From the NCBI GenBank assembly GCA_031261165.1, contig JAISJU010000163.1:1-34578 (forward strand): a stretch of 34,578 nucleotides of DNA, given 5' to 3'. The stretch comes from Prevotellaceae bacterium (GTDB lineage Bacteria; Bacteroidota; Bacteroidia; Bacteroidales; Paludibacteraceae). A program made the translations under genes and the position numbers. The notes beneath the pieces were generated by a model. That model did no database searches. It was not told the origin of the DNA and worked only from the letters and a program-made list of their open reading frames with translations. This document shows positions 1 through 34,578 of this stretch, in pieces; positions within the stretch are counted from its first letter, which is position 1, and every line of letters starts with the position of its first letter.

Positions 1-30
1 AGGGGATTGCGGGTCAAGCCCGCAATGACA
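1..30. repeat. Dispersed palindromic repeat at left end
   Basis: An inverted repeat GCGGG-TCAAG-CCCGC (9-23) is followed by AATGACA. The 17-mer TCAAGCCCGCAATGACA recurs exactly at 13084-13100, and its reverse complement forms the last 17 bases of the window. It is a REP-like intergenic repeat just before argG. No transposase is linked to it here. Confidence 0.8.
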
Positions 31-44
31 CAACAGTTTTAATT

Positions 45-1238
45 ATGGAAATAGTCTTATTAGCATTCAGCGGCGGGCTGGACACCTCGTTTTGCGCAAT
101 GTATCTGCGCGAACAGGGCTACGAAGTGCATACCGCCATTGCCAACACCGGCGGTTTTGGCACCGAAGAGTTGAAATCAATTGAAGAGCGGGCTTACCGA
201 TTGGGTGCGAAAAGCCACACGGCACTTGACGTAACCAAAGAATATTACGAAAAAAGCATCAAATATATGGTGTTCGGCAACGTGTTGCGCAACGGCACTT
301 ATCCCATTTCCGTGAGTTCCGAGCGCATTTTTCAGGCAATCGCCATTATTGAGTACGCCAAAGAAATCGGGGCGCAATACGTGGCTCACGGCTCAACGGG
401 TGCGGGCAACGACCAAGTGCGTTTCGACCTCACCTTTGAAGTGCTTGCCCCTGAAATAAAGGTGCTTACGCCCACACGCGATATGGTGCTTACCCGCGAA
501 TACGAAATCAATTACTTGAAAGAACACGGCTACGAGGCGGATTTCAAAAAAATGGAATACAGCATCAACGCCGGACTTTGGGGAACGTCAATCGGCGGCA
601 AGGAAACGCTGAAATCCGAGCAAACGCTGCCCGAAAACGCCTATCCGAAACAAGTGCAAAAAACGCAGGAAGAAACCATCACCATTGATTTTGAAAACGG
701 CGAAATCGCGGGCGTGAACGGCGTAAAATACACGGACAAAATCGCTGCCATCAACAAAGTGGAAGAACTCGGTTCGGCATTCGGCATCGGGCGCGATATG
801 CACATCGGCGACACGATTATCGGCATAAAAGGGCGCGTAGGCTTTGAGGCAGCAGGCGCATTGCTCATCATCAACGCCCACAAAATGCTCGAAAAACACA
901 CGCTCACCAAATGGCAACTGTATTGGAAAGAGCAACTTGCCACGTGGTACGGAATGTTCCTGCACGAGGCGCAGTACCTTGAGCCGGTGATGCGCGATAT
1001 CGAAAAATTCCTCCAAAGTTCGCAGCAAAACGTAACAGGGCGCGTAATTATCAACCTTCGTCCATACAGTTATACGCTTGTCGGCGTGGAAAGCACTTTT
1101 GATTTGATGAAAACCGATTTCGGCGAATACGGCGAGGTAAACCGCGCTTGGACAGCCGATGATGTAAAAGGTTTTACCAAAATTCTGGGCAATCAGATTA
1201 AGATATTTTATAATGTACAGAAACGGAACGGCTTGTAA
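45..1238 (+). CDS. argG: Argininosuccinate synthase
   Basis: Joins citrulline and aspartate with ATP to form argininosuccinate, the penultimate step of arginine synthesis, in the cytoplasm. The 397-residue protein starts with the N-type ATP pyrophosphatase P-loop SGGLDTS (residues 9-15). Further family signatures are SVSSERIFQ (about 90), AHGSTGAGNDQVRFD (about 114-128) and SINAGLWG near 172. Length is normal for the compact form found in Bacteroidota. The ATG at 45 places the P-loop in its usual position. No other arginine gene is visible: upstream lies only a palindromic repeat, and downstream a hairpin separates it from a convergent gene. The identification is firm. Confidence 0.97.
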   Translation: MEIVLLAFSGGLDTSFCAMYLREQGYEVHTAIANTGGFGTEELKSIEERAYRLGAKSHTALDVTKEYYEKSIKYMVFGNVLRNGTYPISVSSERIFQAIAIIEYAKEIGAQYVAHGSTGAGNDQVRFDLTFEVLAPEIKVLTPTRDMVLTREYEINYLKEHGYEADFKKMEYSINAGLWGTSIGGKETLKSEQTLPENAYPKQVQKTQEETITIDFENGEIAGVNGVKYTDKIAAINKVEELGSAFGIGRDMHIGDTIIGIKGRVGFEAAGALLIINAHKMLEKHTLTKWQLYWKEQLATWYGMFLHEAQYLEPVMRDIEKFLQSSQQNVTGRVIINLRPYSYTLVGVESTFDLMKTDFGEYGEVNRAWTADDVKGFTKILGNQIKIFYNVQKRNGL

Positions 1239-1259
1239 ATAAAGAATTTTGCACACAGT

Positions 1260-1307
1260 TTAGCCACGAACGCACGAATAAAAAAACATTCGTGTATTCG
1301 TGGCTAA
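1260..1307. repeat. Palindromic repeat / bidirectional terminator
   Basis: Outer arms TTAGCCACGAA (1260-1270) and TTCGTGGCTAA (1297-1307) and inner arms CACGAAT (1273-1279) and ATTCGTG (1288-1294) form a long interrupted hairpin with an A-rich loop. It sits between the convergent argG and membrane-protein genes and can serve both as terminator. Its right arm contains the stop codon of the minus-strand gene, so the repeat may have been inserted into that gene's 3' end. Confidence 0.8.
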
Positions 1308-1648
1308 GTATTTCCCTTACTCATAAAAAACACCCCTACCCCAAACACCAACAGAAACAGATAGACAGCAGGATTTGTCAAACTGTCGAGCGAATAGGCG
1401 ACATAGATTTTGTACGCCGAAATCAGTGCCAGCACAATGCCCGAAATGATGGTCAGCGTGCCGTTTTTGCTGATGCCGCCGAGCAAGAGTAACACGGCAA
1501 AAAGCGTGTAAATCAGGTTGATAATGTAAGTTACGCTTTTGAAATCAAAGGTTTTTACTTCGTTGAAATACAAACAAATGATGTAGGCTGCCAGCGAAAA
1601 GCGCAAAATCCATTTGGCAGCAGGTTCTAAATTTTTAATCGGTTTCAT
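1304..1648 (-). CDS. Small four-helix membrane protein
   Basis: I do not recognise a named family. The 114-residue product is almost all hydrophobic. Predicted helices lie near residues 13-30, 40-58, 62-80 and 91-109, with only short loops and a Lys/Arg-rich N-terminus that suggests an inside location. No catalytic motif is visible. It is convergent with argG and co-directional with the M3 peptidase about 60 bases upstream. Its stop codon lies in the palindrome at 1260-1307, so the last residues (MSKGNT) may derive from the repeat. The reading frame looks real because the hydrophobic pattern is regular and the opposite strand gives only a short, featureless frame. Confidence 0.7.
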   Translation of the reverse strand: MKPIKNLEPAAKWILRFSLAAYIICLYFNEVKTFDFKSVTYIINLIYTLFAVLLLLGGISKNGTLTIISGIVLALISAYKIYVAYSLDSLTNPAVYLFLLVFGVGVFFMSKGNT

Positions 1649-1685
1649 ATTATTAATGGTTACTTGTCAATGGTTAGCGGTTAAA

Positions 1686-1707
1686 CATTAAGCACTAACC
1701 ATTAAGC
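1686..1707. repeat. Short tandem repeat CATTAAGC
   Basis: CATTAAGC occurs at 1686-1693 and 1700-1707, separated by ACTAAC, within a 60-base gap made of related TTAATGGTTA-like words. It is a low-complexity spacer between the peptidase and membrane-protein genes. No promoter is obvious. Confidence 0.5.
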
Positions 1708-1708
1708 A

Positions 1709-3784
1709 TTATTTTTTTATTCCATTCCTTTCCAGCAGTCCGTCAATAGTTGGCTCTTGTCCGCGAAAGCGTTTGTAAAGCGTCATTGGCGGCTCGGTGC
1801 TGCCTTTGCTCAAAATATTTTCGCGGAAAGAGGCGGCAGTTTTTTTGTCGAAAATGCCGTTTTTTTGAAACACCGAAAAAGCGTCTGCATCAAGCACCTC
1901 CGCCCATTTGTAACTGTAATATCCGGCAGCGTATCCGCCCGAAAAAACGTGATTGAACGCGGCGGCGGTGGAAGTGCCGTCTATGCGCGGCAAAATCTGT
2001 GTGCTTGCCATCGCCTCCGTTTCAAATGCGAGGACATCGCCCGTGTAAGGCGTTTTTAGCGTGTGCCAAGCCATATCGAGGTAGCAGAAACTCAACTGCC
2101 TGAGGCACGCATAAGCCACATTGAAATTGTCGGCGGCTTTGATGCGTTTGATGTACTCAATGGGCAGTTTCTCGCCCGTTTCGTAATGCACGGCGAAACT
2201 GTCGAGGAAAGCCTGCTCGCTTGTCCAGTTTTCCATTATTTGCGAGGGCAGTTCCACAAAATCCCAATATACATTAGTCCCCGAAAGGCTCTCGTAGGTT
2301 ACGTCTGACAACATTCCGTGCAGCGCGTGTCCGAACTCGTGCAGAAAAGTATTAACCTCGTCATAAGTCAAAAGCGCGGGCTTGGTGGCAGTCGGGCGCG
2401 TGAAATTCATCACAACGGAAATGTGCGGGCGGAAATCCACGCCATCAACTTTTTTCTGCCCGCGATAATCGGTCATCCACGCGCCGCTGCGTTTGCCCTC
2501 GCGCGGGTGGAAATCGGTGTAAAGCACGGCGAGATATTTGCCGTTTTCATCGAAAACTTCGTAAGCCTCCACTTCCTTATGATAGACCGGTATTTTCTCG
2601 TTCCGCCGGAATTGCAAGCCGTACAGGCGCGTTGCCAAACCGAAAACGCCGCGTTTCACTTTTTCGAGTTCAAAATACGGTTTTAGCAGTTCATCGTTGA
2701 TATTAAACTTTTCGTCTTTCAGTTTTTCGGAATAATACGACCAATCCCAAGACATCAAATCATTTTTCTTTGCAAAAGTCTGTACATCAGCATATTCCTG
2801 CAAAGCGGTCGGGCGATAGGCTGTTAGCAGTTCATTTAATAAATGATACACATTTTGCTCATTTTCCGCCATTCGTTTTTGCAAAACATACTCGGCATAA
2901 TCTTTATAACCAAGCAGTTGCGCAATTTGCAGGCGCAGCGCGGTAATTTTGCGGATATTCTCGCGGTTGTCGTACTCGCCGCCTTTGATACATTTGGTAT
3001 TGTAGGCTGTCCAGAGTTCGCGGCGCAAATCGCCATTGTCGGCGTACTTCATAAATGGCACGTAACTCGGTGCGGTGAGGTCGAAAAGCCAGCCTTCTTT
3101 GCCTTTTTCCTTTGCTTTTGCGGCAGCCGTTTCGAGGAAATCGGCAGGCAAACCGCTTAATTTATCCTGCTCTGTTACAACGAGTTGGTATTGGTTTGTT
3201 TCTTTCAATACATTTTGTCCGAATTGCAAAGTCAGCGTGTTCAGTTCGGTAGATAATTTCCGGTAGGTTTCTTTGTCTTTATCGCTCAAATTCGCACCGC
3301 TGCGCACAAAGCCATCATAAGTTTTTTTGAGCAAGGTTTGCTGTTCTACGGTTAAATTCAACTTGTCTTTTTTGCCATAAACCGCTTTTACTCTTTTGAA
3401 TAAATCTTCGTTGAGCGAAATATTGTTGCTGTGTTCCGTCAAAATCGGTGACATTTCCATCGAAAGCGCATCAAGCGTATCGGTGGTTTCGGCACTTTGC
3501 AGGTTGTAGAACACGCTGCTCACTTTGCCGAGCAACTCGCCCGAATGTTCGAGTGCGACAATAGTATTTTCAAAATCCGGCTCTTGCTTGTTTGTGATTA
3601 TCGCCTGAATTTCTTTGTCTTCGCGTTTCATTCCCTCTTCAAAAGCGGGTTTGAAATGCTCGGTTTTTATCTTGTCAAACGGAAAAACATCGTGCGGCGT
3701 GTTGAAATCCGCAAAAAAAGGATTTTCTGCGTTTAATGCGGTGGTTGTTAGCGTCATAAGTATGATTAGTTTTATTGTTTTCAT
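1709..3784 (-). CDS. M3 family zinc metallopeptidase (Dcp/oligopeptidase A-like), secreted
   Basis: A 691-residue metallopeptidase expected to cleave short peptides, in the peptidyl-dipeptidase Dcp / oligopeptidase family M3. The zinc motif HEFGHALHG (HExxH) lies about three quarters along, followed by the third-ligand region FVELPSQIMENW. The start at 3784 (MKTIKLIILMTLTTTALNA) gives a clean signal peptide ending in LNA, so periplasmic action is likely. The open frame could extend 47 codons upstream, but that extension has no family features and would overlap the HigA-like gene, so I rejected it. The C-terminus (YKRFRGQEP..DGLLERNGI) is typical of full-length members. No defect is seen. Confidence 0.93.
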   Translation of the reverse strand: MKTIKLIILMTLTTTALNAENPFFADFNTPHDVFPFDKIKTEHFKPAFEEGMKREDKEIQAIITNKQEPDFENTIVALEHSGELLGKVSSVFYNLQSAETTDTLDALSMEMSPILTEHSNNISLNEDLFKRVKAVYGKKDKLNLTVEQQTLLKKTYDGFVRSGANLSDKDKETYRKLSTELNTLTLQFGQNVLKETNQYQLVVTEQDKLSGLPADFLETAAAKAKEKGKEGWLFDLTAPSYVPFMKYADNGDLRRELWTAYNTKCIKGGEYDNRENIRKITALRLQIAQLLGYKDYAEYVLQKRMAENEQNVYHLLNELLTAYRPTALQEYADVQTFAKKNDLMSWDWSYYSEKLKDEKFNINDELLKPYFELEKVKRGVFGLATRLYGLQFRRNEKIPVYHKEVEAYEVFDENGKYLAVLYTDFHPREGKRSGAWMTDYRGQKKVDGVDFRPHISVVMNFTRPTATKPALLTYDEVNTFLHEFGHALHGMLSDVTYESLSGTNVYWDFVELPSQIMENWTSEQAFLDSFAVHYETGEKLPIEYIKRIKAADNFNVAYACLRQLSFCYLDMAWHTLKTPYTGDVLAFETEAMASTQILPRIDGTSTAAAFNHVFSGGYAAGYYSYKWAEVLDADAFSVFQKNGIFDKKTAASFRENILSKGSTEPPMTLYKRFRGQEPTIDGLLERNGIKK

Positions 3785-3797
3785 TGGGTATTTATTT

Positions 3798-4106
3798 TTA
3801 CGCCTGCAACGAAAGCCGCAGTCCCAAAGCATTGGAAATGCTGATGAAACTTGACAGTTGCATATCGGTTTTACCTCTTTCGATGTGTGCAATGTAACTG
3901 CGTTCTTTGCCAACACGCTCGGCAAGTTGCCGTTGTGTCAGCCGCAGTTTTTTTCGGCGGCTTTTGAAAAAATCGCTGTAATAGGCGACCATTGCCTTTT
4001 CTTCAAAAATCGTGCGCGTGGTTGTTCCGCGTTTGCCGTATTTTTTATCAAGCAAATCATCATAACTATGAAGTTTTGCTACTTTTTCAGGATTCAGTTG
4101 TATCAT
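3798..4106 (-). CDS. HigA-type XRE antitoxin, apparently without its toxin
   Basis: A 102-residue protein with a C-terminal helix-turn-helix of the XRE class (LTQRQLAERVGKERSYIAHIERGK, about residues 55-78). The N-terminal part (YGKRGTTTRTIFEEKAMVAYY) is typical of antitoxins of HigBA/RelE-like pairs, which bind DNA and repress their own operon. No RelE/HigB toxin gene is next to it. On the same strand only a 17-codon frame (from ATG at 4140) precedes it and overlaps its start. It lies 13 bases upstream of the peptidase start and may share its transcript. It could be a solitary regulator or the remains of a toxin-antitoxin pair. Confidence 0.85.
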   Translation of the reverse strand: MIQLNPEKVAKLHSYDDLLDKKYGKRGTTTRTIFEEKAMVAYYSDFFKSRRKKLRLTQRQLAERVGKERSYIAHIERGKTDMQLSSFISISNALGLRLSLQA

Positions 4107-4144
4107 CAGCGTATAAGATGTTGCGTATTTCTTTTTCCATTCTG

Positions 4145-4176
4145 CAAAAGTAATGAATTAATCACATTCCACCAAA
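4145..4176 (-). promoter_or_regulatory. Bacteroidota-type promoter of higA-like gene
   Basis: On the minus strand, TTTG (4173-4176) and TACTTTTG (4145-4152) are separated by 20 bases and fit the -33/-7 consensus. The predicted start near 4139 coincides with the ATG of the 17-codon leader frame, so that frame may be translated leaderless. Confidence 0.65.
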
Positions 4177-4196
4177 TATATTTCTTAAAAAATAAA

Positions 4197-4224
4197 AAAA
4201 GCGGATTGTAAAAAATCCGCTTTT
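4197..4224 (-). terminator. Cassette A terminator (AAAGCGGATT type)
   Basis: An 11-bp stem AAAAGCGGATT / AATCCGCTTTT with a six-base loop and T-runs on both strands. It follows the stop codon of the lipoprotein gene at 4242. The same stem recurs at 12236-12261 and 33965-33989, always at the 3' end of a cassette of this family. Confidence 0.88.
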
Positions 4225-4241
4225 ACTAAAAGCACAGTTCT

Positions 4242-4985
4242 CTATTTAAGAGTATATTCAATAGTCATAGTTTTTCTTAAAGAGCCTTCTTCATACATTT
4301 TGCAGCTTGTTGGGTAGCCATTCTCGTTATAAACATATTCAAGTTTCCAGCCTAAATCTCCATCTGTTAAAGCATTATTTACTACCGCAATATCTGACCA
4401 CTGATAAAGTTCTGTTATTTTATACCATTGAGGTATATTGACATTTTTAAATACACCATTTTTATTGTCATAGGTATATTCATAGGTATTTTCATAGGTT
4501 TTATATCCTACTTTTGTTTGTTTAGTTTGTTTTATCATATTTCCTACTGCATCATAAGTGTAAGAATAAGAATCCAGGTCTGAATTATTAGCAACAATCC
4601 TATTATCTTTTAAAACATATTCATAAGTAGATTTACTTCCTGTGGCAATCCTTTCGACGGCATTTTCTTTGTATTCATAGGTAATCGTACGACTAGACAG
4701 TGGGTCTTCATTAAGTTTTACTACCTGAGCAAGAGTACCATCTGAATTATAAGTGTAAGTGTTAGTTGTATAACTGTTTTTTTGTTCTGTAACTCTTCTC
4801 TGATTATCATAAGTGAATGTGGTTGTTTCGCCATCATATATTATCTTGCTTGGAAGATATACCTGTGTATTGTTGTTGTTTTCCCCATCGTCTTCTTTAT
4901 TATTTCCTTTGTCATCATCTTTATTGCAAGCACTGAAAACCACAGCCAGTGCTAAACTTAAAAAAATCATTAAATACTTTTTCAT
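4242..4985 (-). CDS. Surface-type lipoprotein with YD-like repeats
   Basis: A 247-residue protein with a lipoprotein signal peptide whose lipobox ends FSAC at Cys20. The next residues NKDDDKGNNKEDDGEN are acidic, resembling the lipoprotein export signal of Bacteroidota that sends proteins to the outer face. The rest consists of beta-strand-like repeats such as TYTYNSDGTL, YSYTYDAVGNMIKQ and YVYNENGYPT, similar to YD/RHS-type repeats and to DUF4595-like proteins. The function is unknown. It is the second gene after structured RNA A and has its own leader with an RBS hairpin and a possible promoter. Base composition is clearly more AT-rich than in the neighbouring core genes. It is a distant relative in style of the larger protein at 26088-27602. 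Confidence 0.85.
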   Translation of the reverse strand: MKKYLMIFLSLALAVVFSACNKDDDKGNNKEDDGENNNNTQVYLPSKIIYDGETTTFTYDNQRRVTEQKNSYTTNTYTYNSDGTLAQVVKLNEDPLSSRTITYEYKENAVERIATGSKSTYEYVLKDNRIVANNSDLDSYSYTYDAVGNMIKQTKQTKVGYKTYENTYEYTYDNKNGVFKNVNIPQWYKITELYQWSDIAVVNNALTDGDLGWKLEYVYNENGYPTSCKMYEEGSLRKTMTIEYTLK

Positions 4986-5001
4986 AACTCTTTTGTTTAA
5001 C

Positions 5002-5021
5002 GTCCACTCCTTTAAGCAGAC
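5002..5021 (-). promoter_or_regulatory. Leader hairpin presenting AAAGGA in its loop
   Basis: On the minus strand GTCTGC and GTGGAC pair (with G-T wobbles) around a loop holding TTAAAGGA, followed by GTTAAACAAAAGAGTT and the ATG at 4985. Nearly the same leader, with a perfect stem, precedes the gene at 33340. It may be a conserved translation-initiation element shared by cassettes A and E. Confidence 0.6.
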
Positions 5022-5058
5022 AAAAATTTAATTTTTTAATTTGTTTGTTTTTTAAAAT

Positions 5059-5079
5059 TTTGTCATCGTGACAAATTTA
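5059..5079 (-). promoter_or_regulatory. Possible promoter -7 box with overlapping inverted repeat
   Basis: On the minus strand TAAATTTG (5072-5079) matches the -7 consensus. It is overlapped by the inverted repeat TTTGTCA-TCG-TGACAAA (5059-5075), which would cover the start of transcription and could be an operator for the lipoprotein gene. No good -33 box is visible, so this is tentative. Confidence 0.4.
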
Positions 5080-5093
5080 AGATGTAGCCTTCG

Positions 5094-5363
5094 TTAGTAA
5101 TAACCTTTGCCTTTACAGCCGGTACATTTACCTGAACCTTTACAAAGACTACATTTTTTGTTTTTAGTAGCCGAACTATAACCTGTTCCGTTACACCAAT
5201 TACAACGTCCTGTTCCGTAGCAACTACGACAAGTTATTTTCTCTTTTCCTCCCGAAGAACTCCCGCCTGAATTGCTGCTTGAATCTTCGGATTTTTCACA
5301 AGATGAGATTACTATTGCGCTCATCATTATGACAATAAATGTAAACCATTTGATTTTTTTCAT
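5094..5363 (-). CDS. Small lipoprotein with DnaJ-type CxxCxGxG zinc-finger repeats
   Basis: An 89-residue protein with a lipoprotein signal peptide (lipobox ISSC, Cys22) followed by EKSEDSSSN, a Ser/Gly linker and a C-terminal block of four Cys pairs: CRSCYGTG, CNWCNGTG, CSLCKGSG and CTGCKGKG. This is the CxxCxGxG pattern of the DnaJ central zinc domain. In DnaJ it binds two zinc ions and unfolded protein in the cytoplasm; here the signal peptide predicts an exported, lipid-anchored form. No J domain is present. It is the first gene after structured RNA A, about 100 bases from its terminator. The role is unknown. The frame is well supported by the regular cysteines. Confidence 0.85.
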   Translation of the reverse strand: MKKIKWFTFIVIMMSAIVISSCEKSEDSSSNSGGSSSGGKEKITCRSCYGTGRCNWCNGTGYSSATKNKKCSLCKGSGKCTGCKGKGYY

Positions 5364-5464
5364 AAATTCTTTTTTTTATGTTTATTTTTTCCTGCTCTTT
5401 TCTTTTAAATAGGTTTGCAAGAAGTTTTCCTATTTTTGTCCTAAAATAATGACACATACACACA

Positions 5465-5496
5465 TAAAAAAAGCACGGACTTCACTTTCCGTGCTT
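5465..5496 (-). terminator. Intrinsic terminator overlapping RNA A stem
   Basis: The stem AAGCACGGA (5488-5496) / TCCGTGCTT (5471-5479) is followed on the minus strand by a run of T. Its 5' arm shares AAGCAC with the 3' arm of the long hairpin's basal stem, so the two structures exclude each other, as in an attenuator. Confidence 0.8.
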
Positions 5497-5669
5497 GAGG
5501 TATTCGACGACCTGTTATTACAAATAAGTAAGCCCGTGAAAAACACGAGTATCAATTACTTACTCTTGTAATAACTTTGAAAGTGTCGAATTTTCAAGCA
5601 CAAGAATATGATACTTTTTTCTACTAAAATGTGCGTATCAATTTACGCGGTTTTTATTTCATAGGCAAA
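5465..5669 (-). ncRNA. Structured RNA element, copy A
   Basis: On the minus strand the element begins with TTTGCCTATGAAA (5657-5669) and a small hairpin GCGTA..TACGC (5633-5648). A long interrupted hairpin follows (5491-5601): GTGCTTGA/TCAAGCAC, ATTCGAC/GTCGAAT, a perfect 10-bp GTTATTACAA/TTGTAATAAC, AAGTAA/TTACTT and an apical stem CTCGTG-TTTTT-CACGGG. An intrinsic terminator comes last. Copies B-E have the same order of helices with different sequences. It lies between the HepT/MntA pair and the exported zinc-finger protein. It may be a leader or a free small RNA. It matches no RNA family I know. Confidence 0.75.
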
Positions 5670-5680
5670 TATGTTCTTAA

Positions 5681-5719
5681 TTTGTTTGCAAAGTAATGCA
5701 ATATATTTTACATAGACAA
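5681..5719. repeat. 39-bp direct repeat, left copy
   Basis: The 39 bases 5681-5719 recur at 6382-6420 with a single mismatch (G/A at base 18 of the repeat). The two copies flank exactly the HepT/MntA gene pair, as if the pair had been inserted or the flank duplicated. Confidence 0.85.
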
Positions 5720-5733
5720 TCAAGTTTTTAAAA

Positions 5734-6090
5734 TTATTCAACCATCTTTTTTAATTGCTTTTCCAATTCGGGCAAACTATTATGAATAATCTGCCACACT
5801 TCTTCGGCATCAACGCCAAAATAATTGTGCGCTAAAATATTTCTGAAACTTCTGATTTTATACCATTCTATTTCCGTTTCCGATTTGTTGATTAATTCTT
5901 CCGAAAGTTTTTCGACCATTTCGCCGATAACAATAAAATTCATCAAACTTGCATCAAATGCCTGACCATTATCCGAGAATTCGTCTGCATTCGCAAATGA
6001 AGAACTGTATTGCTTGATTTTATCAATAGCGTCAAGCATATTCATCAAACAAAAATAATCTCTTCGGTTGGTATTATACATAGACGGCAT
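5734..6090 (-). CDS. hepT: HepT-like HEPN ribonuclease toxin (DUF86)
   Basis: A 118-residue HEPN protein. Members of this family are RNases that act as the toxin of HepT-MntA pairs. The RX4HXY motif is present as RNILAHNY (about residues 83-90): the Arg/His pair is catalytic, and in studied systems the Tyr is adenylylated by MntA. The C-terminus EEVWQIIHNSLPELEKQLKKM is typical. The start at 6090 overlaps mntA by 17 bases; a second ATG at 6081 would overlap by 8. The pair is translationally linked. Structured RNA A lies directly downstream. The same C-terminal segment survives as a fragment behind the MNT gene at 27958. Confidence 0.88.
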   Translation of the reverse strand: MPSMYNTNRRDYFCLMNMLDAIDKIKQYSSSFANADEFSDNGQAFDASLMNFIVIGEMVEKLSEELINKSETEIEWYKIRSFRNILAHNYFGVDAEEVWQIIHNSLPELEKQLKKMVE

Positions 6091-6373
6091 CGGCTAAAAT
6101 TTGTTGGCGAAACAAAGGTTTTATATATTTTTCCCTGCAAATATCTACCGGAATATGAAAAACAGACTGTATTTCTTTGCGCAAAAAATCTTTTATATTG
6201 GTCAAATTCGGCGTATTGTCTTCAAATTCCACCAATAAGTCCAAATCGCTTGCGGGCGTTTGCTCGTTGCGGGCATACGAGCCGAAAATACCGAGTTTTT
6301 TCAAATGATATTTTCGACTGATGTCCTGTTTGTTTGCCGACAAATAGCGTAATATTTGATTTTGTGCAAGCAT
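6074..6373 (-). CDS. mntA: MntA-like minimal nucleotidyltransferase antitoxin
   Basis: A 99-residue minimal nucleotidyltransferase with the motif GSYARNEQTPASDLDLLVEF (about residues 31-50), the GSxxR..SDxDLxV signature that holds the metal-binding Asp pair. In HepT-MntA systems it adenylylates and silences the HEPN toxin. It overlaps hepT, and both lie between 39-bp direct repeats. A near copy at 32580-32879 differs at only 7 of 99 residues but has no HEPN partner, so one arose from the other recently. A phage-defence role is known for some relatives and would be inference here. Confidence 0.9.
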   Translation of the reverse strand: MLAQNQILRYLSANKQDISRKYHLKKLGIFGSYARNEQTPASDLDLLVEFEDNTPNLTNIKDFLRKEIQSVFHIPVDICREKYIKPLFRQQILADAVYV

Positions 6374-6381
6374 TTTGTCTT

Positions 6382-6420
6382 TTTGTTTGCAAAGTAATAC
6401 AATATATTTTACATAGACAA
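6382..6420. repeat. 39-bp direct repeat, right copy
   Basis: Second copy of the repeat at 5681-5719, 38 of 39 bases identical. It lies just upstream of the mntA start (6373) and so also carries whatever promoter the pair uses. No exact -7 consensus is visible in it. Confidence 0.85.
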
Positions 6421-6427
6421 ATAATTT

Positions 6428-7258
6428 TCACAATATTTTTTTCTGTTCATTTTTTGTACCAAGTTGTTTGGCGTTTTGCGCACTGATTACTTTCCCGCCT
6501 TTTTGTTCGATTTCCAAACGTGCATTTCGGGCTACCGTTGCGCCGGTGTGCGCTATTTGTGCACTTTGTTGTAAATCCTGCGGATTGCTCTTTGCCGACA
6601 ATTCGGTTGCGGTTGCCTCTGCCAACATATTGATAATCAATTCTAAATTAGTCATATTGTCGCGCAGATTTTCCTGTTTCAGGTTTTTGTGCTGTTTGTA
6701 TTGCTTGGTGGTCATTCCACTCCAAGTTTTGGTCATCAAATCTGTCAGCCAAGCGTATTCCTGTCCCTGTTTCACGCCTGCTTTGTCCCATTCGTCTGTC
6801 AGTGCTTTGCGCACTTCTATTGATTTGATGCGCTGATTAATCCAATTTTCCGAATAACCCAAACGGCGGTAACTCAAAATGGCGCGGTCAATGGACAGTT
6901 CAGGGTCAATCGTTTCGTCAATCCGCTCTCTGCCTACTTGCGCCAGCCACATTTTGAAAGGCTCGGCTTTTGGCGAAGGTATAGATTGAATAATACGAAG
7001 TATCCCTTCTAAATCAGCTGCTTGAATTTTGCGTTTTCTACCATCGGCTGCAATCATTTCAACTGGGGGACAAATTGTCCCCCAGTTGGCATTTAATTCA
7101 GGGTCACGTTTTTTCATTTTTTTGATATAGTCTTTAACATCAACGGTATTAGTCAAAATACCGACTACATCTTGTACCGAAAAATACCATTTCTCGTTTT
7201 CTGTGTCCCAAACAGAACGGACTTGTTGTTTCTCAAATAACTGTATCTTGTTTTCCAT
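6428..7258 (-). CDS. Bro-N domain protein with DinD-like C-terminus
   Basis: A 276-residue protein. The N-terminus (VRSVWDTENEKWYFSVQDVVGILTN, about 14-38) is a Bro-N domain, a DNA-binding module common in phage antirepressors and in bacterial proteins such as DinD. The C-terminal part with EATATELSAKSNP, IAHTGATVARNARLEIEQKGG and VISAQNAKQL resembles the DinD/antirepressor C-terminus. Its role is not known; regulation of a mobile element or a damage response is plausible from relatives. It sits next to the HepT/MntA module and on the same strand, but the direct repeat lies between them. It is 10 bases from the DJ-1 gene start region. It is probably part of an accessory insertion. Confidence 0.8.
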   Translation of the reverse strand: MENKIQLFEKQQVRSVWDTENEKWYFSVQDVVGILTNTVDVKDYIKKMKKRDPELNANWGTICPPVEMIAADGRKRKIQAADLEGILRIIQSIPSPKAEPFKMWLAQVGRERIDETIDPELSIDRAILSYRRLGYSENWINQRIKSIEVRKALTDEWDKAGVKQGQEYAWLTDLMTKTWSGMTTKQYKQHKNLKQENLRDNMTNLELIINMLAEATATELSAKSNPQDLQQSAQIAHTGATVARNARLEIEQKGGKVISAQNAKQLGTKNEQKKIL

Positions 7259-7268
7259 AGCAAAAGAT

Positions 7269-7826
7269 TTATCCCACTATCATTCCATTCTTCAATTTTT
7301 CCGCAACCTCTTTCCCCACAAGCAATTCCACCAACACCAGCCCAAACTCAATAGCCGTACCCGGTCCTTTGCTCGTAATGATTTTGCCGTCAATCACAAC
7401 GCGCTCATCAGTAGCGATTTCCGCACCGACAAGTTGTTTTTCGTAGCCCGGATAGCACACGGCGCGTTTGCCTTTCAGCAAGCCCAATCCACCGAGAACG
7501 AGCGGCGCGGCGCAGATGGCAGCGATGTATTTTCCCTGTTCGTGGTATTGCAGGATAAGTTTTTTCAAATCCTTGTTGGCATTCAAATTGTCCGTGCCGG
7601 GTTGTCCGCCGGGCAGAATGAGAATGTCGCCATCGGAAAAGTCGGCATCTTCAAAATTATTGTCGCCAAAAACAGAAATGCCGTGTGCGCCTTCCACCCA
7701 ATATTCGTCATCTTCTTCGGGTATGGCAATGACTTCTACTTCCACGTCTGCACGGCGCAGTACGTCAATTACGCTTACCGCCTCGATTTCTTCAAAGCCG
7801 GTAGCAAGAAAAATGTATGCTTTCAT
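7269..7826 (-). CDS. DJ-1/PfpI family protein (YajL-like)
   Basis: A 185-residue protein of the DJ-1/ThiJ/PfpI superfamily. The nucleophile elbow AAICAAP (Cys about 104) and an N-terminal Glu in GFEEIEA (about 10-16) match the DJ-1/YajL type, which has been linked to oxidative-stress protection and glyoxal-damage repair; the exact activity is debated. The C-terminus SKGPGTAIEFGLVLVELL is characteristic. Length is normal. It lies downstream of the TonB-like gene on the same strand, separated by an AT-rich inverted repeat that may reduce read-through. The family is firm; the substrate is unknown. Confidence 0.93.
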   Translation of the reverse strand: MKAYIFLATGFEEIEAVSVIDVLRRADVEVEVIAIPEEDDEYWVEGAHGISVFGDNNFEDADFSDGDILILPGGQPGTDNLNANKDLKKLILQYHEQGKYIAAICAAPLVLGGLGLLKGKRAVCYPGYEKQLVGAEIATDERVVIDGKIITSKGPGTAIEFGLVLVELLVGKEVAEKLKNGMIVG

Positions 7827-7843
7827 AATAATAAATGAGTGAT

Positions 7844-7907
7844 TGAATAAATGAATAATTGAATGCCCAATGAACGATTGTGCATTTATTCAATTATTCA
7901 TTTATTC
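7844..7907. repeat. AT-rich inverted repeat between DJ-1 and TonB-like genes
   Basis: GAATAAATGAATAATTGAAT is followed by its reverse complement at about 7888-7907. Related words (ATTCATTTATTC) recur at about 9293-9320 between exbB and exbD. It may form a weak terminator or be a dispersed low-complexity repeat. Confidence 0.6.
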
Positions 7908-7918
7908 GGTTATTTGAT

Positions 7919-8806
7919 TTAGTTTAATACAAAGTTATAAGTAATCGTACCCATTTCCACCTTATCGCCTTTGGTAAATTTGGCGGCGCGTGCCGCTTTC
8001 AACACGGCGTTGCGGGTGGCTTGTTCGGTAATGGTGGTGCCTCTGCCGATGGTTGCCTCTGTTACTTTGCCGTCTTCGTCAACCGTAATATCCACCACGA
8101 TAATACCTTCTACCACCGCGTTGTCTGCGGGCTTGGGCAAAGCCTCCGTTTTTCGGTTGCCGAGTTTAAAGGAAGTGCCGGCACCTCTGCCTGCGCCTGT
8201 GCCGCTACCCGTTCCGCTGCCGTTGCCGCCGCCCGAGCCGCTACCTGTGCCTGCACCTGTGCCGCTACCGGTACCCGTGCCGCTGCCTGTACCTGTTCCG
8301 CCACCTGTACCACCACCGCTACCGCTGTTGGCAAACGAGCCTTGTGTGCGCGAGCGTATCTCGGCAATGCGGCGGGCGGTTTCTTCTTCTTTGCGCCGCT
8401 GCTCGGCAAGACGCGCATCTTCGGCACGCTGCCGTTCCTGTTCCTCGCGGCGGCGTTGCTCGGCGGCAGCGCGTTCTATGGCTACGGATTCGTCAAATTG
8501 TTGTGTAGCATATTGCTGTACGGGCGTGGGCGTTGGGGCTGCGGGTTTTGGGGCGGGTGCTACGGGCGTTTCCAATGCCTTTATAGGCTCGGGGCGATAA
8601 AAATTCTCACCGCTGTTGCCGCCTCCGCCACCACCGCCACCGGCAAATGATTGCTCTATTTCGGCAAGGCTCAAATCACCGTAACCTTCCGACTCTTCCG
8701 TGTATGAAAATGTTACAAGAAAAAGCAAGAGCAAAATGAGTATTCCGCAAGTAATGCTGCCGATGCCGCCGTATATTTCCGATTTTTCTAACTTCTTCAC
8801 AATCAA
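7919..8806 (-). CDS. TonB/TolA-like energy-transducing protein with Gly-rich linker
   Basis: A 295-residue envelope protein. An N-terminal membrane helix (about 15-33) is followed by a proline/alanine stretch and a highly charged coiled segment (EQRRREEQERQRAEDARLAE, about 117-136). Next comes a long Gly/Ser/Thr linker (about 160-205), and then a TonB C-terminal domain (IIVVDITVDEDGKVTEATIG...AARAAKFT, about 233-275). The order helix-linker-TonB fold and its place after exbB and exbD indicate the third part of a proton-driven transducer reaching the outer membrane. In Bacteroidota this set serves as a TolA-like or TonB system; which one cannot be decided. The linker's repetitive GC-rich DNA (8200-8330) is prone to length change. 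Confidence 0.92.
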   Translation of the reverse strand: MIVKKLEKSEIYGGIGSITCGILILLLLFLVTFSYTEESEGYGDLSLAEIEQSFAGGGGGGGGNSGENFYRPEPIKALETPVAPAPKPAAPTPTPVQQYATQQFDESVAIERAAAEQRRREEQERQRAEDARLAEQRRKEEETARRIAEIRSRTQGSFANSGSGGGTGGGTGTGSGTGTGSGTGAGTGSGSGGGNGSGTGSGTGAGRGAGTSFKLGNRKTEALPKPADNAVVEGIIVVDITVDEDGKVTEATIGRGTTITEQATRNAVLKAARAAKFTKGDKVEMGTITYNFVLN

Positions 8807-8814
8807 GCAGTTTT

Positions 8815-9243
8815 TTATTTGTTTTCCGAATAAGGTCGGGTGGCAAGCACTAATTTGAATTCATTGCGGTTGGCAATGTCCAACACACGGACTACCTCGC
8901 TGTAAGGCAAGGTTTCGTCTGCATAGAGGGCTACATACATATCGTTTTCGGTGTCGATTTGCTGCAAAAACGGCTCAACCTCGTCAAGCGTTACCGGAAT
9001 TTCCGCATCTCTGTCCTTTGCAATAAAGATGTTGTTGCTCTTGTCAATAACGATGCGCACGATTGACTTTTCTTTGCTTTCTGTGTTGGCACTTTGCGGC
9101 AGGGCTACCTTTATTTTATTGGTAATATCGGTATGCACCACCGTGAGGGCTATCATAAAAAACAGCAGAATTTGAAACATTATGTCGGTCATCGCCGCCA
9201 AACTAAATTCTGTACTGACTTTTGTTTTTCTTTTTAATGCCAT
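8815..9243 (-). CDS. ExbD/TolR family proton-channel subunit
   Basis: A 142-residue ExbD/TolR protein with one membrane helix (about 17-38). The sequence MTDIMFQILLFFMIAL contains the membrane Asp essential for proton flow in this family. A periplasmic domain follows. It works with the ExbB/TolQ-like protein upstream and the TonB-like protein 8 bases downstream in one operon on the minus strand. The start at 9243 gives the usual polar N-terminus MALKRKTKVSTEFS. A cytoplasmic face with Lys/Arg residues agrees with the positive-inside rule. Confidence 0.94.
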   Translation of the reverse strand: MALKRKTKVSTEFSLAAMTDIMFQILLFFMIALTVVHTDITNKIKVALPQSANTESKEKSIVRIVIDKSNNIFIAKDRDAEIPVTLDEVEPFLQQIDTENDMYVALYADETLPYSEVVRVLDIANRNEFKLVLATRPYSENK

Positions 9244-9320
9244 AATTTCAATGAAGAATTAAGAATGGAGAATAAAGAATTTCCCAAATTCGGTTATTCA
9301 TTTATTCAATCATTCGATTA

Positions 9321-10025
9321 TTATTTTGCAGGCTCATTTAAAATATCGAGAAATTCCATCGTGTTCATTTCCATTTCGGTCATTACGCGGCTGACGCGGG
9401 TAACCAGATAGTTGTAGGCAAAATAAGCAACAATACCCACAAAAATACCGCTCGCGGTCAAAATCAATGCCTCGTAGATACCCGAAGAAAGCGTAGTAAT
9501 GCTCAATTCGTCTCCGGCGTTTTCCATACCCATAAAAGCGTTAATCATACCGGTAACCGTTCCGAGCAGCCCAATCATCGGACCGCCGCCCGCTGCTGAT
9601 GCCAGAATGGGTAAGCCTTTTTCGAGTTTCGCCACTTCGATGTTGCCCACGTTTTCGATAGCCAGCGATACGTCTTCGAGCGGGCGACCGAGCCGCGTAA
9701 TGCCTTTTTCAATCATTCGCGCGGGGGGCGTGTTGGTTTGTCGGCAGAGGTTGAGTGCCGAGTCAATTTTCCCATCGTGTATGTAGTCCTTGATACGATT
9801 CATAAACGTAGGGTCTTGTTTCGATGCCGCTTTGATGGCAAGCAGGCGTTCGATGATGAGATAAACCGTAATGAGCAGCAACAGGAACAGCACAATAATC
9901 AGTGTTGTTCTGATGACACCGCCGTTTTGGAAAAGAATATCCCAAAGACTTTTTTGTGTTTGTGTAGGAGGTACTACATTGGCAAGGCTATCCTGCACTT
10001 GCAAAATTACATTCAGTAAATTCAT
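9321..10025 (-). CDS. ExbB/TolQ family proton-channel subunit
   Basis: A 234-residue MotA/TolQ/ExbB protein, first gene of the three-gene transducer operon. Three membrane helices lie near 38-60, 138-160 and 181-205. The signature GLPILASAAGGGPMIGLLGTVTGMI (about 137-161) is the conserved pore-helix region. The long cytoplasmic stretch between helices 1 and 2 is typical. It pairs with ExbD (8815-9243) to form the proton channel. The 77-base gap between the two genes holds ATTCATTTATTC-like low-complexity repeat. A -7-like box TATTTTTG on the minus strand at 10068-10075 lies 43 bases upstream of the start. Confidence 0.95.
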   Translation of the reverse strand: MNLLNVILQVQDSLANVVPPTQTQKSLWDILFQNGGVIRTTLIIVLFLLLLITVYLIIERLLAIKAASKQDPTFMNRIKDYIHDGKIDSALNLCRQTNTPPARMIEKGITRLGRPLEDVSLAIENVGNIEVAKLEKGLPILASAAGGGPMIGLLGTVTGMINAFMGMENAGDELSITTLSSGIYEALILTASGIFVGIVAYFAYNYLVTRVSRVMTEMEMNTMEFLDILNEPAK

Positions 10026-10067
10026 TTTTTTAGATATTTAGATGTTACATATTAGAGTTTCAGAGCG

Positions 10068-10075
10068 CAAAAATA
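10068..10075 (-). promoter_or_regulatory. -7 box upstream of exbB-like gene
   Basis: TATTTTTG on the minus strand fits TAnnTTTG and would give a leader of about 37 bases before the start at 10025. No clear -33 TTTG is found at 19-20 bases, so only the -7 element is supported. Confidence 0.45.
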
Positions 10076-10104
10076 AGAAATAAAAATTATTTATGCAGAT
10101 TTTT

Positions 10105-10134
10105 CTTGTATTTAATGAAAAATAAATATCTTTG
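10105..10134 (+). promoter_or_regulatory. Promoter of the MNT/HEPN pair of cassette B
   Basis: CTTG (10105-10108) and TATCTTTG (10127-10134) are 18 bases apart, close to the Bacteroidota consensus. Transcription would start near 10140, about 34 bases before the MNT start. Confidence 0.6.
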
Positions 10135-10173
10135 CAGTTGGAATTATAACGTAATTTTTGAGGTTTTGGTATA

Positions 10174-10488
10174 ATGAATCAGCAAATTTTTGATGAAATC
10201 CGCACTTTGAAACGGCAAATCTTGCCGAATGAAAAAGTGATTTTGTTTGGCTCGCAGGCACGCGGCGATGCCCGACCGGACTCGGATTGGGATTTGTTGG
10301 TGTTGCTGGATAAAAAAACAGATATTACTCAGGAAGAGGACACTGAAATTGGTTATCCATTCACAAAATTAGGTTGGCAATATGGCATATACATAAGCGT
10401 TTTATTATATACCATTAATGAATGGAATAAAAGAAAAATATCGCCGTTTTATAAAAATGTAACGGAAGACGGTATCGAAATAAAATAA
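10174..10488 (+). CDS. Minimal nucleotidyltransferase (MNT), cassette B
   Basis: A 104-residue MNT protein with the motif GSQARGDARPDSDWDLLVLL (about residues 26-45), including the DxD metal ligands. It differs strongly from the MntA-like protein at 6074 and belongs to another subgroup. The HEPN gene follows after 7 bases on the same strand, so the two form a typical MNT/HEPN toxin-antitoxin pair. In such pairs the MNT usually counters the HEPN partner. A good promoter lies 40 bases upstream. The pair is directly followed by structured RNA B. Confidence 0.9.
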   Translation: MNQQIFDEIRTLKRQILPNEKVILFGSQARGDARPDSDWDLLVLLDKKTDITQEEDTEIGYPFTKLGWQYGIYISVLLYTINEWNKRKISPFYKNVTEDGIEIK

Positions 10489-10495
10489 AAATGTT

Positions 10496-10897
10496 ATGGG
10501 CTTAACAAGTGAAGAAAGGACGGCTATTGTTCGCGTAAGATTGGGAAATGCGAAAAAAACATTTGCCGAAGTATCTATTTTGATGAACAATGCTTTGTGG
10601 CGAACTGCTGCAAACCGCTTGTATTATGCCTGTTTTTATGCTGCAAGTGCTTTGTTGATAAATGACGGACATCAGGCACATACACATAATGGTGTTATCA
10701 GTTTATTGGGAATGCACTATATTTCAAAAAAGATAATTAACGAAGATTTGGGCGACATTTATCGAAAATTATTTAATCTTCGTCAAAAAGGAGATTATGA
10801 TGATTGGACTGTTGTAAAAGAGTCTGATTTATTGACGCTTATAGAGCCTGCCGAACAGTTTATTAAAACAATAGAAGAATTAATCACAAATAAATAA
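10496..10897 (+). CDS. HEPN domain protein paired with MNT, cassette B
   Basis: A 133-residue HEPN protein of the PF05168-like type: RTAANRLYYACFYAASALLI (about residues 37-56) is its core, with the usual NRxYYAxFxAA pattern. It is not a DUF86/HepT protein, so cassette B carries a different HEPN class from cassette A. It starts 7 bases after the MNT gene with which it should form a complex. Some HEPN proteins are ribonucleases. The RX4HXY motif of HepT is not seen, so activity is uncertain. Its stop codon is only 4 bases before the conserved TTTGCCTATGAAA motif of RNA B. Confidence 0.88.
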   Translation: MGLTSEERTAIVRVRLGNAKKTFAEVSILMNNALWRTAANRLYYACFYAASALLINDGHQAHTHNGVISLLGMHYISKKIINEDLGDIYRKLFNLRQKGDYDDWTVVKESDLLTLIEPAEQFIKTIEELITNK

Positions 10898-10901
10898 ATT
10901 A

Positions 10902-11118
10902 TTTGCCTATGAAATAAAACCGCGTAAATTAATACGCACATTTTAGTAAAAAAAGCGTTTTTTTTATTGTTCTTGGTCTTCTAAGTTCCACATTTTAGAC
11001 GATTATATACATTCAAGAATAAGTTTAGAAAAACGTCGCTTATGCGGCGTGGTTTTGACTTATGAATGTATAGGTCGTGGAACACCTTGAAGACAAAAGG
11101 TTAATTCCGCGCTTTTTT
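10902..11118 (+). ncRNA. Structured RNA element, copy B
   Basis: It begins with TTTGCCTATGAAA (10902-10914) and the hairpin GCGTA..TACGC (10922-10937). The long hairpin 10976-11094 has the stems GTCTTC/GAAGAC, GTTCCAC/GTGGAAC, ATACATTC/GAATGTAT, ATAAGT/ACTTAT and an apical CGTCGC-TTAT-GCGGCG. It ends with AAAAGGTTAATTCCGCGC and six T. The segment AAAAGGTTARTYCC is shared with copy D. Stem sequences differ from the other copies while helix order is kept, which argues for selection on structure. No promoter of its own is evident; it may be read from the MNT/HEPN promoter. Confidence 0.75.
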
Positions 11119-11136
11119 ATGTCCATTTTTTTAAAA

Positions 11137-11298
11137 TCAGACGACGGTAAAACCGCCACAAAATATGAAACAGAATTGCGACTGTTCCCAAAAAATGCAG
11201 AGTGAAATTGCAAAAACACTCAAATCATATTGCAACGAAAGCAGAAATTCGTAAAAAACGGGCAGTTTATTTCCTACGAAAAGCCATAAGAGTAGAAG
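11137..11298 (+). ncRNA. Second conserved RNA domain (pseudoknot type), copy B
   Basis: About 160 nt, highly similar to 16771-16931 (minus) and 33138-33293. Helices: CGGT/ACCG, AACAG/CTGTT, GAGTG/CACTC, ACGAA-AGCAGAAA-TTCGT (11235-11252) and a 3' CTAC/GTAG. The loop of the third helix carries TTGCAA (11208-11213), which can pair with TTGCAA at 11230-11235 as a pseudoknot. In copy E the pairs change together (see that entry). It ends 27 bases before the next start codon, so a role in the 5' leader is likely. Confidence 0.8.
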
Positions 11299-11325
11299 AA
11301 AAAATTTTAAATTATTTATTTTTAT

Positions 11326-11547
11326 ATGAAATCTCATCAGACAAATTCAAAAACATTTGAGGAATTGACTTATGCAGAGCAGGCAAAATCAATTTCAGCA
11401 CAAATTCTTTCATTAGAAAAAGCAATTATTGCTCACAAAAGACGAGCAGTAGAAGAAAACAGAAATGTTGCGGAAAAGCACTCGCAACTTATTGAGCAAG
11501 TACAAAGAATGGTTGAACGCTTAAATTCAGAAGAGGAGGTACTATGA
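11326..11547 (+). CDS. Small helical protein of cassette B
   Basis: I recognise no family. The 73-residue product has no signal peptide and is predicted to be almost wholly alpha-helical and charged, with heptad-like spacing (ISAQILSLEKAIIAHKRRAVEEN and LIEQVQRMVERLNSEEE), so a coiled coil is likely. It is the first gene after RNA B and the second RNA domain. Its stop overlaps the next start (ATGA at 11544), so the two are translationally coupled and their products may interact. The AT-rich composition matches the cassette, not the core genes. The coding frame is credible because of the coupling, although the protein is small. Confidence 0.7.
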   Translation: MKSHQTNSKTFEELTYAEQAKSISAQILSLEKAIIAHKRRAVEENRNVAEKHSQLIEQVQRMVERLNSEEEVL

Positions 11548-12212
11548 GTAACAGTAAAACCGTAGAATGTCCTTATTGCAGGCAACCGATTCACGAATAT
11601 GCTGTAAAATGTCATTGGTGCAATTCCGATACAAGTGCAATGGCAGAACAGAACCGCAAAAACAATAAAGGAGGATGGTTGTATTTCATTATTATTCTTG
11701 TTATAGTCGGCGGTATTAAAAGTTGTTTTGGTTGCGATGATGAAAAAACTTCGGAAACTAATGTTCGTACAGAACAAACAACGAATAATACAACTACAGA
11801 AGAAACACCAGAGCCAACTGCAGAATATACAAAAGAAGAAGAAACGCCAACCTTACAAGAAACACACATTGAAATCAGCAATAGCGGTTATACAGAAGAT
11901 AGTAAAGAAATAGAACAATCGGAACAAAATATGACACAAGAAGAAATTGTTTTACAAGAATTTGAGTTGCAGGCAACTGCGTTAGAAAAAATAAAATTCA
12001 ACAAAAAAGCAGCGGAAACATATATACAACAAATTGCTATTTATAAAGGAGAGCCGTACTATTCAAAAATCATTGATTTTGTGGTTAAAACTAACAAAAG
12101 TTTAAGTAAAGAATGGGCAAAAAACGGCGAGTATTTTGAAAACAAGATAGAATTTTACGAATCATATATATCTGATTATAAGCAGATATTGAAAGATAAA
12201 ACTGAAAGATAA
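11544..12212 (+). CDS. Zinc-ribbon membrane protein of cassette B
   Basis: A 222-residue protein of unknown function. The N-terminus has a zinc ribbon with two Cys pairs (CPYCRQPI..CHWCNSD, about residues 9-28). One membrane helix (GWLYFIIILVIVGGI, about 44-58) and a Cys pair just after it (SCFGC) follow. Next is a Thr/Glu-rich linker, and then a helical C-terminal domain from about 130. No signal peptide precedes the ribbon, so the ribbon is probably cytoplasmic and the larger part outside. A strong Shine-Dalgarno stretch GAGGAGG lies before the start, inside the upstream gene. A perfect terminator follows at 12236. Confidence 0.8.
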   Translation: MSNSKTVECPYCRQPIHEYAVKCHWCNSDTSAMAEQNRKNNKGGWLYFIIILVIVGGIKSCFGCDDEKTSETNVRTEQTTNNTTTEETPEPTAEYTKEEETPTLQETHIEISNSGYTEDSKEIEQSEQNMTQEEIVLQEFELQATALEKIKFNKKAAETYIQQIAIYKGEPYYSKIIDFVVKTNKSLSKEWAKNGEYFENKIEFYESYISDYKQILKDKTER

Positions 12213-12235
12213 TCACTTTTTTGTAAATTTTAGTC

Positions 12236-12266
12236 AAAGCGGATTTTTAATAATCCGCTTTTTTTA
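12236..12266. terminator. Cassette B terminator (AAAGCGGATT type)
   Basis: A 10-bp stem AAAGCGGATT (12236-12245) / AATCCGCTTT (12252-12261) is followed by a T-run. It ends cassette B, and its T-run contains the stop codon of pdxJ on the other strand. The stem equals those at 4197 and 33965. Confidence 0.9.
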
Positions 12267-12977
12267 TTTCAACTCTTCCTTATACAAATGTATCGTTTTT
12301 TCCAATCCAAAATAAAGCGCATCAGAAATCAGCGCGTGTCCGATAGAAACTTCGGCAAGATACGGCACATTTTCGTGAAAATATTTCAAGTTTTCGAGGC
12401 TCAAATCGTGTCCGGCGTTGATTTGCAAGCCGACCTCATTTGCTGCCCGCGCGGCTGCTGCAAAAGGCGCGACTGCCAACGCTTTATCTTTCGGAAAATC
12501 GGTAGCGTAAGGCTCTGTGTAAAGTTCTATTCTGTCTGTGCCGGTTTTGGCAGCATTTTTTATGTTTTCAATATCGGTATCCACAAAAATTGACACGCGA
12601 ATGCCCGCTTTTTGAAACTCGGCAACCACTTCTCGCAAGAAATCGGCGTTTCGTACCGTGTCCCAACCGGCGTTGGAAGTCAGTGCTTCGGGCGGGTCTG
12701 GCACAAGCGTTACCTGATGCGGCTTGACGGCAAGCACCAAATCAATGAACGAGCGCGAAGGATAACCCTCAATATTGAACTCGGTGGTGATGAGCGGGCG
12801 CAGGTCGTACACATCGCGGTAGCGGATATGCCGCTCGTCGGGGCGCGGGTGTACCGTTATTCCGTCTGCGCCGAAACGCTCGCAATCCTGCGCTATTTGC
12901 TGGATATTCGGCACGTTGCCGCCGCGTGCGTTGCGTATGGTGGCAATTTTATTTATATTGACGCTTAATTTTGTCAT
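12264..12977 (-). CDS. pdxJ: Pyridoxine 5'-phosphate synthase
   Basis: Condenses 1-deoxyxylulose 5-phosphate with 3-amino-1-hydroxyacetone 1-phosphate to pyridoxine 5'-phosphate in vitamin B6 synthesis. The start at 12977 ([20 protein letters not shown]) gives a 237-residue protein of normal length. The open frame runs upstream through repeat DNA, and that extension was rejected. Conserved parts are [34 protein letters not shown] and the C-terminal [15 protein letters not shown] and [13 protein letters not shown]. It is divergent from the CBS-like/nadK pair, a neighbourhood common in Bacteroidales. Its 3' end shares the bidirectional terminator with cassette B. Confidence 0.96.
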
Positions 12978-12987
12978 TTTTTTGTTG

Positions 12988-12995
12988 TATATTTG
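12988..12995 (+). promoter_or_regulatory. -7 box TATATTTG toward the nadK pair
   Basis: TATATTTG on the plus strand matches the -7 consensus in the gap between divergent pdxJ and the truncated CBS-family gene. No -33 box is found at the ideal distance. A transcript from it would carry the hairpin repeats at 13010-13100 in its leader. Confidence 0.4.
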
Positions 12996-13009
12996 CAGTT
13001 TGAAAATTA

Positions 13010-13100
13010 ACCTGTCATTCTGACGAAAGTCAGAATCCCCTTTTAACGGGGGAGGCGGGCGGTGCATTGAGCCTGTCGAAATGTCAAGCCCGCAATGACA
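13010..13100. repeat. Mosaic of three palindromic mini-repeats
   Basis: In order: ATTCTGAC-GAAA-GTCAGAAT, a CCCC..GGGG hairpin, a fragment GCATTGAGCCTGTCGAAATG, and the window-end repeat TCAAGCCCGCAATGACA (13084-13100). All are intergenic repeat modules without coding potential. They lie exactly where the missing N-terminal half of the next gene would be. Confidence 0.75.
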
Positions 13101-13146
13101 AAAACATTTGCAAAGATAAAACGAAAACCTGAAATAATCATTATAA

Positions 13147-13476
13147 ATGTTCACAAAAGAATTAAATTCCGAAGATATTCCCGTTTTTGAAGGCGGCGAG
13201 GTGGTGCTGAAAGTGGGCAGCCACGACTTTGTATTAAGCGAAATTGCCCGCATTATAGAAAGCGAAAACGCCCGCGTGATAAGTCTTTCTACGAACTTTC
13301 AGTCTGACGGCTCAGCACTCGTTACGCTGAAAATCAACACCGAAAACCTGAACACCATTCTGAAAAGTTTGGAACGCTACGGATACGATATTTTTTCGTA
13401 TGTGATGCACAATGCTGCCGAATATGACGATACGGACAGGCGATTTAGCGAGTTTTTGCGGTATTTGGAAGTGTAA
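13147..13476 (+). CDS. CBS-family protein reduced to its C-terminal ACT-like domain
   Basis: A 109-residue protein that resembles the C-terminal third of a roughly 220-residue CBS-domain protein commonly found next to nadK in Bacteroidota. The part seen here ([29 protein letters not shown] and [24 protein letters not shown], ending [12 protein letters not shown]) is the ACT-like domain. The two N-terminal CBS motifs are absent. An ATG at 13147 begins the fragment, and repeat DNA lies before it. It may be a functional shortened protein, as the frame is intact, or a decaying gene. It is followed by nadK after 74 bases on the same strand. Confidence 0.75.
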
Positions 13477-13550
13477 AACAAGACATAAGAACAAAGATTT
13501 AAGACACAAGACTTTTTATCTTGGCTCTTAAATCTAAAAATCTAAAAAAT

Positions 13551-14435
13551 ATGAGAATAGCCGTTTTTGGAAATATTTACAAGAAAAAGGTGAGCCTTGA
13601 GCCTGTTCAGATGCTGTTTGAGGTACTGAAAGACAAGCAGGCGCACATCATTACCGACCACAGGTTTTTCGATTTTCTGAGAGAAGAAGTGCCTGACGCT
13701 GCTGAGATGATTAGTGAAATAATTGATGACGACAGCAACGATTTTTCGGCAGATATTGCTTTGAGCGTGGGTGGAGACGGCACTTTTTTGAGTACCGCGA
13801 TGCGCGTGGGTAACAAACAAATTCCCATTTTGGGAATTAATGCCGGTCGATTGGGCTTTTTGGCTGATGTGTCGTGCAACGAGATTGAAGATGCCATCAA
13901 CGAGATTTACAGCAACAATTATATCATCGAACAACGCTCGCTTATCCAACTGAAAACAGACAACCCCGATTTTTGCGACTATCCGCACGCATTGAACGAA
14001 ATTGCCATCTTGAAACAGGACAGTTCGTCAATGATTGCCATAGATGTGCGCATCAACGGCGAATATATGAACACCTATCAGGCTGACGGACTGTTAATTG
14101 CCACGCCAACCGGCTCAACGGCATACTCAATGAGCGTAGGCGGTCCGGTTGTCGCACCGCAGGCTAACAGTCTGATACTTTCGCCGGTGGCATCGCACAG
14201 CCTCAATGTGCGCCCATTAATTATCCCCGACACTTGGAGTGTGGAATTGTGTGTGCGCAGCCGCAGCAAAAATTTCCTCGTGTCGCTCGATGGTCGTTCC
14301 ACCGTTTTTGAACACGAGTATAAGATAGTGATTACCAAAAGCGATTTCAAAATCCGTGTCATCAAACGCCCGCAACATACGTTTTTCAATACGCTGAAAA
14401 ACAAACTGATGTGGGGGGCGGACAAGCGGAGTTAG
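13551..14435 (+). CDS. nadK: NAD kinase
   Basis: Phosphorylates NAD+ to NADP+ with ATP. The start at 13551 (MRIAVFGNIYKKK) is preferred to a TTG ten codons upstream, because the upstream part lies in the TCTAAAAA-type leader repeat. The 294-residue protein has the catalytic GGDGTFL motif (about residue 77), the substrate loop NAGRLGFLAD and the conserved TPTGSTAYSMSVGGP (about 185-199). It also has NEIAIL in the middle domain. Length is normal. It is downstream of the CBS-family fragment and may be co-transcribed with it. Confidence 0.97.
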   Translation: MRIAVFGNIYKKKVSLEPVQMLFEVLKDKQAHIITDHRFFDFLREEVPDAAEMISEIIDDDSNDFSADIALSVGGDGTFLSTAMRVGNKQIPILGINAGRLGFLADVSCNEIEDAINEIYSNNYIIEQRSLIQLKTDNPDFCDYPHALNEIAILKQDSSSMIAIDVRINGEYMNTYQADGLLIATPTGSTAYSMSVGGPVVAPQANSLILSPVASHSLNVRPLIIPDTWSVELCVRSRSKNFLVSLDGRSTVFEHEYKIVITKSDFKIRVIKRPQHTFFNTLKNKLMWGADKRS

Positions 14436-14465
14436 ATATTGATTTTGATATGTAAAAAAACAAAA

Positions 14466-14775
14466 ATGCCAACCAACAAAATACAAATTCGCAACAGCAC
14501 CGCCGATTTTCTTGTTTTTACGAGGCAAAACGGCGAAGACGGAATTGCTGTGCGCATAGAAGACGAAAATGTGTGGCTACGGGCAGAAGCAATGGCAACG
14601 CTTTTTCAAAAAGACCGCAGAACTATTCAAGAACATCTGAAAAATATTTTTTCTTCAGGGGAATTGGAAGAAATTTCAGTATGCCGGAATTTCCGGCATA
14701 CTGCCGGAGATGGAAAAACGCGCCTGCTGGAAAGATTATCAAAACCGATGTGTCAATCGCAAAAAAATATTTGTA
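14466..14775 (+). pseudogene. rhuM-family remnant with internal deletion and frameshift
   Basis: The frame from ATG 14466 gives the N-terminal part of a RhuM-family (virulence protein) sequence: IQIRNSTADFLVF, EDENVWLRAEAMATLFQKDR, HLKNIFSSGELEE and FRHTAGDGKT. It then breaks off. In another frame, bases 14727-14775 encode AGKIIKTDVSIAKKYL, which resembles the C-terminal end of the same family, before a stop. About two thirds of the usual length of over 300 residues is missing. The remnant lies between nadK and fmt with no mobile gene nearby. RhuM proteins often accompany defence islands; this copy cannot be functional as a whole. Confidence 0.8.
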
Positions 14776-14833
14776 GCAATTTGAATTGACAGAATGTTGA
14801 ATGAGGTAAATTTAGATAAGTAAAACAAAGGCA

Positions 14834-15790
14834 ATGAAAAAAGAAGATTTGCGAATAGTATATATGGGTACGCCCGATTTTGCGGTGGAGAGCCTTCGCA
14901 CCCTGTATGAGAGCGGTTACAATGTGGTTGGCGTGGTAACGATGCCCGACAAACCTGCCGGACGCGGGCATAAAATTCAGTTTTCGCCGGTCAAGCAATA
15001 TGCGCTGGACAATCATTTAAGATTGTTGCAGCCCGAAAAACTGAAAGATGAGGCATTTTTGGCAGAATTGAAATCTTTGCAAGCCGATTTGCAAATTGTG
15101 GTGGCGTTCCGAATGCTGCCGGAAGTGGTTTGGGATATGCCAAAACTTGGCACGTTTAACCTGCACGCCTCACTTTTGCCGCAATATCGCGGTGCTGCGC
15201 CGATTAATTGGGCAATTATCAACGGCGAAACGGAAACCGGCGTAACGACCTTTTTCCTCACACACGAAATTGACACCGGCAACATCATTTTGCAAGAAAA
15301 AACGCCCATTTCATCGGAAGAAAATGCAGGCGACATACACGACAGACTAATGAAAATGGGCGGCGAATTGGTGCTGAAAACGGTTGATTTGATTTTGGAA
15401 GGAAAAGCGCAGGGACAAGCACAAGCACATATCGCCGACCTGAAACCCGCGCCAAAGATTTTTAAAGAAACCTGTAAAATAGATTGGCAAAAAAACACCG
15501 ATGAAATCTACAATTTTGTGCGCGGACTGTCGCCTTACCCTGCTGCCTGGACAGAACTAAAATCGCCCAACGGCGAGGTGCTGACACTGAAAGTTTTTGA
15601 AACCAAAACGGAAAAAACCACGCACAACGAGCCTGTCGGAACGTTGCTCACAGATGGCAAAAAGTTTATCAAAATAGCGGTGTCTGATGGTTATTTGCAC
15701 CTTATTTCTATACAGTTGCCGAGCAAAAAACGTATGTCGGCGGAAGATGTTTTGCGGGGATTTAATTTTGCAGGATTTGAAATTTTTTGA
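14834..15790 (+). CDS. fmt: Methionyl-tRNA formyltransferase
   Basis: Formylates initiator Met-tRNA using 10-formyltetrahydrofolate. The 318-residue protein has the N-terminal fold start RIVYMGTPDFAVESL and the catalytic signature SLLPQYRGAAPINWAI (about 110-125) with the conserved Asn before it (TFNLHAS). The C-terminal OB-like domain follows (YNFVRGLSPYPAAWTEL and beyond). Length is normal. The HD-domain gene starts 3 bases after the stop, so both are probably one operon. Peptide deformylase is not in the window. Confidence 0.97.
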   Translation: MKKEDLRIVYMGTPDFAVESLRTLYESGYNVVGVVTMPDKPAGRGHKIQFSPVKQYALDNHLRLLQPEKLKDEAFLAELKSLQADLQIVVAFRMLPEVVWDMPKLGTFNLHASLLPQYRGAAPINWAIINGETETGVTTFFLTHEIDTGNIILQEKTPISSEENAGDIHDRLMKMGGELVLKTVDLILEGKAQGQAQAHIADLKPAPKIFKETCKIDWQKNTDEIYNFVRGLSPYPAAWTELKSPNGEVLTLKVFETKTEKTTHNEPVGTLLTDGKKFIKIAVSDGYLHLISIQLPSKKRMSAEDVLRGFNFAGFEIF

Positions 15791-15793
15791 AAT

Positions 15794-16333
15794 ATGCTTG
15801 ATACAAAAAAACTTCTTCAAAAATATTATTCCGAAAACGGCGAGGCATACCATATCTTGCTTACTCACAGCATTTCCGTAACGCAAAAAGCCCTTGATAT
15901 TGCCCGCCGAAATCCGCAGGAGAACTTCGATTTGCAGTTTGTGGAAGAGGCGGCGATGCTGCACGACATCGGCATTTTTCTCACCGATGCGCCGCGTATT
16001 TTTTGTTTCGGAAAATATCCTTATATTTGTCATAACTATTTGGGTGGCGAAATTTTGCTGAAAGAAGGCTTACCGAAACACGCGCTTGTGTGCGAAAGAC
16101 ACACCGGCACAGGCATTTCGCTCGCACAAATAGAGCAAGAAAATTTGCCGTTACCGCAGCGAAATATGATGCCCATTTCCAAAGAAGAACAGTTGATTTG
16201 CTATGCGGATAAGTTTTTTTCAAAAACAAAGTTAGAAAAAGAACTTTCTGTTATTGAAATTCAAAAATCTTTGTCTAAATTTGGGAGTGAGGCGGTGAGG
16301 CGTTTTGATATGTGGAATGAGGCTTGGGGGTAA
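15794..16333 (+). CDS. HD-domain phosphohydrolase
   Basis: A 179-residue HD-superfamily protein. The metal-binding doublet is in AAMLHDIGIFL (His-Asp about residue 55-56), with an upstream His in LLTHSISVTQ (about 25) and downstream His residues in ICHNYLGGEIL and ERHTGTG. This matches small HD hydrolases of unknown substrate (nucleotide or phosphate monoester). The late motif CYADKFFSKT resembles the YAD segment of these proteins. It begins 3 bases after fmt and ends before a strong bidirectional terminator. The specific role cannot be given. Confidence 0.88.
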   Translation: MLDTKKLLQKYYSENGEAYHILLTHSISVTQKALDIARRNPQENFDLQFVEEAAMLHDIGIFLTDAPRIFCFGKYPYICHNYLGGEILLKEGLPKHALVCERHTGTGISLAQIEQENLPLPQRNMMPISKEEQLICYADKFFSKTKLEKELSVIEIQKSLSKFGSEAVRRFDMWNEAWG

Positions 16334-16343
16334 AATAAAAAAA

Positions 16344-16369
16344 GCAGGGGATTAATAAAAATCCCCTGC
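16344..16369. terminator. Cassette C terminator (GCAGGGGATT type)
   Basis: A 10-bp stem GCAGGGGATT / AATCCCCTGC with a six-base loop. An A-run before it gives the U-run on the minus strand. It ends cassette C and lies just after the HD gene on the other strand. Almost the same stem occurs at 26034-26063 at the end of cassette D. Confidence 0.88.
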
Positions 16370-16381
16370 AACGGACGGGAG

Positions 16382-16693
16382 TTAATAGTTAGACCCAAAT
16401 CGTCCACAATATTCCATTTTATACTCAACATCATAAATAGCATTAAGACCTCTACAATCACCATAACAAGCTGTTGTTGCGTGTTTCGTTTCTCCAGCAT
16501 CAATAGTTACTGTCATCCACTCCGTCCAACTATTACCTATGCGCACTCGATATGTTACAGCTACGCACTCTTTGCTTTTATTCGTCATTACAATACTTTT
16601 GCCATCGCTTGGTATACTTCTTAGAACTGTTTGTGCATTTGCACTAAGCCCCAAGCCAATCACGGCTACCAAAATCATTAAAAACTTTTTCAT
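16382..16693 (-). CDS. Small secreted protein of cassette C
   Basis: No family recognised. The 103-residue precursor has a signal peptide (MKKFLMILVAVIGLGLSANA, cleavage after ANA). The mature part is about 83 residues with four cysteines (KECVAV, TACYGDCRG, MEYCG) that may form disulfides, and beta-strand-like segments (YRVRIGNSWTEWMTVTIDAG). It resembles a small beta-sandwich, but I cannot assign it. It is the only gene of cassette C and follows structured RNA C and the second RNA domain on a leader of about 430 nt. An AGGAGAT stretch lies shortly before the start and is a plausible ribosome-binding site. Confidence 0.8.
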   Translation of the reverse strand: MKKFLMILVAVIGLGLSANAQTVLRSIPSDGKSIVMTNKSKECVAVTYRVRIGNSWTEWMTVTIDAGETKHATTACYGDCRGLNAIYDVEYKMEYCGRFGSNY

Positions 16694-16770
16694 AATTTAT
16701 ATCTCCTATTATTTTTTCCAATTGCCCAAATTGTTTGTTTTTAGTTAAAGGGCATTGAAATTATTACTCC

Positions 16771-16931
16771 TTCTACTCGTATGGCTTTTCGTAGGAAATA
16801 ATCCGCCCGTTTTTACGAATTTCTGCTTTCGTTGCAATATGATTTGAGTGTTTTTGCAATTTCACTCTGCATTTTTTGGGGAACAGTTACAATTCTGTTT
16901 TATATTTTGTGGCGGTTTTTACCGTCGTCAG
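16771..16931 (-). ncRNA. Second conserved RNA domain (pseudoknot type), copy C
   Basis: Minus-strand copy, nearly identical to 11137-11298. Helices CGGT/ACCG, AACAG/CTGTT, GAGTG/CACTC and ACGAA-AGCAGAAA-TTCGT (16815-16832) are all present. The pseudoknot partners TTGCAA lie at 16854-16859 and 16832-16837. After the AAAAGCC loop the 3' helix CTAC/GTAG is kept. It ends 78 bases before the start at 16693. Confidence 0.8.
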
Positions 16932-16951
16932 ATTTTCAATTTTTGACAAAT

Positions 16952-17127
16952 AAAAAAGCGGACTTATCATCCGCCTTGAAGTCTTAGGATACTATACCAC
17001 AAACAATAAGCCCGCATTTCTGCGAACAGTTATGTTATTCTTGTGGTTTTGAAGTTTCCTAAGTTTCAAGGCAAGAATTCAATAAGTCCTCCCAAAAACT
17101 CAACATTTTGAGCCTTCGGAATTGCCC
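16952..17127 (-). ncRNA. Structured RNA element, copy C
   Basis: From a predicted start near 17127 the RNA forms a small hairpin CTCAA-AATG-TTGAG and the long hairpin 16973-17072. That has GCCTTGAA/TTCAAGGC, CTTAGGA/TCCTAAG, CCACAA/TTGTGG, AATAA/TTATT and an apical TTCGCA-GAAA-TGCGGG. A terminator AAGGCGGA/TCCGC with six U follows. The terminator's 5' arm reuses AAGGC of the basal stem, as in copy A. GGACTTA before the hairpin can also pair with TAAGTCC in the terminator. This copy has its own good promoter and no MNT/HEPN gene, so the RNA does not depend on them for expression. Confidence 0.78.
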
Positions 17128-17128
17128 G

Positions 17129-17159
17129 CAAAGATAAACAAAAAATATTTATCAACAAA
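17129..17159 (-). promoter_or_regulatory. Promoter of RNA C
   Basis: TTTG (17156-17159), 19 bases, then TATCTTTG (17129-17136) on the minus strand: an exact match to the Bacteroidota consensus. It directs transcription into RNA C and the secreted protein gene. It is divergent from the debranching-enzyme gene. Confidence 0.8.
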
Positions 17160-17290
17160 AAATAAAAGAAAAAGTAAGAAAATTCGGATATTGTTTGATA
17201 AATTTCTTATTTTTGCGCATTGAATTTTTGTCTGATGGCTTTTCAAGCCGCAGGGCAAAGTATATATTAAATCTAAATATCTGAAAAAAT

Positions 17291-19231
17291 ATGTCTTATT
17301 TGAGTTTTGACAGAAATTTGTTGGTCAATCTGGAAAAATCTTTGAAGAAAGAAATTTTGCGGACAAACCGCTCGGGTGCGTACAACAGCAGCAGTATTAT
17401 TGACTGCAATACGCGTAAATATCACGGACAACTCGTGTTGCCGTTGCCCGACCTCGATGACGAAAACCACGTGTTGCTCTCTTCGCTCGACGAAACGGTG
17501 ATACAATACGGCGCGGAGTTCAATCTCGGCGTACACAAATACAGTTACAACAATTTTAGTCCGAATGGGCATAAGTACCTGCGCTCGTTTGAGTTCAACG
17601 TGGTGAGCCAGTCGCTTTACCGGCTCGGCGGCGTGATAATGTCCAAAGAACGCTTGATGCTCTCGCACGAGCCGCGCGTGCTGATACGCTACACGCTCAT
17701 TGACGCGCCCGCAGCCATCAAACTGCGATTTAAACCCTTCCTCGCTTTCCGCAGCGTGAATACTTTGACACACGCCAATGATACCGCCGACAAGAGTTAC
17801 AGCGAGGCGGACAACGGCATTTCGGTGTGTATGTACAAAGGCTATCCGTGCCTGTTTATGCAGTTTTCGGAAAAGCCCGAATATGTGCATCAACCCGACT
17901 GGTACAAGGGTGTTGAATACGCGAAAGAGCAGGAGCGTGGTTACGACTTTACGGAAGATTTGTATGTGCCGGGCTATTTTGAAGTGCCGCTCGAAAAAGG
18001 CGGCGACATCATTTTTGCGGGTGGCATAGAGCCGATTGACACCCGAACATTGCGTAGCATTTGGAATGAGGAAAAAGATAAACGCAAAGAAAAAAATTCT
18101 TTGTTCGATTATTTGAAAAATGCTGCCATTCAGTTGTATAAAAAAGAGGGCAATTTTGACTCTATATTGGCGGGTTATCCGTGGTTTAAGGCACGCGCCC
18201 GCGACCAGTTTGTGAGCCTGCCCGGTGCCACGCTTTGCATTGACAAAACGGATTATTTTGAGAAAGTGATGGAGTCGGCTTTGCCCGAAATCAAACAGTT
18301 TATTTCGGAAGAGGGCTTTGTTTCCAAAAAATTGCAGGAACTTGATGCACCCGATGTATTGTTGTGGTTTGTGTGGGCGGTGCAGCAGTACGGCATTTAT
18401 ACCTCGCAAGAGCAGATGCTCGAAAAATATGGCGACATCGTGATTGAAGTCATCAAATTTATCCGTGCGCAAAAGCACAAAAACCTGTTTGTTCATACCA
18501 ACGGCTTACTTTTTTGCGAAGGGCGCACGCAGGCAGCCACGTGGATGAATGCCGTTGAAAACGGTTATCCGATAACGCCGCGCACGGGTTACATTGTGGA
18601 AATTAATGCGCTGTGGTTTAATGCGCTGAAATTTGCGGTGGAAATACTAAAAGCGCGACAGGAACACCATACGGCGGATATTTTTAATTATCAGTCGGAA
18701 ATTTTGCGCAATTCTTTTGTGGAAAAATTTTGGAACGGCACATATTTGAATGATTATGTGATAGACAATTATGCGGACAAAGAAGTGCGTCCGAATATGA
18801 TTTTTGCCGTATCGCTGCCATTCTCGCCGCTCGACCGCCAGCAACAAAAAGCGGTATTGGACATCTGCACAAAGGAACTGCTGACTCCCAAAGGACTGCG
18901 TAGCCTCAGCCCCAAAAGCGGCTCGTATCGCCCGATTTACATCGGCGGAATGTTGGAGCGCAACCGCAACTATCACAACGGTCCGGTGTGGGCTTGGACA
19001 CTCGGTGCATACGCCGATGCCTACCTGAAAATTTACAAGCAAAGCGGCGTGTCCTTCATTGAGCGCATCGTTTTCAACTTCGAGGGCGTTATCCGCGAAC
19101 ACTGTGTCGGCACGATTTCCGAACTGTTTGACGGCAACCCGCCCTTTAACGGACACGGGGGAATGTCGTTTGCTATGAATGTGAGCGAGATATTACGAGT
19201 ATTGAAAATATTAGAAAATTACGATAAATGA
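17291..19231 (+). CDS. Glycogen debranching enzyme (amylo-alpha-1,6-glucosidase, GH133-like)
   Basis: A 646-residue enzyme that releases alpha-1,6-linked glucose at branch points of glycogen or related glucans. The N-terminal domain begins with NRSGAYNSSSIIDCNTRKYHG (about residues 23-43, with the usual R-NT-KYHG pattern). The C-terminal (alpha/alpha)6 catalytic part has TQAATWMNAVENGYP, VEINALWFNALKF and SELFDGNPPFNGHGG. It overlaps the GT4 gene by 4 bases (ATGA), so they are coupled. In many Bacteroidota this gene, a GT4 gene and a GH57 gene form one storage-glucan cluster. A -7-like TATTTTTG lies at 17208-17215. Confidence 0.93.
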   Translation: MSYLSFDRNLLVNLEKSLKKEILRTNRSGAYNSSSIIDCNTRKYHGQLVLPLPDLDDENHVLLSSLDETVIQYGAEFNLGVHKYSYNNFSPNGHKYLRSFEFNVVSQSLYRLGGVIMSKERLMLSHEPRVLIRYTLIDAPAAIKLRFKPFLAFRSVNTLTHANDTADKSYSEADNGISVCMYKGYPCLFMQFSEKPEYVHQPDWYKGVEYAKEQERGYDFTEDLYVPGYFEVPLEKGGDIIFAGGIEPIDTRTLRSIWNEEKDKRKEKNSLFDYLKNAAIQLYKKEGNFDSILAGYPWFKARARDQFVSLPGATLCIDKTDYFEKVMESALPEIKQFISEEGFVSKKLQELDAPDVLLWFVWAVQQYGIYTSQEQMLEKYGDIVIEVIKFIRAQKHKNLFVHTNGLLFCEGRTQAATWMNAVENGYPITPRTGYIVEINALWFNALKFAVEILKARQEHHTADIFNYQSEILRNSFVEKFWNGTYLNDYVIDNYADKEVRPNMIFAVSLPFSPLDRQQQKAVLDICTKELLTPKGLRSLSPKSGSYRPIYIGGMLERNRNYHNGPVWAWTLGAYADAYLKIYKQSGVSFIERIVFNFEGVIREHCVGTISELFDGNPPFNGHGGMSFAMNVSEILRVLKILENYDK

Positions 19232-20487
19232 AAGCACTAATGTTCGGTTGGGAGTTTCCCCCACACATATTAGGAGGACTCGGCACAGCGAGTTACGGGC
19301 TGACAAAGGGAATGGCGTTGCAGCCGGATATGGAAATTACCTTTGTGATACCCAAGCCCTGGGGCGACGAAGACCAAAGTTTCCTCAAAATCATCGGCGC
19401 GTGCAATGTGCCGGTGGTGCGGAAAGACAATAATTGGGATTATGTCAATTGGCGCATCGGCAGCCAAATGCACCCCGATGAGTATTTCTGGCTGCGCGAG
19501 GGCATTCGCTACGATTTCCGCCGAATCGGCACCAACGATTTGGGCTGCATCGACTTTTCGGGTCGTTATCCCGACAACCTGATTGAGGAAATATCGAACT
19601 ACGAGGCTGTGGCAAGCGTATTGGCGCACCGCCTTGACTTCGACATTATCCATTCGCACGACTGGCTGACCTATCCCGCCGGCGCGTTTGCCAAGCAGAT
19701 TAGCGGCAAACCGCTCGTTATCCACGTGCACGCAACGGACTTCGACCGCTCGCGCGGACAGGTCAATCCCACCGTGTACGACATCGAAAAGCGCGGAATG
19801 GACACCGCCGACCACATCATCACCGTGAGCAACCTCACGCGCGACACGGTCATCAACAAGTATCACCAAGACCCGCGCAAAGTAACCACCGTGCATAACG
19901 CCGTAGAGCCGATACCTGACGTGGAACGCTTCGTCAAACCGCCGCGAAAGGACAAAATCGTTACCTTCCTCGGGCGGATAACGATGCAAAAAGGTCCCGA
20001 ATATTTCGTAGAGGCGGCGCACCGCGTGCTCGAAAAGACAAAAGACGTGCGCTTTGTAATGGCGGGCAGCGGCGATATGATGGCGGAGATGATAGACCTC
20101 GCCGCCAATCGCGGCATAGCCGACCGTTTCCATTTCCCCGGATTTATGCGCGGCGAGATGGTGCAAAAAATGCTGGCGGAAAGCGATGTGTATATTATGC
20201 CCTCCGTGTCCGAGCCTTTCGGCATCTCGCCCTTGGAGGCAATGCAAGTGGGTGCGCCCACCATCATTTCCAAACAGTCGGGCTGCGCCGAAATATTGGA
20301 CAATGCCATCAAAATTGATTATTGGGACATTGACGCAATGGCAGATGCGATTTATTCCATCGTGCAGAGACCGGCAATGTATCAATCCCTGCACGAACGC
20401 GGACTTGAAGAAGTGAATAATATCACTTGGGAATGTGCGGGGCAAAAGGTGCGAGATATTTATAATAAAGTTTTAAATATAAAATAA
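19228..20487 (+). CDS. GT4/GT5-type glycosyltransferase, glycogen-synthase-like
   Basis: A 419-residue GT-B glycosyltransferase. The N-terminus MKALMFGWEFPPHILGGLGT carries the nucleotide-sugar/acceptor loop GGLGT. The C-terminal half has VTFLGRITMQKGPEYFVEAA (about 249-268), VYIMPSVSEPFGISPLEAM (the EPFGxxxxEA signature) and GAPTIISKQSGCAEIL. Clustering with a debranching enzyme and GH57 amylase suggests synthesis of an alpha-glucan. The start overlaps the previous gene by 4 bases. The gene ends 2 bases before the DUF4919 gene, so that accessory gene is in the same transcript. Confidence 0.93.
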   Translation: MKALMFGWEFPPHILGGLGTASYGLTKGMALQPDMEITFVIPKPWGDEDQSFLKIIGACNVPVVRKDNNWDYVNWRIGSQMHPDEYFWLREGIRYDFRRIGTNDLGCIDFSGRYPDNLIEEISNYEAVASVLAHRLDFDIIHSHDWLTYPAGAFAKQISGKPLVIHVHATDFDRSRGQVNPTVYDIEKRGMDTADHIITVSNLTRDTVINKYHQDPRKVTTVHNAVEPIPDVERFVKPPRKDKIVTFLGRITMQKGPEYFVEAAHRVLEKTKDVRFVMAGSGDMMAEMIDLAANRGIADRFHFPGFMRGEMVQKMLAESDVYIMPSVSEPFGISPLEAMQVGAPTIISKQSGCAEILDNAIKIDYWDIDAMADAIYSIVQRPAMYQSLHERGLEEVNNITWECAGQKVRDIYNKVLNIK

Positions 20488-20489
20488 CA

Positions 20490-21173
20490 ATGAATACTAC
20501 AAGTAAAAAAAGATTTTTGACAACAAGCATTTTTGTATGCTTGATAACATTTGCATTTAGTCAAGATTTTGATTATCATAATGATTTCAATATTTTACTT
20601 GAAAAAAGTAAAGACAAAACAAGTGAATATTACTATCCAAAATTATTAGAAAGGTTTAATGCAAATGACAGCACATTAACACATAAAGATATAATTACTT
20701 TGTTAATTGGTTTTACTGCTAATGAGAACTATAAACCATACAAAACTATTGAAAAAGAAAGAGAAATATTAAATCTTGTTTCTGATAAAAAATATGAGAA
20801 AGCAATCGTTGAATGTGATAAACTTTTAAAAACAAATCCTGTAAATTTTGCTGCATTAATGGAAAAAGGATTTGCTTATATGAAATTAAATAAACCGGAA
20901 TTTTCATTCCACAGGGACAAAACAATGAAAATTGTTTATGCAATAATGTGGTGGAGTGGCGATGGAACAATTGACAGACCTCTTTTTGTGCTTAGCCCAA
21001 TAGATGGACAGACTTTAATAGAGTATATTTTAGGCGGTTCAATAGGAATGATGGGGTCGGGAAAAGATAAAAACGGTTATTTTCTTGATATTTTAGAAAT
21101 GAAAATAAATGGAACTACACAAACAATGTATTTTAATATTAATCACGCTACTAATAAAATGTTTGCGGAATAA
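20490..21173 (+). CDS. Secreted DUF4919-like protein
   Basis: A 227-residue protein with an N-terminal signal peptide (TTSIFVCLITFAFSQ). The rest resembles DUF4919 proteins of Bacteroidota: FNILLEKSKDKTSEYYYPKL, LLIGFTANENYKPY, and the C-terminal GGSIGMMGSGKDKNG and MYFNINHATNKMF. A short helical repeat near VSDKKYEKAIVECDKLLKTNP looks TPR-like. Function is unknown. Its AT-rich composition contrasts sharply with the GC-richer GT4 and GH57 genes, and it interrupts their usual adjacency. It starts 2 bases after the GT4 stop, so it is likely co-transcribed, but no RNA element of the cassette family precedes it. Confidence 0.88.
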   Translation: MNTTSKKRFLTTSIFVCLITFAFSQDFDYHNDFNILLEKSKDKTSEYYYPKLLERFNANDSTLTHKDIITLLIGFTANENYKPYKTIEKEREILNLVSDKKYEKAIVECDKLLKTNPVNFAALMEKGFAYMKLNKPEFSFHRDKTMKIVYAIMWWSGDGTIDRPLFVLSPIDGQTLIEYILGGSIGMMGSGKDKNGYFLDILEMKINGTTQTMYFNINHATNKMFAE

Positions 21174-21217
21174 TCTAAAACCTAAAACTTTGGAAAAATT
21201 CATTTAGAAATAATTTT

Positions 21218-21225
21218 TATCTTTG
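21218..21225 (+). promoter_or_regulatory. -7 box before the 43-codon ORF
   Basis: TATCTTTG matches the -7 consensus. The best TTTG upstream (21189-21192) is 25 bases away, too far for a perfect promoter. The transcript would begin about 20 bases before the small ORF. Confidence 0.4.
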
Positions 21226-21252
21226 CACATCAAAAAAATCTAATATTAATCT

Positions 21253-21384
21253 ATGCACTATTTTACCGAAACACACAGGCAAAACTCCGAATCGGCAATG
21301 AGATACATCGCCGAAAGTAAAACGCAAGCATTCTCATATCAAGATGCGACAATGCAACAAATGCGAAACAGCAAAAGCGAATGA
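21253..21384 (+). CDS. 43-residue ORF coupled to the kinase-like gene
   Basis: A short frame from ATG 21253 encodes 43 residues rich in Gln, Ser and charged residues (MHYFTETHRQNSESAMRYIA and on). It ends with TGA inside the ATGA shared with the next start, so translational coupling is likely. I know no family. It could be a partner or antitoxin-like peptide, or the remains of a longer polyvalent protein upstream of the kinase domain. The evidence is its position after a -7 box and the overlap. Confidence 0.5.
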   Translation: MHYFTETHRQNSESAMRYIAESKTQAFSYQDATMQQMRNSKSE

Positions 21385-21899
21385 GCGAGGAGGAAGAAAA
21401 AAGATATTATCTTCAATATGCCAAAGAAAACAATTTGTGGATAAAAAGTTTGTACTCTTTGGGTGTTCCTTTTGTGGGCGGAGGCAATGAAAACACATTG
21501 GCTTATGATGAAAAGAATAAGATTATTTACAAAAGCAATAATCTTATCAATCATCAATTCAGTATCATCAAATTATTGGAAAGCATTGAGATACATAATC
21601 AATTATTTCCCGAAACAAAATACGATATAGTCGGCTTTACAGGAATGGATTACGGCGAAAACCGCACGCCTTACATAGAAGTGATATTGAAACAAGACTA
21701 CATTACCAATGTTGTACAGGCGACACAACAGGAAATCATTTCTTATATGCACTCCATCGGTTTCGAGCAAGTAAATGAACATACATTTGCAAACAAGCAA
21801 TATACTGTTTCAGACCTCAGACCGCGAAATGTATTGAAGGACACACACGGGAATATATATGTTATTGACAATATCGTTTCTAAAATAGAAAAAATCTAA
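21381..21899 (+). CDS. Polyvalent-protein-type kinase domain protein
   Basis: A 172-residue protein resembling the kinase domain found in large polyvalent proteins of phages and conjugative elements (PF18762-like, from memory). Features in order are the Gly-rich start GVPFVGGGNENTLAYDEKNK with Lys in IIYKSNN, then HNQLFPETKYDIVGF, and the catalytic-loop-like SDLRPRNVL followed by GNIYVIDNI. DLRPRNV corresponds to the HxDxxxxN loop of kinases, and IDN to the DFG Asp. Such domains usually sit in mobile elements; here it is a lone domain between GT4 and GH57. Its start overlaps the 43-codon ORF. The function is unproven. Confidence 0.72.
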   Translation: MSEEEEKRYYLQYAKENNLWIKSLYSLGVPFVGGGNENTLAYDEKNKIIYKSNNLINHQFSIIKLLESIEIHNQLFPETKYDIVGFTGMDYGENRTPYIEVILKQDYITNVVQATQQEIISYMHSIGFEQVNEHTFANKQYTVSDLRPRNVLKDTHGNIYVIDNIVSKIEKI

Positions 21900-21912
21900 T
21901 ACATAACCCTAT

Positions 21913-23190
21913 ATGAAAAACATTTGTTTATACTTTCAAATCCATCAGCCTTTGCGCTTGAAACGTTACCGTTTTTTCGACATCGGCGCAGACCATTATT
22001 ATTACGATGATTTTCAGACCGAAGACATCATCACCCGTTTGGTGCAAAACTCCTATCTGCCCGCCAATGAAACCATTGCGGAAATGATAAAATATTCGGG
22101 CGGCAAGTTCAAATGCGCGTTTTCCATTTCGGGCGTGGCGTTGGAACTGCTCGAACAGTATGCGCCCGAACTCATCGACAGTTTCAAGTCACTGGCAGAA
22201 ACCGGCTGCGTGGAATTTCTTGCCGAGCCTTATGCCCACTCGCTGGCATCGGTTTACGACCCTGCGGAATTTGAGGCGCAGGTCAAAAAACATTCGGAAA
22301 AAATCCAGGAACTTTTCGGAAAAAAGCCCACCGCCCTGCGCAATGCAGAGTTGATTTATTCCGATGACATCGGCGAATTGGTTGCCAATATGGGCTACAA
22401 AACAATGCTGGTGGAAGGTGCACGCCACGTCTTGGGCTACAAAAGCCCGAACTATGTGTATCGGCACTCGTACAAGCCCGATTTGAAGTTGCTTATCCGC
22501 AATTACAAGTTGAGCGACGACATCGCCTTCCGTTTTTCCAACCGCAGTTGGTCGGATTTTCCGCTGACCGCCGACAAATACATCTCTTGGCTCGCCGCAA
22601 TGCCTGCCGAAGAGCAGTTAGTCAATATCTGGCTCGGCTACGAGGCACTTGGCGAATATCAGAAAAAGGAAAGCGGCATTTTCGACTTCCTCAAAGCCCT
22701 GCCCTACCACGCAATGGAACGAAACCTGACTTTCGTAACGCCCTCCGAAGCCGTTGCCAAAAACAAGCCGGTGGATATTGCCAAGGCGATTTTCCCCATC
22801 AGTTGGTCGAGCGAGGAAAAGGATTTGAGCGCGTGGACAGGCAACAACCTGCAACAAGAGGCGTTGGAGAAACTCTACCAAATAGGCGAGCGCGTGCGTA
22901 TGTCCTCAGACCGCACCCTCCTGCGCGACTGGCTCAACCTGCAAACCACCGACCACTTCCGCTATATGAGCCACAAAGATGCGTGGGGTAGCCACTACGA
23001 AAATGCCTACGATGCCTTTACGAACTATATGAACATTCTCGCGGACTTTTTGCAACGAGTTGAAAGTCAATTCCCCGCCAATGTGGATAATGAGGAATTG
23101 AACGAACTGCTGACGACTATACGCAATCAGGCTGCGGAAATTGAGGCTTTGAAAAAAGAGGTGAAGACGCTGAAGAAAAAGGGTAAATAA
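21913..23190 (+). CDS. GH57 family alpha-amylase-like glycoside hydrolase
   Basis: A 425-residue GH57 enzyme acting on alpha-1,4 glucans. It begins NICLYFQIHQPLRLKRYRFF (residues 3-22), with the HQP motif of the family. The nucleophile region is RNAELIYSDDIG (Glu near 144), and the later acid region is MSHKDAWGSHYENAYDAF. The C-terminus (about 385-425) is a coiled coil (RNQAAEIEALKKEVKTLKKK). It is probably intracellular, as no signal peptide is seen. It belongs to the debranching enzyme/GT4 cluster, though the DUF4919 and kinase-like genes now separate it. It is followed one base later by priA. Confidence 0.93.
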   Translation: MKNICLYFQIHQPLRLKRYRFFDIGADHYYYDDFQTEDIITRLVQNSYLPANETIAEMIKYSGGKFKCAFSISGVALELLEQYAPELIDSFKSLAETGCVEFLAEPYAHSLASVYDPAEFEAQVKKHSEKIQELFGKKPTALRNAELIYSDDIGELVANMGYKTMLVEGARHVLGYKSPNYVYRHSYKPDLKLLIRNYKLSDDIAFRFSNRSWSDFPLTADKYISWLAAMPAEEQLVNIWLGYEALGEYQKKESGIFDFLKALPYHAMERNLTFVTPSEAVAKNKPVDIAKAIFPISWSSEEKDLSAWTGNNLQQEALEKLYQIGERVRMSSDRTLLRDWLNLQTTDHFRYMSHKDAWGSHYENAYDAFTNYMNILADFLQRVESQFPANVDNEELNELLTTIRNQAAEIEALKKEVKTLKKKGK

Positions 23191-23191
23191 T

Positions 23192-25201
23192 GTGCAATCT
23201 CAATACATAGACATAATCCTCCCCCTGCCGTTAGCAGGCACATTTACTTATCGCATTCCCGAAGACGGCAGTATTGCTGTGGGAATGCGTGTTATTGTGC
23301 CTTTCGGACATCAAAATTACACCGGTATTGTTTATCGTTTGCATAATGACAAGCCCGATTTTGAAGTAAAGCCGGTTTTAGAAATTCTTGACGAACAGCC
23401 GATTTTATTGCCTTTGCAACTGACATTTTGGGAATGGATTGCTGCGTATTACCAATGCACTTTGGGCGAAGTGTATAATGCTGCTTTGCCCGCACGATTG
23501 AAAGAGGCGAAAAAACGGAAAACACGCACCGCTCGCGCGGATTTGCAAACCGGGCGCTTACAAAACGGCACGGATTGCAAATCCGCGCCAGCGACTTTAA
23601 ACCCCTTTCAATCCAAAGCCTACGAAGAAATCCAAAAATCATTCGAGAAAAAAAACGTAACCCTGCTGCACGGCGTAACATCAAGCGGAAAGACCGAAAT
23701 CTACATTCATTTAATACAAAAAGTCCTGCGCGAGGGCAAACAGGCATTGTACCTCGTGCCGGAAATCGCCCTGACGGCGCAACTATCCACGCGCCTCAGA
23801 AAAGTCTTCGGCGAGGACTTGGGCATTTATCATTCCAAGTTTTCGGACGGCGAGCGCGTGTCGGTTTGGAACAAACTTTTGAACAATGAATATAGGGTCA
23901 TTCTCGGCGTTCGCTCTTCTATCTTTTTGCCGTTCAGAGATTTGGGTTTGATAATCATTGATGAGGAGCACGAAAACACTTACAAGCAGTTCGACCCCGC
24001 GCCGCGCTACCACGCCCGCAACGCCGCCACCGTACTTGCCTCGCTGCACGGCGCAAAAACGCTGCTTGGCACTGCCACGCCCGCCATCGAAACCTACCAC
24101 AACGCCGTGAACGGAAAATATGCCCTCGTGGAACTGATGCAACGGCACGAGGACATCGCCCTGCCCGAAATCATCGTTGTTGATGTAAAAGAATTGCGGC
24201 ACAAAAAGATAATGAAAACGCCTTACTCGCCCGTTTTGTTGGAAAAAATAAAAACCGCGCTCGACTGTGGCGAACAGGTCATTTTGTTTCAAAACCGGCG
24301 CGGCTTTTCGCCCTTTTTGGAATGCCCCGCCTGCGCTTTTGTGCCGAAATGCAGCCGTTGCGATGTGAGCCTCACCTACCACAAATCGACCAACCGCCTC
24401 GCCTGCCACTATTGCGGCAGTGTATATAGCGTTCCCGCGCTTTGTCCGAAATGCAAAACCGCCCCGCTCACGATGAAAGGCATCGGCACGGAGCGCATTG
24501 AGATGGATATTGAACAACTTTTCCCGCAAGCCCGCATCGCGCGTATGGATTTGGACAGCACCGCGCGAAAGCACAGCCACGAACAGATTATCCGCGATTT
24601 TGAAGAAAAAAAGATTGACATTTTAATCGGCACACAGATGATTTCCAAAGGTTTGGACTTTGAAAACGTGAGCGTTGTGGGTGTGCTGAACGCCGATTTG
24701 CTGCTCAACTTCCCCGACTTCCGCGCCCACGAGCGGGCATTCCAACTGCTGACGCAAGTGAGCGGCAGGGCGGGCAGAAAAAACCGGCGCGGATTGGTCG
24801 TTATTCAAACCACCGAGCCGGAACACCCTGTGATACAACAAGTTTCCGGCAACGATTACCGCAGTTTGTTTGAAATGCAAATCAGCGAGCGGCAACTGTT
24901 CGGCTATCCGCCCTTCACGCGCCTCATCAATTTAACGGTAAAGCATCGAAACGAAGAAACGCTCGAAAAAGCCGTTGCCGCACTTTCCGCCGAACTGCAA
25001 AAAGCACTCGGCAATCGCGTACTCGGCTCGCAAACGCCCGGCATTTCAAAAATCAAACACCTGCATATCAGACAGTTTCTCATTAAATTGGAAACCGCCA
25101 TTTCCGCAGAAAAAGCAAAAAATATCATTCGGCAGATAATAAATAATGTACAATTAGAATATCGTTCATTGATTACGGCATTTGATATTGACCCAATGTA
25201 A
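23192..25201 (+). CDS. priA: Primosomal protein N' (PriA helicase)
   Basis: A 669-residue 3'-5' helicase that restarts stalled replication forks. It has the Walker A motif GVTSSGKTE, the DEEH box IIDEEHENTY and the zinc-binding insert CPACAFVPKCSRCD..CHYCGSVY..CPKC. Helicase motifs such as IGTQMISKGLDFENV and QVSGRAGR follow. GTG at 23192 is the probable start, directly after the GH57 stop. Between the N-terminal domain and the helicase core (about residues 114-134) lies the segment ARADLQTGRLQNGTDCKSAP, encoded by an inserted palindromic repeat. The insertion is in frame and in a linker, so function is probably kept. Confidence 0.96.
   Translation: MQSQYIDIILPLPLAGTFTYRIPEDGSIAVGMRVIVPFGHQNYTGIVYRLHNDKPDFEVKPVLEILDEQPILLPLQLTFWEWIAAYYQCTLGEVYNAALPARLKEAKKRKTRTARADLQTGRLQNGTDCKSAPATLNPFQSKAYEEIQKSFEKKNVTLLHGVTSSGKTEIYIHLIQKVLREGKQALYLVPEIALTAQLSTRLRKVFGEDLGIYHSKFSDGERVSVWNKLLNNEYRVILGVRSSIFLPFRDLGLIIIDEEHENTYKQFDPAPRYHARNAATVLASLHGAKTLLGTATPAIETYHNAVNGKYALVELMQRHEDIALPEIIVVDVKELRHKKIMKTPYSPVLLEKIKTALDCGEQVILFQNRRGFSPFLECPACAFVPKCSRCDVSLTYHKSTNRLACHYCGSVYSVPALCPKCKTAPLTMKGIGTERIEMDIEQLFPQARIARMDLDSTARKHSHEQIIRDFEEKKIDILIGTQMISKGLDFENVSVVGVLNADLLLNFPDFRAHERAFQLLTQVSGRAGRKNRRGLVVIQTTEPEHPVIQQVSGNDYRSLFEMQISERQLFGYPPFTRLINLTVKHRNEETLEKAVAALSAELQKALGNRVLGSQTPGISKIKHLHIRQFLIKLETAISAEKAKNIIRQIINNVQLEYRSLITAFDIDPM
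23535..23588. repeat. Palindromic repeat inserted in priA
   Basis: A perfect 14-bp inverted repeat, GCGCGGATTTGCAA (23535-23548) and TTGCAAATCCGCGC (23575-23588), spaced by 26 bases. It lies inside the priA reading frame and adds about 20 residues to a linker without breaking the frame. Confidence 0.85.
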
Positions 25202-25246
25202 AAAACTTTTCGTAATTTTGTCGTCAGAAAAATAAATTTTAAAAAT

Positions 25247-26026
25247 ATGAAAATAGCCATTATCGGCGCGGGCAATATGGGAGGCGCGATTGCCCGCGGT
25301 TTAACCCAAAGCAGCATAGTAAAAAGCATCAGCGTCAGCGACTTAAACCAAAAAGCATTGGACTCGCTAAAAGCGTTTAACGCCAATATAGCGGTCAGCA
25401 GTTCCAATGCCGAAATCGTGAAAAACGCCAACATTGTACTGCTCGCCGTCAAGCCCTGGTTGGTGGAAAGCGTGGCAATCGACATCAAAGACCATATCAA
25501 CTACGAAGAACAGTTGATTGTTTCCATTGCTGCGGGCGTGCCGATAGCCAAACTGACGGAATATTTTTCGCCCAATGCGCAACTCTTCCGCATCATTCCC
25601 AACACGGCGATTGAAGTACGGCAGAGCCTTTCCACCCTTGCCTCTTACAATAATTCGCCTGAAAACGAGCAACTTGTGTTGGATATTTTCAACGAACTCG
25701 GCAAGGCAATTCTCGTGCAGGAAAAGGATTTGAACGCTTATATGTCGCTCTCGTCTTGCGGCATTGCCTACGCTTTCCGCTACATTCGTGCGGCGATGGA
25801 GGGCGCGGTAGAACTCGGCATTTATCCGGGCGTGGCGCAAGAAGTGGTTTTGCAAACCCTGCGCGGCGCAGTCAATTTACTCGAAGCAAATGCCAGCCAC
25901 CCCGAAACGGAAATCGACAAAGTAACCACGCCCGGCGGCATCACCATCAAAGGGCTGAATGAAATGGAGGCTTGCGGGTTTAGCAATGCGGTGATAAAGG
26001 GATTGAAAGCGAGTTGGATAAAATAA
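25247..26026 (+). CDS. proC: Pyrroline-5-carboxylate reductase
   Basis: Reduces pyrroline-5-carboxylate to proline with NAD(P)H, the last step of proline synthesis. The 259-residue protein has an N-terminal Rossmann motif (IIGAGNMGGAIARGL), VLLAVKPWLVESVA (about 65-78) and the C-terminal signature VTTPGGITIKGLNEME. Length is usual. It is preceded by a 45-base gap after priA and followed by a bidirectional terminator shared with the convergent cassette D. Confidence 0.96.
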   Translation: MKIAIIGAGNMGGAIARGLTQSSIVKSISVSDLNQKALDSLKAFNANIAVSSSNAEIVKNANIVLLAVKPWLVESVAIDIKDHINYEEQLIVSIAAGVPIAKLTEYFSPNAQLFRIIPNTAIEVRQSLSTLASYNNSPENEQLVLDIFNELGKAILVQEKDLNAYMSLSSCGIAYAFRYIRAAMEGAVELGIYPGVAQEVVLQTLRGAVNLLEANASHPETEIDKVTTPGGITIKGLNEMEACGFSNAVIKGLKASWIK

Positions 26027-26033
26027 TTGACAA

Positions 26034-26063
26034 AAAGCAGGGGATTGATAAATCCCCTGCTTT
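26034..26063. terminator. Cassette D / proC bidirectional terminator
   Basis: A 13-bp stem AAAGCAGGGGATT (26034-26046) / AATCCCCTGCTTT (26051-26063) with a GATA loop and T-runs on both strands. It terminates proC and the convergent gene at 26088. It nearly equals the cassette C terminator at 16344-16369. Confidence 0.92.
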
Positions 26064-26087
26064 CTTTTTTCGTCATTATGGGTTTGC

Positions 26088-27602
26088 TTATTTCAGTTCT
26101 TTTTCCGTTTTTACCGTGCCGTCTGTATAAATTATATGTTTGATAATAATACCCTTTGTAGTGGGTTTTGCAGGTGTTCCGTTCAGCGTAAAATATTTTT
26201 CTTTTTGGATTTGTTTTTCTGCCGAAACAGCAGGTAATGCAGATAAAATTTCGGTATAGTAATAAGTTGTTACAGCAGATAATACCCAATCATCTGTATC
26301 CCAAGAATAAGTTTTTTCCAATTGAATATTACCGTTGTTGTATTCAAATTCGCTTTTAGAGCCAGACCAACGACTACCATATTTATCATCCCGCCACTGT
26401 CTCGAAGATGACGATAATAAATTTTTGTCATTATCATAAGAATATTCTCTGATGTATGTTTCTTGCCACTGTTCCAAATCAGAATTATAGATAGTATATT
26501 CAATATCGGATATTACATTATTGTTATTGTCATATTCACGGGTATATTTTGGTTCAGTGCCTCTACTAATCCATTTTTGTGTCGTATAATTCCAAGCATA
26601 AGAAGCCGATAATGTATTGTTACCTTTTGCATCATAAGCACTTTCTATTTTTATTTTTCTTGTTTCTACCCATTCTTCGACTTCATAATTAAAAGTTGTT
26701 GTCGTTTGTAACGTTATTTTGCCATTGGCATTATATTCATATTCTTGTGTGTTTTTACTTTTTGTTTCCCAAATATTTAACTCCACATTCCATTGGTAGG
26801 AAATGCTTGTTATCACATTGCCATTTGCATTGCGTTCATATTCGGTTTTAGTTTTTTCTTCTATTTCCCAATCGTTTAAACCGTTATTCCAAACATAACG
26901 AGTAAATATGTCGCCATTCTCATTATAAATAGTTTCGGTTTTAATTTTTTCTTCTATTTCCCAATCTTTTAATTCATCATTCCAAATATAACGAGTAAAT
27001 ATGTCGCCATTCTCATTATAAATAGTTTCACCTTTCGTACCTTCCCATTTTTCAGTTTCAGTATTTTTCCAACGGTCTGCACGCATTATTTGTCTGCCGG
27101 AAGCATTAAATTCATACTCGTGTATTATATAATATTGGAATTCTTCTAATTCCGAGTTCCAAGTAGCAACTGCATAATATGTCATATTATTGTTACTGTC
27201 ATACTCACGTACTGATTTAGAGCCTCTTCTCCAATCTTTTAATTCACTGTTCCAAGTATAAAAAACTTCTAATAATTTATTGCTATCATAATCCCTTTCG
27301 TATTTATAATTTCCGACCCAATCTTGCAAATTTGTGTCCCAATGATAAGAACTTTCTAACTTCATATTTCCATTCGTATCATATTCTTCATATTTTTTGG
27401 TATCTTCTATCCAAGCGGTACGCCCCCGTTTGTATGCTGTTGTTGTTTTATTTCCGTCTGTATCATAACTAAACATCGTTTTAACCGAACTTCCTGCTTC
27501 ATTTTTGGTTATAACAGAATCCAAACGCATAGTGCTTTGCGCCCACAAAGCCGTTGTGCCTAATACACAAATCATTAAAGTTGTAAAAATTTTCTTTTTC
27601 AT
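26088..27602 (-). CDS. Secreted repeat protein with YD-like and Trp-rich repeats, cassette D
   Basis: A 504-residue secreted protein. A signal peptide (MKKKIFTTLMICVLGTTALWA) is followed by about ten imperfect repeats of 31-45 residues. These alternate a YD-like part (EYDSNNNMTYY, EYEYNANGKITLQ) with a W-rich part (YTWNSELKDW, YIWNDELKDWEIEE). Two neighbouring repeats are almost identical in DNA with a 93-base period, showing recent duplication. The C-terminus (KYFTLNGTPAKPTTKGIIII and on to VKTEKEL) resembles a type IX secretion sorting domain; this is an inference. The function is unknown. It is the only gene of cassette D and follows RNA D after a 70-base leader with no second RNA domain. 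Confidence 0.85.
   Translation of the reverse strand: MKKKIFTTLMICVLGTTALWAQSTMRLDSVITKNEAGSSVKTMFSYDTDGNKTTTAYKRGRTAWIEDTKKYEEYDTNGNMKLESSYHWDTNLQDWVGNYKYERDYDSNKLLEVFYTWNSELKDWRRGSKSVREYDSNNNMTYYAVATWNSELEEFQYYIIHEYEFNASGRQIMRADRWKNTETEKWEGTKGETIYNENGDIFTRYIWNDELKDWEIEEKIKTETIYNENGDIFTRYVWNNGLNDWEIEEKTKTEYERNANGNVITSISYQWNVELNIWETKSKNTQEYEYNANGKITLQTTTTFNYEVEEWVETRKIKIESAYDAKGNNTLSASYAWNYTTQKWISRGTEPKYTREYDNNNNVISDIEYTIYNSDLEQWQETYIREYSYDNDKNLLSSSSRQWRDDKYGSRWSGSKSEFEYNNGNIQLEKTYSWDTDDWVLSAVTTYYYTEILSALPAVSAEKQIQKEKYFTLNGTPAKPTTKGIIIKHIIYTDGTVKTEKELK
26852..27032. repeat. 93-bp tandem repeat in the cassette D gene
   Basis: Two neighbouring units, starting near 26852 and 26945, share long identical blocks such as TTTTTTCTTCTATTTCCCAA and ACGAGTAAATATGTCGCCAT. 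They encode adjacent 31-residue protein repeats. The DNA identity suggests recent duplication by slippage or unequal recombination. Confidence 0.8.
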
Positions 27603-27672
27603 AGTATTAAAGTTTTTAGTTTTTTGCCTTCTGTCCCAAAGTTGGCAGTTATGTTTTGTTTTTTTTGAAAAT

Positions 27673-27890
27673 AAAAAAACGTGGGACTAACCTTTTTCGT
27701 TCTCTTGGTCTTCCACAACCATAACAGCATTAAGTTAAACTCACGCAACGACGTGCGTATTGACTAACTTATCCCTGCTGTTTTCAATAAGTGGAAGTTT
27801 GAGAACAAGAATAAAGCAACGCTTTTTAAAATAATAAGATTTTTGCGTAAATTTACTGTTACGCGGTCAGTTTGTTTTGTTTCATAGGCA
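27673..27890 (-). ncRNA. Structured RNA element, copy D
   Basis: On the minus strand: TGCCTATGAAA (27880-27890), the hairpin GCGTAA..TTACGC (27845-27864), then the long hairpin 27699-27806. That has GTTCTC/GAGAAC, CTTCCAC/GTGGAAG, AACAGCA/TGCTGTT, AAGTT/AACTT and an apical ACGCA..TGCGT. The 3' end AAAAAGGTTAGTCCCACG and seven T resembles copy B. GAACG of the basal stem can also pair with CGTT before the U-run, giving a weak attenuator arrangement. It precedes the repeat-rich secreted protein and follows the MNT gene at 27958. Confidence 0.72.
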
Positions 27891-27900
27891 TTATGTATTA

Positions 27901-27968
27901 TCAATTTTCAATCAGTTTAATAATTTCTGTTTTTAATACAGGCAAATGTTTTTTATTCTATCTTCCAT
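27901..27968 (-). pseudogene. HEPN partner remnant behind MNT gene
   Basis: From ATG 27968, which overlaps the MNT gene end, a few codons are open. In a shifted frame the sequence then encodes KHLPVLKTEIIKLIEN and a stop at 27901-27903. This resembles the last residues of DUF86/HepT proteins (compare LPELEKQLKKMVE in the gene at 5734). About 100 codons of the partner gene are missing. It looks like an internal deletion joining its first and last codons. Confidence 0.65.
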
Positions 27969-28260
27969 AAATCATAATTTTTGAATTTTCAATGCTTTTT
28001 CGTAAGTATGAATTTCTAATTGGTTGTTCCACAAGCAAATCCACAGGTCTGCCAAATACACTTTCGAGTGAATACTTGAAATCAAAATAATTGAGAAAAT
28101 GGTCTTTTACAGCCGCTTTATCAAAATCCACTATCAAATCCACATCGCTTTTATCATTGAATCTATCGGTCAGCACAGAGCCGAATGCAAACAATTTTGT
28201 TACATTATATTGTTTGCATAATCCCGAAATTTTAGATATGTATTTATCAAGAAAATTCAT
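27958..28260 (-). CDS. MNT-type nucleotidyltransferase, cassette D
   Basis: A 100-residue MNT protein with the motif FAFGSVLTDRFNDKSDVDLI (about residues 24-43) holding the DxD pair. The C-terminal LESVFGRPVDLLVEQPIRNS is typical of the MntA group. The partner HEPN gene survives only as a fragment at 27901-27968. A -7 box TATCTTTG lies on the minus strand at 28265-28272, only 4 bases before the start codon, so the transcript may be leaderless. It precedes RNA D on the same strand. An antitoxin without a toxin has no obvious selected role, yet the frame is intact. Confidence 0.88.
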   Translation of the reverse strand: MNFLDKYISKISGLCKQYNVTKLFAFGSVLTDRFNDKSDVDLIVDFDKAAVKDHFLNYFDFKYSLESVFGRPVDLLVEQPIRNSYLRKSIENSKIMIYGR

Positions 28261-28264
28261 TTTG

Positions 28265-28296
28265 CAAAGATAAGCAATGTATTTTTAATAATACAA
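28265..28296 (-). promoter_or_regulatory. Promoter of cassette D MNT gene
   Basis: TTG (28294-28296) and TATCTTTG (28265-28272) on the minus strand, 21 bases apart. The predicted start falls at or within a few bases of the ATG at 28260. Confidence 0.6.
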
Positions 28297-28372
28297 GAAT
28301 TTTGCCGATTTTTTTCTACCTTTGCATTCACAAAAAACGCCAAAAGTTTTATCAACTCTCAGCGTTTCTCTG

Positions 28373-28454
28373 TGCCCAAAACAGGACTCGAACCTGCACG
28401 TCTTTCGACACACGCACCTGAAACGTGCGCGTCTACCAATTCCGCCATTTGGGC
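28373..28454 (-). tRNA. tRNA-Leu (CAG)
   Basis: An 82-base cloverleaf on the minus strand with acceptor stem GCCCAAA/TTTGGGC and discriminator A. It has the D-loop GGCGGAATTGGTAGACGC, the anticodon stem-loop CACGT-TTCAGGT-GCGTG (anticodon CAG), a class II variable arm (TGTCGAAAGACG) and the T-arm GGTTCGAGTCC. CCA is not encoded. It recognises CUG codons. It stands between an MNT gene and uvrB, in antisense to the uvrB leader. Confidence 0.96.
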
Positions 28455-28465
28455 ATTTGCGGGTG

Positions 28466-28495
28466 CAAAGGTAGGTGTTTTTTTTGAATAAACAA
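28466..28495 (-). promoter_or_regulatory. Promoter of tRNA-Leu
   Basis: TTG (28493-28495), 19 bases, then TACCTTTG (28466-28473) on the minus strand, 12 bases before the tRNA 5' end. It overlaps the uvrB leader region. Confidence 0.75.
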
Positions 28496-28510
28496 TATGG
28501 GAAAGAAAAA

Positions 28511-30511
28511 ATGTTTCAATTAATTTCAAAATATCAACCCACAGGCGACCAACCGGAGGCAATACGACAATTGACGGAGGGTGTGGCTAACGGCGTGCAG
28601 TATCAAACGCTGCTCGGCGTAACCGGCTCGGGCAAAACGTTTTCCATTGCCAATGTGGTGGAAAAAATACAGAAACCGACACTTGTGTTGAGCCACAACA
28701 AAACCCTCGCCGCACAACTTTACAGCGAGTTTAAGGGATTTTTCCCAAACAACGCCGTTGAATATTTTGTGTCGTACTACGACTATTTTCAGCCCGAAGC
28801 CTACCTGCCGAACTCAGACACTTATATCGAAAAAGACCTCGCCATCAATAAAGAACTGGACAGAATGCGGCTGGCGGCATCTACCACCCTGATGTCGGGA
28901 CGGAAAGACGTGCTGATTGTGTCCTCTGTTTCGTGCATTTACGGTTTCGGTAATCCGGACGATTATCGCGGGAATATGATTGAAGTAAGGCGTGGAATGA
29001 GTATTACAAGAAATAACTTTCTCCGAAAACTTGTCGATAGCCTCTACACGCGCAACGAAATAGAACTCAATCGCGGCAATTTCCGCGTAAAGGGCGACAC
29101 GATAGATATTTTTCTGGCATACACGGATTACGTTGTGCGCGTCGTGTTTTGGGGCGATGAAATAGAAGAAATTGAAACGATTGACCCCATAAATAACATT
29201 GTGCTGGAGAGTTTTGAAGATTTCTCGATTTATCCCGCCAATATTTTTGTTACGAGTAAAGAGCGTGTGCAGCAGGCAATTATCGAAATACAAGACGACC
29301 TGATGAAACAGGTGGCGCTTTTCAAAAGCGTAGGAAAAGAATTAGAGGCAAAACGGCTGTATGAGCGCGTGAATTACGACCTCGAAATGATACGCGAAAT
29401 AGGCTACTGTTCGGGCATTGAGAATTATTCGCGCTATTTTGACGCCCGTGAGGCAGGCACACGACCGTTTTGTTTGCTGGATTATTTCCCGAAGGATTTT
29501 CTGATGGTGATAGACGAGAGCCACGTTACTATTCCGCAACTCCGCGCAATGTACGGCGGCGACCGCGCCCGCAAAACAAACCTCGTGGATTACGGTTTCC
29601 GTCTGCCTTCGGCTATGGACAACCGCCCGCTTACTTTCGAGGAGTTTGAAACGATTACACCGAAAACGATTTATGTGAGTGCCACGCCTTCCGATTATGA
29701 GTTGGCAAAATCGGAAGGCATTGTCGTGGAACAGGTTATCCGCCCCACCGGACTGCTTGACCCCATCATTGACGTGCGCCCAAGCCTCAACCAAATAGAC
29801 GATTTGCTCGAAGAAATCACTCTGCGCACCGAGCGCGGCGAACGCACGCTTGTTACCACGCTCACCAAACGTATGGCGGAAGAACTGACACTTTACCTCT
29901 CGCGGGCGGCTGTGAAGTGCAATTATATCCACTCCGATGTGGAAACGCTGGAACGTGTAAAAATAATGGAAGACCTCAGGGCAGGCGTGTATGACGTGCT
30001 GATAGGCGTAAATCTCTTGCGCGAAGGGCTGGACTTGCCCGAAGTGTCGCTCGTTGCCATACTCGATGCGGACAAAGAGGGCTTTCTGCGCTCGCACCGT
30101 TCCCTGACGCAAACGGCAGGTCGCGCCGCCCGCAATCTCAACGGAATGGTGATAATGTACGCCGACAAAATAACGGAAAGTATGCAGAAAACCATTGACG
30201 AAACAGCCCGCCGCCGCGAAAAACAGTTGAAATACAACATCGACAACAACATTACTCCGCAGGCAATCATCAAAGATGTGAAATCCGCCCTCGTAAAAGA
30301 CTACGGCAATGCCTATATCGAGCCGGAAACGCTGGACATTGCCGCCGACCCGCTTGTGCCGTATATGACACAAAAACAAATCCGCGAGGCTGCCGACCGT
30401 GCCAAAAAGGCAATGCAAAAGGCTGCCAAAGAAATGGATTTTCTTGAAGCGGCACGCTTGCGCGATGAAATGATAAAATGGGAAGATATGATTAAAAAAC
30501 AATCGAAATAA
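28511..30511 (+). CDS. uvrB: Excinuclease ABC subunit B
   Basis: The damage-verifying subunit of nucleotide excision repair, working with UvrA and UvrC. The ATG at 28511 (MFQLISKYQPTGDQPEAIRQ) is chosen over one at 28475, which would add 12 residues without homology and reach into the tRNA promoter. The 666-residue protein has the Walker A motif GVTGSGKTF and the beta-hairpin region YYDYFQPEAYLPNSDTYIEK. The DESH box is in MVIDESHVT. The helicase motifs TLTKRMAEELT, GVNLLREGLDLPEVS and QTAGRAARN follow, and the UVR domain (AKEMDFLEAARLRDEM) is at the C-terminus. Length is normal. Confidence 0.97.
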   Translation: MFQLISKYQPTGDQPEAIRQLTEGVANGVQYQTLLGVTGSGKTFSIANVVEKIQKPTLVLSHNKTLAAQLYSEFKGFFPNNAVEYFVSYYDYFQPEAYLPNSDTYIEKDLAINKELDRMRLAASTTLMSGRKDVLIVSSVSCIYGFGNPDDYRGNMIEVRRGMSITRNNFLRKLVDSLYTRNEIELNRGNFRVKGDTIDIFLAYTDYVVRVVFWGDEIEEIETIDPINNIVLESFEDFSIYPANIFVTSKERVQQAIIEIQDDLMKQVALFKSVGKELEAKRLYERVNYDLEMIREIGYCSGIENYSRYFDAREAGTRPFCLLDYFPKDFLMVIDESHVTIPQLRAMYGGDRARKTNLVDYGFRLPSAMDNRPLTFEEFETITPKTIYVSATPSDYELAKSEGIVVEQVIRPTGLLDPIIDVRPSLNQIDDLLEEITLRTERGERTLVTTLTKRMAEELTLYLSRAAVKCNYIHSDVETLERVKIMEDLRAGVYDVLIGVNLLREGLDLPEVSLVAILDADKEGFLRSHRSLTQTAGRAARNLNGMVIMYADKITESMQKTIDETARRREKQLKYNIDNNITPQAIIKDVKSALVKDYGNAYIEPETLDIAADPLVPYMTQKQIREAADRAKKAMQKAAKEMDFLEAARLRDEMIKWEDMIKKQSK

Positions 30512-30675
30512 TGACAATAATATACGACACTAATAGATAAAAAAGCATATAATGACAATAAAAAACGATATTATTTTGAAAATAATTGAGAAAAAACTTG
30601 CAAGAACAAAAATAATGTCGTAAATTTGTGGCGTTAAATAGAAAAACACGCTATTATGACAACAAAAAACGACAT
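30508..30675. repeat. Three direct repeats upstream of and into hipB
   Basis: ATAATGACAATAATATACGA (30508), ATAATGACAATAAAAAACGA (30549) and ATTATGACAACAAAAAACGA (30653) are imperfect direct repeats. The third holds the hipB start codon, so the second encodes an alternative MTIKND start in a short frame. They could be HipB operators or relics of a duplicated gene start. Confidence 0.6.
30598..30628 (+). promoter_or_regulatory. Promoter of hipBA
   Basis: TTG (30598-30600), 20 bases, then TAAATTTG (30621-30628) fit the Bacteroidota consensus. Transcription would start near 30635, about 20 bases before hipB. It lies between the second and third direct repeats, a good position for repression by HipB. 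Confidence 0.7.
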
Positions 30676-31054
30676 AAAATTCACGTATTCTATGAGCAAC
30701 GAGGCAATACTCAACAACCTTGGAATGCAAATCAAGCAAATGCGGCTAAACAAAGACATAACACAAGCCCAACTTGGTAATATGTCCGGATTGTCAAGAA
30801 CTGCCATTGTAGAAATAGAAAAAACAGGTATGGGGTCAATGAATTCATTTATACAAATTTTACGCAGCCTGGAAAAACTCGAAATACTCAACCATTTCGT
30901 TACCGAAGCAGCAATAAGCCCGATACAAATTGCAAAATTGCACGGCAAAATCCGCAAACGCGCGTCCAAAGTCAAGAAAAAACCAATAAAATATTACAAA
31001 TACGAAGAGCCTGAACCTTTAATGGCTGCAGAGCCTGAACCACCGATATGGTAA
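30656..31054 (+). CDS. hipB: HipB-like XRE regulator/antitoxin
   Basis: A 132-residue protein with an XRE helix-turn-helix (ITQAQLGNMSGLSRTAIVEIEK, about 35-56) and a longer Lys-rich, Pro/Glu-rich C-terminal tail (KVKKKPIKYYKYEEPEPLMA). In HipBA systems it binds operators and HipA and so neutralises the kinase. It overlaps hipA by 7 bases (31048-31054), which couples their translation. ATG 30656 is preferred because it lies about 20 bases after the promoter. A later Met (MSNEAILNN) is another possible start nearer the domain. Confidence 0.9.
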   Translation: MTTKNDIKFTYSMSNEAILNNLGMQIKQMRLNKDITQAQLGNMSGLSRTAIVEIEKTGMGSMNSFIQILRSLEKLEILNHFVTEAAISPIQIAKLHGKIRKRASKVKKKPIKYYKYEEPEPLMAAEPEPPIW

Positions 31055-32328
31055 ATTACGCAAACATAACAATATGGGGCAATCTCGTGGGAATAGTTTC
31101 GTGGGATAATGCCCGGCAAGTGGCAAGTTTTGAGTACGACCCTAAATTTGTTGCCGGGAACTTGGATTTGTCGCCAATAAAAATGCCGCTCGAAGCAGGT
31201 AAAATCTACTCGTTCCCCGAATTGAACGCAAAAACCTACAATGGCTTGCCCGGACTTTTGGCAGATTCTTTACCCGACAAATTCGGTAACGCATTAATAA
31301 ACAAATGGTTGGCAGAGCAGGGACGTGATGCCGATTCTTATAATCCGATAGAACGCTTGCTATATCAAGGCAAACGCGGTATGGGGGCTTTGGAGTTTGA
31401 GCCGGCAGAGAGAATTGCCGCAAACACTTCTTCGAGAATAGAATTGGAACACTTGATTACCGCCGCACGAAACGCCTTGTCGGCAAAAGAACAACTGAAC
31501 ACCGGCTTAACAAATGCCGAAGAATTGGCGCAAATCATCAAAGTCGGCACTTCGGCGGGCGGCGCGAGGGCAAAAGCCGTCATTGCTTTCAACGAAAAAA
31601 CAGGCGAAATACGTTCGGGACAAACGAACGCCCCCGAAGGCTTTAGCCATTGGCTGATAAAACTCGATGGCGTAACCAACAACGAACTCGGCGACCCGCA
31701 ACATTTCGGACAAATTGAATACGCTTATTACAAAATGGCTATTGCCTGCGGGATAGAAATGAGCGCATCGCGCCTGTTGAGCGAAAACGGACGCTATCAT
31801 TTTATGACACGCCGTTTTGACCGAGCAGGCAATAAAGAAAAAATTCACATGCACACGCTTTGCGGAATGGCGCATTTTGATTTCAACGCGCCCGGAGCAT
31901 ATTCATACGAGCAGTTATTTCAGACAATGCGCACATTGAGGCTGCCATACCACGATGCCGAGCAGGTTTTTCGCCGAATGACGTTCAATATCGCAGCCCG
32001 CAATCAAGACGACCACACCAAAAACTTTTCATTTTTGATGGACAAAACAGGGAAATGGCGTTTGTCGCCCGCCTACGATATGACTTATTCCTACAATCCT
32101 TCGGGCGAATACACCGCTTTTCACCAACTGTCCATCAACGGAAAAAGGGGCGAATTTACAAAAGACGATTTGCTGCACGTGGCAAAGTCGATGAACATTA
32201 AAAAACCGGCTGAAATTATCGAAGAAGTGATTAACACTGTGTCGCAATGGCGAAAAATTGCTGCCGAATTGGAAATCCCCAACGAAACAATAACAATGAT
32301 TGAACGGACACATTGTTTCTTAAAATAG
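31048..32328 (+). CDS. hipA: HipA-like serine/threonine kinase toxin
   Basis: A full-length 426-residue HipA. The N-terminal domain (GIVSWDNARQVASFEYDPKF) is followed by LSPIKMPL and LPGLLADSLPDKFGN, both typical. The ATP loop is GTSAGGARAKAVI (about 170-182), with Lys in HWLIKLDG. The catalytic loop is ARNQDDHTKNFSFL, and the Mg-binding Asp is in LSPAYDMTYS. In E. coli HipA phosphorylates GltX and induces persistence; the target here is unknown. It is coupled to hipB. A perfect palindrome follows the stop codon. All key residues are present, so it is likely active. Confidence 0.94.
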   Translation: MVNYANITIWGNLVGIVSWDNARQVASFEYDPKFVAGNLDLSPIKMPLEAGKIYSFPELNAKTYNGLPGLLADSLPDKFGNALINKWLAEQGRDADSYNPIERLLYQGKRGMGALEFEPAERIAANTSSRIELEHLITAARNALSAKEQLNTGLTNAEELAQIIKVGTSAGGARAKAVIAFNEKTGEIRSGQTNAPEGFSHWLIKLDGVTNNELGDPQHFGQIEYAYYKMAIACGIEMSASRLLSENGRYHFMTRRFDRAGNKEKIHMHTLCGMAHFDFNAPGAYSYEQLFQTMRTLRLPYHDAEQVFRRMTFNIAARNQDDHTKNFSFLMDKTGKWRLSPAYDMTYSYNPSGEYTAFHQLSINGKRGEFTKDDLLHVAKSMNIKKPAEIIEEVINTVSQWRKIAAELEIPNETITMIERTHCFLK

Positions 32329-32360
32329 ACTTTCCAAGTTTTGAAAACTTGGAAAGTCTA
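32326..32360. repeat. Perfect 17-bp palindrome after hipA
   Basis: TAGACTTTCCAAGTTTT (32326-32342) and AAAACTTGGAAAGTCTA (32344-32360) are exact reverse complements around a single G; the left arm includes the hipA stop codon. It lacks a U-run, so terminator function is doubtful. It has the look of a dispersed palindromic repeat. The remaining gap to 32579 is AT-rich with no gene visible. Confidence 0.85.
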
Positions 32361-32579
32361 ATCAATAAAACCCTCAGTTGAACAAGGAATAAAAAAAATG
32401 GGGAAAAGTATGCTGTAAATCAAACAAATCCGAAATTGATATAAAAGAAATCTTTTCAAATGATTGAATAACTTTGCTGTTATTTTTTAGAAATTTTGCT
32501 GCGAGAATTTTTTTAGAAAAAATCAAAAAGAAAATTTGCATAATCAAAAAATAATAACAATCTTTGCAACAAAAAAATA

Positions 32580-32879
32580 ATGCTTGCACAAAATCAAATA
32601 TTAGGCTATTTGTCGGCAAACAAACAGAACATCAGCAGGAAATATCATTTGAAAAAATTGGGTATTTTCGGCTCGTATGCCCGCAATGAACAAACGCCTG
32701 CAAGTGATTTGGATTTGTTGGTGGAATTTGAAGACAATACGCCGAATTTGACCAGTATAAAAGATTTTTTGCGCAAAGAAATACAGTCTGTTTTTCATAT
32801 TCCGGTGGATATTTGCCGAGAAAAATATATAAAACCCATTTTCCGCCAACAAATTTTATTTGATACTATATATGTATAA
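32580..32879 (+). CDS. Orphan MntA-like nucleotidyltransferase, cassette E
   Basis: A 99-residue MNT protein, identical at 92 of 99 positions to MntA at 6074-6373, including GSYARNEQTPASDLDLLVEF. The differences lie mainly at the C-terminus (LFDTIYV against LADAVYV). No HEPN gene follows: only 10 bases separate its stop from the TTGCCTATGAAA motif of RNA E. A near -7 box AATCTTTG is at about 32560-32568. This is a recent duplicate of the cassette A gene that lost, or never received, its toxin partner, yet has kept an intact frame. Confidence 0.9.
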   Translation: MLAQNQILGYLSANKQNISRKYHLKKLGIFGSYARNEQTPASDLDLLVEFEDNTPNLTSIKDFLRKEIQSVFHIPVDICREKYIKPIFRQQILFDTIYV

Positions 32880-32889
32880 TATAATTAAA

Positions 32890-33116
32890 TTGCCTATGAA
32901 ACATTAAATGCGTAAATTGATACGCACATTTCAAGTTTGAAAAAGACATTTTAGATTATTCTTTCTTACAGAAAAGATTTGGCGATTTTAACGATAGAAA
33001 GAGTTTAAGTTAGAATGTTCACGCATTGCGTGGACTTATTACTTATTCTGTTCTATCGGGTTACGCCAAATTACCTCTGTAAGCGGGATACTTCTAAAAA
33101 AGTACCACGCTTTTTT
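32890..33116 (+). ncRNA. Structured RNA element, copy E
   Basis: It begins TTGCCTATGAAA (32890-32901) and GCGTA..TACGC (32910-32925). The long hairpin 32965-33083 has CTTACAGA/TCTGTAAG, ATTTGGCG/CGCCAAAT, CGATAGAA/TTCTATCG and an apical TTCACGC-ATT-GCGTGGA. The terminator-like stem GCGgGaTACTT / AAGTAcCaCGC plus six T follows at 33084-33116, adjoining the AAG of the basal 3' arm as in copies A and C. It precedes the second RNA domain and two small exported-protein genes. Confidence 0.76.
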
Positions 33117-33137
33117 ATTTGTCCAAATTTCAAAAAT

Positions 33138-33293
33138 CGACGACAGTTAAACTGCCACAAAATATGAAACAGAATTGCAACTGTTCCCCAAAAAATGCGA
33201 AGTGAAACTGCAAAAACACTCAAATCACAGTGCAGGGATAAGCAGGAATATCCTTAAAAATGGGCGGTAACTCTCGAAAAGCCAACGAGTAGA
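33138..33293 (+). ncRNA. Second conserved RNA domain (pseudoknot type), copy E
   Basis: The most diverged of three copies and therefore the most informative. Helix 1 changes CGGT/ACCG to CAGT/ACTG. The pseudoknot changes TTGCA/TGCAA to CTGCA (33208-33212)/TGCAG (33231-33235). The hairpin ACGAA/TTCGT becomes GGATA/TATCC (33236-33253) around the kept loop AGCAGRAA. The 3' helix becomes CTCG/CGAG around AAAAGCCAA. Each change keeps pairing. It ends 46 bases before the start at 33340. Confidence 0.82.
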
Positions 33294-33304
33294 GAAAATT
33301 AATT

Positions 33305-33323
33305 GTCTGTAAAAGGAACAGAC
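33305..33323 (+). promoter_or_regulatory. Leader hairpin presenting AAAAGGA in its loop
   Basis: GTCTGT-AAAAGGA-ACAGAC, a perfect 6-bp stem, is followed by GTTAAACAAAAAGATT and the ATG at 33340. It matches the leader at 5002-5021 in structure and in the downstream GTTAAACAAAA. Confidence 0.65.
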
Positions 33324-33339
33324 GTTAAACAAAAAGATT

Positions 33340-33636
33340 ATGAAAAAAGTATGGATTATTTTAATTAGCCTGTTTCTAATTAATGGGTTATGTTTGGCAG
33401 AAGATGCAAGTACTACTAAAAGTACTACTACAACAACATCTTCAAGTTGTGCAACTGCTACTGCGAAAGCACCTGGATATTCTAAATCAGTAGAAACTTG
33501 TACAAATAAGGACTCTAAAGGCAACGTTACAGAGAAAACAGTAAAGGCTTGTACAACAACTGGTGGAACTGTGGCTGGTAATGGTGGTACTAAAACAGAA
33601 TGTACAACAAAAACGACAACTTATCAAAAAAAATAA
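33340..33636 (+). CDS. Small Thr-rich secreted protein of cassette E
   Basis: No family recognised. The 98-residue precursor has a clear signal peptide (MKKVWIILISLFLINGLCLA, cleavage before ED). The mature part of about 78 residues is very rich in Thr, Ser, Lys and Gly, with four Cys (SCATA, ETCTNK, KACTTT, TECTTK), and is probably extended or of low complexity. It follows the second RNA domain and the AAAAGGA leader hairpin. The next small exported-protein gene starts 50 bases downstream on the same strand. Its sequence has nothing in common with the payloads of the other cassettes except export and small size. Confidence 0.78.
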   Translation: MKKVWIILISLFLINGLCLAEDASTTKSTTTTTSSSCATATAKAPGYSKSVETCTNKDSKGNVTEKTVKACTTTGGTVAGNGGTKTECTTKTTTYQKK

Positions 33637-33686
33637 AAATTTAAAAACCGATGAGTTCAATGGGATATAACCGAGCAAAAATTACG

Positions 33687-33935
33687 ATGAAAAATTTATT
33701 AAAGAAAATCGTATTTATAAGTTTATTTATGGGGGCTCTTTCCGCTAATAAGGCAAGCAATACTGATAGTCCAGTTTCAACACTAATACAAAGAGATGAG
33801 CCAAAGAAAGAGCCAAAGGCACCGGAAACACCAAAGCCAAAAGCACCAAAGACACCAGAGCCAAAGCCATCACCAGAGAAACCAAAGCCACAATCACCAG
33901 AGAAACCAAAAGAACCAAAACCGTGTGTAAGGTAA
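33687..33935 (+). CDS. Small Pro/Lys-rich exported protein of cassette E
   Basis: An 82-residue protein from the ATG at 33687, which gives a clean signal peptide (MKNLLKKIVFISLFMGALSA). The open frame begins at 33651, but the earlier 12 codons would spoil the signal. The mature region is a run of PKxPE/PEKPK repeats (EPKAPETPKPKAPKTPEPK), which probably forms an extended polyproline-like stalk, ending in CVR. Such segments can span the periplasm or cell wall; no domain follows here. It is the last gene of cassette E, ending just before the AAAGCGGATT terminator. Confidence 0.72.
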   Translation: MKNLLKKIVFISLFMGALSANKASNTDSPVSTLIQRDEPKKEPKAPETPKPKAPKTPEPKPSPEKPKPQSPEKPKEPKPCVR

Positions 33936-33964
33936 CCTTAAAACAATGGTTCAGTATTTCAATT

Positions 33965-33992
33965 AAAGCGGATTATAAAAATCCGCTTTTTT
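33965..33992 (+). terminator. Cassette E terminator (AAAGCGGATT type)
   Basis: A 10-bp stem AAAGCGGATT / AATCCGCTTT with a 5-base loop ATAAA and T-run. It has the same stem as at 4197 and 12236. Confidence 0.9.
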
Positions 33993-34033
33993 GTTGAATT
34001 TTGTTTAGTCAACAAAATAAACACGCCAAATAT

Positions 34034-34064
34034 TTTGCAAGAATAAATAAAGATTGTACTTTTG
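34034..34064 (+). promoter_or_regulatory. Orphan promoter facing a candidate small RNA
   Basis: TTTG (34034-34037), 19 bases, then TACTTTTG (34057-34064): an exact consensus match on the plus strand. No plus-strand gene lies downstream, only the hairpin region 34071-34121 and then the antisense strand of the thioesterase gene. Confidence 0.6.
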
Positions 34065-34069
34065 TGCCG

Positions 34070-34121
34070 TGATACCCTGTTGTCCCTGTTAGCAATAACA
34101 TACTTCAGGGTTTTGTTCTTT
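34070..34121 (+). ncRNA. Candidate small RNA of about 50 nt
   Basis: Directly after a consensus promoter, the sequence can fold with an outer stem ACCCTG (34074-34079) / CAGGGT (34106-34111). An inner hairpin GTTA-GCAA-TAAC (34088-34099) follows, and the whole is followed by TTTGTTCTTT. It could be a short stable RNA that ends between convergent genes. It might also be the convergent terminator of the thioesterase gene. I do not recognise it. Confidence 0.45.
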
Positions 34122-34545
34122 AAAACTCCTTCCCCTCAAACGCCGCAATCGCCGCCCGCCATTCATCAGAAATCGGAATAGACGTTTGCGTATCGAAGTC
34201 AAAGCCCACCATTACGGTTTTGCAGAAACATTTTACTTTGCCGGTGGCAATTTCCACGATGCGTTGCACGAGGCTGAAACTTTTATGCCCGATTTCGGAC
34301 ACTGCCGTTTGCACTTCGATTTCATCGTGCAGAAAAACCGGTGCGATAAAATCCACTTCGGCGTGAACAACCACTATATCAATGTTTTTCGTGTCGATTT
34401 GCTTGCCGCGCACGGCTTTGAAGTATTCCGTCTTGCCCAAATCGTAGAAGGTAAAATAGACCGAATTGTTGATGTGTCCGAGCGAATCCGCATCGTTAAA
34501 ACGCAGTTGCACGGGGATTGAATGTTTGAAATTGATGCTTTCCAT
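34120..34545 (-). CDS. Hotdog-fold acyl-CoA thioesterase (YbgC/FadM-like)
   Basis: A 141-residue 4HBT-family thioesterase. The N-terminal signature LRFNDADSLGHINNSVYFTF (about 14-33) contains the catalytic-type Asp and the HxNN segment of YbgC-like enzymes, which hydrolyse acyl-CoA thioesters. HAEVDFIAPVFLHDEIEVQT is the usual central part. Substrate specificity cannot be read from sequence. It lies at the window end, with repeat DNA upstream of its start. Length is normal. Confidence 0.92.
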   Translation of the reverse strand: MESINFKHSIPVQLRFNDADSLGHINNSVYFTFYDLGKTEYFKAVRGKQIDTKNIDIVVVHAEVDFIAPVFLHDEIEVQTAVSEIGHKSFSLVQRIVEIATGKVKCFCKTVMVGFDFDTQTSIPISDEWRAAIAAFEGKEF

Positions 34546-34561
34546 TGTTGTTGTTTTTTTC

Positions 34562-34578
34562 TGTCATTGCGGGCTTGA
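34562..34578. repeat. Dispersed palindromic repeat at right end
   Basis: TGTCATTGCGGGCTTGA is the exact reverse complement of bases 14-30 and of 13084-13100. The window stops inside the palindrome. Confidence 0.85.

Follow-up and report, generated by a model that had tools for sequence, protein, structure and literature searches.

Five RNA copies in the window

The window, meaning the whole stretch of 34,578 nucleotides that was analysed, contains five copies of a structured RNA (A to E) clustered within 34.6 kb. The copies, their helices, and the neighbouring features are:

5629-5662, minus strand: box upstream of copy A, with the micro-ORF ATGAAATAA (5654-5662) and the outer-helix strand TACGCACAT (5629-5637)
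5607 to 5466, minus strand: RNA copy A, from ATTCTTG to the U-run, covariance model match of 123.6 bits
5594-5601/5491-5498, minus strand: P0 of copy A
5585-5591/5502-5508, minus strand: P1 of copy A
5566-5575/5514-5523, minus strand: P2 of copy A
5556-5563/5524-5531, minus strand: P3 of copy A
5544-5549/5533-5538, minus strand: P4 of copy A
5510-5513/5498-5501, minus strand: pseudoknot stem s of copy A
5488-5496/5471-5479, minus strand: local stem of copy A
5466-5472, minus strand: U-run of copy A
4190-5363, minus strand: genes behind copy A, a region ending in a terminator-like hairpin (4190-4231)
5094-5363, minus strand: small Cys-rich lipoprotein behind copy A
4242-4985, minus strand: lipoprotein behind copy A with a weak RHS-repeat match
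10909-10917 and 10933-10941, plus strand: micro-ORF ATGAAATAA and TACGCACAT upstream of copy B
10969-11118, plus strand: RNA copy B, located by the covariance model, without a local terminator stem
11129-11310, plus strand: second leader segment behind copy B, 82-94% identical to those behind copies C and E over 170-180 nt
11544-12212, plus strand: first long gene behind copy B, 222 aa
17129-17136, minus strand: promoter-like TATCTTTG at copy C
17078 to 16952, minus strand: RNA copy C, covariance model match of 103.8 bits
17065-17072/16973-16980, minus strand: P0 of copy C
16991-16994/16979-16982, minus strand: pseudoknot of copy C (s, TAGT; s′, ACTT)
16382-16693, minus strand: gene of a secreted 103-aa protein behind copy C
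27859-27885, minus strand: micro-ORF of copy D
27812 to 27673, minus strand: RNA copy D, covariance model match of 54.4 bits, without a local terminator stem
27718-27721/27706-27709, minus strand: pseudoknot of copy D (s, TGGT; s′, ACCA), a compensatory change
26088-27602, minus strand: secreted repeat protein behind copy D, 504 aa, DUF3836 match
32896-32907 and 32921-32929, plus strand: micro-ORF ATGAAACATTAA and TACGCACAT upstream of copy E
32958-33116, plus strand: RNA copy E, covariance model match of 42.0 bits
32965-32971/33077-33083, plus strand: P0 of copy E; the local stem begins at 33081-33085
33340-33636 and 33651-33935, plus strand: two small genes behind copy E with signal-peptide-like N-termini

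The 222-aa protein behind copy B has zinc-ribbon-like pairs of cysteines and one transmembrane stretch (both recognized by eye), and no Pfam match to it was found. The micro-ORFs in the upstream boxes of copies A to E include ATGAAATAA, ATGATATAA, and ATGACATAA, of which ATGATATAA is identical to the lambda bar minigene. The second leader segment, about 180 nt long, precedes the start codon behind copies B, C, and E (11129-11310, 16763-16939, and 33108-33298) and contains small hairpins. Its 3′ part resembles the Rfam DUF805 RNA, as do members of the segment elsewhere in the genome.

Copies A, B, D, and E are each directly preceded by MNT nucleotidyltransferase genes of the same orientation (5734-6373, 10174-10897, 27958-28260, and 32571-32881), with the assignment of ORF 27958-28260 made by eye, and HepT/HEPN partners lie beside them at two of these sites. 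The MNT genes 6072-6382 and 32571-32881 are 90% identical. The MNT/HEPN toxin-antitoxin pair was rejected as an integral part of the arrangement, because it precedes these four copies in the window but is not generally found at copies elsewhere. Positions 8177-8332 contain a 12-nt repeat in nine copies, which encodes a low-complexity stretch inside an ORF beside ExbB/ExbD-like genes (TonB-like). A short ORF at 14439-14789, flanked by NAD kinase-like and formyltransferase-like genes, resembles by eye a truncated RhuM/Fic-type gene.

Structure and distribution of the RNA family

Copies A to E belong to a widespread family of structured 5′ leaders, about 150 nt long, in the class Bacteroidia. The covariance model R1 was built from nine copies of the genome that contains the window, using a hand-built secondary structure. 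The model has 34 matches at E ≤ 0.011 in this 3.04-Mb genome, and two further copies (C2 and C160), which score lower in the model, were identified by DNA similarity, giving a total of at least 36. The family is present in 63 of 150 sampled relatives, with up to 18 copies per genome, and is sparser in other families of the class. Among 296 genomes drawn across the phylum, 15 are positive, and those outside the order mostly contain one to three copies. The pattern of the apical hairpin (P4) alone was found in 77 contigs of named genomes, and the whole structure is present in all 77. These contigs belong almost exclusively to Bacteroidales (Rikenella, Millionella, Alistipes, and many MAGs), with one from Salegentibacter. 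No family in Rfam 15 matched the P0-P4 RNA at the gathering or relaxed thresholds, and no match to it was found in plasmid and phage collections. The family is large and apparently undescribed.

The consensus, read 5′ to 3′, consists of ATTCTTG, P0, GAAA, P1 (7-8 bp), a bulge with TTTCAA, P2, and GATAAGT (P3). The second half consists of the P4 hairpin (G)CUCACG...CGUGGGC, P3′, P2′, AGGU, 1-2 nt, P1′, ACCU, and P0′, after which a 12-nt 3′ arm leads into the U-run. In an alignment of 63 sequences, which had been fitted to the structure, 94.9% of the pair cells contain standard pairs and 576 are double-changed, compared to 155 ± 12 after shuffling and no more than 63 in slid controls. The AGGU and ACCU segments form a pseudoknot outside the model that also covaries (10 double-changed cells compared to 1.8), with the variants TGGU/ACCA, AGGC/GCCU, GGGC/GCCU, and UAGU/ACUU. 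The linker in hand-parsed copies is mostly 1 nt long when P1 has 7 bp and 2 nt long when P1 has 8 bp, a geometry that would be expected of a kissing-type pseudoknot. Every copy examined is predicted to form a very stable long hairpin, with energies of −39 to −56 kcal/mol for A to E.

The DUF805 RNA (RF03081/RF02914) is found in the same leaders as the P0-P4 RNA, where in several copies it lies ahead of the start codon and 3′ of P0-P4, but is a separate 68-nt element that does not overlap with P0-P4. Besides this RNA in the second leader segment, the Rfam scan matched only the DUF3800-VIII RNA (RF03075, 66 bits) in one cassette, where it lies 3′ of the gene of another copy (L061, 1570-1635, minus strand). 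The 6S-flavo and Bacteroidales-1 RNAs (RF01685 and RF01693) are structured RNAs of Bacteroidetes (PMC2864571), and neither of them was matched by the scanned sequences, whatever the threshold reported.

Competing pairings ahead of the U-run

The first-pass annotation proposed that the basal 3′ arm of the long hairpin in copies A, C, and E also forms the 5′ arm of a terminator. In copy A, AAGCAC (5491-5496) indeed belongs both to the basal 3′ arm (5491-5498) and to the 5′ arm of the terminator (5488-5496), whose partner is 5471-5479, and the stem has a predicted folding energy of −13.2 kcal/mol. The segment AAGGC of copy C (16973-16977) is likewise shared by the basal 3′ arm (16973-16980) and the local stem AAGGCGGAU/GUCCGCUUU (predicted −11.8 kcal/mol). 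An overlap also exists in copy E, but it comprises merely AAG (33081-33083), and the pairing is hardly exclusive, because the predicted minimum-energy fold holds both six basal pairs and the local stem (−11.0 kcal/mol). The overlap of 6, 5, and 3 nt is thus strong in A and weak in E, and no comparable local stem was found in copies B and D. Counted as a stem of −5 kcal/mol or lower that takes in 2 nt or more of the basal arm, a stable overlapping local stem is present in 37 of 118 non-redundant family members. Forty rounds of linker shuffling gave 20.4 ± 3.9 such members and never more than 29. The excess over chance is thus modest, and the overlap is not shared by the family as a whole. Copies A, C, and E, which had been regarded as unrelated sequences, are homologous members of one covarying family.

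It is unlikely that the RNA switches through its basal 3′ arm (P0′), with this arm pairing either in P0 or in the local terminator stem. Such a role would agree with the overlaps and stem energies of copies A, C, and E, and with the better fit of the 3′ arm to its own local partner than to those of other copies (−7.8 compared to −5.9, 0 of 5000 permutations). However, the exclusive pairing, which is realized to varying degrees in these three copies, is restricted to a minority of the family and is absent from B, D, and many distant genera, and most of P0 coexists with part or all of the stem in the predicted folds of C and E.

The competition that is conserved is between the apical helix P3/P4 and a duplex in which the P4 3′ strand pairs instead with the 3′ arm before the U-run. 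The 12 nt ahead of the U-run are complementary to the 3′ strand of P4/P3. The arm pairs with the P4 3′ strand of its own copy at −13.1 kcal/mol, compared to −10.0 kcal/mol with those of other copies (0 of 5000 permutations, a test that retains some effect of shared ancestry), and the preference was also found separately within the genome of the window and within other genomes. The P4 3′ strand is the best partner of the arm anywhere in the RNA in 104 of 118 non-redundant copies, compared to 47 for shuffled arms (maximum 58). The arm-P4 duplex and the apical hairpin that would have to be opened are nearly equal in energy (−14.3 and −15.7 kcal/mol); the duplex of copy D is weak (−6.3). A conserved U-G pair in P4, found in 38 of 62 sequences, weakens P4 relative to the arm duplex. 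The pair also points to the transcribed strand as the one that is folded.

The RNA is enclosed by an outer helix, in which an upstream strand of the TACGCACAT type pairs with the sequence just past the U-run. The two strands covary (0 of 5000 permutations, again with some effect of shared ancestry retained), and in copy A TACGCACAT can pair with ATGTGTGTATG, directly after the U-run. Since the helix needs sequence past the U-run, selection appears to act on transcripts that extend beyond the U-run.

The promoter motif TAnnTTTG, the Bacteroidetes −7 motif, lies within 150 nt 5′ of the RNA at 75 of 107 loci (shuffled 12.3). Separate promoters of the downstream genes, which would have spoken against a switch, were looked for, and the motif occurs between the U-run and the start codon at just 9 of 101 loci (shuffled 5.1). 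The downstream genes therefore seem to depend on read-through. By a crude criterion, 48 of 98 copies have a micro-ORF consisting of ATG, zero or one codon, and a stop ahead of the RNA, about a twofold enrichment (shuffled 23.6 ± 4.1). Copies E, L133, and L166 have a 3-nt insertion in the micro-ORF that keeps the frame.

The family thus combines mutually exclusive pairings, one of which abuts the U-run, with a conserved structured domain and an upstream promoter. On balance, we favour a cis-acting transcription attenuator with two near-isoenergetic states, and we infer that the two folds would control termination and read-through. The transcript would start upstream and contain a short leader, often with a two-codon micro-ORF ATG-xxx-stop, followed by the long hairpin P0-P4, in which P1 would be locked by the 4-bp pseudoknot stem AGGU/ACCU with its linker of 1-2 nt. 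The pseudoknot would be followed by the 12-nt 3′ arm, the U-run, and, about 70 nt further on, a gene usually encoding a surface or secreted protein. In the first state, the apical P3/P4 would be formed and the 3′ arm free, so that RNA polymerase would read through. In the second state, the 3′ arm would capture the P4 3′ strand, and the resulting helix abutting the U-run would favour termination. The loop of this helix would span about 50-70 nt, and the 3′ arm may invade slowly, since it meets a very stable long hairpin that has folded before it. The local stem that reuses the basal arm may serve some lineages as an added second terminator. The best candidate for a sensor or protein site is the P3/P4 domain, which is strongly conserved. 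A NusG paralogue (LoaP/UpxY-like) was rejected as the cognate antiterminator, as the genome of the window and genome G024 each contain one NusG, compared to about 36 and 18 copies of the RNA.

The switch between terminated and read-through transcription suggested by the first-pass annotation agrees with the leader position and the conserved exclusive pairings ahead of the U-run, but the particular competing pair that was named is not supported; the attenuator-like principle is right, and the named pairing serves only part of the family. The RNA resembles transcription-attenuating riboswitches and leader attenuators in that it lies in a 5′ leader, can form alternative helices, has a U-run ahead of the gene, and occurs in many copies per genome that would govern a regulon. 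It differs from the known ones in a fold outside Rfam, a pseudoknot with a 1-2-nt linker inside a long hairpin, a competition that uses a strand of the apical hairpin, and an association with varied surface proteins instead of one pathway.

Genes behind the RNA and their replacement

The first gene begins a median of 70 nt past the U-run. A crude predictor assigns a signal-peptide or lipoprotein N-terminus to 75 of 107 such genes, compared to 96 of 329 other ORFs (29%; p = 1e-13). The downstream genes encode BspA-type LRR, Big_2, BACON, Kelch, FGE-sulfatase, Lcl_C, and DUF3836 proteins, and also DNA methylases and LytTR regulators.

Two genomes of the same genus are 96% identical over a stretch that begins with the upstream gene, includes the RNA (identical in both), and ends at the sixth codon of the gene that follows. 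Past this codon, a 134-aa gene in one genome corresponds in position to a 484-aa gene in the other, and collinearity returns before the next core gene (89%). Genes are also swapped directly 3′ of the RNA at L156/L184, L164/L180, and L167a/L181, and after a small conserved gene at L158a/L175, whereas no swap was found in the comparisons L154/L173, L155/L174, L163/L201, and L168/L169. The gene is replaced at 5 of 9 orthologous sites in same-genus pairs. The breakpoints vary between 7 and 90 nt past the U-run, and one is located inside the signal-peptide codons. At one further site, promoter, RNA, and gene are absent together from the sister genome, where the genes on either side are direct neighbours. 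The RNA could tentatively be regarded as a sizeable, undescribed switch class that provides a plug-in expression site in Bacteroidia, in which surface and secreted protein genes would be exchanged behind an RNA that keeps its chromosomal position, so that one signal sensed by the RNA would govern dozens of unrelated surface genes; we consider this less likely than not.

Replacement of the gene directly behind the RNA while the RNA and its flanks are kept, the site that lacks promoter, RNA, and gene together, and the clustering of five copies in the window would also be compatible with a site that serves mainly for the recombination or insertion of gene cassettes, with the folds acting on DNA or within a mobile element. 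This is quite improbable: neither a recombinase beside the copies nor a shared 3′ junction motif was found, the breakpoints lie at differing distances past the U-run, the gene is retained in some orthologous pairs, and the P4 U-G pair points to folding of the transcribed strand. Integron attC sites are hairpins conserved in fold and variable in sequence that lie beside exchangeable genes, and have RYYYAAC and GTTRRRY boxes, a position at the cassette 3′ end, and an integrase. The RNA family is similarly fold-conserved, sequence-variable, and located beside exchangeable genes. However, it sits 5′ of the gene and has RNA-type features (U-run and G-U pairs). An attC identity was rejected, as neither the GTTRRRY/RYYYAAC boxes (by eye) nor a common 3′ junction was found, and no integrase was seen in the window.

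A stand-alone or UTR-derived small RNA that always ends at the U-run, with the genes behind it incidental or expressed from elsewhere, would explain why a complementary sequence precedes the U-run, and Bacteroides does have multicopy small RNA families. Nevertheless, it has a low probability, given the rarity of promoter motifs between RNA and gene, the short distance to the start codon, the strong association with secreted proteins, and the covarying helix that requires sequence past the U-run. FopS of Bacteroides thetaiotaomicron belongs to a multicopy paralogous RNA family connected with outer-membrane proteins, has a single-stranded 5′ seed and a terminator hairpin, and acts in trans (PMC11697453). 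The P0-P4 family is also multicopy, paralogous, linked to outer-membrane proteins, and found in Bacteroidales, but a FopS-type trans-acting small RNA was rejected because the structure differs and no Rfam match was found. The very stable long hairpin predicted in all copies examined could indicate a constitutive stabilizing 5′ leader without switching; this is highly unlikely, as it would not explain why the 3′ arm has stayed complementary to the P4 3′ strand, or why the two states are so close in energy.

If the attenuator model is correct, as many as 36 or so genes, most of them encoding surface or secreted proteins, would be under a common RNA element with two competing folds in Bacteroidales of the gut, rumen, and environment, and in cultured strains such as Rikenella microfusus. 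Surface proteins that are hard to annotate would be recognizable by this element as a regulon, and the element would represent a candidate riboswitch or attenuator class. The pattern of fixed RNA and swapped gene offers a concrete route for studying the turnover of surface genes.

In Flavobacteria-like relatives, several copies are located 5′ of SusC/RagA outer-membrane receptors, and one is 5′ of an ECF sigma factor. A divergent gene of a small Cro/C1-type regulator often lies about 130-170 nt from the RNA in these relatives (L280-L298). The regulator was rejected as part of the mechanism, as it is divergent upstream in many of them but was not seen to be general. Locus L281 contains two RNA copies 8.4 kb apart (1955-2100 and 10337-10482), which share a 977-nt stretch with 90% identity and have differing divergent HTH regulators upstream.
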